Assembly: GCF_010119975.1 (NCBI RefSeq)
Contig: NZ_CP048222.1
Location: 6,238,501-6,302,500, forward strand
Length of the DNA stretch: 64,000 bases
Direction: 5' to 3'
From: Rhodocytophaga rosea
GTDB lineage: Bacteria > Bacteroidota > Bacteroidia > Cytophagales > 172606-1
This document shows, one piece after another, positions 1-64,000 of the stretch (the first letter of the stretch is position 1; every line of letters starts with the position of its first letter). The notes under the pieces are model-generated. The model did no database searches. It saw only the letters and a program-made list of their open reading frames with translations, and was not told the DNA's origin. Made by a program: the position numbers and the translations under genes.

Positions 1-247
1 TAAAAAAATTTCTTCCAGGATGCGATTCACTCTTGGCAATACAAATTGTAATCTTCTCATTTTTAAAACATATGGCTTCATCTATTTCATCAGAAGTTGT
101 AAAAACAACTACTTGGTGACCTCTTTTTACTAACGCATTTACAAGATTGGCTATTAGTGGAAAGCTATATGTTTGAGGTACTTTTGCTCCTTTAAAATCA
201 AAATCAATTAAACCCAATGTTATCGGTCCGGCAATGCCTATCTTCAT
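1..247 (-). CDS. Glycosyltransferase, N-terminal part (runs off the window)
   Basis: The reading frame starts at the ATG at 247-245 and stays open to the window edge (82 codons). The protein begins MKIGIAGPITLGLIDFDF, followed by a stretch reading SFPLIANLVNALVKRGHQVVVFTTSD. This is the look of the first Rossmann fold of a GT-B glycosyltransferase: a glycine-rich first strand and loop, a helix that selects 'all along the cell', then a hydrophobic strand after RGH. It fits its neighbours, a flippase and a fucosyltransferase-like gene on the same strand, as part of a surface polysaccharide cluster. The catalytic half is not in view, so donor and acceptor cannot be inferred, and another GT-B-like enzyme is possible. 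Confidence 0.6.
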   Translation of the reverse strand, partial: MKIGIAGPITLGLIDFDFKGAKVPQTYSFPLIANLVNALVKRGHQVVVFTTSDEIDEAICFKNEKITICIAKSESHPGRNFF

Positions 248-483
248 GTTCTTTTATAAATTTATTAGTTTATAAGTAAGTCAAAGATTATAAAGTTAAA
301 AGTTGCTCACCCATTTTAAAGCAGATTATTATCACTTACAAACATTATACTTCATTCTGGCATCCTTCATTTAGCTTCCTACTTAAAAAAAGAATATTAT
401 TGTTGAGAAATTATAGATGAATATCTTTAAATAAGATTTATAACTATATAAGATCATACTACAGTTGTCTTTGCTTCAATTAA

Positions 484-1998
484 TTATGACATTAATTGAA
501 GCGCTTTGTTTAATAACTTATTTTTAAACGACTTGTTAGTATCAGTAATCGAATTGGCCAATCTTTTATAAATTTCATTTTTAATTAGTTTATTCACTTT
601 TAAAAATAAGGATAGAAAAACGCAAAGCGCTCCAGTAACTATTTGAGCACTTAAAATAATTAACAATGGAAGAGAATGGTTTTTTAGAAAAATTGTAATT
701 GTATAAATGGAGATTCCAGCAATTATTCCAGTAAGCATACCTGGTGCTATCGCCTGCAATATTTCACTTACAGTATATTGTAACAACTTCTTGGTAATGA
801 TAGTATAGGCTATTATCATAAATAATTCAGCCACAATAAACGACATTGCAATTCCAACAAGTTCATACTCTTTTAATATAAAATATAAAATGGTAAGTAA
901 ACTTATGTAAAAAATTTGAAATATAGCTTTTACATTTAAAGTCGCAGTAGCTTCACATACGATACCATTAATATTATTAAATACCCGGAAAGGCATTCCT
1001 AATGCTAAAATACTTGTAACTATTATTGCAGCCTCAAACTTGCTACCCAGTAATATAAGTACCATTTGCTCAGATGCTATTGAAATACCAATACAAATAG
1101 GAATAATTATGTAGCCTACTATGGCTATTGACGATAAAAAGGCATTTTTGAGTTTTGGTTTGTCGTCCTGAATAACGCTAAATACAGGTAATAGGACTTT
1201 TGAAAAATTTGTAGTTAAATAGTAAATTGGCAAACTTATTAATTCAAAAGCACGGGTATATATACCCAATACGGCGGCAGAAAACAAACGCCCGATTACA
1301 AGTGTACTTAAGTGAACTCTCAAAAATTCCAGTAAACTTATAAAAGAAATTTTACCACCAAAATTAAGTAAGGGTTTGTAATATTCCCATTTAAACAAGA
1401 AAAGCAGATTATGCCTTACAATCGAATAAGATATTAAAGTTGAGGAAATAATCTGTGCTAAACCTGCCATAACGATACTCCAGTAACCAAAACCATAATA
1501 TGCTAATATTATCCCAACACTTAGGTAACCGAATAAGTATGAACAGACTTCTATAATTGACAAAAGTTTAAAATCCATTTTCTTTCTTAACAGATTCATT
1601 GATGTAGAAGACAATCCTGATAAAAAGAAAGAAATAGACATTACTCGGACAACAGAGATAATCTTAGGATTTGCAAAGACGAGTGTAGAAAAAGGAGCTA
1701 AAACATAGAATAAGCCTGAAAATAGAATTCCAAGAAAGAATGTAGAAGTGAATGCAACTCTAATATCATGACTGCTAATTTCCTTTTTTTGGATTAAAGC
1801 CTGTCCAATACCCATTTGAGCAAAATAACCGCCAAACCTTAATACAAAACTAGCCATAGCAACAACCCCAAAATCTTCTGGTTGAAGCAGACGTGCCATT
1901 ATTGAGGTATACAATACCTGTAATAAGGTAGTAATAACAGTCGCGAAGGTTGTCCACTTTAATCCCCTTATAGCAGCATCACCTAAATTTGTAGCCAT
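484..1998 (-). CDS. Wzx-type polysaccharide flippase (MATE/MOP superfamily)
   Basis: The 504-residue protein is almost entirely hydrophobic, with about 12-14 predicted membrane segments. The N-terminal part (AAIRGLKWTTFATVITTLLQ, then ARLLQPEDFGVVAMA) is the signature of oligosaccharide flippases of the polysaccharide_synt family. Family members move undecaprenyl-linked repeat units from the cytoplasmic to the periplasmic face of the inner membrane. Length is normal for the family. The start is the ATG at 1998-1996. Base composition is AT-rich, as is usual for O-antigen or capsule loci, and the gene lies between two glycosyltransferase-like genes on the same strand. The repeat unit transported cannot be deduced. 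Confidence 0.88.
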   Translation of the reverse strand: MATNLGDAAIRGLKWTTFATVITTLLQVLYTSIMARLLQPEDFGVVAMASFVLRFGGYFAQMGIGQALIQKKEISSHDIRVAFTSTFFLGILFSGLFYVLAPFSTLVFANPKIISVVRVMSISFFLSGLSSTSMNLLRKKMDFKLLSIIEVCSYLFGYLSVGIILAYYGFGYWSIVMAGLAQIISSTLISYSIVRHNLLFLFKWEYYKPLLNFGGKISFISLLEFLRVHLSTLVIGRLFSAAVLGIYTRAFELISLPIYYLTTNFSKVLLPVFSVIQDDKPKLKNAFLSSIAIVGYIIIPICIGISIASEQMVLILLGSKFEAAIIVTSILALGMPFRVFNNINGIVCEATATLNVKAIFQIFYISLLTILYFILKEYELVGIAMSFIVAELFMIIAYTIITKKLLQYTVSEILQAIAPGMLTGIIAGISIYTITIFLKNHSLPLLIILSAQIVTGALCVFLSLFLKVNKLIKNEIYKRLANSITDTNKSFKNKLLNKALQLMS

Positions 1999-2283
1999 TA
2001 TTCTAATAAATGATATTGATAATTAAGCCACAACTCCACAATTCGCTTTTGCAGTACCTAGGTGGACTATTTAGAATAATGTTTGATTGTTTTTGCATTT
2101 TTAGAATTGGAAATTGGATATCATTGAAAAGCAGTTCGGAATTTTGAAAGATATTGGTGGTATATATAAAACAATCTAAAATAATTGTTGCAACTTCTGT
2201 AGAGGTGGTTAGGCTATTAGATGTTAGTTTATAGATTTATAATGATTTATTGTAACCATTAGTTACTTTTATATAAACTTATG

Positions 2284-3177
2284 TTAATATCCTTTATATA
2301 AATAAACTTCAAAGTCTTCTAATTTGATGAGTTGTTCTTTGTTTCTGAGAATACAAATAGGCTTATTACCGTAAAAAGATGCCCAGGTTGAATAGGAACT
2401 GGGTGGGCCTATAATATAATCACATTCAGCTAATGAATATAAATCTTCAATAAAATGATTCGTGCCTAAATGTACTGTTAGTCCTTTGGTTGTAAATGCT
2501 TCGACATCTACAGGTTCATTCGAGCAAATCAAAAATGATATTTTATTATAACGAGATTCTAATAATTCTTTTATATTTAAAAGTTTACTCACATAAGTGG
2601 TTGTATCATAATAATATTCTCCCCCTCTAAATGTAGCGTAATCTCCTTTGCGCATATGAACACCTATTAATATTTCACATTCTTTACGGCAAGTATGTAT
2701 TAAATTGTTAACATTAGTTCGATGCAATTCAATAGGTTTAAATAATTTTCTTAAAGTATCAGCATGCTTATTGAAGTTTTTCTTATCTCTAAATAACCAT
2801 CCGTGTGCTATAACTGTTTTATTTTTAGCGTTTTCTATAAAATGAGGTGAATTCATTTCATAATCGTTATCTTGATCAGTAATGAATTTAATAGAAGAAT
2901 TTTTGATAAAAGTATTAGTAAAGCTACTGGCTAAATTAAATATTATTTTTTTATCTAAGGGCAAAGTAACTTTATTAAACAATGTGCTTTTGAACAAACG
3001 GACACTTATTGGATATCCATTAAAATTATTTGTTGAAGAGCACTCAAAGTATGAAGCATATTGATCTAAATTTGGATTTATTACAGAGTAACCATTCTCA
3101 ATTGAATTAGCTATTACATGCGCAAAAGTAAATAGTCTATTTCCTAACTGACCTAATCTTTTTACCATTATTACCAT
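2284..3177 (-). CDS. GT11-like alpha-1,2-fucosyltransferase family protein
   Basis: The 297-residue protein opens with VKRLGQLGNRLFTFAHVIAN, resembling the GLGNQMFQYA entry motif of family GT11. It carries GVHMRKGDYATFRGG in the middle, matching the HxRRGDY motif that contacts GDP-fucose in alpha-1,2-fucosyltransferases. Near the C-terminus EDLYSLAECDYIIGPPSSYS followed by TWASFYGNKP matches the conserved D-L-x-x-C-x-x-I-x-x-x-S-S-x-S-W-W/A block of the family. These three blocks are in the right order, so membership of the GT11/O-fucosyltransferase fold is well supported. The acceptor sugar is unknown. It probably decorates the polysaccharide exported by the neighbouring flippase. Confidence 0.75.
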   Translation of the reverse strand: MVIMVKRLGQLGNRLFTFAHVIANSIENGYSVINPNLDQYASYFECSSTNNFNGYPISVRLFKSTLFNKVTLPLDKKIIFNLASSFTNTFIKNSSIKFITDQDNDYEMNSPHFIENAKNKTVIAHGWLFRDKKNFNKHADTLRKLFKPIELHRTNVNNLIHTCRKECEILIGVHMRKGDYATFRGGEYYYDTTTYVSKLLNIKELLESRYNKISFLICSNEPVDVEAFTTKGLTVHLGTNHFIEDLYSLAECDYIIGPPSSYSTWASFYGNKPICILRNKEQLIKLEDFEVYLYKGY

Positions 3178-3798
3178 ACTTCACTCTATTATATAAAACA
3201 CATTATATCTATTTATAATATTATATTTAGATAGGTTAACTCAAGAATATCTAAAATATAAATATTGTTATTTTATTTTTAATTTTTGTTGTCAATTAGA
3301 ATATGGAACTTTATAATAATATAGCCTTCTTATTAAGCAATTGTTATTTAACTATTAATATAGTAAAATTTTATTTTTTATAGACAATAAGACTATACAG
3401 ACATTGTTTTATAAAGATTCTTATAGTATATAATTACAAAGAAATTAAGTATTAAACTACTATCTGTGTAAAGTAATATTTAATAGAAATTCATTGATGC
3501 ATCATTGTAAAGGATAACTTTTAAGTAATTTTTTGCTTTATACCTTAGTAGATACTAAAAAACTTTTAAAAGTAAATTGTTAGAAAATATTATGTATTAA
3601 GCAATTATAGTTAGTATTCATAATAATGTAATTTCTAATAAATATAATTTATTACATATAGCAATTTTAGCAAAAGTAGATAATAAGTTGGCATTTGCGA
3701 ACTACCCAAAGCATGTTCATTTTTTTGTGCTAACTATTGTTGTTATAATTCAAGTAAACAGATTAGATATATTATGGTAGATAGAAAGGCCATAAAAA
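3178..3798. other. AT-rich non-coding stretch after the polysaccharide cluster
   Basis: About 620 bases of very AT-rich sequence separate the fucosyltransferase-like gene from the terminator of the YciF-like gene. No open frame of useful length, tRNA-like fold or clear inverted repeat was found on either strand. It may hold the cluster promoter, which would read leftward, but no convincing -33/-7 pair was recognised. Confidence 0.5.
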
Positions 3799-3818
3799 AG
3801 CCTGCTTAAGCAGGCTTC
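3793..3818 (-). terminator. Rho-independent terminator of the YciF-like gene
   Basis: A perfect 20-base palindrome (3799-3818, AAGCCTGC arms) lies just past the stop codon at 3830. On the minus strand it is followed by a run of six T residues (complement of 3793-3798). Confidence 0.85.
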
Positions 3819-3829
3819 ATTTGAAATAA

Positions 3830-4342
3830 TTAAGTCGTCTTCGAACTACCTGCCATTGCTTTCAAGTTAATATAACTTTTTGCCAGGTCATTTAATAAAG
3901 TATCCGTTTTTTGCTCTTCAGCTAATGATTGTTCAAGTAGTTTAAAAACATCTTTTTTTTCTAAACGTTGAGCAAAATGAGCAGCAGTGCCATAACCTGA
4001 AATTTCATAATGTTCAATTCTTTGAGCACTTGCAATTAAACCAGCGTCTTTTGTTTCAGGAGTAGCATTTTCATCAATCATATCTTCTCCTTCCTCAATG
4101 AGGCCTTCCATAGCTTTGCATTTTAATCTTCCTGGTGATAGATTCAATATCCCAAAAATTTGATCCAGTCTTTCTTTCTGATTTTCAGTTTCCTGCAAAT
4201 GTTTTTCAAATGCTTGTTTGAGCTGTGGGTCGTTGGCTTTTTTTGCCATTTTAGGAAGCGCTTCAATCAATTGTTTTTCAGCACTATACAAATCTTTTAA
4301 TTCGTGCTCAAAAAGATCTTCAAGGTTTTTTAGTTTCGACAT
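3830..4342 (-). CDS. YciF/DUF892 ferritin-like protein
   Basis: From the ATG at 4342 the product is 170 residues. It starts MSKLKNLEDLFEHELKDLYS, the hallmark opening of the DUF892/YciF family, whose members fold as ferritin-like four-helix bundles and are often stress-induced. Conserved acidic and histidine positions are visible in EDLFEHELKDLYSAEKQL, ASAQRIEHYEISGYG and LLEQSLAEEQKTD, which would place Glu/His ligands for a di-metal site on the helices. The open frame extends upstream to 4405, but those 21 residues do not resemble the family, so the internal start was chosen. It stands alone with its own terminator. The physiological role is not established. Confidence 0.88.
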   Translation of the reverse strand: MSKLKNLEDLFEHELKDLYSAEKQLIEALPKMAKKANDPQLKQAFEKHLQETENQKERLDQIFGILNLSPGRLKCKAMEGLIEEGEDMIDENATPETKDAGLIASAQRIEHYEISGYGTAAHFAQRLEKKDVFKLLEQSLAEEQKTDTLLNDLAKSYINLKAMAGSSKTT

Positions 4343-4757
4343 AGCGTATTGATTTAGAGTATAACTTGTATTTCTATACGCATGCAACTGAAAATGGTTA
4401 ATCATTAAATGCTAAATCAGTTGCCCAAAAGGTAATAGATAATACCAATTTAGCATCATCTCTCTTAGATAAGAAGGCCGCATTAATCTTATAATTAGCT
4501 ACTATTAAAGTCATAATTCTTTATTTCTGTGGAAAAATTGGTTTTAGGTATTTTTTGAAATAGTACCATTAATACTTTATAAGACTTTATATAGGTAAAA
4601 GCGGAATATTTGGACAAAGAAGATTCATAAATCAACTCATAATATACATACCGCTATATCTTAAAGTAAATTAAACTGAGGGACTACATTGTGTTTTACA
4701 AATGCCGAATTTCATGTTCCAAGCTAGCAGTACCGCAGGTAATTCCTAACTTGCCAC
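4343..4757. other. Divergent intergenic region between the YciF-like gene and murF-alr
   Basis: About 415 bases that must contain the promoters of both divergent genes. No RNA gene, strong inverted repeat or clear Bacteroidota -33/-7 pair was recognised. Confidence 0.4.
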
Positions 4758-7226
4758 ATGTTTACATTTAAACAGACGACAGATTGTATTAAAGGTGCCG
4801 TTATGCAACAGCACAGCCCTTCCACAATACAATATTTATTGACCGACAGCCGCAAACTGATTACTCCGGCAGTTTCCTTATTTTTTGCCATCAAAGGCGG
4901 AAGGCATAATGGACATGCATTCATTCAGGAATTATATAATAGGGGCGTACGTCAGTTTGTGATTGAAAATGACCAGATCTTTGATCTAACGAAGTTTCCG
5001 GAAGCTAACCTGATTAAAGTTAATAATAGCGTTCAGGCTTTGCAGCAACTGGCTGCTTGCCATCGTACAGGTTTTTCGTTGCCGGTGGTAGCTATTACCG
5101 GAAGTAATGGCAAAACTATTGTAAAAGAATGGCTGGCAACCCTGTTGGCGAAACAATTTAATGTAGTCAAAAGTCCCAAGAGTTATAATTCACAGATTGG
5201 AGTGCCTTTATCTGTGTGGCAAATCAATGAAACAAATACCCTTGGTATTTTTGAAGCTGGTATTTCTATGTCCGGAGAGATGGATAATCTGGAAAGAGTA
5301 ATCCGGCCAACTATTGGTGTTTTTACTAATATTGGTACGGCTCACGACGAAAACTTTAAGGATAGGGAACAGAAAATCCGTGAAAAACTGCTTTTGTTTC
5401 AAAATTGCCTTGTTCTGATCTATTGCCAGGATCACGAACCTATACACCAGGAGATTTTGCTCATCTTAAAGCCAGAACAGCAAACTTTTACATGGAGCCG
5501 AACCAATTCACAAGCAAACATATGGTTAAAACAGCTTAGCAGGACAGACTCTAGCTCAGCGTTGCTTATTCAGCATAAACAATCTGATTTTCAGCTTACC
5601 ATTCCTTTTGCAGACGATGCCGCAATAGAGAATATTATGCATTGTGTGAGCCTGATGCTGTATCTGGAAATGGAAATAACGGAGATTCAAAACAGACTGA
5701 ATTTACTCCAGCCAGTTTCTATGCGGCTAGAACTTAAACAGGGCATAAATGGATGCTACTTGATCGATGATACCTACAATAATGACCTGGCTGGGTTAAC
5801 AATGGCACTTGATTTTCTCAATTTACAGAAACAACGGCCGATCAAGACACTCATATTGTCAGATTTGCTGGAAACTGGTATGCCCGAAGCCGGTTTGTAT
5901 CAACACATTGCTCAGTTGCTGGAAGATAAAGACATCAATCGCCTGATCGGAATTGGAGAAGTTATTTCAAGGAATAGAAAATATTTTCATCTGCCTGCTC
6001 AATTTTATCCTAGTACAGAAAGTTTTTTGCAGGACTCGTTGTACAGAAAATTCAGCAATGAACTGATTCTGCTTAAGGGCGCCCGTACCTTCCGGTTTGA
6101 AAATATAGTGCATAAACTTCAGCAAAAAACGCATGGAACTGTACTTGAGATCAACCTCGATGCACTGGCGCATAATCTGAATGAGCACCGCCGCCAGCTT
6201 AATAGCCAGACTAAAATTATGGTAATGGTAAAAGCATTTGCCTATGGCAGCGGAAGTGCAGAGGTAGCAAATTTCTTGCAATTCCAACGGATAGATTATT
6301 TAGCAGTTGCCTATGCAGATGAGGGCGTAATTTTACGTGAAAATGGAATCCATTTGCCAATTATGGTAATGAATCCATCGCCAGAAACTTTTGGGCTATT
6401 GCTCAACTATCGCCTGGAACCAGAATTATATAGCCTCACGATTCTGAGAGAATTCATTCATTTCCTGAAGGCCACTAACCAGTCTTCGGGGGCGCATCTC
6501 AAATTTGATACTGGCATGCACCGGCTAGGATTTGAAACAAAAGATCTGCCTGACTTGATTCACCTGTTACAACAGACTGATAAAATTAAAGTAACCACCG
6601 TGCTTAGCCACCTGTCTGCCGCTGACGAAGCTAAGTTTGATGATTTTACAAGACAACAGATTCAGGCTTTTGAATCGATGAGTGAAAGTATAGCTGCGGT
6701 GCTTGGATATATGCCCATCCGCCATATATTAAATTCAGCCGGTATTACCCGGTTTACCAAACAGCAACTGGATATGGTGCGCCTGGGTATTGGACTATAT
6801 GGAGTGGCGGCCAGCGCATCAGATCATTTGGGATTACAGACAGTGGGCACACTTAAAACAACTATCTCCCAAATTAAACAGGTGAAGGCAGGTGAAACGG
6901 TAGGATATAGCCGCCGGGGTAAAATAGAGAAGGATTCAACGATTGCCACTATTGCTATAGGCTATGCCGATGGATTTGACAGGAGGCTAGGTAATGGTGT
7001 TGGAAAGGTATGGATTCATGGAAAACCTGCTTCTATAGTTGGCAGTGTGTGTATGGACATGACGATGGTAGATATTACCGGGATAGAAGCCACTGAAGGA
7101 GATGAGGTAATCATATTCGGACCGCAGCATTCCATTACGGAAATTGCAGCCAGCATTGGCACCATCCCTTACGAAATATTAACAGGCATCAGCGAAAGAG
7201 TAAAACGTATATTTTTTACTTCCTGA
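4758..7226 (+). CDS. murF-alr: Bifunctional UDP-MurNAc-tripeptide:D-Ala-D-Ala ligase / alanine racemase
   Basis: This 822-residue fusion supplies two steps of peptidoglycan precursor synthesis: racemisation of L-alanine and addition of D-Ala-D-Ala to the UDP-MurNAc-tripeptide. The first ~455 residues are MurF-like. The ATP loop AITGSNGKT (112-120, Lys119) is followed by the KSPKSYNSQIGVPLS block and, later, LIDDTYNNDLAGLTMAL. The remaining ~365 residues are a fold-type III alanine racemase. MVMVKAFAYGSG carries the probable PLP lysine (Lys492), and IAIGYADGFDRRLGNG and GSVCMDMTMVD follow near the end. Such fusions are known in Bacteroidota, and the total length fits. Both active-site motif sets appear intact. 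It stands alone with no adjacent mur or ddl gene. Confidence 0.93.
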   Translation: MFTFKQTTDCIKGAVMQQHSPSTIQYLLTDSRKLITPAVSLFFAIKGGRHNGHAFIQELYNRGVRQFVIENDQIFDLTKFPEANLIKVNNSVQALQQLAACHRTGFSLPVVAITGSNGKTIVKEWLATLLAKQFNVVKSPKSYNSQIGVPLSVWQINETNTLGIFEAGISMSGEMDNLERVIRPTIGVFTNIGTAHDENFKDREQKIREKLLLFQNCLVLIYCQDHEPIHQEILLILKPEQQTFTWSRTNSQANIWLKQLSRTDSSSALLIQHKQSDFQLTIPFADDAAIENIMHCVSLMLYLEMEITEIQNRLNLLQPVSMRLELKQGINGCYLIDDTYNNDLAGLTMALDFLNLQKQRPIKTLILSDLLETGMPEAGLYQHIAQLLEDKDINRLIGIGEVISRNRKYFHLPAQFYPSTESFLQDSLYRKFSNELILLKGARTFRFENIVHKLQQKTHGTVLEINLDALAHNLNEHRRQLNSQTKIMVMVKAFAYGSGSAEVANFLQFQRIDYLAVAYADEGVILRENGIHLPIMVMNPSPETFGLLLNYRLEPELYSLTILREFIHFLKATNQSSGAHLKFDTGMHRLGFETKDLPDLIHLLQQTDKIKVTTVLSHLSAADEAKFDDFTRQQIQAFESMSESIAAVLGYMPIRHILNSAGITRFTKQQLDMVRLGIGLYGVAASASDHLGLQTVGTLKTTISQIKQVKAGETVGYSRRGKIEKDSTIATIAIGYADGFDRRLGNGVGKVWIHGKPASIVGSVCMDMTMVDITGIEATEGDEVIIFGPQHSITEIAASIGTIPYEILTGISERVKRIFFTS

Positions 7227-7408
7227 AGGAAGTTCTTTTCAGGATTAAGCATCTAATTAGGTATTCAGCTCATTTATTAAAAAATAACAGGCATTTTATC
7301 ATCCATCAACATAAAAGCTCATCTAAAATAAAAATTAAAATCATTGGAGAAGAAATGCTTTGCGTGTAACTTGCATTGTTTATAATGAATCTAAATAAGC
7401 ATTAGCCT

Positions 7409-7642
7409 ATGTTCAACCCGGTAAAGAGTATAGCTGATCTGAAGATTGGCGAGAAGGCGACCATCTGTTGTTTTAAAGATGAAGAAATGTCTTTGAAATT
7501 GCTGGAGATGGGCTGTTTACCAGGTACTGAAATCAAAATGAGCTGTAAAGCGCCCTTTGGTGATCCGGTTTGTATCCGGGTTTCAGGATATGCGCTATCG
7601 CTTCGTAAAGAAGAAGCGGCTACCATTATGATCCAGCAATGA
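7409..7642 (+). CDS. feoA: FeoA-family ferrous iron transport protein
   Basis: The 77-residue product has the SH3-like FeoA layout: KSIADLKIGEKATICCF, then LKLLEMGCLPGTEIKM and APFGDPVCIRVSGYALSLRKEEAATI. The LLEMGxxPG and GDPxxxxxxGYxLxLRxxEA motifs are typical. FeoA is a small cytoplasmic partner that modulates the FeoB Fe(II) permease. It sits 61 bases upstream of feoB on the same strand, so the two are very likely co-transcribed. No convincing Fur-type operator was recognised upstream. Confidence 0.92.
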   Translation: MFNPVKSIADLKIGEKATICCFKDEEMSLKLLEMGCLPGTEIKMSCKAPFGDPVCIRVSGYALSLRKEEAATIMIQQ

Positions 7643-7703
7643 TTTGCCTGCTATATTATCAGAATTCAATAGACTTTATATACTAAATTAGTAAGATTCA
7701 TCT

Positions 7704-9830
7704 TTGAAAACATCGGCTAAAATTGCTCTTATCGGAAATCCTAATTCCGGTAAATCTTCTTTATTTAACCAGCTTACCGGGCTTAATCAGAAGATTGGTA
7801 ATTTTCCTGGTGTAACAGTAGACAAAAAAACCGGCGTCTGCCGCCTCGATTCTTCTGCTTCCATACAAGTTATTGACCTGCCAGGCACCTATAGTTTATA
7901 TCCTAAGTCTCCCGACGAAAAAGTAGTAATGGATATTATCACCAATCCGCTGGATGCTTCCTATCCGGATCTAGTTGTGGTGGTCGTAGATGCTTCCAGT
8001 CTTAACCGGAATCTACTGTTGTTTACAGAAATCAGGGATTTGGGACTTCCCTTGATTCTGGCCTTGAATATGCTCGATATTGCCAGCCGGGAGGGTATTT
8101 CTATTCAGACTTCGGTATTGCAAAATACATTACAGGTCCCTGTAGTGGGAATAAATGCCAGAACAGGAGAGGGTATCGAAGACTTAAAGGCAATTATACA
8201 CACGAGTCTGCAAAAATTACCAAAACCTGCCTTACAACTGGAAAGCAGTTTTGTAAATACGCAGGCACTGGCGCCAGAAATTGTAAGTGGCATCAAGGAA
8301 AGGTTTGGTGTACATAACGATTATCTGGCCATGCATTATGCACATCAGGGAAAGAATCTGGCCTTTCTAAGCAATGATGATAAAAGCCATATTGAGCAGC
8401 TCAAGCAAAAATATAATTTTAAACACTCGCTCCTGCAGGCGAAAGAAACCATAGCCCGTTACGAACGGATCAATCTCATTCTAGACAATGCCGTAAAAAA
8501 GCCCGACTCTGAAGAAAAAGATAATATAGATACAAGAGTAGATAAGATATTGCTGCATCCGGTATGGGGCTATGCCTTGTTTTTGACCATTCTGTTCCTG
8601 ATTTTTCAGGCCATTTTTGCATGGGCCAGTTATCCGATGGATCTCATTGATGCCGGAATTGCAGCCGTTAATGAGTTTCTAAAAACCAGTCTTCCCGAAA
8701 GTATGCTGGTAAGTTTGCTTACCGATGGATTGATTGCCGGGATAGGCGGCGTACTTATTTTTATTCCGCAGATTGCTATTTTATTTGCTTTTATTGCCAT
8801 TCTGGAGGAATCCGGGTATATGTCCAGGGTAGTGCTGCTGATGGATAGAGTGATGCGTAAATTCGGGTTGAATGGAAAAAGTGTGGTTCCGCTTATTTCA
8901 GGCGTGGCTTGTGCTGTACCGGCTATTATGGCTACCCGAAATATCGATAACTGGAAAGAAAGGCTCATTACTATTCTGGTAACACCCCTAATGAGTTGTT
9001 CGGCACGTATTCCGATCTATACTATTCTGATTGCCCTAGTTGTACCCGATGAGCCAGTGCTGGGTATATTAAATTTACAGGGAGTTGCTTTAATGGGCTT
9101 ATATCTCCTGGGCTTTGTAGCCGCCATCTTATCAGCCTGGCTGATGAAGCTGGTGCTAAACATCAAAGGCCGTAGTTATCTTATTATGGAGGTACCTGCT
9201 TACCGGATGCCCCGCTGGAAAAATGTAGGTCTGACCATTATTGAAAAAGTAAAAGCCTTTGTGCTGGAAGCCGGAAAGATCATTGTAGCTATTTCTATTG
9301 TCCTTTGGGTACTTGCTTCATATGGCCCATCTGATAAAATGGAAAAAGCTGAAACCACCGTTAAACTCGAAAATCCAACTTTATCCGGACAGGCACTGGA
9401 AGATAAAATAGGTTCGTATAAACTGGAGAATTCATATGCCGGACATTTTGGAAAGTTCATTGAGCCTGTAATCCGGCCATTGGGCTACGACTGGAAAATA
9501 GGAATTGCGCTGCTCACTTCTTTTGCAGCCCGGGAAGTATTTGTAGGAACCTTATCGACGATTTATAGTGTAGGCAGCGAAGCTGAAAATACGGATACTA
9601 TTAAAGAACGGCTCAGAAAAGAAACTGATCCTAAAACCGGCCTGCCTTTATATACGCCTGCACTGGCTTTTTCTTTGCTCGTTTTTTATGCCTTTGCTAT
9701 GCAATGTATGAGTACTTTGGCAATTGTATACCGGGAAACCAATGGCTGGAAATGGCCAATGATTCAGCTGATATATATGACTGGCCTGGCCTACTTATCT
9801 GCTTTAATTGTATATACCCTGCTGAAATAA
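7704..9830 (+). CDS. feoB: Ferrous iron transporter FeoB
   Basis: The 708-residue protein has an N-terminal GTPase domain and a C-terminal polytopic membrane domain, and imports Fe(II) across the inner membrane. G-motifs are clear: G1 GNPNSGKSS near residue 10, the switch region GNFPGVTVDKK, G3 DLPGTYSL, and G4 NMLD. The membrane half contains two Gate-type repeats with conserved cysteines (ISGVACAVPAIMATR, TPLMSCSARIPIYT) and the SFAAREVFVGTLSTIY block. The start is the TTG at 7704, directly before KTSAKIALIGNPN; no ATG or GTG fits better. Length is normal. Confidence 0.95.
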   Translation: MKTSAKIALIGNPNSGKSSLFNQLTGLNQKIGNFPGVTVDKKTGVCRLDSSASIQVIDLPGTYSLYPKSPDEKVVMDIITNPLDASYPDLVVVVVDASSLNRNLLLFTEIRDLGLPLILALNMLDIASREGISIQTSVLQNTLQVPVVGINARTGEGIEDLKAIIHTSLQKLPKPALQLESSFVNTQALAPEIVSGIKERFGVHNDYLAMHYAHQGKNLAFLSNDDKSHIEQLKQKYNFKHSLLQAKETIARYERINLILDNAVKKPDSEEKDNIDTRVDKILLHPVWGYALFLTILFLIFQAIFAWASYPMDLIDAGIAAVNEFLKTSLPESMLVSLLTDGLIAGIGGVLIFIPQIAILFAFIAILEESGYMSRVVLLMDRVMRKFGLNGKSVVPLISGVACAVPAIMATRNIDNWKERLITILVTPLMSCSARIPIYTILIALVVPDEPVLGILNLQGVALMGLYLLGFVAAILSAWLMKLVLNIKGRSYLIMEVPAYRMPRWKNVGLTIIEKVKAFVLEAGKIIVAISIVLWVLASYGPSDKMEKAETTVKLENPTLSGQALEDKIGSYKLENSYAGHFGKFIEPVIRPLGYDWKIGIALLTSFAAREVFVGTLSTIYSVGSEAENTDTIKERLRKETDPKTGLPLYTPALAFSLLVFYAFAMQCMSTLAIVYRETNGWKWPMIQLIYMTGLAYLSALIVYTLLK

Positions 9831-10435
9831 ACTTATAACAAGCAATCAACATTGTTGGAGATTCCAGAAGATTGATGCGTTTGTGTAAGTTCCTGTCCCC
9901 AAACTGTAGTATAATCCGTTGCTGATTCGGAATCTGTTTCTCAACAGGCTAACTATTGTCATAGCGATCCCATGAACAAATTTTGATTGTTTTACTTTTC
10001 ATCCATAAATACCTGCTATACTTTTTATGCTTTTGTACATGTGTATAATAATAATGAACGATTATATACAATAAAATTTGATATGGCGTTTATTAAGGAA
10101 ATATATATACAAATACAGTTAAAATTTGAAAAGATAGGGTAAATACAGTTAAAGTGCTGATAGTTAATATTTTATTAATTCTATTTGTATATAGAAAATT
10201 TAATTGCAATTTTTTATTGCATTTACTTTTCTAACGTAGTAATTTGCAGTAAGAAAATACTATACGGTTTGTAAAGAGGTAGTATATTCTGATGTATCAG
10301 TCTGCAATATATTGGGTATTTGTTTGAATGCTGTTTAAGTAATTATTGATAGTGAAGATTTGATTCTACAAAAAGGCCATTTCTTGAACTTATTTTGGGG
10401 TGAAAACATGAAAATTGTCACCTTCGCTACTTCCG
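9831..10435. other. Long intergenic region before the recombinase gene
   Basis: About 600 AT-rich bases with no convincing gene. One short frame (10083-10142, 19 codons) begins with ATG but has no supporting features. A 13-base direct repeat (AAATACAGTTAAA) occurs at 10111-10123 and again at 10141-10153, exactly 30 bases apart. This spacing could suit protein binding sites near the recombinase, but that is inference. Confidence 0.4.
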
Positions 10436-10467
10436 CCTCTTTAATCTAAAATTAAAGGGGTTTTTTT
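10436..10467 (+). terminator. Rho-independent terminator or attenuator ahead of the recombinase gene
   Basis: A 10-bp stem (10436-10445 with 10451-10460, one G-T pair), a five-base loop and seven T residues form a typical plus-strand terminator. It lies 41 bases before the recombinase start and 600 bases after feoB. It could therefore end a long feoB message, end an unseen small RNA, or attenuate transcription into the recombinase. Confidence 0.7.
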
Positions 10468-10508
10468 GTGACCTGTACGATTTTTAATTAAGTATTAACA
10501 GACAACCT

Positions 10509-11675
10509 ATGAACAGAGAAAAAGAATTAGAAGAACGACCGCACGAAATTGCCCGTTTGGTGAACCGCAAAGGAGATCTCAACAAGCGTTGGTATGTAGA
10601 ATTTTATACACGTTCCGAGGAGCAGAATAATGCCCAACGCAAGCAGGTATTTGTACCGGCTACCCTGAAAACTGCCGAAGCCAGAGAAGGATGGGCCAAA
10701 GCAACGATAAAGGAATTGCATGAAATGGCTACTTCCGGGTATGATTTTAAACCTCTGGCGGTAAAACCCAAACCTGCCGCTCAGCCGCAGTATACATTTC
10801 CTCAAGCCATAGAGCTGGCCATTTCTACGAAGTTGAATAGCGATCGCCGCCGTACCACCCAAACCTACCGTAGTTTTCTGAACATTTTTAATGCCTGGAT
10901 TGACAAGTCCGGGTATGAGAATGTGGAAATTAGCCAGGTTACTGATCTGCATATTGGCCACTTTCTCAACTGGTTGCAGGTAGAAAAGAAAATAGGAAAT
11001 ACTACCTATAATAATTACCTGCAACGGCTCACTACCGCTTTTAATACACTGGTGAAACAGGAAATTGTCGCGAAAAACCCATGCCATCAGGTAGAAGCTT
11101 TGCAGGAAGAAGCCAGCAAAAACGTTCCGCTTAATTTTCACCAGCGGCTCACTATTGAAAAGTATCTACAGGAAAACGACCGCCCTTTGTTCAAATTTAC
11201 CCGTTTTCTGTACTTTACATTTCTGCGTCCCAGTGAGCTGGTTCAATTAAAAATTAAAGATATTGACCTGAAAAACCGGCAGATTATTGTGCCTGCTTCT
11301 GTAAGCAAAAACAAAAAAGAAGAGTTTGTAGCGATACCTAAAATTTTACTGGCAGAAATGGCTCCTATGCGTCTGGATAAATATGATGCAGAAGATTATG
11401 TATTTTCTAAAAATCTGTTGCCTGGCCCCACTAAAATCTATCCCACGCATGTGAGTGAAATGCACCGGCTCATGTTACAAGCTTGTGGAATTAAGCAAAA
11501 GGATATCTCATTATATTCCTGGCGGCACACTGGTTTTGCCAATGCCTATAAAGCAGGTATTGATATTAAAACGCTGCAAATCCATCTCCGCCACCAGAAT
11601 ATGGAAATGACCAACAGCTATCTGGAAAGATTAGGGCTTGGCTTAAAAATGGAGCTTGAACAAAGAGAGTGGTAA
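10509..11675 (+). CDS. Tyrosine recombinase / phage-type integrase
   Basis: The 388-residue protein has a central SAM-like core-binding domain (about residues 95-200, ending in YNNYLQRLTTAFNTLVKQ) and a C-terminal catalytic domain. The first catalytic arginine is in FLRPSELVQLK (Arg240). A lysine-bearing beta-hairpin follows (SVSKNKKEEFVAIP). The second box reads LYSWRHTGFA, then LRHQNMEMTNSYLERL with the probable nucleophile Tyr371. The usual histidine three residues before the second arginine is a tyrosine here, a substitution that also occurs in Bacteroidota integrases. No excisionase, relaxase, phage gene or att-site duplication was seen, so it may be a remnant or a stand-alone recombinase. 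Confidence 0.88.
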   Translation: MNREKELEERPHEIARLVNRKGDLNKRWYVEFYTRSEEQNNAQRKQVFVPATLKTAEAREGWAKATIKELHEMATSGYDFKPLAVKPKPAAQPQYTFPQAIELAISTKLNSDRRRTTQTYRSFLNIFNAWIDKSGYENVEISQVTDLHIGHFLNWLQVEKKIGNTTYNNYLQRLTTAFNTLVKQEIVAKNPCHQVEALQEEASKNVPLNFHQRLTIEKYLQENDRPLFKFTRFLYFTFLRPSELVQLKIKDIDLKNRQIIVPASVSKNKKEEFVAIPKILLAEMAPMRLDKYDAEDYVFSKNLLPGPTKIYPTHVSEMHRLMLQACGIKQKDISLYSWRHTGFANAYKAGIDIKTLQIHLRHQNMEMTNSYLERLGLGLKMELEQREW

Positions 11676-11978
11676 CAAACATTCATCCTCAAAGGCATTA
11701 TACACTGGCTTTTGAGGATGATTCCTTTGTTGATTGGGAATCCAGTCATTCTACTTTTTACAAGCATAGCCAGGAACTGCAATAGGTAAATTCACTGCAA
11801 AATTTGCAGAATAAGACTGTATGCGCTTACTCAAACAGGTTCTTCTTCAGATTTATAAGTAAATGCAATAAGCCTGTTTTCTATAAACAAGACAAAAAGC
11901 TTTTTGCAAATTATTAGGAAAAATAAACCGTTAACTGATACCAATCTACCAATAACGATCAACTTTAACCATTAATCA
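11676..11978. other. Convergent intergenic region after the recombinase gene
   Basis: The stretch holds an imperfect 13-bp hairpin just after the recombinase stop (arms 11684-11696 and 11708-11720, CATCCTCAAA type, one mismatch). It lacks a T-run, so it is at best a weak terminator. Nothing else was recognised. Confidence 0.45.
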
Positions 11979-12254
11979 CTATACCCTTTCCAGAATCAAT
12001 TGCTTGATCTTTTTGGCATCGGCTTTGGTAAAGCCTTCAATAATAATTTCTGGTCTGGCTCTGGGAATAATGTGAATGGTGGCAAACAGCAATCCGCTTT
12101 CGATTTCCACACCGGAGATATCGCCATAAAAAACGAAATTTTCCGTACCGCCAATCATTTTATTTACCTTTAGCGTTACGCCTTTTTCGCTGAACATCAC
12201 TTCATCGGGAGCCACCATATCTTTAAACCGGCTCGCTGTAAATACTTCATTCAT
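11979..12254 (-). CDS. Small PH-like domain protein of unknown function
   Basis: The 91-residue protein has no signal peptide or membrane segment. It is built from short alternating hydrophobic strands (EVMFSEKGVTLKVNKMIGG, NFVFYGDISGVEIESGLLFA, TIHIIPRARPEIIIEGF) followed by one C-terminal helix (ADAKKIKQLILERV). Seven strands capped by a helix is the layout of bacterial PH-like domains. The match rests on this pattern only, and no partner or pathway is indicated by the neighbours. The gene is divergent from pheT and is probably monocistronic. Confidence 0.7.
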   Translation of the reverse strand: MNEVFTASRFKDMVAPDEVMFSEKGVTLKVNKMIGGTENFVFYGDISGVEIESGLLFATIHIIPRARPEIIIEGFTKADAKKIKQLILERV

Positions 12255-12503
12255 AGCAGTTCATTTGTTTGACATCAAATTTGGGGTAAGTAGCGGAGAT
12301 TTACAAATGATTTCATGGGCGGAATGCAACTTCCTGATCTAGTTAAAAACCAAAGAAAAAGCAGGATACATACACAAATAATCCTAACAATTGCGAAATT
12401 TGCCGCAAACAAATTGGCTATTGTAAGGAAGTCAACTTAATACTCTAAAAAAATTGGCAATTCTTTTACATAAAGCCAGCGTTTCTATAATTAACTATAC
12501 AAT

Positions 12504-14918
12504 ATGAAAATATCCCTGAACTGGCTAAAACAATATATTTCATTACCTGAATCTCCTGAACAAATTTCTGCCTTGCTTACCCGCTCCGGACTGGAAGTGG
12601 AACATCTGGAAAAAATAGAATCTGTTCCTGGTGGTATGGAAGGTATTGTGATTGGAGAAGTACTTACCTGTGCCCGGCATCCGGATGCTGATAAACTCAG
12701 CATTACTACCGTTGACATTGGCAATAATACCATTGTACCAATTGTATGTGGGGCCTCCAATGTAGCTGCCGGACAAAAAGTAATTGTAGCCACGGTTGGT
12801 GCTACCTTATATCCGACTGGTAGCGAGCCTTTCAAAATCAAAAAAGCCAAGATCCGGGGTGAAGTTTCTGAAGGAATGATTTGTGCCGAAGACGAAATTG
12901 GTGTGGGTACTTCTCATGCTGGTATCATTGTAGCCGACACTGATCTGCCGAATGGTACACCTGCTTCCATATATTTTAATTTAGAACCTGATTATATTTT
13001 TGAAATCGGTTTAACGCCTAACCGGGCCGATGCTGCCTCACACATTGGGGTTATTCGTGATCTGAAAGCGCTTTTAAATCGTCCCTATCAGTTGCCTCCG
13101 GTAGAGAATTTTAGAATTGCTACCGCAGGTAAACCGTTTGATGTAAGGGTGGAAGAACCGGCGGGTTGTCCCAGGTATTCCGGACTTACGATTTCAGGGA
13201 TTATGGTGAAAGAATCGCCGGAGTGGCTCAAAAAGCGCCTGCAATCCATCGGGCTTTCGCCCATTAATAATGTGGTAGATGTAACCAACTTTGTATTGCA
13301 CGAACTGGGTCAGCCTTTGCATGCATTTGATGCGGCTCACATTACGGGTAATCAGGTGCTGGTGAAAACACTTCCACAGGATACGCCTTTCGTGACTTTA
13401 GATAAACAAACCAGAAAATTGCAATCATTCGACCTGATGATTTGTAATGCAGAAGAAGGAATGTGTATTGCCGGTGTATTTGGTGGGATTACATCTGGTG
13501 TTACCAGTGAAACCAAAGCCATCTTTCTGGAAAGCGCCTGTTTTTCGCCAGCCTATATCCGCAGAACCAGCCAGTATCATGGATTAAAAACAGATGCTTC
13601 TTTCCGGTTTGAACGGGGAACAGATCCCAATAATACCGTGTATGCACTCAAACGGGCGGCTTTACTCATTCAGGAAGTAGCTGGCGGCGAAATTACTTCT
13701 GATATAGTAGACATTTATCCGCAGCCGGTAGGAGAAAGGGAGATACCCATGCTATACAAACACATTGACCGATTGATCGGAAAATCCATAGAGCGGCCGG
13801 CTATTCAAACCATATTAGCAAATCTGGATATACAAATACAAAATGAAGATGAAACCGGATTTACAGCTATTGTGCCTGCTTACCGGGTAGATGTGCTCCG
13901 GGAAGCCGATGTGATTGAAGAAATCCTGCGCATATACGGCTATGATAATATAGAATTGCCACCTTACCAATACTCTTCTTTTCTGGCTGAATTCCCGGTT
14001 ACGGATAAAAATAAGTTACAGGCCAAAATTTCTTCGCTGCTGGCCGATAATGGGTTTTATGAGATCATTACTAATTCGCTGACCAAACAGGCATATACAC
14101 AGAAATTCAATGCAGTGGCCAGCGGACAGGATATAGAGATTTTGAATAAGCTAAGTGAAGATTTAGGTGTTTTACGGCAAACGCTGTTGTTCTCCGGGAT
14201 GGAAGTACTGGCCTATAATCTGAATCGCCGCCAGAAAGAGCTGAAATTATTTGAGTTTGGTACGATCTATTATAAACAGGAAGGAAAATACATAGAAAAA
14301 CAGCGTCTTGCCTTAGTTCTTGCCGGCGATAAACAGGCAGAAAGCTGGCTGGAAAAAACCAAACCAGTAGATTTTCATGTTCTGGCCAGTGCTGTGCAGA
14401 AGATATTGCACCGTATGAATGTAAAGAAATTTGATAGCAGCGAAACTAAACATCCGGTTTTCAGCTATGGCCTTACCTTTACGCTAAACGGAAAAGAACT
14501 GGTGAACTTCGGTCTGGTACAGTCCAATGCTTCTAAATTCATGGAAATTAAGTCTCCGGTATGGTACGCTGATTTCGACTGGGAATACCTTCTGAAACAA
14601 TACAATGCCAGCCTCGCAGCTGAGGAAATCGCTAAATTCCCTGAAGTACGCCGGGATTTATCGCTGGTGATCGACAAAAATGTAAGCTTTAAACAGATCA
14701 GGCAACTGGCCACTGCTCAGGAACGCCGTTTGCTAAAATCGGTGAATGTATTTGATGTATATGAAGGCGAAAATATCGGCAAAGACAAAAAATCGTATTC
14801 AGTCAGCTTTATCCTGCAAGACGAACAAGCTACCCTTACCGACCAGATTATCGACCGGACCATGCAAAAACTGATTGGCACTTTCGAGAAAGAGTTGAAT
14901 GCCGTCATCAGAAAATAA
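12504..14918 (+). CDS. pheT: Phenylalanyl-tRNA synthetase beta subunit
   Basis: The 804-residue protein has the full bacterial PheT architecture. An N-terminal segment (MKISLNWLKQYISLPESPEQ) leads into an EMAP-like tRNA-binding domain (EVLTCARHPDADKLSITTVD). B3/B4 follows (INNVVDVTNFVLHELGQPLH), including the editing site. Next come the B5 domain, the inactive synthetase-like core, and a C-terminal anticodon-binding FDX-ACB domain (KFPEVRRDLSLVIDKNVSF to the end). It pairs with PheS as an alpha2-beta2 enzyme that charges tRNA-Phe in the cytoplasm. pheS is not in the window, and separation of the two genes is common in this phylum. Confidence 0.97.
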   Translation: MKISLNWLKQYISLPESPEQISALLTRSGLEVEHLEKIESVPGGMEGIVIGEVLTCARHPDADKLSITTVDIGNNTIVPIVCGASNVAAGQKVIVATVGATLYPTGSEPFKIKKAKIRGEVSEGMICAEDEIGVGTSHAGIIVADTDLPNGTPASIYFNLEPDYIFEIGLTPNRADAASHIGVIRDLKALLNRPYQLPPVENFRIATAGKPFDVRVEEPAGCPRYSGLTISGIMVKESPEWLKKRLQSIGLSPINNVVDVTNFVLHELGQPLHAFDAAHITGNQVLVKTLPQDTPFVTLDKQTRKLQSFDLMICNAEEGMCIAGVFGGITSGVTSETKAIFLESACFSPAYIRRTSQYHGLKTDASFRFERGTDPNNTVYALKRAALLIQEVAGGEITSDIVDIYPQPVGEREIPMLYKHIDRLIGKSIERPAIQTILANLDIQIQNEDETGFTAIVPAYRVDVLREADVIEEILRIYGYDNIELPPYQYSSFLAEFPVTDKNKLQAKISSLLADNGFYEIITNSLTKQAYTQKFNAVASGQDIEILNKLSEDLGVLRQTLLFSGMEVLAYNLNRRQKELKLFEFGTIYYKQEGKYIEKQRLALVLAGDKQAESWLEKTKPVDFHVLASAVQKILHRMNVKKFDSSETKHPVFSYGLTFTLNGKELVNFGLVQSNASKFMEIKSPVWYADFDWEYLLKQYNASLAAEEIAKFPEVRRDLSLVIDKNVSFKQIRQLATAQERRLLKSVNVFDVYEGENIGKDKKSYSVSFILQDEQATLTDQIIDRTMQKLIGTFEKELNAVIRK

Positions 14919-14954
14919 AGCTAAGCTATTATACTTCCTAAGAAATCCTTTATT

Positions 14955-14970
14955 CCCCTCTTAAGAGGGG
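14955..14970 (+). terminator. Palindromic terminator-like element after pheT
   Basis: A perfect 16-base palindrome (CCCCTC-TTAA-GAGGGG) lies 36 bases after the pheT stop, followed by CTAGGGGTGTG and a short T-rich stretch. It sits between convergent genes and probably ends transcription. The G-rich tail resembles dispersed palindromic elements seen in Bacteroidota intergenic DNA, so it may also be a repeat copy. Confidence 0.6.
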
Positions 14971-15035
14971 CTAGGGGTGTGTTTTATTATAGACTACCTC
15001 AAATGTAAATCTACCACATACCTAAAACTATAATA

Positions 15036-16016
15036 TTAAAAAATTTTACTCATCAATTTTGATGGGTCGAATCTCCAGAGAAATATATCAGCTTTCTCCT
15101 TCTCACTTTTTAAAAAGTCAAGCACTAATTTAGTCATTAGTTGCTTTGATTGTTCTCGTACTGGGGTATCTTCTAATGTCTCTTTAAAGTTTCCGCCATA
15201 AATAAAGTTATCACCTCGAACAGCACAAACCAAAATAAATCCGTTCACAAACTTTTTAATTCTGATCTTGAGAGTTGTTAGATTATTTTCCTTAACGTAA
15301 ATCCTGCATGCTTTTATTAGCCCTTCAAGTATACCTTCAACTAGTGAGCCGCCACAAATAGTATGTACATCATTAGCAAAACTGATTACATTCGGTGTAG
15401 GATACCAGTCAGTACGATAAGCGAGTCCGATCTGGTATTTGTTTGAACCAATTTCACCATCAAATGTGATTTTAAATTCAGGATTTCCTAAAGCTTCTGT
15501 TATAGCTCTATCAAATAAATAAAAGACGCCTTGTGGAAAGTGATAATAGTTCTGATTTACATACTTCCCCCTTTTGTCTATTATTAAAATCTCTGCTTTT
15601 CTGTTTAACAATGCAAGTTGATGCATTTTCTCTGACAATTTGAAATAATCGATAGTAAGGTCATTGATCACATTCTTGTCAAATGAGAAAAGAATCTCGG
15701 TTTTTGCGGGATTAGTAGCAATTTCAAATTCTTCTGAAATGATTTTAAGAACTTTTAACAAATAAATTCTGAATTGAGTATTTTCAAGTAAGAGTGAGTC
15801 TAAAAAAGGCTTCAGATTATGCGGTGATGATAAACCAAGAGAAAATTTGTTCTCACGAATAATGTTGATTTCAAACATAATCTCTTCGATTTGGCAAAGT
15901 TCAATACATTCGATAAACAGACCTTCAAAAAGCCTGATATGATCATCACCAATATACATCTTCGGCCGTTTCCTAACCGATTCCTCAAATGCCGTTCTAT
16001 TTGGGAGGTCTGTCAT
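15036..16016 (-). CDS. Degenerate GyrB/ParE-like protein (ATPase-transducer region only)
   Basis: The 326-residue protein begins like GyrB or ParE: VRKRPKMYIG at residues 14-23 matches the VRKRPGMYIG motif. Near residue 212-232 PNVISFANDVHTICGGSLVEG matches the SFxNNIxTxEGGTHxxG transducer motif. Later NGFILVCAVRGDNFIYGGNF, then SKQLM, follows the GLxAxxSVKVxxPxFEGQTK-like strand. However, the ATP-binding ExxDN helix reads ECIELC (36-41) and no DNGRG motif follows, so nucleotide binding is doubtful. There is no Toprim domain. AT content is higher than in the flanking pheT and polA, which suggests acquisition. Function unknown; it may act as a GyrB-like scaffold, decoy or regulator. Confidence 0.72.
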   Translation of the reverse strand: MTDLPNRTAFEESVRKRPKMYIGDDHIRLFEGLFIECIELCQIEEIMFEINIIRENKFSLGLSSPHNLKPFLDSLLLENTQFRIYLLKVLKIISEEFEIATNPAKTEILFSFDKNVINDLTIDYFKLSEKMHQLALLNRKAEILIIDKRGKYVNQNYYHFPQGVFYLFDRAITEALGNPEFKITFDGEIGSNKYQIGLAYRTDWYPTPNVISFANDVHTICGGSLVEGILEGLIKACRIYVKENNLTTLKIRIKKFVNGFILVCAVRGDNFIYGGNFKETLEDTPVREQSKQLMTKLVLDFLKSEKEKADIFLWRFDPSKLMSKIF

Positions 16017-16089
16017 TACTAGAGGCTCTTTATGCTTCTAAAAAGTTATTTGATGCCTAATTATTCCAAATCTAAAAATCTTAATCAAA

Positions 16090-18912
16090 TTAATGTGCTT
16101 CCAGCCAGTTATTGCCGGTTCCTATACCAATTTCCATAGGTACACCAAGCGGAAGGGCATGTTTCATAATATCTTCTACCTGTGTTTTCAACGTTTCTAC
16201 TTCATCTTTATGGGCATCAAATACTAGTTCGTCGTGTACCTGCAAAATCATTCTGGACTGCAACTTTTCCTGTTCGATATATTCGTGAATGCGAATCATG
16301 GCAATTTTGATCATGTCAGCGGCTGTGCCTTGGATGGGCGCATTGATGGCATTGCGTTCGGCAAAGTTGCGGTCGGTCATATTGCGGGAATTGATATCAC
16401 GCAGGTAACGTCTTCTGCCAAGCAGGGTTTCGGCATACTCGCAATCACGGGCTTTCTGGATAGAGCTATCCATGTATTTTTTTACAGCCGGAAATTCCTG
16501 GAAATAGGCATCAATAATTTCTCCGGCTTCTTTACGGGGAATATTCAGGCGGCTGCCTAATCCAAAGGCCGAAATGCCGTAAATAATACCAAAATTGATG
16601 GTTTTCGCCTTGCGCCGCATATCTGAGGTAACTTCTTTTAAATCTACTTTAAACACCTTACTTGCTGTAGATGTGTGAATATCTATGCCCTTTTGAAAAG
16701 CGTCCAGCATCGTCTGGTCCTGGCTGAAAGCAGCCATAATACGCAATTCAATCTGGGAATAATCTGCAGAAAGAATGGTAAACGATTCATTATGTGGCAC
16801 AAATGCTTTCCGGATCTCCCGGCCTCTTTCCGTACGGATGGGAATATTCTGCAAATTGGGATTGGTAGAACTCAAGCGTCCGGTAGCAGTTACCGCCTGA
16901 TTGTAAGAAGTATGAATACGGCCATCTTTGGGGCTCATCAAAATAGGCAGGGCATCTATATAGGTAGATTTAAGCTTCTGTAATTCGCGGTAATCCAGAA
17001 TATGGCGGATAATTTCATGGTCGCCTTCTAGTTTGGATAAAATATCTTCTCCGGTGGCATACTGGCCGGTTTTGGTTTTTTTGGCTTTAGGGTCTAGTTT
17101 CATCTGGTCGAACAAGACCTCACCAAGCTGTTTGGGAGAACCAATGTTGAATGGTGTACCGGACAACGTAAAAATTTTATCTTCCAGTCCTTTTAAGTCA
17201 CCTTCCAAAATTTTGGAAAGTTCGCCCAATGCTACTGTATCTACTTTTACGCCAGTACGTTCCATTTCTGCCAGTACCGGAACCAGCGGGTTTTCTATCT
17301 CATAAAATAACTTTTCCATCTTGTTTTCTCTGAGTTTAGGCAGGAAAACTTCTTTCAATTGCAGGGTAATGTCCGCATCTTCACCTGCATACTCCGCGAT
17401 TTTTTCGATTTCCACCTTATCCATCGTAATCTGGTCTTTTCCCTTCTTTCCAATGAGCGATTCAATAGAAACTGTCTGGTAGTGGAGATACGTTTCAGCC
17501 AGAATATCCATATTATGGCGCATATCCGGCTCCAGCAGATAATGGGCAAGCATGGTATCGAAGATTTTACCCCGGACCTGTACCCCATAATTTTTTAGTA
17601 CAATAATATCATACTTCAAATTCTGGCCTATTTTGCCAATGGCCGGATTTTCCAGTACCGGCTTAAATTCATTTACAATCGCCTGAGCCTCTTTCTGGTC
17701 AGCTGGGATGGGTACATAATAGGCTTCATTTTTATAATAGCTGAAAGCCAGCCCAACCAGTTCTGCTGCCACTGCATCGATACTATTGGTTTCAGAATCG
17801 AAACAAAACTCATCCTGACGGCTCAGGTGTTCGATCAATAATTTGCGTAGCTCTGGCGTATCGATCACATGGTACTGATGCAAAACTGTATGAATGCTTG
17901 CCTTATCCGAAGGAGGCAGTTCAGCCGTTTCGGTAAGTAAAGCCGGATTAAAATCCAGTTCAAAGGAAAACTCCGGCTGGTTGGTTTTTTTAGCCGCAGC
18001 TTTTGGTGCCGCACTTGCGCCTGGAACAGGTTCTTCTCCAAACAAACGCTTTTTAATCGTGCGGAACTCAAGCTCATCGAGTAACTCTGATAACACTACT
18101 TTATCGGCTTCCCTGCATTTGAGTTCATCAGCTTCAAATGGAACAGGTACATTAATATCAATGGTGGCTAATTGTTTGGATAAAAGTGCCTGCTGGGCAT
18201 ATTGTTCGACATTATCTTTTTGTTTGCCTTTTAATTGTGTAGCATTAGCAATCAGGTTTTCTACGGTATCAAATTCCTCAATTAGTTTTTGTGCCGTTTT
18301 TTCACCCACACCTGGAATGCCAGGAATGTTATCTACGGCATCGCCCTGCAAACCCAGCATATCTATTACCTGGTCAATCCGTTTAATGCCCCATTTTTGC
18401 AATATTTCCTTTTCTCCTAAAATTTCTACCCCTTTTCCCATAAAAGCCGGTTTATACAGGTATACATGTTCTTCTACCAACTGTCCGTAATCTTTATCCG
18501 GGGTCATCATAAACACTTCAAAACCTTCCCTGGCTGCCCTTTTGGCAATGGTTCCGATTACATCATCCGCCTCAAAGCCATCCATGGCCAGTACCGGAAT
18601 GCCGAATGCTTTTACCAGTTTTTTTACATAAGGTACCGCAATGGTAATATCTTCAGGCTGTGCTTGCCGCTGGCTTTTATACTCCGTATAAGTAGTATGG
18701 CGGAAAGTGGGCGCAGCCGTATCAAAAGCTACGCCAATATGGGTTGGTTTTTCTTTTTGTAACACTTCCAGCAGGGTATTGGTAAAGCCGAAAATGGCAC
18801 TGGTATTCATTCCTTTAGATGTAATTCTGGGTGCTTTGCTAAAGGCAAAATGTGCCCGGTAAATCAGGGCATAGGCATCTAAGAGAAATAGTTTATGAAT
18901 GGGTTTAGACAT
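16090..18912 (-). CDS. polA: DNA polymerase I
   Basis: The 940-residue protein contains all three PolI domains. The N-terminal 5'-nuclease shows LLDAYALIYRAHFA, GFEADDVIGT and TPDKDYGQL. The 3'-5' proofreading domain keeps its acidic residues: Exo I in FDSETNSID, Exo II in GQNLKYDIIVL, Exo III in YAGEDADIT. The polymerase domain has motif A DYSQIELRI, motif B RRKAKTINFGIIYG and motif C QVHDELVF. It fills gaps in DNA repair and replaces RNA primers during replication. Proofreading residues are present, unlike in several Gram-positive PolI proteins. The start is the ATG at 18912, one codon before SKPIHKLFLLDAYAL. Confidence 0.97.
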   Translation of the reverse strand: MSKPIHKLFLLDAYALIYRAHFAFSKAPRITSKGMNTSAIFGFTNTLLEVLQKEKPTHIGVAFDTAAPTFRHTTYTEYKSQRQAQPEDITIAVPYVKKLVKAFGIPVLAMDGFEADDVIGTIAKRAAREGFEVFMMTPDKDYGQLVEEHVYLYKPAFMGKGVEILGEKEILQKWGIKRIDQVIDMLGLQGDAVDNIPGIPGVGEKTAQKLIEEFDTVENLIANATQLKGKQKDNVEQYAQQALLSKQLATIDINVPVPFEADELKCREADKVVLSELLDELEFRTIKKRLFGEEPVPGASAAPKAAAKKTNQPEFSFELDFNPALLTETAELPPSDKASIHTVLHQYHVIDTPELRKLLIEHLSRQDEFCFDSETNSIDAVAAELVGLAFSYYKNEAYYVPIPADQKEAQAIVNEFKPVLENPAIGKIGQNLKYDIIVLKNYGVQVRGKIFDTMLAHYLLEPDMRHNMDILAETYLHYQTVSIESLIGKKGKDQITMDKVEIEKIAEYAGEDADITLQLKEVFLPKLRENKMEKLFYEIENPLVPVLAEMERTGVKVDTVALGELSKILEGDLKGLEDKIFTLSGTPFNIGSPKQLGEVLFDQMKLDPKAKKTKTGQYATGEDILSKLEGDHEIIRHILDYRELQKLKSTYIDALPILMSPKDGRIHTSYNQAVTATGRLSSTNPNLQNIPIRTERGREIRKAFVPHNESFTILSADYSQIELRIMAAFSQDQTMLDAFQKGIDIHTSTASKVFKVDLKEVTSDMRRKAKTINFGIIYGISAFGLGSRLNIPRKEAGEIIDAYFQEFPAVKKYMDSSIQKARDCEYAETLLGRRRYLRDINSRNMTDRNFAERNAINAPIQGTAADMIKIAMIRIHEYIEQEKLQSRMILQVHDELVFDAHKDEVETLKTQVEDIMKHALPLGVPMEIGIGTGNNWLEAH

Positions 18913-19300
18913 AAAAACGTAGTCAAGGGTTTGGTGGTTTTTGCGGTTAAATATAGCAATAAGTAATCAAGTATGCTGTATAATTGAAAATAGGCAATGG
19001 ATAATTTATATAGCAGGATGAGTTCAAATACCATTGAATTTTATTGGATTTAGCACTATACGGCTACAATTTTGCTATGTTTGGCCCATACTTAAAGCCA
19101 ATGTTGTGAACTGTCTTTTATGCATTATGCTTTAGAATATATGTGCCTATACAACGAACGGAAAAGAAAACAATTGAGTTAGAAAGTTTGAGTAAGCATG
19201 ATTTCCTTTCTCTGGCAGGAAGACAAAACAAAATTTTGGGATGGCTTGTGGGTTTTCTGCCTGAAAGACCTGAATATGAGATATAATTAAAGAGCATACC
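18913..19300. other. Divergent intergenic region between polA and the membrane protein gene
   Basis: About 390 bases. A TATATTTA box lies about 40 bases upstream of the polA start on the minus strand and could serve as a -7 element, but no -33 partner at the right distance was found. Nothing else was recognised. Confidence 0.35.
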
Positions 19301-20215
19301 TTGAAAACACTAATTGCAAGGCATACACCTAACCGCCTGTCAAAAGAGAGTTTCCGGATACTGCATCTGTTACAGATAGCCCAATGGATGAGTCTGGATG
19401 TGGCTGTAGGAGCCATGTGCAGTGCTGCTCTGGTATGCCGGTTGCTGGATATATGGCCTTTGCCCTGGGAGCCTATTTGTATTCTGGGTGCCGTAGTACT
19501 GCTTATTTACACTGTAGATCATTTGTTTGATGCGCAGCATATACCCGGAAAGCCTGTAACTGGCCGGCACCTTTTTCACTGGCAGCACCAACGTGAACTT
19601 CTGGTTTTCACAGCAATATTAACACTATTCACTGCATTTGCTGCGTTATTATTTCTACCCAGTCGCCTGATTGTGTTTGGAACTGTATTAGGGACTTTGG
19701 TGCTTCTATACCTATGGCTGGTCAATACACTCAAATCCGGACAAGCCAGACGATGGTTTCATAAGGAAGTGTGTGTAGCGTTTGTATATACAGCCGGCAT
19801 ATGGGGGGTAGGTTTTGTCCAGGCAAAATCGCTGTCGGCTATTCACTGGTTGCTTGCTTTTGCCTTTGGATTAGTGGTATTACAGAATCTGTTCTTATTT
19901 TCTTGGTATGAACTGGCTGAGGATATTCAGCAACAGCAACGGTCGGCAGTAGAAATCTGGGGACAAGAATCAAGCAGGAAAGTATTGTGGAGCCTGTTTA
20001 TTGTTTTTGCAGGAAATGCCTGGCTACTCTACTCAATGACTGATGACTCTTTTATATATAGGGTGTTGCTTGGCTTTGGAATGATGTCGGGGATACTGGC
20101 GATGCTTTTCGCTTTTCCAAAGCTATTCAGAAAGAATTACCGGTACAGACTGATAGGGGATGGGGTGTTTTTTATACCTGGCTTCCTGCTTTTGATTCAT
20201 TTATTATTTACATAA
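19301..20215 (+). CDS. Polytopic membrane protein, possibly UbiA-like prenyltransferase
   Basis: The 304-residue protein has about eight hydrophobic segments. Between them are polar motifs at positions reminiscent of UbiA enzymes: YTVDHLFDAQ after the second segment (similar to the NDxxDxxxD region) and SWYELAEDIQQ before the sixth. The acidic motifs do not match the UbiA consensus well, so catalytic activity is uncertain. The start is a TTG at 19301; no better in-frame ATG precedes the first membrane segment. It is followed 55 bases later by a PAS-SpoIIE gene on the same strand, so the two may be co-transcribed. Substrate unknown. Confidence 0.55.
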   Translation: MKTLIARHTPNRLSKESFRILHLLQIAQWMSLDVAVGAMCSAALVCRLLDIWPLPWEPICILGAVVLLIYTVDHLFDAQHIPGKPVTGRHLFHWQHQRELLVFTAILTLFTAFAALLFLPSRLIVFGTVLGTLVLLYLWLVNTLKSGQARRWFHKEVCVAFVYTAGIWGVGFVQAKSLSAIHWLLAFAFGLVVLQNLFLFSWYELAEDIQQQQRSAVEIWGQESSRKVLWSLFIVFAGNAWLLYSMTDDSFIYRVLLGFGMMSGILAMLFAFPKLFRKNYRYRLIGDGVFFIPGFLLLIHLLFT

Positions 20216-20270
20216 CTTTACTAATCAGCTCTTTTATAAAGAACAGATTTTCAACCAACACTGGTTATTC

Positions 20271-22334
20271 ATGGCAAATCCGGAAAGCAAATTGCAGGAA
20301 AAATTAAACATGGCTATCGATGAGGTAATGGCTACACACGAAGCTGCGTTTTTGCAAAAGAGGGCGCAACGGGATTTGCTGGAAGAAGTGATGCAAACCC
20401 AGCAAGCCTTACAACTGGCGCTGGAAGCAGCCCGAATGGGAAGCTGGGAATGGGATCTGGTTACTAGTAAGATTACCTGGTCAAAAGCCCTTGAACCCCT
20501 GCATGGGTTGAAACCTGGTGAGTTTGCAACCCTGTATGGCGGAAACTTTGAGGGCTTTAAGAAGCTGGTTCATCCGCAGGATATTATAATATTACAGGAA
20601 GCTATTGCCCAGGCACTAGAAGAAAAGACGTTTTATTCGGTTGAGTTCCGGGTAATATGGCCTGATGGAAGTATACACTGGTTAAGTGGCCAGGGCAGTG
20701 CCTTGTATAATGAAGAAGGTACTCCATTGAGAATGGTGGGGATTGGAATGGATATTACGGAGCGGAAAGAGAATGAAGCCAAATTGCGCCAGAGCGAAGA
20801 GCGTTTCCAGGTTGCGATTAAAAATTCTCCCATCCTGGTATTCAATCACGACAAAAACCTGGTGTATACCTGGCTGTACAATAATCCCAGGGCAGGCCGC
20901 TCCGATGAATGGGTAGTAGGAAAAACAGATGCTGATATATTGCCTCCACATGAAGCTGAGCCTATTATGGCCATCAAGCGGCGTGTACTGGAAACTGGCG
21001 CTGGTACGCAGGCAGAGATCCAATTAACCCTGGGTGGAAAGTTAAACTATTTTGTGCTGACGGTTGAACCTTTGTATGATACACAGGGAGAGATCATGGG
21101 AATTACGGGTGCTGCTTTTAATATTACTGAGCGTAAACAATATGAAGAGCAACTCCGCAAAAGTGAAAGGCTCAAACAGGAAATTTTTGAAGGTTCCGCA
21201 GATGCGCTTTTCCTGGTAAATGCCCGTACTAATTGTATTGAAGATTATAATCAGCAGGCAGTGAATTTGTTTGGTTATAAAGACAAACAGGAGCTTATTG
21301 GGAAACAGGCACATTCTTTACATAAACAAGCTTTCACCAAAACTGAAATACGAAAAATTCTCCGGGAAATTCAGGCCAATCATTACTGGACTTCTGAGGT
21401 AGAATATGTAAGCAAAACTGGTAGGGAATTCTGGGGAAATGCGGCTATTACCCTGATTCAGGTAGATGGTTCGGCTTATTTTCTGGTACGGGTACGCGAT
21501 ATTACCGAGCGGAAAAAAGCGGAAGAAGAAATTATCCGCAGTCAGCAGGCACTCCTTATCGAGAAGCAGCGCACAGAAGAGGCATTAGCCATTATTGCTA
21601 AGGATAATGAGCGTAAGACTAAAGAACTCGAAGAAGCCCGGGCTTTACAACTGTCTATGTTGCCGCAATCTCCGCCCGAACTCAAATATCTGGATATTGC
21701 CATGTATATGAAAACCTGTGTGGAAGTAGGAGGCGATTATTATGATTATAAAGTAGATGAGGAAGGCAACCTCACAGTAATTTTAGGCGATGCCACCGGA
21801 CATGGATTAAAAGCAGGAATTGTAGTAGCTACGGTAAAGAGCTATTTCCAGACTCTGGCCAATCAGTGTACCGTAAGTGAGTTGCTGGCACGTATTTCAG
21901 AAGGTATACAAAATCTACAGATCCGGGGAATGTACATGGGCGTAACAGTAATTAAGATCAGAGAATGCCACCTCACCATTGCCTCGTCTGGTATGCCTCC
22001 CTTGTATCTATATAATAAAGTTAAAAATTCGATTGAGCAAATTACACTAAAAGGATTGTTTCTGGGGTCTACCATACCATTTCCCTACCAGTATACATAC
22101 ATACCCCTTAACCCTGGCGATACACTGCTTGCCTTGTCGGATGGACTTCCAGAATTATTTAACGCTGACCGGGAAATGCTGGGCTATGAACGTATTCAAT
22201 CCTGCTTTAAAGCAGCAGCCAATCTACCTGCCGAACAAATTATCAAATGCCTGAACCAGACCTGCGAAGAATGGGCAGCCGGCCATGACAATGAAGACGA
22301 TATGTCGGTGATTGTAATTAAGGCGAAAGAGTAA
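20271..22334 (+). CDS. PAS-domain SpoIIE-type serine phosphatase
   Basis: The 687-residue cytoplasmic protein carries three successive PAS/PAC modules at roughly residues 40-165, 175-290 and 295-415; the PAC ends MDITERKE, FNITERKQ and RDITERKK are clear. A coiled-coil linker (RTEEALAIIAKDNERKTKEL) leads to a C-terminal PP2C/SpoIIE phosphatase. Metal-binding aspartates are in VGGDYYDY, LGDATGHGLKAG, LSDGLPELF and NEDDMSVIVIK. Such proteins sense a signal through PAS and dephosphorylate a phospho-serine protein, often an anti-sigma antagonist. No such partner gene lies nearby. The catalytic motifs appear complete. Confidence 0.9.
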   Translation: MANPESKLQEKLNMAIDEVMATHEAAFLQKRAQRDLLEEVMQTQQALQLALEAARMGSWEWDLVTSKITWSKALEPLHGLKPGEFATLYGGNFEGFKKLVHPQDIIILQEAIAQALEEKTFYSVEFRVIWPDGSIHWLSGQGSALYNEEGTPLRMVGIGMDITERKENEAKLRQSEERFQVAIKNSPILVFNHDKNLVYTWLYNNPRAGRSDEWVVGKTDADILPPHEAEPIMAIKRRVLETGAGTQAEIQLTLGGKLNYFVLTVEPLYDTQGEIMGITGAAFNITERKQYEEQLRKSERLKQEIFEGSADALFLVNARTNCIEDYNQQAVNLFGYKDKQELIGKQAHSLHKQAFTKTEIRKILREIQANHYWTSEVEYVSKTGREFWGNAAITLIQVDGSAYFLVRVRDITERKKAEEEIIRSQQALLIEKQRTEEALAIIAKDNERKTKELEEARALQLSMLPQSPPELKYLDIAMYMKTCVEVGGDYYDYKVDEEGNLTVILGDATGHGLKAGIVVATVKSYFQTLANQCTVSELLARISEGIQNLQIRGMYMGVTVIKIRECHLTIASSGMPPLYLYNKVKNSIEQITLKGLFLGSTIPFPYQYTYIPLNPGDTLLALSDGLPELFNADREMLGYERIQSCFKAAANLPAEQIIKCLNQTCEEWAAGHDNEDDMSVIVIKAKE

Positions 22335-22393
22335 AGTCTGTGGTTATTTGTCTTTAGTATTTCGTTAAAATCCATGAATTGATTTTAACGAAA
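22335..22393 (+). repeat. Dispersed post-stop repeat followed by a hairpin
   Basis: The stretch 22335-22357 directly after the stop codon matches 51131-51153 at 20 of 23 bases. It is followed by a perfect 13-bp hairpin (22360-22372 with 22381-22393, TTTCGTTAAAATC arms, eight-base loop), which probably serves as a terminator for the convergent genes. The second copy is also followed by a large perfect hairpin. Confidence 0.55.
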
Positions 22394-22451
22394 GTCTTAG
22401 CTTGTAGCCTCAATGACTAACCAAACACAATTCTCAGCAGATGCTGTGTTA

Positions 22452-23039
22452 TTACGATTGGCGGTGCAGTTGCCGATTTTGTGTGGTGATAGATGGTATT
22501 TTCACCTTTTGTTCTATTTTCTCTAATGTACGCTTGTTTCTCCCAAAGGAAAATGGGAAACGCCCTTTAATGCCGGCAGCTAATCGTATGTTCACTAAAA
22601 CTTCTCTTTCTCTGAAGAGGATAATAATTTCTTGGCCTGTTATAAATACCTTTGGATAACCTGCTACAGCATAATCCTGATTGTTTTTCAATGAAATCCA
22701 TCCCTGTTGCTCTATTAAATCGTTAATGCACTGCCTGCTTTCCTTTTTGGATAAATTGGTTTTGATAGATATAAACCTTTTATTCAAATATATTTTAACT
22801 ATAGTATATAAGGTTATTAGGATAGAGAGGATGAATAGAGCAAAGAAAATTACTTCTTTTGTATGGTTTATACTTGAGTTGGACCAATAAGTATTTGCTT
22901 TCGCACCAATAATAAAGGTTGCTCCTATTGGAAGCATCAAAAAGGTATGATCAGTAATCCAATTGCCCCAGCTCTCAATCAGGCGGCCTTTTGTTTTAGT
23001 CTCCTTAAAGTTGATTCCTATCAAATCTATTCCTGTCAT
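22452..23039 (-). CDS. Hypothetical protein with two membrane segments
   Basis: The 195-residue protein has two hydrophobic stretches (FLMLPIGATFIIGAKA and VIFFALFILSILITLYTIV), followed by a soluble C-terminal part of about 110 residues rich in short strands (YAVAGYPKVFITGQEIIILF). No family was recognised. It lies 30 bases after the LutA-like gene on the same strand and could be the last gene of that operon. Support comes from coherent protein features and the operon-like position rather than homology. Confidence 0.65.
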   Translation of the reverse strand: MTGIDLIGINFKETKTKGRLIESWGNWITDHTFLMLPIGATFIIGAKANTYWSNSSINHTKEVIFFALFILSILITLYTIVKIYLNKRFISIKTNLSKKESRQCINDLIEQQGWISLKNNQDYAVAGYPKVFITGQEIIILFREREVLVNIRLAAGIKGRFPFSFGRNKRTLEKIEQKVKIPSITTQNRQLHRQS

Positions 23040-23069
23040 ATCTTTATACCATCTAGCACCCGGATAACA

Positions 23070-23810
23070 CTACCACCCACTTGCCAACACATCGGCAATA
23101 TGCATTACTTTAATGGACATCTTGTTTTTGTTAATATAGCCATTCAGGTGCATCAGGCAGGAATAATCGGTGGAAATGATGTAATCAGCTTTGGTTTCGA
23201 TGGCATGTAATACTTTCTGTTCGGCCATTCCCACGGAAATAGACTCAAATTTTACAGCAAACGTGCCCCCAAAACCACAGCAGGTTTCATTGTCAATCAT
23301 TTCCCTTAGTTCCAATCCTTCTACGCCAGCTAGCAATCGCCTGGGACCTTCTTTAATCTGACATTCGCGTAAGGCACTGCAGGAATCATGGTAAGTAGCA
23401 ATTCCCGGAAGTCTGGCTCCTTCAATATATTCAATGCCTAATACATCGGTGAGAAATTCAGTAAACTCGTAGGTGTTTTTCTGTACCCGCAGGCAATCGT
23501 TAAAATGTGGTGAATTTTTGTTGAACAGATCTTCATAGGCATTTCTTACCATACCTACACAGGAAGCAGAGGGACTTACGGTATACCGGTCGGCATGCGG
23601 AAAATCTTTTAGGAATTTTTTGGCTACTTCGGCCGATTCTTCAAAGTACCCTGCATTGAAAGCTGGTTGGCCGCAGCAGGTTTGTTCGGGATTGTAATTG
23701 ACAATGCACCCTACTTTTTCCAGCACTTTTACCATATTGAACCCAGTTTCGGGTGCCAGCTGGTCTACAAAACAAGGAATAAATATATCAACAATAAGCG
23801 GTTTTTGCAT
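23070..23810 (-). CDS. lutA: LutA-like (Fe-S)-binding cysteine-rich-domain protein
   Basis: The 246-residue protein contains two CCG (cysteine-rich) domains, as in LutA/YkgE and heterodisulfide reductase subunit B. The first shows FIPCFVDQLAP and EQTCCGQPAFNAG. The second shows YHDSCSALRE and NETCCGFGGTFAVK. These cysteines normally hold a 4Fe-4S cluster. LutA works with LutB and LutC in oxidation of L-lactate to pyruvate, but neither partner is nearby. It begins 17 bases after the HMG-CoA-lyase-like gene, so it is probably in that operon. A role in lactate or another 2-hydroxy acid oxidation is plausible but not proven. Confidence 0.85.
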   Translation of the reverse strand: MQKPLIVDIFIPCFVDQLAPETGFNMVKVLEKVGCIVNYNPEQTCCGQPAFNAGYFEESAEVAKKFLKDFPHADRYTVSPSASCVGMVRNAYEDLFNKNSPHFNDCLRVQKNTYEFTEFLTDVLGIEYIEGARLPGIATYHDSCSALRECQIKEGPRRLLAGVEGLELREMIDNETCCGFGGTFAVKFESISVGMAEQKVLHAIETKADYIISTDYSCLMHLNGYINKNKMSIKVMHIADVLASGW

Positions 23811-23827
23811 GGAAACAAAAGCATGAA

Positions 23828-24685
23828 TTACACAGAAAACACTTGACTGGCATACTGGTATGCCTCACCAAATATAGCTTTATCCAGATGTAAATCTATG
23901 TGCTGTTGCTCAAAAAAGTCAATCATTTTTTCGGTAGCCATATTTCCGGTAAGTTCGTCGGCCGCCATCGGGCATCCGCCAAATCCTCTGATCGCACCAT
24001 CAAACCGGCGGCAACCAGCATTGAACGCCGCCTGAAGTTTTTCGGAAATAGTATCTGGTGTAGAATGCAAATGTGCGCCAAACTCTACCTTTGGAAATGC
24101 CAGTAAAAGAGTAGTAAATAGCGCTTCAATTGTTTCTGGAGTAGCACAACCGATGGTATCAGAAGGAGCAATGATTGAGATTCCCAGGTTAATTAATTTC
24201 TCTGTTAGTTCTCCGGCAATGACTGGGTTATAAATATCGCCATAGGGATTGCCAAAGCCCATCGACAAATATACAACAAGCTGTTTACTATGCTTCAAAC
24301 ACAGGTTTTGAATGAGTGCGACTTCTTCCAGTGCCTGCGAAATAGATTTGTTGGTATTCCGCTGTTGAAAGGTTTCAGATAAAGAAAGTGGAAATCCAAG
24401 ATAGGTAATTTCTTCAAAAATAGTGGCCTGTTCTGCACCACGCAGATTAGCTATAATAGCCAGTAATTTACTTTTGGCACCCGATAAATCCAGCTTTGTA
24501 AGTACTTCTGCGGTATCCCGCATTTGTGGAACGGCTTTCGAGGAGACGAAACTTCCAAAGTCAATCGTATCAAAACCTACCCGGAGCAATGTATTGATAT
24601 AGGCCGCTTTTATCGTAGTATCAATAAACCCATGCAGCCCCTGCATAGCATCTCTCGGACATTCGATAAGTTTAATCGTTTGCAA
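23828..24685 (-). CDS. mvaB: Hydroxymethylglutaryl-CoA lyase
   Basis: The 285-residue protein is a TIM-barrel HMGL-like enzyme. It opens with IKLIECPRDAMQGLHGFI (family consensus EVGPRDGLQ), has PSDTIGCATPE and the metal-binding AHLHSTPDT (HxH). It keeps the cysteine loop GFGGCPMAADELTGNMATE, typical of HMG-CoA lyases rather than isopropylmalate synthases. The reaction cleaves HMG-CoA to acetoacetate and acetyl-CoA, the last step of leucine degradation. The scoAB CoA-transferase genes 8-10 kb away could activate the acetoacetate. It is followed closely by the LutA-like gene. Family assignment is firm; strict substrate is inferred. Confidence 0.85.
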   Translation of the reverse strand: MQTIKLIECPRDAMQGLHGFIDTTIKAAYINTLLRVGFDTIDFGSFVSSKAVPQMRDTAEVLTKLDLSGAKSKLLAIIANLRGAEQATIFEEITYLGFPLSLSETFQQRNTNKSISQALEEVALIQNLCLKHSKQLVVYLSMGFGNPYGDIYNPVIAGELTEKLINLGISIIAPSDTIGCATPETIEALFTTLLLAFPKVEFGAHLHSTPDTISEKLQAAFNAGCRRFDGAIRGFGGCPMAADELTGNMATEKMIDFFEQQHIDLHLDKAIFGEAYQYASQVFSV

Positions 24686-24686
24686 A

Positions 24687-24774
24687 ATAGTTAGATGGTT
24701 ATAGTGTCGAATTGTTGAATAGCTGGATGATTCAAGACTTCCTCAGCAATTAAACCATCCAGCCATTTAACTAT
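24687..24774. repeat. Nested inverted repeats between metF and mvaB
   Basis: An outer imperfect pair (AATAGTTAGATGG near 24687 with CCATTTAACTATT near 24762) encloses an inner pair (GCTGGATG near 24721 with CATCCAGC near 24750). The structure fills the gap between two minus-strand genes and could weaken read-through or serve as a processing site. Confidence 0.4.
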
Positions 24775-25733
24775 TAAAACAAGGCTGAGGCTATTTTCTT
24801 TACCGTGTCGGATTTGCCCATGGAATAATAATGCAGCACTGGCACACCAAATTTCATGAGTTCTTTGGATTGCTGAATGCACCATTCTATACCTACTTGC
24901 TTGGCTTCTGCGTCTGTTTTACAGTTTTCAACAGCTTCGGCCAATGCATCCGGAATATCGATATGGAAAATACGGGGCAGTACGGTTATCTGCTTTTTAG
25001 TAGTAATCGGCTTTAAACCCGGAATGATCGGGATGGTAATGCCTTCTTCCCGGCATTTATTTACCCAGTCACAGTATTTTTCATTATCGAAAAACATCTG
25101 GGTTACTACATAATCGGCTCCCAGTTCCTGTTTCTTTTTCAGGTACTTAATATCAGTACGTAAGTTGGGCGCTTCAAAATGTTTTTCCGGATACCCTGCT
25201 ACGCCAATACAAAACTCAGTGGCAATAGGCGTTTTCATTTCTTCATCCAGATACATTCCTTTATTCATGTTGCATACCTGCTTGAGCAGATCTGTTGCAT
25301 AATGATGTCCATCCGGCTCGGGGCTAAAAGTAGGCTCCGTTTTAATAGGATCACCCCGGAGTACCAGTACATTCTCAATTCCTAAAAAGCTTAAATCAAT
25401 TAAGGCATTTTCTGTTTCTTCCTTGGTAAAACCACCACAGATAATGTGTGGGACAGCATCTACATGGAAACGATTCATAATAGCTGCACAAATCCCCACT
25501 GTTCCAGGACGTTTACGGGTAGAAATTTTTTCCAGTAGCCCATTTTCCCGTTTTTTATAGATGTATTCTTCCCGGTGATAGGTTACATCAATGAACGGAG
25601 GTTTAAATTCCATTAAAGGCTCAATCGCCTCAAATAAGCTGTGGATACTTTCGCCTTTTAAAGGAGGCAGGATTTCAAAAGAGAAAAGTGTTTTGTTCTG
25701 TGCGTCTTTAATGACTTGGGTTACTTTGGTCAT
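24774..25733 (-). CDS. metF: 5,10-methylenetetrahydrofolate reductase
   Basis: The 319-residue TIM-barrel flavoprotein reduces 5,10-methylene-THF to 5-methyl-THF, the methyl donor for MetH. Conserved segments include LFSFEILPPLKGE near the start, PPFIDVTYH, NVLVLRGDP, the ATEFCIGVAGYPEKH block and GADYVVTQMFFDN, matching the family. The gene lies 56 bases after metH on the same strand, so both are probably controlled by the SAM-I riboswitch upstream of metH. Length is slightly above the usual ~300 residues. Confidence 0.95.
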   Translation of the reverse strand: MTKVTQVIKDAQNKTLFSFEILPPLKGESIHSLFEAIEPLMEFKPPFIDVTYHREEYIYKKRENGLLEKISTRKRPGTVGICAAIMNRFHVDAVPHIICGGFTKEETENALIDLSFLGIENVLVLRGDPIKTEPTFSPEPDGHHYATDLLKQVCNMNKGMYLDEEMKTPIATEFCIGVAGYPEKHFEAPNLRTDIKYLKKKQELGADYVVTQMFFDNEKYCDWVNKCREEGITIPIIPGLKPITTKKQITVLPRIFHIDIPDALAEAVENCKTDAEAKQVGIEWCIQQSKELMKFGVPVLHYYSMGKSDTVKKIASALF

Positions 25734-25789
25734 TTCTGTTTTAGAAAACTTCTTTAGATGAATTGATATTTTAAAGTAGATTATACTAT

Positions 25790-28700
25790 TTAGTCATAAT
25801 TCAGATTAGGAGCCAGCCATCTTTCGGCATCTTCCACAGACATCCCTTTGCGCCTGGCATATTCTTCTACCTGGTCTTTAGCAATTTTGCCCAATCCGAA
25901 ATATTTAGATTCCGGATGTGAAAAATACCATCCACTCACAGAAGAAGCCGGATACATCGCAAAACTTTCAGTGAGTTTTATATCAACCTGGTTTTCAGCA
26001 TCCAATAGATCGAATAAGATACGTTTTTCGGTATGATCCGGGCAGGCTGGATAACCGGGGGCCGGACGAATGCCCTGGTATTTTTCCTCAATCAGGTCTT
26101 CGTTGCTCAAACTTTCCTTACGGTCGTAGCCCCAGAATTCTTTTCTTACCCTTGCATGCATGAGTTCAGCAAAAGCTTCAGCTAACCTATCTGCAATGGC
26201 TTTGATCATGATGCTGTTGTAATCGTCATGGTCTTTTTCAAATCGCTCAATCAGCTTTTCTATGCCAATACCAGCTGTTACCGCAAAAGCGCCAATATAG
26301 TCGGCTTTGCCTGTTTCGATAGGTGCTACAAAGTCAGATAGGGAAATATTGGGAAGATTAGCCCCTTTTTGCCCTTGCTGACGCAGGAAATGAATTTTAT
26401 TGCCTATTTCAAACTTAGCATGTTTTGTAATTTCCGGCGCATATTTCGCCGCTGAACCATTCATCGCTTTTAATTGATAATTGAGAGAGGTATGGCTTCC
26501 ATGTTTGTCGCAGGCAACTTCTACTTCTTTCTCTTCAAAATCATACAAAATAACATCATCATCTACAGCATTAGCCGGATAAAAACCAATTACCGCTTTG
26601 GCTGTAAGTAATTTCTTTTCAATTACTTCCTGCAAAAGCGCATTTGCATCCTCAAACAGCTTTTTGGCTTCAACTCCTACCGTTGGGTTATCGAAAATTT
26701 TGGGATATTTGCCCTGCAACTGCCAGGTCTGGAAGAAAGGAGTCCAGTCTATATACCTGGCGATTTCGGCCAGGTCATAGTCATGAAAATACTTATTACC
26801 TAAAAAAGCAGGCTTGGTAATTTTAGTAGATTCCCAGTCAATTTTTGTCCGGTTCTCCCTGGCTTTTTCAATCGGAATATAATTTTTATCCTTCTGGCGG
26901 GAGGCATGGTCCAGACGTAGTTTTTCATATTCTGCTTTAATTTCAGCCGAAAACTCGCCGATAGATTTCATATTCGCTAGTTTGCCGGCTACCGGTACGC
27001 TCCGGCTGGCATCCAGTACGTGAACTACTGCCCCAGAGTAATTAGGCGCAATTTTTACGGCGGTATGAATCCGGGAAGTAGTGGCTCCGCCAATGAGCAA
27101 CGGTATCTTAAAACCCTGGCGTTCCATTTCTTTGGCTACATGCACCATTTCATCCAGAGAAGGTGTAATTAATCCGCTCAGACCAATAATATCTACATTG
27201 TGTTCTCTGGCCGTTTGCAGGATTTTTTCGGCAGGCACCATCACACCCAGATCAATTACTTCATAATTGTTGCAGCCCAGTACGACGCCTACAATGTTTT
27301 TTCCAATATCATGTACATCCCCTTTTACAGTAGCCATCAGAATTTTGCCGGCTGTATCGCCTTTGCTATCTGATTTTTCATTGGGGTTGGCTGCTGCATA
27401 CCTCACTTTCTCAGCTTCGATATAAGGCAATAAGTAGGCTACGGCTTTTTTCATCACCCGGGCGCTTTTTACGACCTGTGGCAGAAACATTTTTCCTTCG
27501 CCAAACAGATCACCCACTACGTTCATACCATCCATTAAGGGGCCTTCAATCACCTGCAAAGGTTTGTCATATTGCTGACGGGCTTCTTCTATGTCCTGAT
27601 CAATGTAGTCTACTACTCCTTTTACAAGAGAGTGTGTTAATCGCTGCTGTACGGTTCCTTGCCGCCAGCTTTCGTCTTTTATCTGCTCTTTACCTTTGGA
27701 TTTGATGCTTTCTGCAAAATTTACCAGTCTCTCCGTACTATCCGCACGGCGGTTCCACAATACATCTTCTACCAGTTCTAATAGGTCTTTGGGAATATCC
27801 TCATACACCGCAATCATCCCGGCGTTGACAATCCCCATATCCATACCTGCTTTAATAGCCCGGTAGAGGAAAGCAGAGTGCATGGCCTCCCGGACTACAT
27901 CATTGCCCCGGAAACTAAAGGAAATATTGCTTACTCCACCGCTTACTTTCGCATAAGGCAGGTTTTTCTTGATCCACTCGGTCGCTTTTATAAAATCAAC
28001 GGCATAGTTATTATGCTCTTCAATACCGGTAGCTACCGTGAGAATATTGGGGTCGAAAATGATGTCTTCGGGCGGGAAGTTGAGTTCTTTGGTCAGAATA
28101 GTATACGCACGTTCGCAAATTTCTATTCTACGCTCATAGGAATCAGCCTGGCCTTGTTCATCGAAGGCCATAATAACCGCAGCAGCTCCATAGCGTTTTA
28201 CTTTAGTGGCATATTCTTTAAATTTCTCTTCTCCTTCTTTGAGAGAAATAGAATTGACAATGGCTTTCCCCTGTACACATTTTAAGCCTGCTTCAATTAC
28301 CGACCATTTGGAAGAGTCGATCATGATAGGCAGTTTGGCAATATCCGGCTCAGAAGCGATCAGGTTGAGGAAAGTGACCATAGCGGCTTCAGAATCGAGC
28401 ATGCCTTCATCCATATTTACGTCGATCACCTGTGCACCGCCTTCTACCTGATTGCGGGCTACAGACAGAGCGGCTTCAAAATCTCCGGCTTTAATCAGAC
28501 GGGCAAACGCTTTTGAACCAGTTACATTGGTACGTTCACCGATATTGACAAAGTTGGCTCCGGGAAATATCTTTAATGGTTCCAGTCCGCTGAATTTGGG
28601 TAAGTGGTCATCTGTAGGAACCTGGCGTGGAGGATATTTAGCAGCTACATCAGCAATAGCCTTGATATGATCGGGTGTGGTGCCACAACAACCACCAATT

Positions 28701-29602
28701 ACATTGATAAAGTTGTGTTGTAAAAAGTCTTCAATCACAGTGGCCATGTGTTCTGGTGATTCATCGTATTCACCAAACTCATTCGGTAATCCGGCATTGG
28801 GGTGGGCTGAAGTGAAGAAAGGCGCTTTGTTGGCTAATTCTTCCACATAAGGGCGAAGCAAATCTGCACCCAGGGCACAATTGAAGCCCACGCTCATGAG
28901 CGGAATATGCGAAACGGAATATAAAAATGCCTCTAGGGTTTGTCCGGAAAGGGTACGTCCGCTGGCATCGGTAATGGTGCCGGATACCATTACCGGAATC
29001 CGTTTTCCTATTGCATCAAAATACTGCTCAATGGCAAATAAAGCGGCTTTGGCATTTAATGTGTCAAAAATAGTTTCAACCAGCAGTAAATCTGCGCCAC
29101 CATCCATCAGGCCTTTTACCTGCTCAGTATAGGCGGTAACCAGTTCGTCGAAGGAAACAGCCCGGTAGCCAGGGTTATTTACATCCGGCGAAAGAGAAGC
29201 CGTACGGTTTGTTGGGCCAATAGAACCAGCCACAAAACGGGGTTTATCCGGATTGGCTTTGGTAAATTCCTGGGCGACTTCCTTTGCAATTCTGGCTGAC
29301 TCATAATTCAACTCATATACCAGATGCTCCATATGATAATCGGCCATGGCAATAGAAGTGCCGCTGAAAGTATTGGTTTCGGCAATATCGGCTCCGGCTT
29401 CAAAGTACTGACGGTGAATTTGCCTGATAATCTGCGGCTGGGTTAAAGAAAGCAGATCATTATTGCCCTTCAGATCATGAGGGAAATCTTTAAAACGTGC
29501 GCCCCGGTAATCAGCTTCTTCCAGCTTGTAGCGTTGAATCATGGTTCCCATGGCTCCATCGAGCACCAGGATACGTTTGTTGAGCAGTTCTGTAATATTC
29601 AT
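25790..29602 (-). CDS. metH: Cobalamin-dependent methionine synthase
   Basis: The 1270-residue protein has all four MetH modules. The homocysteine-binding domain (residues ~1-330) has the zinc cysteines in VGFNCALG and [11 protein letters not shown]. The pterin-binding domain follows ([20 protein letters not shown] onward). The B12 domain has [15 protein letters not shown], with the cobalt-ligand histidine, and LSGLITPSL. The C-terminal reactivation domain has the SAM-binding [15 protein letters not shown]. It transfers the methyl of 5-methyl-THF to homocysteine. The upstream SAM-I riboswitch indicates repression when SAM is abundant, and metF follows in the same operon. Confidence 0.97.
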
Positions 29603-29723
29603 CTAACCTATATATTTTCTTTGTGAACACATGTACAAACAAACGGCCGTAGCCATAGGGCTTGCACACAGTATCATTACAGAGCTTATTCAGTAAGGGG
29701 GAGGGCTATAGGGTAGCATCTTC

Positions 29724-29889
29724 CTTATCTTCCTTAAGAGTTATGGCTCTTAAGTGGAAAGTAGCACCGTAATTCAATGATAAATTGATAATGAGAATGA
29801 ATATTTTATTATCTTTTTTCTTTCTTCATTGTCACTGAAAAGGTTGCTAAGACATCATCGGGTCCATTCCCTCCGTCTTTCTGGATAAG
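29724..29889 (-). ncRNA. SAM-I riboswitch upstream of metH
   Basis: On the minus strand the RNA begins CTTATCCAG and ends with GATAAG, which pair as P1. P2 is AAGAC paired with GTCTT, enclosing the hallmark GGAGGGA and GGACCCGATGA, which carry the kink-turn and pseudoknot loop. AGCAACC then leads into a long AT-rich P3 closed by GGTGCTACTTTCC. P4 is a strong hairpin, CTTAAGAG with CTCTTAAG. These are the conserved core elements of the S-box class in the right order. It lies about 120 bases before the metH start and should reduce metH-metF expression when SAM binds. The expression platform is not obvious; no strong terminator follows. Confidence 0.92.
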
Positions 29890-29980
29890 TTGTATTGAAA
29901 TTGATGTAAAAATAAACAAACAATTATTAATAAAAAAATAATAATTGTATTGGCATAGTTTACTTAAATTTTATCCTTAA

Positions 29981-31231
29981 TTATTCCTGTTTGAGGTTAG
30001 GAAGTGTGATTTTTATCTCCGTTCCTACGCCTGGTTCACTTAACAAAGTAAGCGTACCATTGAGTTTCTCCACACAATTTTTTACTATATATAAACCTAA
30101 GCCTGAACCTTTTGCCTGCATGTTGTGCCGGAAAAACATATCAAATACTTTGGATTGTACCTCCTTTTCTATGCCCTGTCCATTATCCATTATCGTAATT
30201 TCCATGTTATTTTCTTTAGAACTGATGTCTATGGTAATAAAAGCACTTGTATCATCAGATCGATAGTTAATCGAGTTATCAATCAGGTTATTCAACAAAG
30301 TACTGATTAAGAAAGGATCGCTGAAAAATGATTTTGGTTGCTGAACAGACAATTTGAGTGTTACCTGTGCTTCTTCCATTCTTTTCTGCAAGGGAGCCGT
30401 AACCTGTTCGAGTAAACCCTGAAAGTTCACTTCCTTTATTTCAGCATCCATGTATTTAATCTTGGTCACTTCCAGTAAGTTAGCCAGGGTAGAGTTAAGT
30501 TTCTGGGCACTGTCACTGATCATAGCAAGGTATTTTACTGATAATGGATCAGTTAAATCTATCCTGGCAATATTGGTAACCCCTATCAGAGAGGCAAGAG
30601 GACCTTTTAAGTCATGAGACGCTTTATAGACGAAGGTATCGAGTTCTTTATTACGGGAAGTGAGTTGTTCTTCAATATGTTTACGCAAGGTCATTTCTTC
30701 CACCAGCTGTTCATAAGAATCTTTCAGTTCGGCAGTGCGGCTCATCACACGCATTTCCAGGTATTTTTTATACTCGCTCAGTTCCTTGTTTTTATTGAGC
30801 AATAATTTGCGTTGTTCCTTGAGCTGTTCGATAAACCGGCTGTTTTTTACAAGCCGCACAATGGTGCTCACCATCAATTCAGTGGAAAGTTCACTTGTAA
30901 TAAGTACATCCTGAACTCCCATTTTAATAGACCTGGAAATGGCTTTGGCGTCATTCACCGCTGTAATCCAGATGACCGGATACCGCCTGTATGATTTGCT
31001 ATGCTTAAGCTCCTGTAGAAATTGAATAGTAGCCTCTGCCTGGATATCGGCGTCCATCAATATACAGTGCGGCCGGTATTTTTCGATTTCAGCAGGTGCC
31101 AGTGCAATAGATGTAAAATGATGCAAATCAAAGGAATAGGCTACCTCTGCTGCTAATAAAGCCGCATACTGCTCAAAGGCAGCTGTGTCTTCAGTCAGAA
31201 CCAGGATTTTATAGCTGGAAGCCTTTTTCAT
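29981..31231 (-). CDS. Sensor histidine kinase with N-terminal receiver-like domain
   Basis: From the ATG at 31231 the product is 416 residues; the longer frame to 31267 adds 12 residues with no family support. Residues ~5-125 resemble a response-regulator receiver: LTEDTAAF holds the acidic pair, ILMDADI the acceptor aspartate, WITAVND the switch Thr. The conserved lysine near the end (usually YxxKP) is replaced in DVLITSEL, so this receiver may be atypical. A coiled coil follows, then HisKA with the phosphoacceptor in KASHDLKGPLASL, and a HATPase with DNSINYR, DNGQGIEK and GSGLGLYIVKN. It is cytoplasmic, with no membrane segment. No cognate regulator is adjacent. Confidence 0.88.
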   Translation of the reverse strand: MKKASSYKILVLTEDTAAFEQYAALLAAEVAYSFDLHHFTSIALAPAEIEKYRPHCILMDADIQAEATIQFLQELKHSKSYRRYPVIWITAVNDAKAISRSIKMGVQDVLITSELSTELMVSTIVRLVKNSRFIEQLKEQRKLLLNKNKELSEYKKYLEMRVMSRTAELKDSYEQLVEEMTLRKHIEEQLTSRNKELDTFVYKASHDLKGPLASLIGVTNIARIDLTDPLSVKYLAMISDSAQKLNSTLANLLEVTKIKYMDAEIKEVNFQGLLEQVTAPLQKRMEEAQVTLKLSVQQPKSFFSDPFLISTLLNNLIDNSINYRSDDTSAFITIDISSKENNMEITIMDNGQGIEKEVQSKVFDMFFRHNMQAKGSGLGLYIVKNCVEKLNGTLTLLSEPGVGTEIKITLPNLKQE

Positions 31232-31550
31232 ACAAACAGGGATAACACCACACGCAATAAATACCATGTGTATCCGGTGTGCAGTATACTATAATTCCTT
31301 TTGTCAGAAATGGTGTAAATGCTCAGATTTTGTACATGTACCAATCTAATTGATTTTAAGCAGCAAAATGAAGATCTGATTTATGTTGAAACAGGTTCTG
31401 TAAAAAATAAGACACCTTCTAATAGGTACTTTGCGAGAAAAAGTATTATACTGCCTTGATTCCCAGAAACTAGAATAAGGGCCGTTTAGGTAACCGCAAA
31501 CAGTATGTAACCGTGAAAGGTGGACATAATATTTTGGTAATTTTATTAAA
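31232..31550. other. Divergent intergenic region upstream of ppx
   Basis: About 320 bases between divergent genes. It contains two short GTAACCG copies (near 31490 and 31508). No RNA gene or strong hairpin was recognised. Confidence 0.35.
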
Positions 31551-31582
31551 TTGTCACGTCTTATTTTACAATTTTAATTTTC
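31551..31582 (+). promoter_or_regulatory. Possible Bacteroidota-type promoter for the Ppx/GppA gene
   Basis: TTG at 31551-31553 and TAATTTTC at 31575-31582 are separated by 21 bases. This resembles the phylum's -33 TTTG / -7 TAnnTTTG promoter with mismatches. It lies 24 bases before the chosen start codon. Confidence 0.3.
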
Positions 31583-31605
31583 TAACACATACTAACTCTC
31601 TTCTA

Positions 31606-32496
31606 TTGAAACTTGCAGCCATTGACATCGGCTCTAATGCCGCCCGACTACAAATCACCAAAGTACTGCACGATGGGATGCAGGTGAATTTTAAAAAAGT
31701 TGAATATGTGCGTTTCCCGCTCCGCCTGGGCCATGATGTGTTTACTATTCGTGTGATTGGCCCGGACCGGGAGGAAAAGCTTATGAAGCTATTGCATTCT
31801 TTTAAACTGTTGATGGAATTGCATGAAGTGAAAGATTATTTTATATGTGCGACTTCTGCCATGCGGGAGGCTGATAATTCTGCCGAAATTACGTCCAGAG
31901 TCCATGCAAAGCTGGGGATGCGCATTCATGTAATTGAAGGAAGCCGGGAGGCAGAACTTACCAATAGGGCGATTGTGAGTTACCTGATGGCGGATAAAGA
32001 TTATATTCACATAGATGTGGGCGGAGGCAGCACTGAACTGAATCTGTATAAAAATAAGGTAAAAGTGGCAGCTAAATCGTTTAAAATCGGTTCGGTACGC
32101 CACCTGGAACACAGCGAATCACCGCTGACCTGGCGTAAAATGAAAGAGTGGATAGAAGATCATATTCATGGGATGCAAATGCCATTAACCGCCATTGGGA
32201 CTGGAGGTAACATCAGTAAGATTTTTGAAATGGCCGTTAAAAAAACTGAAACCTCCATCACCCGTACCGAAGCGGCCAGGGTGCAATCCTACATAGCCGG
32301 ATTTTCGCTCGATGAACGTATCAATCACCTCCAGCTCAACCCTGACCGGGCAGATGTAATTGTGCCGGCTACGGATATCTACCTGTCGGCGATGAAGTGG
32401 GCGCATGCCGAAGAAATTATTGTGCCGGATGTAGGGCTAAAAGATGGTATTATTCAGATGTTGTACGAAAAGCATAATAAGCCCAAAAGCGGATGA
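31606..32496 (+). CDS. Ppx/GppA-family exopolyphosphatase or pppGpp phosphatase
   Basis: From the TTG at 31606 the protein is 296 residues and begins KLAAIDIGSNAARLQI, the phosphate-1 motif of the ASKHA-fold Ppx/GppA family. The open frame extends to 31513, but the extra 31 residues precede the first beta strand and look non-native. Other motifs are ATSAMREADN, HIDVGGGSTELNLY (phosphate-2) and IGTGGNISK. The family hydrolyses inorganic polyphosphate or converts pppGpp to ppGpp; sequence reading cannot separate these. It is the short single-domain form without the C-terminal HD-like domain of E. coli Ppx. scoA follows 68 bases later. Confidence 0.9.
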   Translation: MKLAAIDIGSNAARLQITKVLHDGMQVNFKKVEYVRFPLRLGHDVFTIRVIGPDREEKLMKLLHSFKLLMELHEVKDYFICATSAMREADNSAEITSRVHAKLGMRIHVIEGSREAELTNRAIVSYLMADKDYIHIDVGGGSTELNLYKNKVKVAAKSFKIGSVRHLEHSESPLTWRKMKEWIEDHIHGMQMPLTAIGTGGNISKIFEMAVKKTETSITRTEAARVQSYIAGFSLDERINHLQLNPDRADVIVPATDIYLSAMKWAHAEEIIVPDVGLKDGIIQMLYEKHNKPKSG

Positions 32497-32563
32497 ATCT
32501 TTAAAATCCTAAACTGGAAAAGATTTAAAAAATCGGGTGGATTATTTTAAATTTTCTGATGAT

Positions 32564-33259
32564 ATGATAAACAAAGTGTTTGAAAACGCAGACCAGGCTA
32601 TAGCCGATATACCAGATGGTGTTACCCTGATGCTGGGCGGTTTTGGTTTGTGCGGCATTCCTGAAAATTGCATCAGTGCTTTACTGAGGAAGAATATCAA
32701 AAACCTCACCTGTATTTCCAACAATGCTGGGGTAGACGATTTTGGAATTGGTCTTATGTTGAAAGGGCGGCAGATAAAAAAAATGATATCTTCTTATGTA
32801 GGAGAGAACGCAGAATTTGAACGCCAGTTGCTCTCTGGCGAGCTGGAAGTAGAACTTATTCCGCAGGGTACACTGGCAGAAAGAATACGTGCCGGCGGAG
32901 CTGGAATTCCTGCTTTTTTCACCCCAGCTGGCTATGGTACCGAAGTTGCCGAAGGCAAAGAAACCAGGGAGTTCGACGGAAAAATGTACCTGATGGAAAA
33001 GTGGCTGAGGGCTGATTTTTCACTGGTAAAAGCCTGGAAAGGGGATACAGCCGGAAATCTGATTTACCGGGGTACTGCCCGGAATTTTAACCCGATGATG
33101 GCTACTGCCGGAAAGATAACTATTGCAGAGGTAGAGGAACTCGTTCCTGTAGGCACGCTGGACCCCAATCAAGTGCATACACCTGGAATTTTTGTGCAGC
33201 GTATTTTTCAGGGACAACAGTATGAAAAGCGCATCGAACAAAGAACGGTGAGGGGATAA
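32564..33259 (+). CDS. scoA: 3-oxoacid CoA-transferase subunit A
   Basis: From the ATG at 32564 the protein is 231 residues and starts [19 protein letters not shown], as typical ScoA/AtoD subunits do. A GTG at 32537 would add nine residues. It has the family motif [14 protein letters not shown] and [15 protein letters not shown], and later [16 protein letters not shown]. With ScoB it forms a CoA transferase that moves CoA from succinyl-CoA (or acetyl-CoA) to acetoacetate. The active-site glutamate is on subunit B. scoA and scoB are usually adjacent or overlapping; here 513 bases containing another gene separate them. Confidence 0.95.
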
Positions 33260-33263
33260 ATTA

Positions 33264-33286
33264 GGAAATGTGAGAATGTGAAAATG
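33264..33286 (+). repeat. Left arm of inverted repeat flanking the four-helix-bundle gene
   Basis: This 23-base sequence starts five bases after the scoA stop codon and is built of GAAAATGT-like units (GGAAATGTGAGAATGTG and onward). Its reverse complement matches the ACATTTTC tandem array at 33715-33770 at 21 of 23 positions. The other two positions are G-U pairs in RNA, so a continuous 23-bp stem is possible. Confidence 0.75.
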
Positions 33287-33364
33287 AGCAGGGAATATGT
33301 AGTGGAATTAAGTGTTGTCTGATATGTCAGTGGGATAGAAGTAAATACATAAGTTGAGTGCGGT

Positions 33365-33715
33365 ATGGAGGAAAAAAAAGAAAATATTATTATCAGGTTG
33401 AGTTTTGAATTTGCCTTAAATATTGTTGAATATGCAGAGATGCTGGAGGAAAAAAGAAAATTTGTTATAGCAAATCAATTGCTAAAAAGTGGAACATCTA
33501 TTGGTGCCAACATCCGGGAAGCACAAAACGCAGAGAGTAAAAATGATTTTATACACAAATTTAAGATAGCAGCCAAGGAAGCAGATGAAACAGAGTATTG
33601 GCTGTTGCTATGTAAATTTGCAAAAAACTATCCCGACTCACAACTTCTACTCGATAAGCTGTATGAAATGAAAAAGATCATTTCTAAAATCATTATTACT
33701 TCCAAAATAAAATAA
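33365..33715 (+). CDS. Four-helix-bundle protein (S23 / 23S rRNA IVS family) between scoA and scoB
   Basis: The 116-residue protein is all-helical and shows the S23/IVS family pattern. A first helix includes RLSFEFALNIVEYAEML. The conserved block NQLLKSGTSIGANIREAQNA follows, then KIAAKEADETEYWLLL, then a C-terminal basic helix ending KKIISKIIITSKIK. The family was first seen in intervening sequences of 23S rRNA in Leptospira and relatives and is related to the Avd accessory protein of diversity-generating retroelements. Here it lies between the two subunits of a CoA transferase, with complementary repeats on both sides. No reverse transcriptase or variable repeat is nearby. Biochemical role unknown; nucleic-acid binding is inferred. 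Confidence 0.9.
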   Translation: MEEKKENIIIRLSFEFALNIVEYAEMLEEKRKFVIANQLLKSGTSIGANIREAQNAESKNDFIHKFKIAAKEADETEYWLLLCKFAKNYPDSQLLLDKLYEMKKIISKIIITSKIK

Positions 33716-33770
33716 CATTTTCACATTTTCACATTTTCACATTTTCACATTTTCACATTTTCACATTTTC
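33715..33770 (+). repeat. Seven-copy 8-bp tandem repeat (ACATTTTC)
   Basis: Seven identical ACATTTTC units run from 33715, overlapping the last base of the four-helix-bundle stop codon, to 33770. The array ends two bases before the scoB start codon at 33773. Any three units can pair with the left arm at 33264-33286. Its position covers the scoB translation initiation region, so copy number could influence scoB expression by slippage or structure. Confidence 0.93.
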
Positions 33771-33772
33771 TT

Positions 33773-34429
33773 ATGTTAGATAAACACGGAATCGCCAAAC
33801 GAATTGCCAGAGAAATAAAAGATGGAATGTATGTGAACCTGGGAATAGGTATTCCAACACTGGTGGCTAATTATATTCCTCAGGGAATTAATGTGGTATT
33901 ACAATCAGAAAATGGATTGCTGGGGATTGGGCCTTTTCCTCAGGAGCACGAAGTAGATCCGGATCTGATCAATGCCGGAAAACAAACCATAACCATGCTG
34001 CCAGGATCATCTATATTCAGTTCTGCGGATAGTTTTGCGATGATACGGGGAGGACATGTTCAGTTAACGATTCTGGGAGCGATGGAGGTATCGGAAAATG
34101 GGGATATTGCTAACTGGAAGATTCCTGGCAAACTGGTAAAAGGAATGGGAGGTGCCATGGATCTGGTAGCTTCTGCTGAGAATATTATCGTAGCCATGCA
34201 GCATGTGAGTAAAAATGGCGCTTCTAAATTACTCAAAGAATGTTCATTGCCACTTACCGGTTTAAAATGTGTAAAAAAGATTGTAACCGAACTGGCTGTT
34301 CTAGATGTGTTACCGGAAGGTGGATTTAAACTCATCGAACGGGCACCAGGGATTACAGTAGAGCAGATCAAACAAGCCACTGAAGGTAGACTGGTAATAG
34401 GAGGGGAGATACCGGAAATGGTGATTTAG
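33773..34429 (+). CDS. scoB: 3-oxoacid CoA-transferase subunit B
   Basis: The 218-residue protein carries the catalytic motif [13 protein letters not shown] with the active-site glutamate at Glu46, which forms the glutamyl-CoA thioester during transfer. [19 protein letters not shown] near the start and [19 protein letters not shown] in the middle are standard for ScoB/AtoA. It partners ScoA in interconversion of acetoacetate and acetoacetyl-CoA. The start codon lies two bases after the tandem repeat. The HMG-CoA lyase gene in the same region suggests a shared role in leucine or ketone-body catabolism. Confidence 0.95.
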
Positions 34430-34515
34430 TACCTTTTTAGGCAAACAAACATATACTTGTGAAGCCATTCAATAGTGAGAATAAAAGATACTATAAGCAC
34501 TACTTATTACTTGCA

Positions 34516-35226
34516 TTAATCATTTGTCAGGCTGATCTCGTCTTTCTGAGAATCGAGCAGTTTGCCATTCTGGCATTTGAGCACCCTGGCCGGATGTGCC
34601 TGTAAAAAAGTATGGTTGTGGGTGGCCATCAATACGGCGGTTCCGCTCCGGTTAATTTCCAGAAATAATTGCAGAATACCTTCAGCTACCTCAGGGTCCA
34701 GGTTTCCGGTAGGCTCATCGGCAAAAAGAATCTGTGGCTCGTTAATGAGGGCACGTGCAATTACTACCCGCTGCTGTTCACCACCTGAAAGCTGATGGGG
34801 CATTTTATTTCCCACTGAGCCTAATCCTACCCGCATAAGTACTTCAGCCAGGCGGTTTTTCATTTTACCGCTGTCATGCCAGCCGGTGGCTTTCATTACA
34901 AAGAGTAGGTTTTCTGCCACATTGCGGTCAGGGAAAAGCTGGAAGTCCTGAAATACAATTCCCACTTTACGCCGCAAAAAAGGAATTTCGCTCCGCTTGA
35001 TCTTGTGAATATGAAAACCAGCCACATTCATTTCACCGGAACGCAGGGGCAGATCGGCATATAAGGTTTTCAGTAAAGAACTTTTTCCGCCGCCGGTCCG
35101 GCCGATCAGGTATACAAATTCGCCCTTATGGATTTCAAAACTGGCTTTGCTGATCACCGTCTGGTATTCCTGTAAGATATAGGCATTTTTGGCTTCAACA
35201 ATAGGGGCTTCAGAAAATGGATTCAT
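34516..35226 (-). CDS. ftsE: Cell-division ABC transporter ATPase FtsE
   Basis: The 236-residue ATPase has Walker A GRTGGGKSSLLK, Q-loop VFQDFQLFPDRNVAENL, signature LSGGEQQRV, Walker B ILFADEPTGNLDP and the switch histidine in MATHNHTF. DFQLFPDRNVxENLxF is typical of FtsE rather than LolD. FtsE pairs with the membrane protein FtsX to activate peptidoglycan hydrolases at the division site. ftsX is not adjacent, which is usual in this phylum. It starts two bases after the stop of the small upstream gene, so the two are one transcript. Confidence 0.9.
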   Translation of the reverse strand: MNPFSEAPIVEAKNAYILQEYQTVISKASFEIHKGEFVYLIGRTGGGKSSLLKTLYADLPLRSGEMNVAGFHIHKIKRSEIPFLRRKVGIVFQDFQLFPDRNVAENLLFVMKATGWHDSGKMKNRLAEVLMRVGLGSVGNKMPHQLSGGEQQRVVIARALINEPQILFADEPTGNLDPEVAEGILQLFLEINRSGTAVLMATHNHTFLQAHPARVLKCQNGKLLDSQKDEISLTND

Positions 35227-35228
35227 GG

Positions 35229-35447
35229 TTAAAGTTCTAATTTCTGCAATTTTCCGAATGGTAAATCAAGTATTAATTTTTCCAGTGCCGTTTCTTTTCC
35301 TTCCAGGCCATATTTTATCATATCTTTTTCTTTTAAAGGCCTGTCGGCACGAAAATAGGCAATAAGTACAAAATTTTCATCCCGGAGCTGAATATAATCA
35401 GGAATTTTGGCTTTGCCTTTTACTTTAATAATGTACATCGGATGCAA
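35229..35447 (-). CDS. Small hypothetical protein upstream of ftsE
   Basis: The 72-residue product (or 69 residues from the second ATG at 35438, giving MYIIKVKGKAKIPDYIQ) has no membrane segment. It shows strands and a helix typical of a small cytoplasmic domain (DENFVLIAYFRADRPL, KETALEKLILDLPFG). Two bases separate it from ftsE, so it is translationally linked to that gene. No family was recognised. The tight linkage suggests a role in the same process, which is inference. Confidence 0.72.
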   Translation of the reverse strand: MHPMYIIKVKGKAKIPDYIQLRDENFVLIAYFRADRPLKEKDMIKYGLEGKETALEKLILDLPFGKLQKLEL

Positions 35448-35938
35448 TGGCTTTGCTTTATATTGTACTAGTTTAAATATACGATAAAGCTATTTGTTAA
35501 TGATTATGCAAAAGTCTTAACAAAAACCCAGAATAAAAATGCCTTGCCTGTGAATTATCCAGCCCTGCTATTACTAATCCTTTAGCTGATAATACTAAGT
35601 ATATTAAAGTTCAGTTAAATTTTGCCAGTTCCTTGAAAGACACAATTTTATTTGTAATATTGCTGTAAATTTTTTAACTATTCTAGGAATAGCAAAAAAA
35701 TACGAAATATTGGCTATGAAAGCATATAGTTCAGGAATTACTTTATACAGTTTAATAACCGCTTGCCATCGCCTTATTCCCATTTAAAATAAAAGTTTAT
35801 CCTCATATACTTTTTTACCATAAGATGTATTGTAGAAATAATAAGCCCTCGATAAATTAATTCTTATAACCTCGCATGTAAACTCATAGAGTATTAGAAA
35901 AAGACTAATTTTACACCAAATTTTATTTTGTTCATTAT
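35448..35938. other. Divergent intergenic region between the ftsE operon and the Lrp gene
   Basis: About 490 AT-rich bases. Both promoters should lie here. No RNA gene, long inverted repeat or clear operator was recognised. Confidence 0.35.
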
Positions 35939-36421
35939 ATGACTACAGCCATTAAACTCGACCAGACTGATCGGAAAATTTTGGAAATTTTGCAAAACAA
36001 TGCAAAAATTACAAATGCCTTGCTATCCAAAGAAATTGGATTATCTCCAGCGCCCACCCTGGAAAGAGTAAAGAAATTAGAAAATGCCGGCCTGATCCGG
36101 AGCTACCATGCCCAGTTAGACACTGAAAAAGTTGGCTTAGGTGTAACTACCTTTGTACAGGTTTCCCTCATCGGACATAAGAAGGCCTATATTGATGCTT
36201 TCGTAGAGAAAATAAAGAGTATTGAAGAAATTATTGAGTGCCATCATATTACCGGAAGCGGCGATTTCCTGCTAAAAATTATTTCTAAAGACATTGCCTC
36301 GTATCAGAAACTAATGCTGGAGCGGGTAAGTGATATTGAAGAAATAGACAGTATGCAGTCGATGGTGATTCTTTCGACATTCAAAAACAGCAAAGTATTG
36401 CCTATTCCATCCCAGCAATAA
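35939..36421 (+). CDS. Lrp/AsnC-family transcriptional regulator
   Basis: The 160-residue protein has an N-terminal winged helix (TDRKILEILQNNAKITNALL, then GLSPAPTLERVKKLENAGLI). A C-terminal RAM (ligand-binding) domain follows (VGLGVTTFVQVSLIGHKKAY, then IIECHHITGSGDFLLKI). These are standard for Lrp/AsnC regulators, which respond to amino acids and bind DNA as oligomers. It is monocistronic, with a strong bidirectional terminator behind it. Its targets cannot be told from the context; the downstream susCD genes are convergent. Confidence 0.93.
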   Translation: MTTAIKLDQTDRKILEILQNNAKITNALLSKEIGLSPAPTLERVKKLENAGLIRSYHAQLDTEKVGLGVTTFVQVSLIGHKKAYIDAFVEKIKSIEEIIECHHITGSGDFLLKIISKDIASYQKLMLERVSDIEEIDSMQSMVILSTFKNSKVLPIPSQQ

Positions 36422-36469
36422 TCCTGTCACTCTGCTGGGTAGAAGTAAAGCTTTCTGCAGCCACAAAAT

Positions 36470-36506
36470 AAAAAACCTTTCCAGCTAACTACTGGAAAGG
36501 TTTTTT
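36470..36506. terminator. Bidirectional terminator between lrp-type gene and susD
   Basis: A perfect 15-bp stem (36470-36484 with 36492-36506; AACCTTTCCAG core) with a seven-base loop has an A-run on one side and a T-run on the other, serving both convergent genes. Confidence 0.9.
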
Positions 36507-36523
36507 ATTTTGGAATGAATGGC

Positions 36524-38002
36524 TTATTGATCCCACCACACTTTATTATTGATATCATTCACACCCCCTTGCCGGGCAATGGCTGCTTCTACGTTTTCTT
36601 TGTTAAGCGAAAATTCAAAGCTAGGGTATATAAAACGTACCGGAATACGGTTGCCATTTACATTGGATGCGCCAGGCGTAAGTGCCGGAACATTGGTTCT
36701 TCTCCAGTCAAACCAGGCTTCCAGACCTGTATAAAACAAGGCGATCCATTTTTGCGTCCCGATCAATTCCAGTGCTGTTGCCGGATTAAAGGCGACACCG
36801 GTTTGTTCCAGGTAGCCTACTGGTACAGTTAACCCGTAATAATTGAATGAACCTGTTACACCGGCTTCATAATAATCTTTTGCGGTACCAGTAATCAGGC
36901 CTTTCTGGGCGGCTTCGGCCAGAATAAACTGCAATTCCGGATAGGTCATAATAATGCCTTTGGCAATGGACAGATCTTTTGGAGTAGGGGTAAGAAAGCC
37001 ATCTATATAGTAAGAAGGCCCGATACGGGATAAGAAATTAGCGCCTCCATTGTATTGCAAAGCGGCTACATCATCGAGTCCGTTGGGTACGCCAACATAT
37101 ACCGGATTGGCTGTGCCAGCAGAGGCAGGGGTAGGACGGGCAAAAACCTGTAATCGGGGATCACTGAGCTGCTGTAATTTGTCGCCCATTGTTTTGCTCA
37201 GGCGGAATTCATTCACTGAACCTATCCGTGACGTGTATAAAGGAAACTGGTTGGGTACCGTAGGCAGATATTGAAGGGCCGCATTGTCGTCGTTGGACGT
37301 AAATATAGGCGTAGCCGTTGGATTTGTCAGAATAGCCTGCATCTCAGCACCTACATTGCGCCGGTTAGAAATGCGCATCAGATACCGCAAACGCAGGGAA
37401 TTGGCCAGTTTTTTCCATTTGGAAACATTTCCCCCAAATAAAATATCTCCACTTACAATCTCAGCCGTAGAACCCAGTAAATCGTTAGCTGTTGCCAGGT
37501 CGGCGAGAATGCCATTGTAAATCTCTTCCTGGGTATCAAACTTAGGGTATACTACTTTTTCTTTGCCTTTTGCTGCTTCGGAGTATGGCGCATCTCCATA
37601 GCAGTCGGTTACCAGCGACATCATCCAGGACTTCATTACCAGAGAAATACCCATATAATTGCTCTGTCCGGCTTTTTCGGCAATCGCATATATATTATTT
37701 ACATCCCTCAGGTTGGTATACATGGTACTCCAGATCCCGTTAATTTCTCCCCATTGATACCGGTCTTCGTTTACAAACTGGATTTTTGCTGTTTGCTGAA
37801 TAACAATATTGCCAATACCCCAGGAGGTTCCCATTACTTCATTCACCGTAGAGCGGATCACATTCGGCAGCAACAGGTCTGGAGTAACGGAATTAGGAAC
37901 GTTTGGATTGGTATTGATTTCTTCAAAATCCTTATCGCAGGCATTGAACACTAGCAGTGCCAGGCATAGGAATACGGGCTTTAGATTTATATATCGTTTC
38001 AT
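36524..38002 (-). CDS. SusD/RagB-like outer-membrane lipoprotein
   Basis: The 492-residue protein has a lipoprotein signal with lipobox VFNAC (Cys22), followed by DKDFEEINTNPNVPN, which is common at the mature start of SusD-like proteins. The C-terminal region contains YPELQFILAEAA and WIALFYTGLEAWFDWRRTNVP, characteristic of the SusD-like_2 group. SusD proteins sit on the cell surface as a lid for the SusC channel and bind the ligand. It lies 56 bases downstream of susC on the same strand. No glycoside hydrolase is nearby, so the ligand may not be a glycan. Confidence 0.93.
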   Translation of the reverse strand: MKRYINLKPVFLCLALLVFNACDKDFEEINTNPNVPNSVTPDLLLPNVIRSTVNEVMGTSWGIGNIVIQQTAKIQFVNEDRYQWGEINGIWSTMYTNLRDVNNIYAIAEKAGQSNYMGISLVMKSWMMSLVTDCYGDAPYSEAAKGKEKVVYPKFDTQEEIYNGILADLATANDLLGSTAEIVSGDILFGGNVSKWKKLANSLRLRYLMRISNRRNVGAEMQAILTNPTATPIFTSNDDNAALQYLPTVPNQFPLYTSRIGSVNEFRLSKTMGDKLQQLSDPRLQVFARPTPASAGTANPVYVGVPNGLDDVAALQYNGGANFLSRIGPSYYIDGFLTPTPKDLSIAKGIIMTYPELQFILAEAAQKGLITGTAKDYYEAGVTGSFNYYGLTVPVGYLEQTGVAFNPATALELIGTQKWIALFYTGLEAWFDWRRTNVPALTPGASNVNGNRIPVRFIYPSFEFSLNKENVEAAIARQGGVNDINNKVWWDQ

Positions 38003-38058
38003 AATTTAGTCAATTGTCATTGGTGAATTATTCATTTGTTCATGGAAATTGAGCTGTA

Positions 38059-41000
38059 CTACAGGCGGAAGCTTAAGTTAAAGCCTATACTTTTGGTAGA
38101 AGGAATGGCTACAGATTCAGCGCCCGGAATTACGGTTCCACCAGAGACTGAGGAGGTTTCAGGATCAATGTGTGGTACATCGGTCCAAAGCATCAGATTG
38201 CGGCCTACCAGGGAAAGATTTACACCCCGGAAAGGCAGTTTGCCTAAGAATTTGTCAGGAATAGTATAGCCTAATTTCAGTTCACGGAGCTTCACAAACG
38301 TAGCATCAAAAATAGCTCCTTCCAGTACACTTCTTCCTAAGGTAAAGGCTGTATTCCATTCCCGGGCACTCAGTTCACGGTCGGTAGATTGGGTTCCATT
38401 GGTGTGAAAGTTATTGGTGCCATCTGCATTTTTAGTCATGACCACACCAGGAGCAAACACGCCATTTCCTTCTACAGACAAATCATAGCCATTGGCCCTT
38501 CCTTCCAGGGTTTCTACCAGTTGCCCGCCTTCCCGGCCTACTACCATCGTGTGAGAATATACTTCACCGCCATACCGGATATCGAACAGGAAGCCTAAGT
38601 TGATGCCTTTATAAGAGAAAGTATTATAGATACCACCCAGCCAGTCAGGATTATAGTTACCCAGTTTAACCGTATTAGCGGTACGTACGGGTCTGCCATC
38701 TGAGTTCACAATCTGTCCTACAAACTGGCCGGTTGGATCGAAATAAGGGCTGGTTGGATCGCTGCTTACCCGCTGAAAACCAAACCCATACATATCACCC
38801 ATACGTTCACCAACTATGGCATTTACGGCAAAATACCGGTCTGCCAGTGTATAATTGGTAATGCCATCAGCGAGTTCTCTTACCTCACTGCGGTTTCGGG
38901 AGAAGTTTATGTCTATATTCCAGCGGAATCCGTTATTAGCCGCTTCTATCGGCACCAGATTCAACATCAACTCGATGCCCTGATTCCGGATCAGACCAGC
39001 ATTCTGTACAATTCTGGAATAGCCAGTTTCCGGAGCAAGGGGAATAAATATAATCTGGTTACGGCTATCATTGAGGTAATAGGTAAAGTCTACACCCACC
39101 CGGTTATTCAGGAATCTCAGGTCAATGCCATATTCCTGAGAAGTACTGATTTCTGGTTTTAAATTCAGGTTAGGAATCTGGCTGTTTTCACTGAAAGTTG
39201 GTGTAGTACCCCAGGGCGTTTGTGGATTGTAAGGTTGAGAAAACTGATAAGGGTCCGTATCGTTACCTACCTGGGCAATGCCTGCTCTTACTTTAGCAAA
39301 AGAGATAAATTTAGGAAGCGGAACAAAATCGCTTACTACAGCGCTCAACGAAGCAGAAGGGTAAAAATAGGAGTTATCCGCATTTCCCTGAACCCCTTTT
39401 GGTAAAGTAAGCGTACTTGCCCAGTCGTTACGGGCAGTTAAATCCAGGAAGAGATAATTCCGGAAGCCTACCTGTGCTTGTGCAAAAATACTGTTTACTT
39501 TGCGCTCAGATTGGTTTGTTCCATATTCCAGCGGAACCCTTGCATTATTTAAGGTATATACCCCAGGCACGGTTAATTGAGAAGCAAATACATCCAGGTA
39601 GTCAAAAGTATTTACCCGCTGGTTTCCCCCAAGGGTTGCATTCAATGTTATGTCTGAGCCTAAACTTTTATTGAATTGCAGTAATAAGTCTGAGTTGCGT
39701 TCGAGAGATTTCACCGTTTCGCGGCGGAAAGAACCAAATGGATAGCGCTGGGTACTGAAGGCCCGGCGGCGGTCCCGGATTTCATCTGAATAATCCACTT
39801 GTGTACGGGCTTGCAGGCTCAGCCAGTCGGTGAACTGGTAACTCAGCGTGATATTACCAATAATACGGTTCACCTGCTGGCCATTGGTATTTTCGTACAC
39901 ATTGAAATACGGATTGTCGTGGTAATTGTAATTGAAGTTGTATTGCTGAATATCTTCAAAGCCCGGCTGCCAGTAGTTACGGAGGTTTTTGGTATCGATC
40001 TGGCGGCCATACCAGCAATTAAACAAGTACATAATATTCTCGGTACCATAACTCAAGTTTGGCCGGTTATCGCTGTTGCTGCGGATATAGCTTACATTGG
40101 CACGGGCCGTAAACTTTTTAGTCAGCTTATAACCCCCATTCAAAGAAAAAGTATTGCGGTTGAGATCTGTATTAGGTACAATACCTGTCTGGGTCAGGTT
40201 GGTATAGGAAAGGCGGAAGTCGCCGAACTCATTGCTACCTGTTAAAGCAACGTTGTTGGTTAAGGTTTTACCGGTTTCAAAGAAATCCTTTATGTTATCC
40301 GGGTGTGGACTGAAAGGAGTAGGCTGGCCATCTCCCGGACCACCAGGAACTCTGGCATCTCCTGCCCGTAACCCTTTATTGGTTGGAGAATCATGTTGTA
40401 CAATGAGTTGCCCTTCCATTTTTGGTCCCCAGTTTTCATCCACCCCATCCTGCAAACCACCACCAGAACCATCTTTAAAACTAAATTCACCTCCCAGACC
40501 CTGGCCGTACACATTCTGGTAATCTGGCAGCCGGAGTGGCGTATCGAAAGTGATATTTGAATTTACACTGATGCCCAGCCCTTTGGTATTTTTCCCACTT
40601 TTAGTAGTAATTACAATTACGCCATTGGCTGCCCTGGAACCATATAGAGCCGAAGCATTAGCACCTTTCAGCACGGTAATAGATTCTATATCATCCGGAT
40701 TAATAAAACCTGCGCCGTTTCCATAATCCGCATCCTGGTTATTGCGGCCTGAAGAACCCACAAAGTTATTGCTGATCGGCATACCATCTACCACAAAAAG
40801 CGGCTGATTGGCATTAATATTCAGCGACCGTTCACCCCGGATGGTAATGCGTGAAGAAGCACCCACGCCTGACGGGCTGCTTACGACTGTAACCCCGGCA
40901 ATTTTACCAGCCAGCTGGTTTACCACATTCGTTTCCCTGGCTTGTGTAATACTTTCTGCCGAAATTTTCTGGGTAACATACCCAAGTTCCCGTTGTTGTT

Positions 41001-41400
41001 TTTCAATACCTAAAGCTGTTACTACCACTTCAGACAAGGCTTTTACATCTACGGCCATCCGTACATTTAACACCGTACGACTACCAATGCTTAATTCCTG
41101 GGAAATAAAGCCAATGAACGAGAATACCAGATTATCCGACTGGGCCGGAACATTCAGGGTATAACTGCCGTCGCTGTTGGTAGTGGTTCCTACATTTGTA
41201 CCTTTCACCAGAATGGTTACCCCTGGTAAAGCCGTAGAATCTTCCGCAGACATAACTTTCCCGGAAACCTGCCGGGTTTGCTGGGCAAAACCAGATACAG
41301 AAAGACCCATCCCCAACAGGAGTAAAATACAGGTTCGGATTGCGGTTATACTCCGCTTTTTTTTAGGTGGCGCTCCTGCGCATTGTAAATGATTTTTCAT
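38059..41400 (-). CDS. SusC/RagA-family TonB-dependent outer-membrane receptor
   Basis: The 1113-residue protein has a signal peptide ending near VSGFAQQ. A carboxypeptidase-regulatory-like domain follows (QVSGKVMSAEDSTALPGVTI, then TTTNSDGSYTLNV), then a TonB-box-like segment (LSEVVVTALGIEKQQRELGY, typical of SusC). The plug domain contains GERSLNINANQPLFVVDGMP, and AGFINPDDIESITVLKGANA precedes SALYGSRAANGVIVITTK. A long beta-barrel ends in SIGFNLSFRL with the C-terminal aromatic-containing strand. It imports a ligand using TonB energy with the adjacent SusD. A structured RNA leader precedes the start codon. Confidence 0.95.
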   Translation of the reverse strand: MKNHLQCAGAPPKKKRSITAIRTCILLLLGMGLSVSGFAQQTRQVSGKVMSAEDSTALPGVTILVKGTNVGTTTNSDGSYTLNVPAQSDNLVFSFIGFISQELSIGSRTVLNVRMAVDVKALSEVVVTALGIEKQQRELGYVTQKISAESITQARETNVVNQLAGKIAGVTVVSSPSGVGASSRITIRGERSLNINANQPLFVVDGMPISNNFVGSSGRNNQDADYGNGAGFINPDDIESITVLKGANASALYGSRAANGVIVITTKSGKNTKGLGISVNSNITFDTPLRLPDYQNVYGQGLGGEFSFKDGSGGGLQDGVDENWGPKMEGQLIVQHDSPTNKGLRAGDARVPGGPGDGQPTPFSPHPDNIKDFFETGKTLTNNVALTGSNEFGDFRLSYTNLTQTGIVPNTDLNRNTFSLNGGYKLTKKFTARANVSYIRSNSDNRPNLSYGTENIMYLFNCWYGRQIDTKNLRNYWQPGFEDIQQYNFNYNYHDNPYFNVYENTNGQQVNRIIGNITLSYQFTDWLSLQARTQVDYSDEIRDRRRAFSTQRYPFGSFRRETVKSLERNSDLLLQFNKSLGSDITLNATLGGNQRVNTFDYLDVFASQLTVPGVYTLNNARVPLEYGTNQSERKVNSIFAQAQVGFRNYLFLDLTARNDWASTLTLPKGVQGNADNSYFYPSASLSAVVSDFVPLPKFISFAKVRAGIAQVGNDTDPYQFSQPYNPQTPWGTTPTFSENSQIPNLNLKPEISTSQEYGIDLRFLNNRVGVDFTYYLNDSRNQIIFIPLAPETGYSRIVQNAGLIRNQGIELMLNLVPIEAANNGFRWNIDINFSRNRSEVRELADGITNYTLADRYFAVNAIVGERMGDMYGFGFQRVSSDPTSPYFDPTGQFVGQIVNSDGRPVRTANTVKLGNYNPDWLGGIYNTFSYKGINLGFLFDIRYGGEVYSHTMVVGREGGQLVETLEGRANGYDLSVEGNGVFAPGVVMTKNADGTNNFHTNGTQSTDRELSAREWNTAFTLGRSVLEGAIFDATFVKLRELKLGYTIPDKFLGKLPFRGVNLSLVGRNLMLWTDVPHIDPETSSVSGGTVIPGAESVAIPSTKSIGFNLSFRL

Positions 41401-41449
41401 AAATTTGGTTGTTTTTAATGAGACTTAGGATTTTGTTAAGACACAATAA

Positions 41450-41546
41450 GGCCACATGCTACTTGTTGAAGTAGTTATTTAGCGGTAACACAAGAAACAA
41501 ACATGCGCCTTTGATGAAACCGGGATCGTTGCCGCGATTCCGGTTT
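41450..41546 (-). ncRNA. Structured 5' leader of susC (two hairpins)
   Basis: On the minus strand, about 50 bases before the susC start, the sequence can fold into two elements. The first has an outer stem (41502-41509 with 41450-41458, one bulge) and a tip hairpin (41459-41474, CTACTT arms). The second is a 12-bp hairpin at 41517-41546 (AAACCGG arms with an inner ATCG/CGAT, one G-T pair). No known riboswitch class was recognised. It could be a regulatory leader, or the second hairpin could be a plus-strand terminator, because T residues follow it on that strand. Confidence 0.45.
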
Positions 41547-42033
41547 TTGTATTATAGGGCTATTGTCTGGTTACTAATGAATTAAGAATTGTTTTGTAAT
41601 GGTGTTGATGCATCCTGTTTATTTACATACTTTCTAAGTATAGAAACTTAATGCTGGTTGTCATACAGATGATCAAAAACAATGGGTGTTCCGTTTACAA
41701 ATGGCGGCATGAACTGCGGAATGAAAAGTCATTCACCTATATCCAACACCATTTATCCAAACACTAATTGTATACTGTTTAAGCAGATTACTATAAACAT
41801 ATTAATGTGCCAAAAATATAAGAATAAAGTTTACAAATATTAAACTTTATTTTAAGGATTTGTTAAGAATTTGGATTTAAACAGTAGTTTTAGTTTAATA
41901 TAAAGAAACCTTAACAGTGCCTTAACACAAGATATAACTGAAAGGCTTATTTTGAGCGACTACTGATGCCTGGGACGAATGAAGCAAAATAACACCCTAA
42001 TATAAGCTATAGGATTTTAAAAAGCCAGCGACG
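41547..42033. promoter_or_regulatory. Divergent control region of susC and the XRE-cupin gene
   Basis: About 490 bases hold the promoters of both genes. A perfect 11-bp inverted repeat (41823-41833 with 41841-41851, AATAAAGTTTA arms, seven-base spacer) lies roughly 180 bases before the regulator gene and is a candidate operator. The rest is AT-rich without recognised motifs. Confidence 0.4.
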
Positions 42034-42612
42034 ATGCATGATGATATTTTAATTAAGATCGGAAAAAAAATACGGGAAACCCGGCAAAAACAGCAGATAA
42101 AGCTACATGAACTGGCCGAAGAAGCCCAGATCAGTAAGGGATTGTTGTCTAAAATTGAAACCGGGAGAACCATTCCCTCTTTGCCTGTACTGATCTCCGT
42201 TATTCAGACGCTGAAAGTAGATATGAGCGCTTTTTTCGAAGGGATAGAAATGCAGCAAAATAGTCCTTTTATTCATAAAAAATCAGGGCAATATACACCT
42301 TTTGAAAAAGAAGAAGCCTTAGGCTTTTTGTATCAGTTTATCCTGAGTCATAATATTGCCAATATTGCATTTGAAGCCGTAATTTTAGAGTTGAAACCGC
42401 ATTCGAAACGGGAAAAGGTAGTTACTGATGGCTTTGAATTTAAATATGTGATCAGCGGCCAGGTAGAATATCAGTTGGGCGATGAAATTGTAGTATTGCA
42501 AACGGGTGATTCCTTATTTTTCAACGGAAAAATACCTCATGTACCGGTGAACAAAACCAGCCTGCCAGCCTCTATGCTGGTAATTTACCTGTTACTGCCG
42601 CCACAGTTGTGA
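42034..42612 (+). CDS. XRE-family regulator with C-terminal cupin domain
   Basis: The 192-residue protein has an N-terminal helix-turn-helix of the XRE type (IGKKIRETRQKQQIKLHELA, then QISKGLLSKIETGRTIPSLP) and a C-terminal cupin (about residues 115-187). The cupin includes DGFEFKYVISGQVEYQLGDE, then LQTGDSLFFNGKIPHVPVN. This fusion is common among regulators that sense small metabolites. The gene is divergent from susC and is followed closely by the PhnZ-like oxygenase gene, so it may control either side. Ligand unknown. Confidence 0.9.
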   Translation: MHDDILIKIGKKIRETRQKQQIKLHELAEEAQISKGLLSKIETGRTIPSLPVLISVIQTLKVDMSAFFEGIEMQQNSPFIHKKSGQYTPFEKEEALGFLYQFILSHNIANIAFEAVILELKPHSKREKVVTDGFEFKYVISGQVEYQLGDEIVVLQTGDSLFFNGKIPHVPVNKTSLPASMLVIYLLLPPQL

Positions 42613-42714
42613 ATCAGGTACACATCTTGTCATACAAGCGAATAACCCAGGACTTAATATATCAACTATGCATACGCAAACATCCCTCAATCAAAAGTAA
42701 ATGAAATATTTTCT

Positions 42715-43242
42715 TTGTATGAAAGATTTGGTGCCAACGATTACATTGGTGAGCCAGTTTCACAAATCGAACATATGGCGCAAAGTGCCCAGCTGGCTGA
42801 AAAAGAAGGCTATGATGAGGAAGTAATTCTGGCCGCGTTTTTCCACGACATTGGTCATTTGTGTGCTTCCTCGGCTAGTGAGAGTATGAATGGATTTGGC
42901 GTAAAAAGCCACGAAAAAATAGGTGCTAATTTTCTGCGGAGCAAGGGATTTTCAGAACGATTGGCCAGACTGGTAGAAAGCCATGTGCAGGCCAAACGGT
43001 ATTTAACTTTTGCCCAGCCAGATTATTATGCCCGATTATCGGAAGCAAGTAAACAGACGCTCCAGTTTCAGGGTGGACCTATGACAGCCAGGGAAGCAGA
43101 AGCATTTGCCAACGATAGTTTATTTGAGCTAAGTATCCGGATGCGCCAATGGGACGAAATGGCTAAGGAAGAACATATTCCTGTTCCTGACCTGAATAAG
43201 TACAAGCAAATGAGTTTAAAGCTGTTGACTTTAAATCAATGA
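42715..43242 (+). CDS. HD-domain protein of the PhnZ-like phosphonate oxygenase type
   Basis: The 175-residue HD protein keeps, at constant spacing, the residues known in the diiron oxygenase PhnZ: Tyr10 and Glu13 (DYIGE), His20 (QIEH), His44-Asp45 (FFHDIGH), His66 (KSHE), His90 with Lys94 (ESHVQAKRY), Ser112/Thr115, and Asp147 (RQWDEMAK). PhnZ cleaves the C-P bond of a hydroxylated aminoethylphosphonate; a related choline-type phosphonate enzyme is known. The TTG start at 42715 gives a protein about 14 residues shorter at the N-terminus than PhnZ. The missing helix appears upstream, partly in another frame (see findings). No PhnY hydroxylase is in the window, so substrate is inferred. Confidence 0.8.
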   Translation: MYERFGANDYIGEPVSQIEHMAQSAQLAEKEGYDEEVILAAFFHDIGHLCASSASESMNGFGVKSHEKIGANFLRSKGFSERLARLVESHVQAKRYLTFAQPDYYARLSEASKQTLQFQGGPMTAREAEAFANDSLFELSIRMRQWDEMAKEEHIPVPDLNKYKQMSLKLLTLNQ

Positions 43243-43326
43243 CCAATGCTTACTGAATAACTATTGCATTTGGTTGTAAGAGAAGTGCATCCTACATTTG
43301 CTGACTTTTTACAATACAAACAACAC

Positions 43327-43968
43327 ATGGAAAATCCTGTCATTATAATTGGTTCTGCCACCGGACTGGGCATTGTCGCCCTCGATATTTTTCAAAGCAA
43401 CCAGGTCATTGTATACTGCTTTCTGGACGACAATAAAGAATTACACGGCAAAGAAGTGCACGAAATATCCGTAATGGGCAGCACCGACGATGATGGTTAT
43501 TTGAAGCTGATCGGAAAAAAATGCGAGGCGTTTATTGCTACCGACGATACCAAATTCCATAAACACCTGACTGAAATGCTCAATGAGCGCCGTAAAATGA
43601 TGCCGGTAAATGCCATTCACAACCGGGCTACTATTTCAGGAATGGCTTCCATTGGGCATGGTAATCTGATCAGTTCCAACGTGATCATCAATACCGGTGC
43701 AAAAGTTGGGAATCATTGTATTTTACATGCCGGTGCTATTGTAGATTACCAGGCACAGGTGGGAGATTTTGTTCAGATCGGCGCAGGCAGTATTATCAAC
43801 TCCAATGTAAATCTGGCCAATGATGTATTTGTGGGTTCAGGCGTAACTATCGTTTCCGGAATAAAAGTAGGCAAAGGTGCCCGTATTGGGGCTGGTTCGG
43901 TAGTGATAGAAGATGTAAAAGCAGGAGCTACCGTTTTCGGGAATCCGGCAAAGGCGATTGGGAAGTAA
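43327..43968 (+). CDS. NeuD-like sugar O-acyltransferase (left-handed beta-helix)
   Basis: From the ATG at 43327 the protein is 213 residues. The open frame begins at 43264, but its first 21 residues precede the nucleotide-binding-like strand MENPVIIIGSATGLGIVALD. The N-terminal ~75 residues resemble the PglD_N Rossmann-like domain. The C-terminal half is a hexapeptide-repeat acyltransferase (SIGHGNLISSNVIINTGAKV, then GNHCILHAGAIVDYQAQVGD and GKGARIGAGSVVIEDVKAG), with His-Ala in ILHAGAIVDY near the usual catalytic histidine. Family members acetylate sialic acid or UDP-aminosugars. The acceptor is unknown, and it stands away from the polysaccharide cluster. Confidence 0.85.
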   Translation: MENPVIIIGSATGLGIVALDIFQSNQVIVYCFLDDNKELHGKEVHEISVMGSTDDDGYLKLIGKKCEAFIATDDTKFHKHLTEMLNERRKMMPVNAIHNRATISGMASIGHGNLISSNVIINTGAKVGNHCILHAGAIVDYQAQVGDFVQIGAGSIINSNVNLANDVFVGSGVTIVSGIKVGKGARIGAGSVVIEDVKAGATVFGNPAKAIGK

Positions 43969-44016
43969 TAGTTTCAAGAGTGTTTAGAAATAGAAAATTT
44001 AGTTCAGAGGATAAAC

Positions 44017-44526
44017 ATGAGTATGTTACTAGCCTTAAAGGCAATTTCAGAAGATGAATTAGAAGCATTAAAATTAGATAGCTCTCCTCTCACAGAAGAT
44101 TATTTTTCAGGACAAGACAGTGAGGATGAATTATGGCTTGATAAGTTTTGGGATATTCTGCAATTCTTGATTGCTCATGACCGTTTCGATTTTTCCTCTA
44201 TCCCAGGAAAAGTAGTTCAAGGTGGAGAGCCTATTGATGAAGAATTGGATTTAGGATATGGCCCAGCATTATATGTTACAGCTGATGAGGTAAAAAATAT
44301 TAAAGAATACCTTTCAAGTTTGAAGTATGAAGAGCTTGTCCGTAAATTCGATGCTGAGGTAATTTCACAAGAAGAGATTTATCCCTATTATCAAGAATTT
44401 AGAAAGGCTTCAGCAGAAGAAATTCAAGAGGAGATTTCTTATTGCTTGGCTTATGTTGATAAGTTAAAAGAATTTTACAGAAAAGCTGCCGATAAAAATT
44501 TTGCGGTAATTAAAGAATTATGTTAA
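44017..44526 (+). CDS. DUF1877 (YfbM-like) protein
   Basis: The 169-residue acidic protein follows the DUF1877 pattern: LDKFWDILQFLIAHDR near residue 48, then IPGKVVQGGEPIDEELDLGY and GPALYVTADEVKNIKEYL. The C-terminal half is helical (KFDAEVISQEEIYPYYQEF, YCLAYVDKLKEFYRKAADK). Members such as E. coli YfbM are small cytoplasmic proteins without assigned function. It lies 48 bases after the acyltransferase gene and may be in the same transcript. An imperfect inverted repeat after it (near 44541 and 44577) could be a weak terminator. Confidence 0.85.
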   Translation: MSMLLALKAISEDELEALKLDSSPLTEDYFSGQDSEDELWLDKFWDILQFLIAHDRFDFSSIPGKVVQGGEPIDEELDLGYGPALYVTADEVKNIKEYLSSLKYEELVRKFDAEVISQEEIYPYYQEFRKASAEEIQEEISYCLAYVDKLKEFYRKAADKNFAVIKELC

Positions 44527-44662
44527 AAAATACTGCCTGCCCTTAACTAATATTGATAGTGATTTTTAATATACCAAGTTAAGGCACGGCCTCATTGCCA
44601 CCTAGTAATACTCTTACAGACTAAGTTTGAGTTATTATGTATTTTACCATTATAATCACTAC

Positions 44663-45289
44663 CTAATATGTCTTTCCTGCCATTGCCAGAAATTGCTCAT
44701 GTAGAGCGAGTATTTGTGGAATGAGCAAGCGGCTTTCGTCATTATATAAAATAAAATCTGCTCTTTGTAATTTCTCTTCCTCTGATAATTGCTTGTCCAT
44801 AATCGCTTGTATATCAGTAAGGGTACGGTGGGGATCACGGTTTCGAATGCGCTCTATCCGGACAGTAATGGGAGCAGATACGGTAATAATTTTGTCTAAA
44901 AACTGATAAGAGCCTGCTTCATAGAGTAGGGCGGCTTCTTTCAACAGATAGGGATATTTTGAATGAGCTTGCACCCAATCTGCATAATCTTCGGCTACTC
45001 TGGGGTGTACGATGCTGTTGAGTAAAGCTACTTTCTCCGCATTATTAAATACCTGTGCCGCCAGATAAGAACGGTTCAACTGTTGGGTATCCGCATTATA
45101 AGCAGAAGTTCCGAAAGCAGTTATAATATCTTGTATCAAAACCGGGTTATACTGCATCACCCATCTGGCCCTGGTATCGGCATCATATACCGGAACACCC
45201 AGCGCATAGAAAATTTTACTGGCCAGGCTTTTACCAGAACCAATACCTCCGGTAATTCCGATCTGTAAAGGAGCATTATTTGATTTCAT
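44663..45289 (-). CDS. coaE: Dephospho-CoA kinase
   Basis: The 208-residue P-loop kinase starts QIGITGGIGSGKS (P-loop at residues 14-21). It has the CoaE substrate motif VYDADTRARWVMQ, the VHPRVAEDYADW block, and the LID-type region with arginines (RIERIRNRDPHRTLTDIQAI). It catalyses the last step of coenzyme A synthesis, phosphorylation of the ribose 3'-OH. Its start overlaps the end of the YbbR-like gene by 14 bases, so the two are translationally coupled in a conserved Bacteroidota gene order. Confidence 0.95.
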   Translation of the reverse strand: MKSNNAPLQIGITGGIGSGKSLASKIFYALGVPVYDADTRARWVMQYNPVLIQDIITAFGTSAYNADTQQLNRSYLAAQVFNNAEKVALLNSIVHPRVAEDYADWVQAHSKYPYLLKEAALLYEAGSYQFLDKIITVSAPITVRIERIRNRDPHRTLTDIQAIMDKQLSEEEKLQRADFILYNDESRLLIPQILALHEQFLAMAGKTY

Positions 45290-46244
45290 ACACCCGGATG
45301 GAACCTTTGTTTACCCTGACATCGCTTACAAAAGGAGGCTTATGTTCGAGCTGAATAGTGATGGTAGAATCAGTTTTATTGAGGTGCGTATAATCGGCAA
45401 TGAGTCTGAAATCTTCCGGACGCACCGGATTGGTTTCTTCTTTTTTGAGCCAGTAGCTTACTTCCAGTACCGGATTAGCCAATACTACACTATCTTTTTT
45501 GGGAAAGTTCACCCTGGCTACTGGCACCAGTTGCGTTTCTTTGCGGAAGGAGGCAACATTAAAATTGACTTTTACTCTGTTATTATCAGACTCGATTAAG
45601 GAGCTTTGTACATAATTTACCGGAATATCTTCCTCAAAATTTTCGTCTATGCTTTTTAAAGGAATATTTACAAAAATGGAATCTGGTAAGGCTTTCAATA
45701 AAGAAGAAGGCCCTTCAAAATTTATGTAGGCAGGATTAAGCCTGATCGGACTGGTAATACGGTATCCTTCCGCCAGATTTACTGCCAGGCTGTCTACTAA
45801 TAAGGCTACTTTTTTAGTAGTAATCCGGTCAAAATCGAAAAATATGGTGTCTTCCACAATATAATTGATCCGGATATCCCGTATTTGTTCGGTAATAAAC
45901 GGAAGCAGATTGGTGCCGGTAATATATCTGGCTTGTAAAGGACTGGAAATCCTGTAGATGAGGGGCTCTACATTTACCTGCAGCGTCTTTTTGAGCAGGT
46001 TCCAGCCATAGCCGGATACATTCAAACGCACTTTTTTGGGCAGAGGAGTGACCGACACATAGGTAGAATCGTCATACTCAAACTCAATAGGATACGATAG
46101 CCGGGTAGAATAATCTTTGTTGAGGGCATTCAAAAACCAAAAAGTAGTAGCGGCCATCAGGCACATCACTACTACTTTTACATCGTTGCGTCGAATCGTG
46201 AGCGATTCTAAAATCCAGGATAATATGTTTCCGGTTTGTTTCAA
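45276..46244 (-). CDS. YbbR-like domain protein
   Basis: The 322-residue protein has one N-terminal membrane segment (VKVVVMCLMAATTFWFLNAL), followed by about 270 extracytoplasmic residues rich in beta strands. These form YbbR-like repeats (RLNVSGYGWNLLKKT; INFEGPSSLLKALPDSIFV; TLxLxP-like strands ahead of VPVARVNFP). In Firmicutes YbbR (CdaR) regulates a membrane-bound diadenylate cyclase; here no cdaA gene is nearby. The conserved position between yajC and coaE suggests a cell-envelope role. It overlaps coaE by 14 bases. Confidence 0.85.
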   Translation of the reverse strand: MKQTGNILSWILESLTIRRNDVKVVVMCLMAATTFWFLNALNKDYSTRLSYPIEFEYDDSTYVSVTPLPKKVRLNVSGYGWNLLKKTLQVNVEPLIYRISSPLQARYITGTNLLPFITEQIRDIRINYIVEDTIFFDFDRITTKKVALLVDSLAVNLAEGYRITSPIRLNPAYINFEGPSSLLKALPDSIFVNIPLKSIDENFEEDIPVNYVQSSLIESDNNRVKVNFNVASFRKETQLVPVARVNFPKKDSVVLANPVLEVSYWLKKEETNPVRPEDFRLIADYTHLNKTDSTITIQLEHKPPFVSDVRVNKGSIRVYEIK

Positions 46245-46257
46245 AAACGATTTATTA

Positions 46258-46605
46258 TTAAGGCTGCTGCACAGGTTTTTTCACAGTAGGAGCCGTTTCA
46301 TATTTTTTGCTGGCTTCCTGAGAAACAGAACTTTTCTCAAACACCAGTTTAGTGCCTTTATCTACATCCAGGGTAATGGTATCTGCTTCTACTGAATAAA
46401 TTCTTCCATGTAGGCCACCAATTGTTACCACCATGTCGCCTTTCTTGAGTTCTTCTCTGAACTTCTTCTGGTCTTTCTGCTTTTTCTGCTGTGGCCGGAT
46501 CATAAAAAAATAAAATACAAGGCCCATCGCAGCAAATAGAATCAGACTGGAATAATCGAACCCGCCAGGTGTTTGAGTGGCCTGTAATAAAATAGTTAAT
46601 AGCAT
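46258..46605 (-). CDS. yajC: Preprotein translocase accessory subunit YajC
   Basis: The 115-residue protein has one membrane segment (SLILFAAMGLVFYFFMI) directly followed by RPQQKKQKDQKKFREELKKG, the signature of YajC, then a small beta domain (VVTIGGLHGRIYSVEADTI). YajC associates with SecDF and the SecYEG translocon. It precedes the ybbR-coaE pair by 13 bases on the same strand. A folded RNA element fills the gap before it. Confidence 0.95.
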   Translation of the reverse strand: MLLTILLQATQTPGGFDYSSLILFAAMGLVFYFFMIRPQQKKQKDQKKFREELKKGDMVVTIGGLHGRIYSVEADTITLDVDKGTKLVFEKSSVSQEASKKYETAPTVKKPVQQP

Positions 46606-46638
46606 AGGTATATAGGAATTCTTTAGGTTTAGTGGTGA

Positions 46639-46716
46639 GGGTAATTTTCTGCCGGATTTCAGGCAAGGCAGAGAGTTGATCCTGCTTTATTCAAGATCAA
46701 CTCTCTGTAATTACCC
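46639..46716 (-). ncRNA. Three-way-junction-like RNA fold between DUF1573 gene and yajC
   Basis: Three nested helices are visible. P1 is 8 bp (46639-46646 with 46709-46716, GGGTAATT arms). P2 is a perfect 13 bp (46669-46681 with 46695-46707, 13-base loop). P3 is a 4-5 bp helix near 46651-46667. Together they fill the intergenic space. There is no T-run on the minus strand, so this is not an ordinary terminator. It may be a processing site, an attenuator or a leader of yajC. No known RNA family was recognised. Confidence 0.5.
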
Positions 46717-46718
46717 GG

Positions 46719-47249
46719 TTAATTAGTTTTATAAGGTCCTTTCATGCTGGCTACACCAGATTCTACGATCCCTTTCAGAATTACCTGATCGCTGCCATTC
46801 GCGGTATTGGAAGTAACAGTTACAGCCTTGCTTTGTACACCGGCTTTGCCTTTGCTGTTAAATTCAACTTTAATTTCGCCTTTGGCACCTGGGGCAATAG
46901 GTTCACGAGGCCAGTCGGGAACAGTACATCCGCATTGTGCAGAAGCATTCTGAATGATCAGCGGAGATTTACCAGTATTGGTGAAAGCAAAAGTATGTTT
47001 TACCACATCGCCATCCTGGATAGTTCCGAAATCATAGGAAGTTTCTTCGAAAGAAATCACAGGGGCATCAGCAGGATTGGTAGCAGCGGCCTGTGCGCCA
47101 TCAGCCGGTTGTTCCTGGCTGGTTGTTTTTACTTCTGCCGCTGTGGTAGAAGCACCTTCTTCAGAAGTGCGTTTGGCTTCGGTATTGCAGCTAAACAATA
47201 TACCAGCGGTTGCCAGAGTCAGCAGATAATTCATGAATATTTTTTTCAT
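46719..47249 (-). CDS. DUF1573 lipoprotein
   Basis: The 176-residue protein has a lipoprotein signal peptide with lipobox ILFSC (Cys21) and a low-complexity Ala/Thr/Glu linker. One immunoglobulin-like DUF1573 domain follows (ISFEETSYDFGTIQDGDVVK, SAQCGCTVPDWPREPIAPGA, KAGVQSKAVTVTSNTANG). The CGCT cysteine motif is typical. Such proteins are abundant in Bacteroidota and are thought to be envelope-located, but the function is unknown. It lies in the nusB-to-coaE cluster. Confidence 0.92.
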   Translation of the reverse strand: MKKIFMNYLLTLATAGILFSCNTEAKRTSEEGASTTAAEVKTTSQEQPADGAQAAATNPADAPVISFEETSYDFGTIQDGDVVKHTFAFTNTGKSPLIIQNASAQCGCTVPDWPREPIAPGAKGEIKVEFNSKGKAGVQSKAVTVTSNTANGSDQVILKGIVESGVASMKGPYKTN

Positions 47250-47315
47250 TGCTTTGTTGTGTTATTGTCAGGGGATAAAATTTGCTTGGTTAAAAACTAT
47301 AAACAGGAAATAAGG

Positions 47316-47615
47316 CTATTTAGTGCCTTTAATCTGGCTCATTAAATCTTCTACATCTCCTAATAAACGCTCTGCTTTTACTTTGGCATCATTAATTACC
47401 CGTTGACCTTCAGATTTAGCAGTGTTTATGGGTTCTTGTTTGCCTTCTACCAGTTCATCTATCAATTCTTTTAATTTATCGCGGTATTTGGCCAGCTGGT
47501 AGTTCAGCCTGTCACGGGTGCTTTCTCCCTTTTCGGGTGCATATAAGATACCAAAAAAAGCTCCGGTAGCAGCTCCGGCCGCAAAAATTAACATAGTGCC
47601 TGTGATTCTACGCAT
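47316..47615 (-). CDS. YtxH-domain small membrane protein
   Basis: The 99-residue protein starts with a glycine/alanine-rich membrane segment (MLIFAAGAATGAFFGILYAP), followed by EKGESTRDRL, the YtxH signature, then a long amphipathic helix (KELIDELVEGKQEPINTAKS, VKAERLLGDVEDLMSQIK). Homologues are stress-associated envelope proteins with no defined biochemistry. It is in the conserved run after nusB. Confidence 0.9.
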   Translation of the reverse strand: MRRITGTMLIFAAGAATGAFFGILYAPEKGESTRDRLNYQLAKYRDKLKELIDELVEGKQEPINTAKSEGQRVINDAKVKAERLLGDVEDLMSQIKGTK

Positions 47616-47803
47616 GATTGCAATTATTTATAATCAATGTTCCTGAATTTTTGTAAAATTATCTGAAAAAAGCCTTTTTCACAAGCTAAATTTGTGAGTA
47701 CTGTCTTAAAAATAGTATAATTTACCTACTTATATTCAAATAATGCATGCTCTGTTTTGGACCTTTAAAAACGAATATTCTCCAATATAAACTGAATTTG
47801 GTC

Positions 47804-48985
47804 TTATTTATTATCAATTAAGCCCCGGCCACTCTTTTTCACCAGGCCCTTGGCGGTGAGTTCGGCAGAAATGGCATCCAGCATTCCGTTTACAAACTGT
47901 TTGCTTTTGGGTGTACTGTATACTTTAGATAACTCGATATATTCATTAATGGTTACTTTTACCGGGATACTCGGAAAATGCATGATCTCAGCGATAGCCA
48001 TTTTGAGCAAGATTTTATCCAGCGCCGCTACTCTTTCTACATCCCAGTTTTTGGTTTTACCTGAAACCATTTCCTCATATTGCTCATCGTTTTCAATGGT
48101 ATATTTATACAGATCCGCAAAAAAATCCCGGTCATCCTCCCAGTTAATGGCCAAATCAAGCAGTTCCAGGGAATCAGGCTTACTTTCCTCTATATTTTTG
48201 ATGGTTTTGGTCACCATACTTTTTAAAACATCTTTATTTTCAGGCCAGCTTAAGTCCAGCATCTGAAAGAAGTTGTTAGATAGTTCATGTTTAAAAATGA
48301 TATTTTTAGCGATATGGTTCACTATCTTTTTATCCTCTTCAAAGCTTGCATCTGCCAGTTGTGTATATTCGGTATAAGCCGGGTCTTTCTTTATCACTTC
48401 CTTATACAATTCCTTCACAAAAGCCCGCTCAGCTCCCCAGTTTAATCCCCGGCGAATGGCTTCTTTCTCCAGAGGCTGGTGTTCTTTCAGCAGTTTGATT
48501 ACCTGGTTATAATGAAATTTAAGTTCTTTCCTGGATGAAGGCTGTGGCCGTATCTGCCGGTGCTGGCGTTCCTCTTCTTCCCGTTGCACATAGTCTGCCA
48601 GTTCAATTAATAATAACAGGAGCCATATATAGCGGTCATAAATTTTTTCGGCTTCGCTGATCATTTGTTTTCCCAGAAAAGCCTGATCTTTCCGGGTCTG
48701 ATTCTGATAAAACCCAATGGCTTTGGTTACGGCTTCATGTACCGGTTTTGGCATTTCTTCTTCTGCGGAAATCTGCCCTTTTTGTACACTTTCTTCAAAA
48801 AGAATACTTCCGAGTTTACGGTATCCTTCCAGTTTTTTCAGGTCTTGTGGGGTAGGGCTGTTCAGGTCTGGTGCGAAAGTTTCATGGATCAGATCAAGGG
48901 CCAACTGATAATCCGACCGTTCTGCCTGCCTGAATGCATAAATCGATTGCATGGCTTTAATTCTGAGTATTCTCCTGTTCAGCAT
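47804..48985 (-). CDS. nusB: Transcription antitermination factor NusB (long Bacteroidota form)
   Basis: The 393-residue protein begins MLNRRILRIKAMQSIYAF, the expected NusB start, and its last ~130 residues hold the NusB core (DVERVAALDKILLKMAIAEI, VKVTINEYIELSKVYSTPKS, KQFVNGMLDAI). The middle ~220 residues are an additional helical region typical of this phylum's enlarged NusB. NusB with NusE (S10) binds boxA RNA and supports rRNA transcription antitermination. It heads a leftward cluster ending in coaE. Confidence 0.93.
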   Translation of the reverse strand: MLNRRILRIKAMQSIYAFRQAERSDYQLALDLIHETFAPDLNSPTPQDLKKLEGYRKLGSILFEESVQKGQISAEEEMPKPVHEAVTKAIGFYQNQTRKDQAFLGKQMISEAEKIYDRYIWLLLLLIELADYVQREEEERQHRQIRPQPSSRKELKFHYNQVIKLLKEHQPLEKEAIRRGLNWGAERAFVKELYKEVIKKDPAYTEYTQLADASFEEDKKIVNHIAKNIIFKHELSNNFFQMLDLSWPENKDVLKSMVTKTIKNIEESKPDSLELLDLAINWEDDRDFFADLYKYTIENDEQYEEMVSGKTKNWDVERVAALDKILLKMAIAEIMHFPSIPVKVTINEYIELSKVYSTPKSKQFVNGMLDAISAELTAKGLVKKSGRGLIDNK

Positions 48986-49344
48986 GGCGAAGGTGTAAAA
49001 GAACGTTTGTTATAAAAAATCTATGTGTGAACCAGATACTTAAATTTATACTGCTTCAAACACCGGCAAAATTAACGTAAAAAATCGCCATTCTATAATG
49101 CCGCTCTTTATTTTAACTGTACTTTTTGACGATGAGTTTCCTAAACATATGTACATTTTTTATCCGGATAGGGGAATAAAACCTCTGCTATAGCGGATAC
49201 TGTATAAATAGTTATCTTTACAGCACACTTTTAAAACTGGTTTATCGGTACGAAATACCACGCTGATTTTTTTATAAAACTAGTTTGGATCTGACGAACC
49301 AGTTGATCACATGCAGAGTTATCAGTATATAATAAATTTTACCG
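48986..49344. other. Divergent intergenic region between nusB and the ABC exporter gene
   Basis: About 360 bases with both promoters presumably inside. A short TATCCGGATA palindrome lies near 49159. No RNA gene or clear promoter pair was recognised. Confidence 0.35.
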
Positions 49345-51126
49345 GTGAAGCATTTAGCCTATCTCAACAAATACCTGTACAAATACAAATACCACCTGAT
49401 TCTGGGGACTTTATTTGTTATTATTTCTAACATTTTTGCCATTGTACCAGCCCAGGTGGTGCGCTATTCTTTCGATCTGGTAAAGGAAACGATAGACTTA
49501 TATTTCCTCTACGATAGTTATGAAGCACAGCAGGATCTGTATGGAGTATTTGCAAAAAGTATACTTTTTTATGGCCTATTCATTCTGTTGATGGCTTTTT
49601 TGAAAGGAATATTTCTGTTTTTAATGCGGCAAACACTTATTGTAATGTCCCGCCTGATTGAGTTTGACCTGAAAAGTGAAGTATATGAGCATTACCAGGC
49701 ATTGCCGCTGAGTTTTTACCGCCGCAACAATACCGGCGATCTAATGGCCAGAATTTCGGAAGATGTGAGCCGGGTGCGGATGTATTTGGGGCCTGCTATT
49801 ATGTATGGATTAAACCTGGTAGTAATGTTTATCCTGGTGATTTCCTATATGCTCACCGTAAATGTGAAACTGACTTTATTTGTATTACTCCCACTGCCCT
49901 TTCTGTCGATTGGTATTTATTTTGTGAATACCATTATCAATAAACGTTCGGAAGAAATTCAGCGCAGTTTGTCAGGCCTTTCCACTTTTGTGCAGGAAGC
50001 TTTTTCCGGAATCCGGGTACTGAAATCTTTTGTACAGGAAGAACGCTCTGCCCAGAAATTTGCCGTGGAAAGTAATAACTATAAAGATAAATCGCTGAAA
50101 CTTACCTTTGTCAACTCCCTGTTTTTTCCGCTGATTATGGCTCTGGTTGGGCTTAGCACTATTCTTACGGTGTATATTGGCGGCCTGGAAGTAATTGCAG
50201 GCACCCTGTCGGCAGGAAATATTGCAGAGTTTATTATTTATGTATACCTGCTTACCTGGCCGGTAGCTTCTTTAGGCTGGACTACCAGTATGGTGCAAAG
50301 GGCGGCAGCTTCCCAGGAGCGGATCAATGAGTTTCTCAACACCAAAACAGATATTGTTTCTACCGAAGACATTAAAAAGCCAATTGATGGCCAGATCCGT
50401 TTTGAGCAGGTGCGTTTTGTATATCCGGATTCAGGTATTGTCGGCTTGCATGATATTACTTTCGAGGTGAACAGCGGTGAATCGGTTGCTATTCTGGGAA
50501 CGACTGGTTCCGGTAAAAGTACGGTGGCTAATCTGCTCTGCCGCATGTACGATACTACTTCCGGCCAGATTCTCATTGATAGTACCGATATTAAAGCCTA
50601 CAACATATCCTCTCTTCGCAGCCAGATAGGCTATGTACCGCAGGATGTATTTTTATTCTCCGACAGCATCCGCAATAATATCACTTTCGGCCTCACTGGG
50701 GTGCCGGATGAAAGAATGATACAAGCAGCCAAAGACGCAGATTTGTATGAAAATGTGATGGCTTTTCCGGAAAAGTTCGATACCAAGCTGGGCGAAAGAG
50801 GCATTACTTTATCTGGTGGCCAGAAACAGCGGGTTTCTATTGCCAGGGCTATCGTTCGTGACCCCAGGATATTGATTCTGGACGATTCGCTTTCTGCTGT
50901 AGATACCAAAACAGAGAATGCCATTCTTAACAGCCTGAAGCGGATCATGCAAAACCGTACTTCCATTATTATATCCCACCGGGTATCTTCTGCCAAACTT
51001 GCCGACCGTATTATTGTACTCGACGATGGCCGGATTGTAGAACAAGGCACCCATGAATCGCTGCTGGCAAATAATGGGGTATATAAAGAATTGTACGAAA
51101 AACAACTTCAGACGGAAGAAGTATAG
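49345..51126 (+). CDS. MsbA-like ABC exporter (fused permease-ATPase)
   Basis: The 593-residue protein has an N-terminal six-helix type-1 exporter domain (about residues 15-310) and a C-terminal ATPase. The ATPase has Walker A LGTTGSGKSTVANLL, Q-loop IGYVPQDVFLFSDSI, signature LSGGQKQRVSIARA, Walker B ILILDDSLSAVDT and the histidine in IISHRVSSAK. The half-transporter would act as a homodimer, possibly for lipids or drugs. The start is a GTG at 49345. It is followed by a dispersed repeat and a 24-bp perfect inverted repeat. Confidence 0.93.
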   Translation: MKHLAYLNKYLYKYKYHLILGTLFVIISNIFAIVPAQVVRYSFDLVKETIDLYFLYDSYEAQQDLYGVFAKSILFYGLFILLMAFLKGIFLFLMRQTLIVMSRLIEFDLKSEVYEHYQALPLSFYRRNNTGDLMARISEDVSRVRMYLGPAIMYGLNLVVMFILVISYMLTVNVKLTLFVLLPLPFLSIGIYFVNTIINKRSEEIQRSLSGLSTFVQEAFSGIRVLKSFVQEERSAQKFAVESNNYKDKSLKLTFVNSLFFPLIMALVGLSTILTVYIGGLEVIAGTLSAGNIAEFIIYVYLLTWPVASLGWTTSMVQRAAASQERINEFLNTKTDIVSTEDIKKPIDGQIRFEQVRFVYPDSGIVGLHDITFEVNSGESVAILGTTGSGKSTVANLLCRMYDTTSGQILIDSTDIKAYNISSLRSQIGYVPQDVFLFSDSIRNNITFGLTGVPDERMIQAAKDADLYENVMAFPEKFDTKLGERGITLSGGQKQRVSIARAIVRDPRILILDDSLSAVDTKTENAILNSLKRIMQNRTSIIISHRVSSAKLADRIIVLDDGRIVEQGTHESLLANNGVYKELYEKQLQTEEV

Positions 51127-51130
51127 AAAA

Positions 51131-51224
51131 AGTCTGTAGTCTTTTGTCTTTAGCGAAACTTAGAAATTGTAAATACATCAGCCTGAAATATCTCAAGCCG
51201 GAGATATTTCAGGCTGATGTATTT
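51131..51224 (+). repeat. Second copy of the post-stop repeat, followed by a 24-bp perfect inverted repeat
   Basis: 51131-51153 matches 22335-22357 at 20 of 23 bases. It is followed by a perfect inverted repeat with 24-bp arms (51171-51194 and 51201-51224, CATCAGCCTGAAATATCTC core) and a six-base loop. There is no long T-run. It may terminate the exporter message or be a mobile palindromic repeat. Confidence 0.75.
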
Positions 51225-51346
51225 GTGTCTATCATCCCAAGCAGCCTAAGAAATAAAAAATGATTTTATCTTTTCTGAGATATTTTTATATTTATACTGG
51301 TCGATTCGCCTTATTTTTACTTTTCACCTAAACTTATTCGCTTTTT

Positions 51347-52567
51347 ATGAATACTGGTCTCCGCATTCAGCTTTCCCTGATGATGTTTCTGCAATATTTT
51401 ATCTGGGGCTCCTGGTATGTTACCTTAGGCACTTATTTATTGCAGACTTTAAAATTTACTGGTGAACAAAATGGCCTGGCCTATGGTGCTTTTGCCATTG
51501 CAGCTATTGTAGCTCCGTTCTTCGTAGGAATGATTGCCGACCGGTTTTTTGCTACACAAAAAGTATTAGGTATACTTCATATCATTGGGGCTGGCTTTAT
51601 GTTTTTGCTTACGCTGATCAACGACTTTCCTACCTTCTATATTTGTTTATTTGTATATACCCTGTGCTATACACCTACGATGGCCTTAACTAACTCTATC
51701 TGCTTCAGGCAGCTGGAGAAGCCGGGTGAACAAATGCCTGGTATTCGTGTACTAGGCACGGTAGGCTGGATCGCTGCCGGATTATTTATTGATTTTCTGG
51801 GGGTAGGTACACAGGCTACGCCTATGCTGATCGCTTCGGTAGCCTCTCTGGTACTGGGCTTTTACTGTTTTTCTTTGCCTCATACGCCTCCGGTAAAAAA
51901 AGAGGGCCCTGTTACGATCCGGGAGGTATTGGGTCTGGATGCACTGGCACTGATGAAAAATCCTTCATTTGCTATCCTGGTGATTGCTTCGGTGCTGGTA
52001 TGTATTCCGCTCTCCTTTTATTATAGTTCAGCCAATGTGTTCCTGGTGGAAGCAGGTGTAGAAAATGTGACAAGCAAAATGGCACTAGGACAAGCATCAG
52101 AACTGATTTTTATGCTGCTCATGCCGTTGTTTTTTGTCAGGTTAGGTGTAAAGAAAATGATGCTGCTGGGAATGGCCGCCTGGATTGCCCGCTATCTGTT
52201 GTTTGCTTACGGAAATAATGAAACAGCCGTCTGGATGTTTTATGGAGGGATTTTACTGCATGGTATCTGCTACGATTTCTTCTTCCTGATGGGACAGATT
52301 TATGTAGATAATAAAGCGCCAGTTCACCTGAAAAGCGCTGCCCAGGGAATGATTACCCTGGCGACCTATGGCATAGGGATGCTGATTGGAACCTGGCTTT
52401 CCGGAAAAGTGGTAGATGCCTATTCTGTAACCACCAATGAAGTTGTAAGCCATCAATGGCAGCAAATATGGATGGTACCGGCTTTCTTATCTGTGGGCGT
52501 ATTGATTTTGTTTGCATTATTTTTCAGGGAAAAAGAAGAAAAGAAAAAAGTATCGGTTCAGGCATAA
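51347..52567 (+). CDS. Nucleoside:H+ symporter-type MFS transporter (NupG/XapB-like)
   Basis: The 406-residue protein has 12 hydrophobic segments and opens with RIQLSLMMFLQYFIWGSWYV, followed by TLGTYL, the characteristic N-terminus of the NupG/XapB nucleoside transporter family. FVGMIADRFFATQKVLG between helices 2 and 3 is the family's version of the MFS motif A, and CFRQLEKPGEQMPGIRVLGT precedes helix 5. The family imports nucleosides with protons through the inner membrane. A terminator follows the gene. The specific nucleoside is unknown. Confidence 0.9.
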   Translation: MNTGLRIQLSLMMFLQYFIWGSWYVTLGTYLLQTLKFTGEQNGLAYGAFAIAAIVAPFFVGMIADRFFATQKVLGILHIIGAGFMFLLTLINDFPTFYICLFVYTLCYTPTMALTNSICFRQLEKPGEQMPGIRVLGTVGWIAAGLFIDFLGVGTQATPMLIASVASLVLGFYCFSLPHTPPVKKEGPVTIREVLGLDALALMKNPSFAILVIASVLVCIPLSFYYSSANVFLVEAGVENVTSKMALGQASELIFMLLMPLFFVRLGVKKMMLLGMAAWIARYLLFAYGNNETAVWMFYGGILLHGICYDFFFLMGQIYVDNKAPVHLKSAAQGMITLATYGIGMLIGTWLSGKVVDAYSVTTNEVVSHQWQQIWMVPAFLSVGVLILFALFFREKEEKKKVSVQA

Positions 52568-52680
52568 TGCAGTAATGCGTATCAAGATAAAATTATTCAA
52601 TACTGATTTTTTAAATAATTCGGAATGTATACTGTGTGATTTATATTGATATAACCATTCGATTACAAATAGAAAATAAC

Positions 52681-52711
52681 AAAAAAGCTTCAGAATTTCT
52701 GAAGCTTTTTT
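52681..52711 (+). terminator. Rho-independent terminator of the MFS gene
   Basis: A near-perfect palindrome with AAAAAAGCTTCAG arms is followed by a run of T residues about 115 bases after the stop codon. The A/T arms could also work on the opposite strand. Confidence 0.85.
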
Positions 52712-52920
52712 GTTAGACTGCTGTTAATAGCTAATGATTACCCAATTCATTACTACTACTAGCTACCCTATACTTTCTCCTTAGAATTTGTGTTACTTTT
52801 TTACATTTCATTATGCGAAATATTACACCTATCGCATATTATGCGAGTATGAAAATGAATTAATTCTATGTTAAGAAATTGTAATTTGTGAGGGTAAGTG
52901 ATGAAGTTATACACATAAAA
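52712..52920. other. Convergent intergenic stretch with a repeated TATGCGA motif
   Basis: No gene was seen. TATGCGA occurs at 52812-52818 and as a palindromic pair at 52832-52846 (TCGCATA and TATGCGA around one base). This looks like an operator but lies between two gene 3' ends. Confidence 0.4.
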
Positions 52921-52964
52921 GGCTCAAATGTGGATAATTAAGTCAACTTATCCACATTTGAGCC
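52921..52964 (-). terminator. Terminator of the 53.1-kb hypothetical gene
   Basis: Perfect 17-bp stem (52921-52937 with 52948-52964, GGCTCAAATGTGGATAA arms), ten-base loop, and TTTT following on the minus strand. Confidence 0.8.
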
Positions 52965-53059
52965 AGGCTTCCAATTGGAATTAGCCAATATAACTATTAG
53001 CAAAATCAACGAATTGTTAAGAAAACTTACCTGAGTTAGAGTGGAGATACAGGTATATT

Positions 53060-53449
53060 TTATGGATTTTGCTGTTTTTTGCTAGTTGATTTTCGCCTGC
53101 TTAATTTATAACATTTTACCTCGCTGTCCTTTACTTCCCGGATGTCATAAATAATGGTTTCGCTTTTGTAGTCAACTCCCAGTTCATCCAAAACGTGCTT
53201 GATTTTTATATAATAATAAGGACCGGCTTTATTGGTTACAAACGTATCCTTATCAGATTCTTTTGCCAGTACTAAATATAAATTTGTATCATTTTCATCA
53301 TCCTCATTTAATGCCAGTTTGAAGTACTTATTTTTATCCAGACTGAGTACTTTAATAGCGCCTGTCGAAAATCCCATCTTACCTGTTTTGTGCACAGTTG
53401 CCTTTACAATACCAACATTATCCTTCGGAGTTAGAAATTTAAATTTCAT
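53060..53449 (-). CDS. Hypothetical soluble protein
   Basis: From the ATG at 53449 the protein is 129 residues (MKFKFLTPKDNVGIVKATVH). The open frame reaches 53488, but the 13 extra residues are hydrophobic and unlike a signal peptide. It contains repeated beta strands (GFSTGAIKVLSLDKNKYFKL, TNLYLVLAKESDK, ETIIYDIREVKDSEV) and a Lys/Arg/Ser-rich tail (KLSRRKSTSKKQQNP) that may bind nucleic acid. No family was recognised. Its own terminator follows. Confidence 0.72.
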   Translation of the reverse strand: MKFKFLTPKDNVGIVKATVHKTGKMGFSTGAIKVLSLDKNKYFKLALNEDDENDTNLYLVLAKESDKDTFVTNKAGPYYYIKIKHVLDELGVDYKSETIIYDIREVKDSEVKCYKLSRRKSTSKKQQNP

Positions 53450-53702
53450 CGTGCAGTAAATATAAAAAATGTAGCAAATGGCAAGCAAATTTATTACATG
53501 TTTTTATAAGATTTCTATAATAATTTGTTACATATTTATACAAAGGTCTGTAAAATACTTTCTTTTCTAAACTTTCATCACTTTATATTGGTATTATTTT
53601 CAGTTGGCCGGCACTTGCCTAACGCTTCGCATTTATAAGTTTGCAGCTTTTCAGGTTCAGAAAATAAATAACAAAGACACCTTTTTCTGATACAAACAGG
53701 CA

Positions 53703-53733
53703 TTCCCTTTCTGCCGGGACGGCAGAAAGGGAA
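53703..53733 (-). terminator. Hairpin at the 3' end of the DUF6929-like gene
   Basis: Perfect 14-bp stem (TTCCCTTTCTGCCG arms, three-base loop) 17 bases past the stop codon. No T-run follows on either strand, so termination is likely but not certain. Confidence 0.6.
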
Positions 53734-53749
53734 AAATGTATCCGTAAAT

Positions 53750-54643
53750 TTATAGGGTAATCTCTACTATAAGCAGGTCTGAAGCACCAGAATCATTATC
53801 AGTAACGGCAATAGCAATCAGGCTGTGATTATTTACTTTTTGTTGAATGGCAATAGATTCTACTTTGCCGGTAAACAGCTCACCATTTTCTGTAAAAGGA
53901 GCGTAATCAATGGAATGGCTTTCCAGATCAATAATTCCGGCATAACTACCCAGTACGGCACCATCGTCTATTTCATTGTCTGTATCTTCTACAGAGGCAG
54001 TTACCAGCAAGGCATGCAGGCCAGGAATATGAGTAGCACCTGAAAATCCGGATTGCCTGCCGGATAACACCGGTAAAGTATAGGTATAGATTTCCGGAGA
54101 GGGAATAAGGAGGCTTTTTCCGGTTATATATTCATAAAATACAGGCAAGTCGTAGCTGATGAGTACATTCAGGCCGGAGATATTGCCACGTTGTAATAAA
54201 AAAAGCTGCTGATGGGTAGCTGCCATTCCTTCAATATTCAGTTTGCCGGTATGCACAATTTCTGGCCTGCTGCGTAAATCGTTGTACACACTTGTTAGGG
54301 AAAACTGAGTATGATTGTAAGGAGGTTTGGTATCAATAATAAACGCAACATCCCGCTGGGGAGATAAGGAACCCGAACCAGCAATCAATAATTGTTGAGG
54401 CCCATGAACTGGCAGTACAGTCATGCTCTCGAAATCAGGTTTACTTATCTTCGGAATTCTGCCCGAAATAAAAGATTCTCCGGTGAACAGGGGTATTTTT
54501 TCAGCCAGTTCAAATTGATTATTCAATATATACAGCCAGGCAGAGTCGTCACCAATAATGAAAATAGAGTCGTTTACTATCTCCATTCCGGAAGCGGAAG
54601 GAATATCCGGAAAAGTAAAAGTACGTAGGATGGTGGCCTGCAA
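53750..54643 (-). CDS. Beta-propeller-like protein (DUF6929-like)
   Basis: The 297-residue protein has no signal peptide. It shows repeating beta-blade segments with small/Asp turns (GMEIVNDSIFIIGDDSAWLY; FESMTVLPVHGPQQLLIAGS; NIEGMAATHQQLFLLQRG; KVESIAIQQKVNNHSLIAIA; DNDSGASDLLIVEITL). This pattern is that of a small beta-propeller and resembles a conserved Bacteroidota family of unknown function. No catalytic residues can be named, and it is monocistronic. Confidence 0.72.
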   Translation of the reverse strand: MQATILRTFTFPDIPSASGMEIVNDSIFIIGDDSAWLYILNNQFELAEKIPLFTGESFISGRIPKISKPDFESMTVLPVHGPQQLLIAGSGSLSPQRDVAFIIDTKPPYNHTQFSLTSVYNDLRSRPEIVHTGKLNIEGMAATHQQLFLLQRGNISGLNVLISYDLPVFYEYITGKSLLIPSPEIYTYTLPVLSGRQSGFSGATHIPGLHALLVTASVEDTDNEIDDGAVLGSYAGIIDLESHSIDYAPFTENGELFTGKVESIAIQQKVNNHSLIAIAVTDNDSGASDLLIVEITL

Positions 54644-55163
54644 AATGTAAATAAATAATTATGGAAAGCAAATATACAAATGCATCTGGAAGCTGCAATA
54701 CAACTAATATTGCAATAGCTATAGGAGTGTAAACAGGAGAGGTGAATGCTGAATCAAGTTGATAACTTAGGTGATATATTTTTTTTTGCCTTTGATAAAA
54801 TGCCAATACCGCATAAATTAATGTATGAGTGGTTGCTGAGAAGTTTACTTTGTAAATTTACAATAGGTGTGTTTTTTCTGCATGGTCGCCCTGGATCAGT
54901 TGATTTGTAAGTAGATCCGTATAAGTTATGGTGAGCAGGGGTTTATAGGGAACGAAAAAGGTTATTGGTGAAAACTTTTGAAGAGGAATAGCTACCCTTT
55001 TTACATTCTCTATTTACATTGTACCTGAAGTTTTAACACACCTACAGGAGAAGGTTTGTGAGCCGGAAGTATTCAGTAATCGGCTGTATGGCAGATTAGT
55101 AATAAATTAATCTTACTACAGGAATTTTAAACCAAAGTGTGCTAAAGCGAACTTATATTTTTT
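54644..55163. other. Divergent intergenic region upstream of the CheB-CheR gene
   Basis: About 520 bases. The promoters of two divergent genes must lie here. No RNA gene, strong hairpin or recognisable operator was found. Confidence 0.35.
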
Positions 55164-58025
55164 ATGGAAGAAATAAATAACTCCTCTTCTAACGGCAAGG
55201 CTTATACGCCCCAATCCCCTGTTGAGAAAGAAAAAGACCTGACCAGACCCAAAAACAAACCACTTACTATTGTAGGGATGGGTGGATCGGCAGGCTCTCT
55301 GGATGCGATCGAAACCTTTCTGGAATCTATTCCGGCAGACAGTGGAATTGCCTTTGTGCTGGTACAGCACCAGGCGCCCAACCAGCAAAGTATATTACCC
55401 GACCTGCTCAGGCAAAGTACACAAATGCCAGTACACCGCATTGAGGACGGTATGTCCGTAGAACCCGATCAGATATATGTAATTCCCGAAAATAAAGAGC
55501 TGATTATTCGCGAAGGTAAACTCTGGTTGCTGGAGCCTGAAAAACCTCTGGGTTATCGTATGCCCATTGATACATTCCTGCAAAGCCTGGCCGAAGACTG
55601 GGGAGAAAAAGCGGTTTGTATTATTTTTTCAGGCATGGGCGCTGATGGAGAACTGGGAGCCAGATTTATTAAAGAAGGTTTTGGGCTGGTCATTGTACAA
55701 GACCCTTTAACCGCCATTTATGATAGTATGCCCCGCAGTACCATGCAGACCGGCCTGGTAGACTTTATAGAAACACCAGATAAAATCGCCGACAGGCTTA
55801 TGCATTTTATAAATTCTCCTTTGTATGAGTCAGTCCCCCGCGACAAATCTCCTGATAAGAAGCTGGCCGCTGCCATGCAGAAAATTTTTGCGCTGCTGCG
55901 TAATAAAACCGGACACGACTTTTCACTCTATAAAAAAAATACCCTGAGCCGCCGCATCGAACGGCGTATGAACCTGCACCAGCTGGAAGACATTGAAGCG
56001 TATATAAGCTACTTACAGGAGAACAGCCAGGAAGTGAATACACTGTTTAAAGAACTCCTGATCGGCGTTACCAAATTTTTTCGCGATTCCCAAGCCTTTG
56101 AACTGCTGGGCGAGAAACTGATTCCTGAATTGCTGAAGAGAAAAAACCGCAATGATCCGTTCAGGGTATGGGTAGCAGGTTGTTCTACGGGCGAAGAGGC
56201 CTATTCCATTGCTATTCTCCTCCGTGAAGCCATGGGAAGGCTCAAAACCAGACATACAGTTAAAACACAGATCTATGCCACAGACCTCGATCCGGACGCT
56301 ATCCGGAGGGCAAGAGCTGGCTTGTATCTTGAAAATATTTCAGGAGATATGTCGGTAGAACGCCTGCAAAAGTGGTTTATTAAAAAAGACGATCATTACC
56401 AGATTGTACAGGAAATTCGGGAAATGGTGGTGTTTGCCGAACATAATCTGGTAAAAGATGCCAGCTTTATTAAACTGGATTTGCTCACCTGCCGCAATGT
56501 ATTGATCTATTTTACCCCTGAACTGCAGAAAAAGCTGCTGCCGGTCTTTCATTATACGTTACTTAATAATGGCGTATTATTTCTGGGGCCTTCCGAAACC
56601 ATCAACGGCTATGAAGAATTGTTTTTGCCCATTGATGTGAAGTGGAAATTGTTCAAAAAAAGTGAGAACAGCATAAATATTTCCAGGGTTATCGACTTTC
56701 CGACGAATGCTTCAACAGTGCCCAGGCTTAATTTTTCGCCGCCAATCGACAGAACGCTGCACATAAAGCCTCCATTGCCTCTGGCCGAGATTGTAAAAAA
56801 GGTGGTGATTGAAAAGTATGCACCAGCCGCTGTCGTCATTAACGAACGGGGGGAAATCCTTTACATCAGCGGACATACCGGTAAGTACCTAGAACCTGCG
56901 CCAGGACATCCTTCCATCATTATATATGATATGGCCAGAGAAGGGCTGGCGTATGAACTGCGCACCGCTGTATTGAAAGCCGTTTCCCAGCAAGAGGCTG
57001 TAACCATGAATGAAGTAAAGGTGAAAAATAACGGATATTACATCTGCATAAGATTAACGGTTGAGCCCCTTCAACGGATTGAGATAAAAGGACTACTGCT
57101 GGTGGTTTTTGAACCCCTGCCAGAGCCAAAAAGAAAGCCCCGTCTTTCAAAACTATCCAAGGATAACAGCACTCCTTCTGAGAAAGACCTCATCATTGCC
57201 AACCTGGAAAAAGAACTGCGTTATATCAGGGAAAACTTGCAGCAAACCATGGAAGAGATGGATACTTCTTATGAAGAACTTAAATCTACCAACGAAGAAT
57301 TGCAATCGGCCAACGAAGAATTGCAAAGCACCAATGAAGAAGCCAATACAGCTAAAGAAGAAATGCAGGCCCTCAACGAAGAACTGATGACCGTGAACAT
57401 GGAATTCAGGGTAAAAACCGAAGAACTGACCGAAGTAAACAACGATATGACCAATCTACTCAACAGTTCAGATGTGGCTACCATCTTTGTAAATAATAAA
57501 ATGGAAATTAAACGGTTTACCAACCGGGCAACCAAAATTGTAAATCTGATCCAGTCGGATGTGGGGCGCTCGATCACTCATATCAGTTCTAATTTAAAGT
57601 ACGATCGCCTGGCCGAAGATACCAAGGAAGTAATGGAACAACTCACAGGAAAAGAACTGCGGGTAGAATCCCGAAACGGGCAATGGTACCTGATGAAGAT
57701 TCTGCCTTACCGTACGCTAAATAATTTTATTGATGGGGCGGTGATCACCTTTTTAGAAATAACAGCCCTGCACAAAGCGGAAGAAGAACTCGAACTCAAC
57801 CGGCTATTCCTGCAACAAATTATGGGCCTGATGAAAGAAGCTATTCTGATACTGGATAAATCTTTACGCATCATTGCTGTAAATAAAGCTTTTTTAACTA
57901 TTTTCCGGGTGGGAGAAGAACAGGTAGCAGGCCGGTATGTATATGAGCTTGGCACTGGTCAGTGGCAGATTGCGCCCCTGCGAAAATTGCTTGAGGAAGT
58001 ATTGCCGAATAAAACTCCTGTTTGA
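55164..58025 (+). CDS. CheB-CheR-PAS fusion protein (frameshifted near its 3' end)
   Basis: The 953-residue product combines a CheB methylesterase (Ser42 in GMGGSAGS, His in VQHQAP, Asp in SGMGADGELG), a CheR methyltransferase (TKFFRDSQAFELL; VWVAGCSTGEEAYSIAIL), a coiled coil (STNEELQSANEELQSTNEEA) and two PAS domains. Such fusions modify sensory proteins in non-chemotaxis signalling in Bacteroidota. The frame stops at 58025 within the last PAS domain. The missing end (about 43 residues up to LLVIEEIT) continues in the +1 frame to 58152, so a single-base insertion is apparent (see findings). The CheB and CheR parts are intact, and the neighbour is a broken PAS kinase. Confidence 0.88.
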   Translation: MEEINNSSSNGKAYTPQSPVEKEKDLTRPKNKPLTIVGMGGSAGSLDAIETFLESIPADSGIAFVLVQHQAPNQQSILPDLLRQSTQMPVHRIEDGMSVEPDQIYVIPENKELIIREGKLWLLEPEKPLGYRMPIDTFLQSLAEDWGEKAVCIIFSGMGADGELGARFIKEGFGLVIVQDPLTAIYDSMPRSTMQTGLVDFIETPDKIADRLMHFINSPLYESVPRDKSPDKKLAAAMQKIFALLRNKTGHDFSLYKKNTLSRRIERRMNLHQLEDIEAYISYLQENSQEVNTLFKELLIGVTKFFRDSQAFELLGEKLIPELLKRKNRNDPFRVWVAGCSTGEEAYSIAILLREAMGRLKTRHTVKTQIYATDLDPDAIRRARAGLYLENISGDMSVERLQKWFIKKDDHYQIVQEIREMVVFAEHNLVKDASFIKLDLLTCRNVLIYFTPELQKKLLPVFHYTLLNNGVLFLGPSETINGYEELFLPIDVKWKLFKKSENSINISRVIDFPTNASTVPRLNFSPPIDRTLHIKPPLPLAEIVKKVVIEKYAPAAVVINERGEILYISGHTGKYLEPAPGHPSIIIYDMAREGLAYELRTAVLKAVSQQEAVTMNEVKVKNNGYYICIRLTVEPLQRIEIKGLLLVVFEPLPEPKRKPRLSKLSKDNSTPSEKDLIIANLEKELRYIRENLQQTMEEMDTSYEELKSTNEELQSANEELQSTNEEANTAKEEMQALNEELMTVNMEFRVKTEELTEVNNDMTNLLNSSDVATIFVNNKMEIKRFTNRATKIVNLIQSDVGRSITHISSNLKYDRLAEDTKEVMEQLTGKELRVESRNGQWYLMKILPYRTLNNFIDGAVITFLEITALHKAEEELELNRLFLQQIMGLMKEAILILDKSLRIIAVNKAFLTIFRVGEEQVAGRYVYELGTGQWQIAPLRKLLEEVLPNKTPV

Positions 58026-58050
58026 TAATTATATCATCAAACAGGAGTTT
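58012..58050 (+). repeat. Perfect 15-bp hairpin at the frameshift site
   Basis: Arms 58012-58026 and 58036-58050 (AAACTCCTGTTTGAT type) with a nine-base loop. The extra base that breaks the CheB-CheR frame lies in the left arm and completes the pairing. Confidence 0.85.
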
Positions 58051-58152
58051 CAGGAGATAGGTGTTAAACAGCTTAATTTCCGGGGCAGCCGTTTTATGCA
58101 GCCTAACAATAACCAGGAAATGATTTTACTGGTGATAGAAGAGATAACATAG
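58021..58152 (+). pseudogene. Out-of-frame C-terminal end of the CheB-CheR-PAS gene
   Basis: In the +1 frame the stretch encodes FDNYIIKQEFQEIGVKQLNF and onward to LLVIEEIT, the normal ending of a PAC motif, then a TAG stop. It is the severed tail of the upstream gene, not an independent gene. Confidence 0.75.
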
Positions 58153-58255
58153 CAAGCAACGATCAGTAGTTAGTGGTTATTTGTAATCATTCTCCCAAAC
58201 CAGGTATGGTTTAAATGCTAAAGGACTATTAGCTACTACCAATGTCTATTGCCTA

Positions 58256-60148
58256 ATGCCCATTAACCTTATGATTGACCAGGACGAGAAAAATAAACGA
58301 TTGGAAGCACTCCGGAGCCGGGCAGAGAAAAGACTCAAGCTTGTTGAAGGGGGCGATACAGAAGCTGCCAAGGAAAAAAAACTCAACCGCCTCGTACACG
58401 AATTACAGGTGCACCAGGTAGAACTGGAAATGCAGAACGAAGAGTTGCAGTATTCCAGGGTCGAAATAGAAAAATCACGCGATCAGTATGCTGACCTGTA
58501 CAATTTTGCTCCCATTCCCTACCTCACTTTAGACACTGAGGGGCATATTATTCAACATAACCTGATGGCTGCCCAACTCCTGGGATACGAACGTAAGCAT
58601 TTACAGCATAAACGCCTGATCAATTTTGTAGCTCCGGAAGATAGCCATACTTTTTATAGTTTTTTCAAAACGATACATGATGCCTCCGCCAGACAAATTA
58701 TTCAGGTAGAATTAATTACTAAAAACGGAGAACGCCGGGTCGTTCAATTACAGGCAATTCCTTCCAGGCACACATCTGCTGGATCTGGAAAAGATTCTGA
58801 AATCCTGCTAACGGCTACTGATATTACAGATCTTAAAAAGGCAGAAGCGGAAATACGCAATACAGAGCGTTTTAAACATATTATCGAAGGTATACCTGGC
58901 ATGTATCTGTTTCTGGCACCTGATCATATAGTCATGGAAGCCAGCAATGATTATCTGCAAATGTTTCATCTGGAACGGGAAAGGGTGGTTGGCTATACGA
59001 TTTTAGAACTGTTTACTCAAACAGCATCGCACAATGGGTTTACAACTGCCCTGCAACAGTCGCTGTTGCAGGTAACTTATCACCAGAAGCCACATACTAC
59101 CCCTGTATTGCGGTATGATATCACCTTGCCAGATGGCAACCTGGAGCAGCGGTACTGGCGGGTTACTCATTCTCCGGTGCTCAACAAACATAACCAGGTA
59201 GATTATATAATTCAGCAGATGATGGATGTAACCAGGGAATACCTGGCACAGCAGGAGATAGAAAGCAGCCGGCAGCGTTTTGAAATGTTAGCCCTGGCTA
59301 GTAATGATATTGTGTGGGAGTGGAACATGATTACAGGTTTGTGGTGGTGGAACCAGAACCTGGAAAGCCATTTTGGCTATAACCGGGCAACACTGGAACC
59401 TGGCATGGAAGCCTGGACTAATCGCATTCATCCCGAAGACAAAGACCGGGCGATAACCCAGTTAATGGATACGGTAATAAACGGCAAAACCGAATGCCGG
59501 CAGGAATACAGGTTTAGGCGCATTAATGGCACGTATGCCTACGTTCTCGACCGTGCCTATGCTTTACAGGAAGGGGGCGGAAAAACCATCCGGATGCTGG
59601 GAACAATGGTAGATATTACCGAACAGAAGGAAGCTGAATTTTCACTCCGCAAGATTAATGAACGGTTTAGACTTTTACTTGATACCATACCTCAACTGGC
59701 TTGGATTACCGAACCAGATGGAAACGCTATTTTTTATAACCACAAATGGAATGAGTACACCGGAACAGATGTCCATATATTGAAAGGGTGGGAATGGCAA
59801 CAACACGTTCATCCGGAAGATGCCGCTCGAATATATGATGTCTGGGAAACTGCCCTGCATACCGGACAGACTGCTTTGCTGCAAGGCCGCTGGCGGCGAG
59901 CCTCTACCGGGCAATACCGCTGGCATACCGGGCAAATTATTCCGGTGCACAATGAGAATGGCCAGATCTCCAACTGGGTAGGAAGCCTCATAGATATTCA
60001 CGACCAGAAACTAGTAGAAGAAGCCCTGCGGGATAACGCAGAGTTGCGTGAAACAAAGCGAAAGCTGCAAACAGAACGTGATTTTTCCCGCAGCCTCATT
60101 GATAATACCATCGATGGTATTTTTACCTTCGATCATACGCCCTGCTAA
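58256..60148 (+). CDS. Multi-PAS protein, N-terminal part of an interrupted sensor kinase
   Basis: The 630-residue product begins with a coiled coil (RLVHELQVHQVELEMQNEEL) typical of PAS sensor kinases. It carries four PAS/PAC modules (FAPIPYLTLDTEGHIIQHN; IPGMYLFLAPDHIVMEASND; LASNDIVWEWNMITG; DTIPQLAWITEPDGNAIFYN), with PAC ends ATDITDLKK, VDITEQKEA and IDIHDQKLV. A fifth PAS begins (LIDNTIDGIFTFDH) but is cut by an in-frame TAA at 60146-60148. The same frame continues straight into WNPVLENRYAISR and a kinase domain. As it stands it lacks a kinase; with read-through or repair it would be a 946-residue histidine kinase. Confidence 0.85.
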   Translation: MPINLMIDQDEKNKRLEALRSRAEKRLKLVEGGDTEAAKEKKLNRLVHELQVHQVELEMQNEELQYSRVEIEKSRDQYADLYNFAPIPYLTLDTEGHIIQHNLMAAQLLGYERKHLQHKRLINFVAPEDSHTFYSFFKTIHDASARQIIQVELITKNGERRVVQLQAIPSRHTSAGSGKDSEILLTATDITDLKKAEAEIRNTERFKHIIEGIPGMYLFLAPDHIVMEASNDYLQMFHLERERVVGYTILELFTQTASHNGFTTALQQSLLQVTYHQKPHTTPVLRYDITLPDGNLEQRYWRVTHSPVLNKHNQVDYIIQQMMDVTREYLAQQEIESSRQRFEMLALASNDIVWEWNMITGLWWWNQNLESHFGYNRATLEPGMEAWTNRIHPEDKDRAITQLMDTVINGKTECRQEYRFRRINGTYAYVLDRAYALQEGGGKTIRMLGTMVDITEQKEAEFSLRKINERFRLLLDTIPQLAWITEPDGNAIFYNHKWNEYTGTDVHILKGWEWQQHVHPEDAARIYDVWETALHTGQTALLQGRWRRASTGQYRWHTGQIIPVHNENGQISNWVGSLIDIHDQKLVEEALRDNAELRETKRKLQTERDFSRSLIDNTIDGIFTFDHTPC

Positions 60149-60163
60149 ACTTCCTGGAATCCA

Positions 60164-61096
60164 GTGCTGGAAAACAGGTATGCCATTAGCCGGAAGGAAG
60201 TGGTAGGGAAGAAAATTTTTGATGTATTTCCTGAATACCAGGATACTGAAGAAGGGCAGGCTATTTTGCAGGTACTTAAAGGAGAAAAAATCACTTTATA
60301 CAAACAGCCCTACGAAAACAAAGAAGGATTCTATGAATTGAACCTGATTCCTCTACGGAATAACAGCGGAGACATTATCGGCGGACTAGGTATCATGCAC
60401 GATGTAACAGAACACATCAAGATGGAGGAAGAACGTACCAGATCAAAGCTAAAACGACAGAAAGACTTACTCAATGCCATTCTGGAAGCCCAGGAAGGCG
60501 AAAGAAAACGTATAGCAGAAGCGCTGCACAATAGTCTGGCACAAACTTTATATGCGGCCAAACTGAAACTGGAACAAATGCCGGTTGAACAGGCTAACCG
60601 TAAACAACTTATAGAAATAAAGGAAAATGCCAATGAATTGCTGGCGAATGCCATTCAGGAAACCCGGCGAATTTCCCACGAACTGATACCTGGTATTCTG
60701 GAAGATTTTGGCTTGAAAGGAGCCATCAACGATTTTTGTAAGAAATATGCCCATACCCAGCTGGTGATAAAAACAGAAATCTATGGCCTGGATGACCGGA
60801 TCGATAAACACCTGGAAATTGCCATTTTCCGCATTGCACAGGAACTGGTAAATAATGTTATTAAACATGCACAGGCCAACCGGTTACACCTGCATCTGGT
60901 GAAAGGGGAACTAGGGATATTATTAAAAGTAGCCGATAATGGAAAAGGTTTCACTGTAAATACGGTAATGCAATCTATTAAAGGCATAGGCTTAAAAACA
61001 ATTCAGGATCGGGTGAAACTGCTGAACGGCACACTAACCATAGACTCACTGCCTGCTATAGGAACTACCATCACCATCAAAATTCCACTGGCATAG
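60164..61096 (+). CDS. Sensor histidine kinase, C-terminal part of the interrupted gene
   Basis: The frame is the same as that of 58256-60148, with one TAA between them. A GTG at 60164 could restart translation. The product has the rest of a PAS domain (ISRKEVVGKKIFDVFPEYQD, then IMHDVTEHI), a HisKA_3 dimerisation helix with the phosphoacceptor histidine in GERKRIAEALHNSLAQTLYA, and a HATPase with RIAQELVNNVIKHAQAN, LLKVADNGKGF and KGIGLKTIQDRVKLLNG. This is the NarL-type kinase class. No response regulator is adjacent. Whether it is made as a separate kinase or is a pseudogene fragment is open. Confidence 0.82.
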   Translation: MLENRYAISRKEVVGKKIFDVFPEYQDTEEGQAILQVLKGEKITLYKQPYENKEGFYELNLIPLRNNSGDIIGGLGIMHDVTEHIKMEEERTRSKLKRQKDLLNAILEAQEGERKRIAEALHNSLAQTLYAAKLKLEQMPVEQANRKQLIEIKENANELLANAIQETRRISHELIPGILEDFGLKGAINDFCKKYAHTQLVIKTEIYGLDDRIDKHLEIAIFRIAQELVNNVIKHAQANRLHLHLVKGELGILLKVADNGKGFTVNTVMQSIKGIGLKTIQDRVKLLNGTLTIDSLPAIGTTITIKIPLA

Positions 61097-61281
61097 ATGG
61101 TGATTGGTATGTTCAATTTCCTGGAGGTTATGAATACAAACGCTCTTTAGCAACCCATTTATTAAAAGAGATACACATTTGCACGTTATCTTACGTATTC
61201 TGTAGAAGTTTCCGGCATGAATTGCAAAGGAAGCATTAACTTGCGCATTTGTTGATCAACAGCTATTGGCTTTATTGCGCT

Positions 61282-63498
61282 ATGTACCGGATTTGTTATT
61301 TTATTTTCCTGCTCTGCACTTTTTCTTCGTTGGCTCAGAACAATTCAACCCTGATTCCTTTCCAGCATTCAGATGGCAGCTATGGCTACAAAGATGAAAG
61401 CGGAAGTATTGTAATTGAACCGCAGTATGAGTCAGCAAAAGCCTTCAGAGGAGCCTATGCCGGTGCAAAAGCCAACGGTTCCTGGGGATTGGTTACCAGC
61501 CGTGGTAAATGGGCTATTCCTGCCAAGTATGAAGACATAGGCTGGACTGTAGAGAAAGAAGCTGTACCGGCAGTGAGCGGAGAGGTTACAGGCTATAAGC
61601 AACAGGGGAAATGGGGTTTAATTTCAGTCAGAAACAAAGTAATTACTCCACCAACTTATGAAATGCTGGCATATTTCTCCCCAGATTATATCAAAGCAGG
61701 CAAAATTGTTACACAGTTTCAGCAGACAGATACTTTATTTGGCCTGATTGATACAAAAGGCAATGAGATCATTCCAATTGTGTATCATTCCCTGGCTGTT
61801 ATGCCTCAGGCTGGTATAATTCTAGCCGGTATCAATCGTATTTACAACGCAGATAATAGCTCAGTACAGGCATATGGGCTACTCAGCACAAGCCATCAGG
61901 TATTACTTCCGCTGGAATATGCAAATATTTCTCAGGGCAAACCTGGCACAGTGGAAGTTACCTCTTTTCCTGCCTTCCACTGGACAGATGCCAAAGGACA
62001 GATAAAAAGTAAAGTGGCTGCAGATAGCCTGTACGAAATTAGTCAGCATATTTTTGCTTTCACCTGGCAGGGTAAGACAGGAATTTATACGGCCCCTACT
62101 TCCACTATACGTTCCTCTTTTGATCAGGTATTTCCATCAACACAAGGCTATGTTCTGTATCGTTCAAAGAATAAATATGGGGCACTGACCAGAAATGGTG
62201 ATACCTTGCAAACGTACTTGCCAGCCAGGTATGATAGTCTGGTTATTCTTTCCGGCCAATATATAAAAGCCGGAATAAGGCAGCAAGATAATTGGGAGTG
62301 GGAACTGGTTTCTGCAAATGCCGCCAACGCACAGCCTATAAAAAGTAAGGCGTATCATTTTATTGATGCCATTAACGATAGCAGTTATATCCGGGTGAGG
62401 AAAGACAAATTATATGGCTTTATCAATTCATCCGATGAACAAAGTATACCCCTTCAATTTGATTCGCTGGGTAATTTTATAGATAGTGTATGCGTAGCCG
62501 TTCAAAATGGAAAGGCTGGAATTTTAAAAAAAGATGGCAGCTGGTATTTGCCGCCTACCGCCGAAAGGTATCAGATCAGTACTTTCGGGTATTTTATCCG
62601 GCAGGAAAAAGGCAGATGGGATGTGCTGGATAAGGCAGGCAAGAAGCAATATACCAGCCCTATTCCGTTGAATTTTGTGGACGATGGCAGTATAGCGTTC
62701 AGGCAAAAAGGCAAAGTTGGCAGGTTAAATCCGGGTGGGGTATTATGCGTACCGGCTGTATATGACAGCGTTTCTGTGATGTCTGGAGAAGGCACATTCT
62801 GGGCTTTTGAAAAATCAAATATTTTCCTCTACGACAGGGAAGGTACTATGCTGGTGAAAGAACCAAAAAAGATAGAGCAACTAAAGTATGTACCTCATCA
62901 ATACTCGCTGGTCAGAACGGGCGGGAGGTATGGATATGTAGATGAAAGGGGGCGGCTCCGCATTTCAAACCGGTATGATGGAGGGCAGCCTTTTGCTGAA
63001 GGCCTGGCAGCAGTGAGGCTTTCCGGAAAGTGGGGTTTTGTTAATAATGCCGATAAAATAGCCATTCAACCCTATTACGAGGAAGTTACACCTTTTCAGG
63101 GTGGTTTTAGTATTGCGAAAAAAGGGAAAAAATGGGGCCTGCTTGATAAGAATGGCAAAGAGACAGCAGGTTTTACCTATGACCGCATCATCCGGGATAC
63201 AACCGGCGTTTTTATTACAGAAAAAGGGGGTAAACAAGGCTTGCTCGGAAAGAATGGGGTAGAAAGCATATACGTAAAATATGAGAAGTTAACCCCACTT
63301 CCAGATGGGAATGTACGCATGGAAGTCCAGGGAAAATACGGCTTGCTGACTAGTAAAGGAATTGTATTGTTGCCAGCTACCTATGATGGTATTTTATATA
63401 ACAGGTATTCACAAACGTACCTGTTGCTGCACAAGCCCATATCTTTTGAATTAACCATCCAGCAAATCTTATCCGGCGAACTGGCAAGGCAGAAATAA
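61282..63498 (+). CDS. Secreted WG-repeat protein
   Basis: From the ATG at 61282 the protein is 738 residues with a signal peptide (MYRICYFIFLLCTFSSLAQN). The open frame begins at 61249, but the extra residues would spoil the signal peptide. Roughly 16 WG-type repeats follow, each about 40-50 residues, with cores such as SWGLVTSRGKWAIP, KWGLISVRN, LFGLIDTKGNEIIP, RYGYVDERGRLRIS, KWGFVNNADKIAIQP and KWGLLDKNGK. The spacing is regular to the C-terminus. WG proteins are extracytoplasmic beta-rich repeat proteins of unknown binding role, common in Bacteroidota. Confidence 0.9.
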   Translation: MYRICYFIFLLCTFSSLAQNNSTLIPFQHSDGSYGYKDESGSIVIEPQYESAKAFRGAYAGAKANGSWGLVTSRGKWAIPAKYEDIGWTVEKEAVPAVSGEVTGYKQQGKWGLISVRNKVITPPTYEMLAYFSPDYIKAGKIVTQFQQTDTLFGLIDTKGNEIIPIVYHSLAVMPQAGIILAGINRIYNADNSSVQAYGLLSTSHQVLLPLEYANISQGKPGTVEVTSFPAFHWTDAKGQIKSKVAADSLYEISQHIFAFTWQGKTGIYTAPTSTIRSSFDQVFPSTQGYVLYRSKNKYGALTRNGDTLQTYLPARYDSLVILSGQYIKAGIRQQDNWEWELVSANAANAQPIKSKAYHFIDAINDSSYIRVRKDKLYGFINSSDEQSIPLQFDSLGNFIDSVCVAVQNGKAGILKKDGSWYLPPTAERYQISTFGYFIRQEKGRWDVLDKAGKKQYTSPIPLNFVDDGSIAFRQKGKVGRLNPGGVLCVPAVYDSVSVMSGEGTFWAFEKSNIFLYDREGTMLVKEPKKIEQLKYVPHQYSLVRTGGRYGYVDERGRLRISNRYDGGQPFAEGLAAVRLSGKWGFVNNADKIAIQPYYEEVTPFQGGFSIAKKGKKWGLLDKNGKETAGFTYDRIIRDTTGVFITEKGGKQGLLGKNGVESIYVKYEKLTPLPDGNVRMEVQGKYGLLTSKGIVLLPATYDGILYNRYSQTYLLLHKPISFELTIQQILSGELARQK

Positions 63499-63910
63499 GC
63501 TGAGTATATATTTCTGTGGTAGTTTAAAGCACAGCAGGTGTACTACGCCATTTTTGATCTGAATTAATACAATGCTCGCTTATAACTATCCCTGTAGTAC
63601 CTGGTTTCACCTTTGCTTCAGTAAATGTTTTATGCTAGTTATAATATTTCATTTATCAGTTTATTAATATCTGAACAAACTTGGCTAAACATATTCTTTC
63701 CCGGATAGTTAATGTTACTAAGCGTGAAATGTAACTAAAACAAAATCATCCTGAATAGCGGATAATTAGCGGAATATTCTGTCAGAATATATATTTATAA
63801 AATAAAAATCCAGATATATCAGGTTTGCGTAAATTTTTTTGTTCCGGTGATTTTGCGCTTAAATAAATATGACTAACTTATGTGATTGAAAAATAATGTA
63901 TATATGATAT
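63499..63910. other. Intergenic region before the terminal lipoprotein gene
   Basis: About 410 AT-rich bases. A short hairpin (63774-63790, ATATTCTG arms) lies in the middle. It probably holds the promoter of the next gene, but no clear -33/-7 pair was seen. Confidence 0.35.
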
Positions 63911-64000
63911 ATGAAAACCACTACGATTCCTTCCATTTTCCTGTTAACCTTTATTGTATTTTCTGCTTGCATGCGCCAGGACCGTTATCTGGTCGAAACT
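63911..64000 (+). CDS. Lipoprotein, N-terminal part (runs off the window)
   Basis: Thirty codons are visible: a short basic start, a hydrophobic core (IPSIFLLTFIVF) and a lipobox FSAC with Cys20, then MRQDRYLVET. This is a clear lipoprotein signal peptide; what the mature protein does cannot be seen. Confidence 0.7.
   Translation, partial: MKTTTIPSIFLLTFIVFSACMRQDRYLVET

What the first reader, a model, noticed from the sequence alone, without database searches (positions are those of the whole stretch)
33260..33772. IVS-like element: four-helix-bundle gene with complementary flanks inserted between scoA and scoB
Seen: scoA and scoB, normally adjacent, are separated by 513 bases holding an S23/IVS-family gene. 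The left flank (33264-33286) is complementary over 23 continuous base pairs (21 Watson-Crick, 2 G-U) to any three units of the ACATTTTC array on the right (33715-33770). In the mRNA this would form a stem that loops out the whole gene and brings the scoA end near the scoB start. Known: S23-family genes sit in 23S rRNA intervening sequences bounded by inverted repeats, where RNase III removes the insert. Inference: this may be the same kind of element in a protein-coding operon, either mobile or acting as an RNA switch for scoB.
Basis: partly seen in the sequence, partly recalled or inferred. Interest (0 to 1): 0.78.

Follow-up and report, generated by a model that had tools for sequence, protein, structure and literature searches.

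The report
S23 intervening-sequence element inside an operon
Between two genes that make the two halves of one enzyme sits a small extra gene framed by matching short repeats, the same build as inserts known from ribosomal RNA genes; similar elements turned up between neighbouring genes in many Bacteroidota bacteria, present in some related species and absent in others.

Summary
In detail: an S23 (PF05635) gene sits between scoA and scoB, framed by a 5' arm (33260-33286) and seven ACATTTTC units (33715-33770) that pair over 23 bp. It is not a one-off. Across the Bacteroidota loci examined, S23 genes are framed by complementary arms of 7- or 8-bp repeats (47 of 71 distinct sites against 25 of 539 control genes). 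The repeat mostly differs from locus to locus. Elements lie co-directionally inside operons (57 of 71 sites), often reaching from the upstream stop to the downstream start codon (26 of 47 sites with arms), in several cases between subunit genes (sufB/sufC, sdhA/sdhB, leuC/leuD). In one genus, five of five tested junctions hold S23 in some species and lack it in others. Arrays of the two repeat types searched are dispersed in S23-carrying genomes and nearly absent from 22 S23-free ones. The published Coxiella rRNA IVS has the same anatomy (sense S23 ORF, 28-bp stem, heptamer repeats). Best reading: an IVS-type element of protein-coding operons whose RNA stem loops out S23 and keeps its neighbours coupled. 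Anatomy and presence/absence are shown; the RNA mechanism and means of movement are inferred. My literature searches found no published description.

The parts
32537..33259 (+). scoA, CoA-transferase subunit A (host gene upstream); stop codon TAA 33257-33259
   Evidence: ORF list, PF01144 E 2.5e-79
33260..33286 (+). 5' arm, units of the GAAAATGT type, begins at the scoA stop codon
   Evidence: the repeat finder I1-I5; Smith-Waterman score 39
33365..33715 (+). S23 / four-helix-bundle gene, 116 aa
   Evidence: PF05635 E 5.4e-22; TIGR02436; relative of solved entry 2rld (five chains), E 6e-23
33715..33770 (+). 3' arm: 7 perfect ACATTTTC units, ends 2 nt before the scoB ATG
   Evidence: TRF; stem in MFE and centroid fold
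33773..34429 (+). scoB, CoA-transferase subunit B (host gene downstream)
   Evidence: ORF list, PF01144 E 2.6e-52
24710..24775 (-). second, S23-less hairpin of other units in the window, between metF and the HMG-CoA lyase gene; R. aerolata has an AATTTGAA-type array at the orthologous place

Best explanation
It is an IVS-type element (S23 gene plus two complementary arms of 7-8-bp repeats) living in a protein-coding operon instead of a 23S rRNA gene. Shown: anatomy, position between stop and start codon, sense orientation, purifying selection on S23, and presence/absence at the same junctions in related species. Inferred: in the polycistronic mRNA the arms pair, loop out the S23 cistron, and bring the stop codon of the upstream gene next to the start codon of the downstream gene. 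Because the 3' arm covers the region just before the downstream start, a ribosome finishing the upstream gene would open the stem and free that start, which keeps the two genes translationally coupled despite the insert. RNase III may also cut the stem, as in rRNA IVSs. S23 (its relative Xcc0516 is described as five four-helix bundles; nucleic-acid binding is recalled and untested here) would serve the element's persistence or movement; what moves it is unknown.
For: Arms: 72 of 80 named S23 loci score >=26 against 16 of 302 neighbouring ORFs; one per site 47 of 71 against 25 of 539 control ORFs. Period 7 or 8 in 110 of 113 arms, 41 of 43 one per site. Locus-specific complementarity: self against cross 35.9 v 27.5 (window subfamily) and 29.2 v 16.2 (others), 0 of 5000 permutations each. 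Position: 57 of 71 sites have both neighbours and S23 co-directional; medians 0 and 6 nt from arm to upstream stop and downstream start. Subunit-pair sites: scoA/scoB, sufB/sufC, sdhA/sdhB, leuC/leuD, accB/accC, pyrB/pyrI; fixC/fixX and nuoF/nuoG (fragments) match below the curated cut-offs. Presence/absence in 8 genomes of one genus, S23 present/absent: fixC/fixX 5/3, nuoF/nuoG 2/6, a third site 3/5, a fourth 4/4, thioesterase/thiolase 7/1 (alignments of four of the five). Two empty fixC/fixX junctions are overlapping stop/start codons. S23 dN/dS median 0.064 in 104 of 528 pairs that passed a divergence filter. Stem in the RNA fold. Same anatomy in the Coxiella IVS.
Against: G-U versus A-C mismatches in the arms give no clear sense-RNA bias: 122 v 144 overall, 81 v 57 one per site. 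In sufB/sufC orthologues the arms are not better matched within a locus than between loci (768 of 5000 permutations). 24 of 71 sites lack arms at the score used, 14 of 71 are not co-directional, and in 21 of 47 sites with arms one or both arms lie more than 20 nt from the gene ends. No transcript data. No transposase, reverse transcriptase or target duplication was seen at the element; movement is inferred from presence/absence only, and losses could explain part of it.
Confidence: 0.55

Rival explanations
1. Excision rather than bridging: RNase III cuts the stem, as in rRNA IVSs. The scoA and scoB mRNAs are separated, scoB starting near-leaderless, and S23 RNA is released.
For: A 23-bp near-perfect stem; rRNA IVSs with the same anatomy are cut within the stem by RNase III (PMC4990558).
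Against: S23 ORFs here are under strong purifying selection, whereas the paper argues that S23 is probably not made from the excised Coxiella IVS. Cutting would uncouple subunit pairs (inference).
Confidence: 0.25
2. DNA-level mobile repeat system like REP/RAYT: the arms are ends recognised in DNA, S23 helps in trans, and the dispersed S23-less arrays are its non-autonomous copies.
For: AATKTG arrays: 265 hits in 16 S23-carrying genomes (15 of 16 positive), 2 in 22 S23-free genomes. AGTANNN arrays: 172 hits in 18 S23-carrying (11 of 18 positive), 8 in 22 S23-free. 37 of 59 arrays in S23-less regions abut an ORF border on the outer side. No sense-RNA mismatch bias. Within the window's subfamily the motif follows the S23 type across unrelated sites.
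Against: S23 has no known catalytic site (recalled). Outside the window's subfamily the motif does not follow S23 similarity: 40 pairs at 60-70% identity give baseline scores. The window genome's AGTANNN arrays lie at neither of its S23 loci. Composition of the genome sets was not matched; hits are overlapping matches, include the S23 genes' own arms, and 95 of the 265 come from one genome; reversed control patterns gave 79 and 77 hits in the S23-carrying sets and exceeded the pattern in 3 of the 16 genomes and 4 of the 18.
Confidence: 0.2
3. S23 is a settled host gene, an RNA-binding regulator whose binding sites are the repeat hairpins in intercistronic regions; its own arms are autoregulatory.
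For: Purifying selection; long-term stay between sufB and sufC (33 loci); arrays at gene borders.
Against: Empty junctions in close relatives; S23-free genomes of 99-100% completeness; repeats mostly locus-specific rather than one per genome. R. aerolata keeps about 20 arrays although its only S23 frame has no in-frame ATG near its N-terminus as deposited.
Confidence: 0.15
4. Ordinary hypothetical gene beside a slipped microsatellite; the complementarity is chance.
For: The perfect 7-copy array itself looks like recent slippage.
Against: Same build at dozens of unrelated sites, with controls.
Confidence: 0.02

Closest known systems
23S rRNA intervening sequences with an S23 ORF (Coxiella, Leptospira; PMC4990558, discussion section and passages read)
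   Same: S23-family ORF in sense in the transcript; element of about 430-510 nt; terminal complementary arms of about 25-30 bp; 7-mer direct repeats in the Coxiella 5' region; sporadic distribution
   Different: Host is a protein-coding operon, between stop and start codons; S23 under purifying selection; up to 16 S23 genes per genome, mostly with locus-specific repeats; S23-less arrays of the same design
REP sequences with RAYT transposases (recalled; related paper PMC3733652 seen only in search listings)
   Same: A gene framed by inverted repeats, with dispersed short repeats in intergenic regions of the same genome
   Different: S23 is a four-helix bundle, not a Y1 transposase; arms are 7-8-bp repeats mostly differing per locus; copies abut stop and start codons
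TAACTGA heptamer repeats of Beggiatoaceae, Cyanobacteria and five Bacteroidetes (PMC4679880; outline, passages and section 12 read)
   Same: Heptamer direct repeats, many just upstream of start codons; [quoted passage not shown] relatives with shorter gaps without obvious repeats
   Different: No hits for 'S23' or 'four helix' in its text
Avd of diversity-generating retroelements (recalled)
   Same: Same four-helix-bundle superfamily (recalled)
   Different: Acts with a reverse transcriptase and template/variable repeats; the immediate neighbours here are CoA-transferase subunits

Membership tests
S23 / 23S_rRNA_IVP protein family (PF05635) | Profile match over curated cut-off across the domain | tested here: met
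   78.5 bits against 33.8, residues 6-107, profile 2-105 of 106
23S rRNA IVS | Located inside a 23S rRNA gene | tested here: not met
   Lies between scoA and scoB; no Rfam match in 33000-34000
23S rRNA IVS | Terminal complementary sequences forming a stem around the ORF | tested here: met
   Sequence and predicted fold only
23S rRNA IVS | S23 ORF in sense in the host transcript | tested here: met
   By orientation only: this locus and 57 of 71 sites; no transcript data
23S rRNA IVS | Excision by RNase III | not testable with these tools
   needs RNA ends in wild type and rnc mutant
23S rRNA IVS | Sporadic presence in relatives | tested here: met
   3 of 15 scoAB loci filled; five sites in genus g73
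REP/RAYT | Gene encodes a Y1 (HUH) tyrosine transposase | tested here: not met
   Only PF05635 and four-helix-bundle or hypothetical-protein models match
REP/RAYT | Dispersed short palindromic copies in genomes that carry the gene | tested here: inconclusive
   Dispersed arrays in R. aerolata, Flavobacterium and others, paired within 300 bp in 14 of 38 S23-less regions; none of the ACATTTTC motif elsewhere in the window genome
DGR with Avd | Adjacent reverse transcriptase and repeats TR/VR | tested here: not met
   Immediate neighbours are CoA-transferase subunits; RT genes elsewhere in the genome not searched

The most novel reading that the evidence does not exclude
A phylum-wide class of mobile elements specialised for the stop-start junction of operons. 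The full form carries S23 in the loop of a repeat-built RNA hairpin; small S23-less forms are spread in the same genomes; the rRNA IVSs are the special case that landed in 23S genes. They insert in sense, probably through RNA, and spare the host because the stem restores the coupling of the interrupted gene pair.
Probability: 0.35. Interest if true: 0.9.

Novelty: new variant of a known kind. Interest (0 to 1): 0.74.

Why it matters
The Coxiella paper says that the function and origin of IVSs remain unclear more than 25 years after their discovery (PMC4990558). If S23 elements mostly live between genes in operons, rRNA IVSs become a side branch, and the role of S23, present in 116 of 148 sampled genomes of this phylum, becomes directly testable in ordinary laboratory bacteria. 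It also suggests how an insert may sit in an operon without uncoupling it.

Tried and rejected
Chance or plain microsatellite: rejected by controls. More ACATTTTC copies in this genome: none. A sense-RNA signature in mismatches: not clear. Site tree: too few columns, 9 of 76 inner branches starred; it cannot say whether scoAB S23 genes have one origin. Unbiased scan of 100-kb samples from 5 S23-free and 7 S23-carrying genomes: periodic inverted arms 0-4 per sample, no clear difference, too sparse to compare. One repeat recognised by each S23 type: holds in the window's subfamily but not outside it, so not claimed in general. A GxxExxY nuclease partner: a crude letter pattern found nothing, no real test. 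Orthologous sites of R. aerolata arrays in the window genome: 6 of the 11 queried sites were compared (R. aerolata's own arm scores there 16-34); none has AATKTG arms in the window genome; one has clear arms of other units (score 33), one weaker arms (21), one a lone tandem array, one a lone 3' arm, two nothing clear. One search used a wrong stretch for G025 and mis-set the S23 ends for G001 and G025; not used. One search's motif search failed for several loci and was replaced by tblastn. Of 29 S23 matches, L034 (a piece of L032's gene) was left out and L036 was too short to score.

Full report
What is there. The window holds scoA (to 33259), a 116-aa PF05635/S23 gene (33365-33715) and scoB (from 33773) on one strand. 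The gap of 513 nt starts with an arm 33260-33286 and ends with seven perfect ACATTTTC units. The stem appears in both the MFE and the centroid of the RNA fold. The window genome (8.98 Mb, one contig) holds two S23 genes and no other ACATTTTC array. Its second S23 gene, 2.8 Mb away, is framed by 27-nt arms, 96% complementary, of a quite different repeat (L002).

It is a general build. In the family, 23 of 27 scored S23 loci (28 read, one too short) have complementary flanks at score 26 or more, against a mismatched-pair 95th percentile of 24. Of the 30 best-scoring phylum loci, 19 exceed the mismatched-pair 95th percentile of 27, median 31 against 19. Of 80 named loci fetched by S23 similarity alone, 72 reach 26, against 16 of 302 other ORFs in the same loci. 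In a pooled set, 126 of 174 elements reach 26; the best period of the 5' arm is 7 or 8 bp in 110 of 113; the 5' arm has more G than C in 119 of 126. Taking one element per pair of neighbour genes: 47 of 71 reach 26, period 7 or 8 in 41 of 43. Control genes in random 20-kb samples of seven S23-carrying genomes: 25 of 539 reach 26, and 2 of 18 assessable arms have period 7 or 8. Arms match within a locus better than between loci: 35.9 v 27.5 in the window's subfamily and 29.2 v 16.2 elsewhere, 0 of 5000 permutations each; among sufB/sufC orthologues this fails, 768 of 5000.

Where it sits. Of 160 elements with both neighbours called, 141 have both neighbours and S23 in one direction; one per site, 57 of 71. 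In an earlier cut of 114 elements, 102 were co-directional, and 318 of 411 background neighbour pairs shared a strand. One per site, the 5' arm begins a median 0 nt from the upstream stop and the 3' arm ends a median 6 nt before the downstream start; both lie within 20 nt in 26 of 47. Sites named by HMM over the curated cut-offs: sufB/sufC, sdhA/sdhB, leuC/leuD, accB/accC, a carbamoyltransferase next to pyrI (read as pyrB/pyrI), an acyl-CoA dehydrogenase next to an ETF-domain gene, metH/metF, and two pairs that are not subunits. fixC/fixX and, from short fragments, nuoF/nuoG match below the whole-protein cut-offs. I picked five of the ten pairs because they looked like subunits, so the share of subunit pairs is not an estimate.

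Presence and absence. scoB was found in 24 of 39 order genomes. Of 24 loci examined (22 of these calls' loci besides the window's, the window's own, and the sister species), 15 have scoA directly upstream: 3 hold S23 (the window, Rhodocytophaga aerolata, and G025 of another family, S23 81% and 66% identical) and 12 have gaps of 2-112 bp, including two of the same family with 27 bp. In a genus with 8 genomes, five junctions were compared and all five differ. fixC/fixX: S23 in 5, absent in 3; in two of these the stop and start codons overlap. nuoF/nuoG: 2 and 6. A third site: 3 and 5. A fourth (PhoH-like upstream gene, read by eye): 4, and 4 with about 220-245 bp without S23. Thioesterase/thiolase: 7 and 1 (coordinates; 20 fetched stretches of four sites aligned). 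In those alignments no target duplication was evident and the neighbour reading frames remain whole. S23 evolves under constraint: dN/dS median 0.064 in 104 of 528 sufB/sufC pairs that passed a divergence filter; window against R. aerolata pN 0.095, pS 0.81, which is saturated.

S23-less arrays. AATKTG-type arrays are dispersed in genomes carrying the window's S23 type: 41 hits in R. aerolata against 1 for the reversed control, although it has one S23 gene; F. caeni has 56, but its control has 30. Of forty regions fetched by this pattern, 38 hold no S23 frame; 14 of these 38 show opposite arrays within 300 bp, 7 of the 14 abutting gene borders on both sides, and the rest show one array at this threshold. 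In the 38 regions 37 of 59 arrays lie within 15 nt of an ORF border on the outer side and 2 of 59 on the inner side; random intergenic positions give 7.7% of 286. Hits: 265 in 16 S23-carrying genomes (15 of 16 positive, 95 in one genome; control 79, exceeding the pattern in 3 genomes) and 2 in 22 S23-free genomes (control 3). For a 7-mer type: 172 in 18 S23-carrying (11 of 18 positive; control 77, exceeding the pattern in 4) and 8 in 22 S23-free, 7 of them in one array (control 1). Base composition was not matched, hits overlap and include S23 arms, and some control hits may be other hairpins. The window itself has one S23-less hairpin at 24710-24775, after metF.

How it works. Shown: anatomy, place, orientation, constraint, presence/absence, predicted stem. 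Inferred: the stem loops out S23 and puts the scoA stop beside the scoB start; the 3' arm lies in the initiation region, so a ribosome ending scoA would free scoB. This fits the place between co-directional genes, and two empty junctions that are overlapping stop/start codons. RNase III cutting is the main rival. Against a pure sense-RNA view: G-U and A-C mismatches are 122 v 144, or 81 v 57 one per site. What moves the element is unknown.

Known or new. The rRNA IVS paper (discussion section and passages read) reports a sense S23 ORF, a 28-bp stem, RNase III cutting in vitro, and heptamer repeats with the 5' cut at the first: the same anatomy. MacGregor 2015 (outline, passages, section 12) reports heptamer repeats near start codons, five Bacteroidetes included; 'S23' and 'four helix' do not occur in it. 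A cas-gene survey notes 23S_rRNA_IVP genes in cas loci and cites the Xcc0516 structure of five four-helix bundles (passages). Searches in the open library listed no account of S23 elements between operon genes; I read only the papers named here, and most subscription papers are not held.

Noticed in passing
window 24650-24800 (-): S23-less hairpin between metF and the HMG-CoA lyase gene; R. aerolata has an AATTTGAA-type array at the same place, so units differ while the place is kept.
   Followed up: partly
L017 / L120 (R. aerolata scoA-scoB): The only S23 frame of R. aerolata has no in-frame ATG near its N-terminus (a TGA precedes it) in the deposited sequence, while the genome holds many AATKTG arrays.
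   Followed up: no
G000:C1, 16 AGTANNN matches: The window genome's dispersed 7-mer arrays lie at neither of its two S23 loci; they may be left from a lost S23 type.
   Followed up: no
L372-L374: Copy number of the 3' arm repeat varies between sister species at one orthologous site, which points to slippage.
   Followed up: no
L197 (CALQAH020000002.1): A metagenome bin titled Rhizobium carries an S23 locus with arms and flanks like the Flavobacterium sufB/sufC loci, probably a mis-binned contig.
   Followed up: no
G196 (genome of L127, Chishuiella changwenlii): Very long AATGTGGT arrays: 95 hits of the AATKTG pattern in one genome.
   Followed up: no
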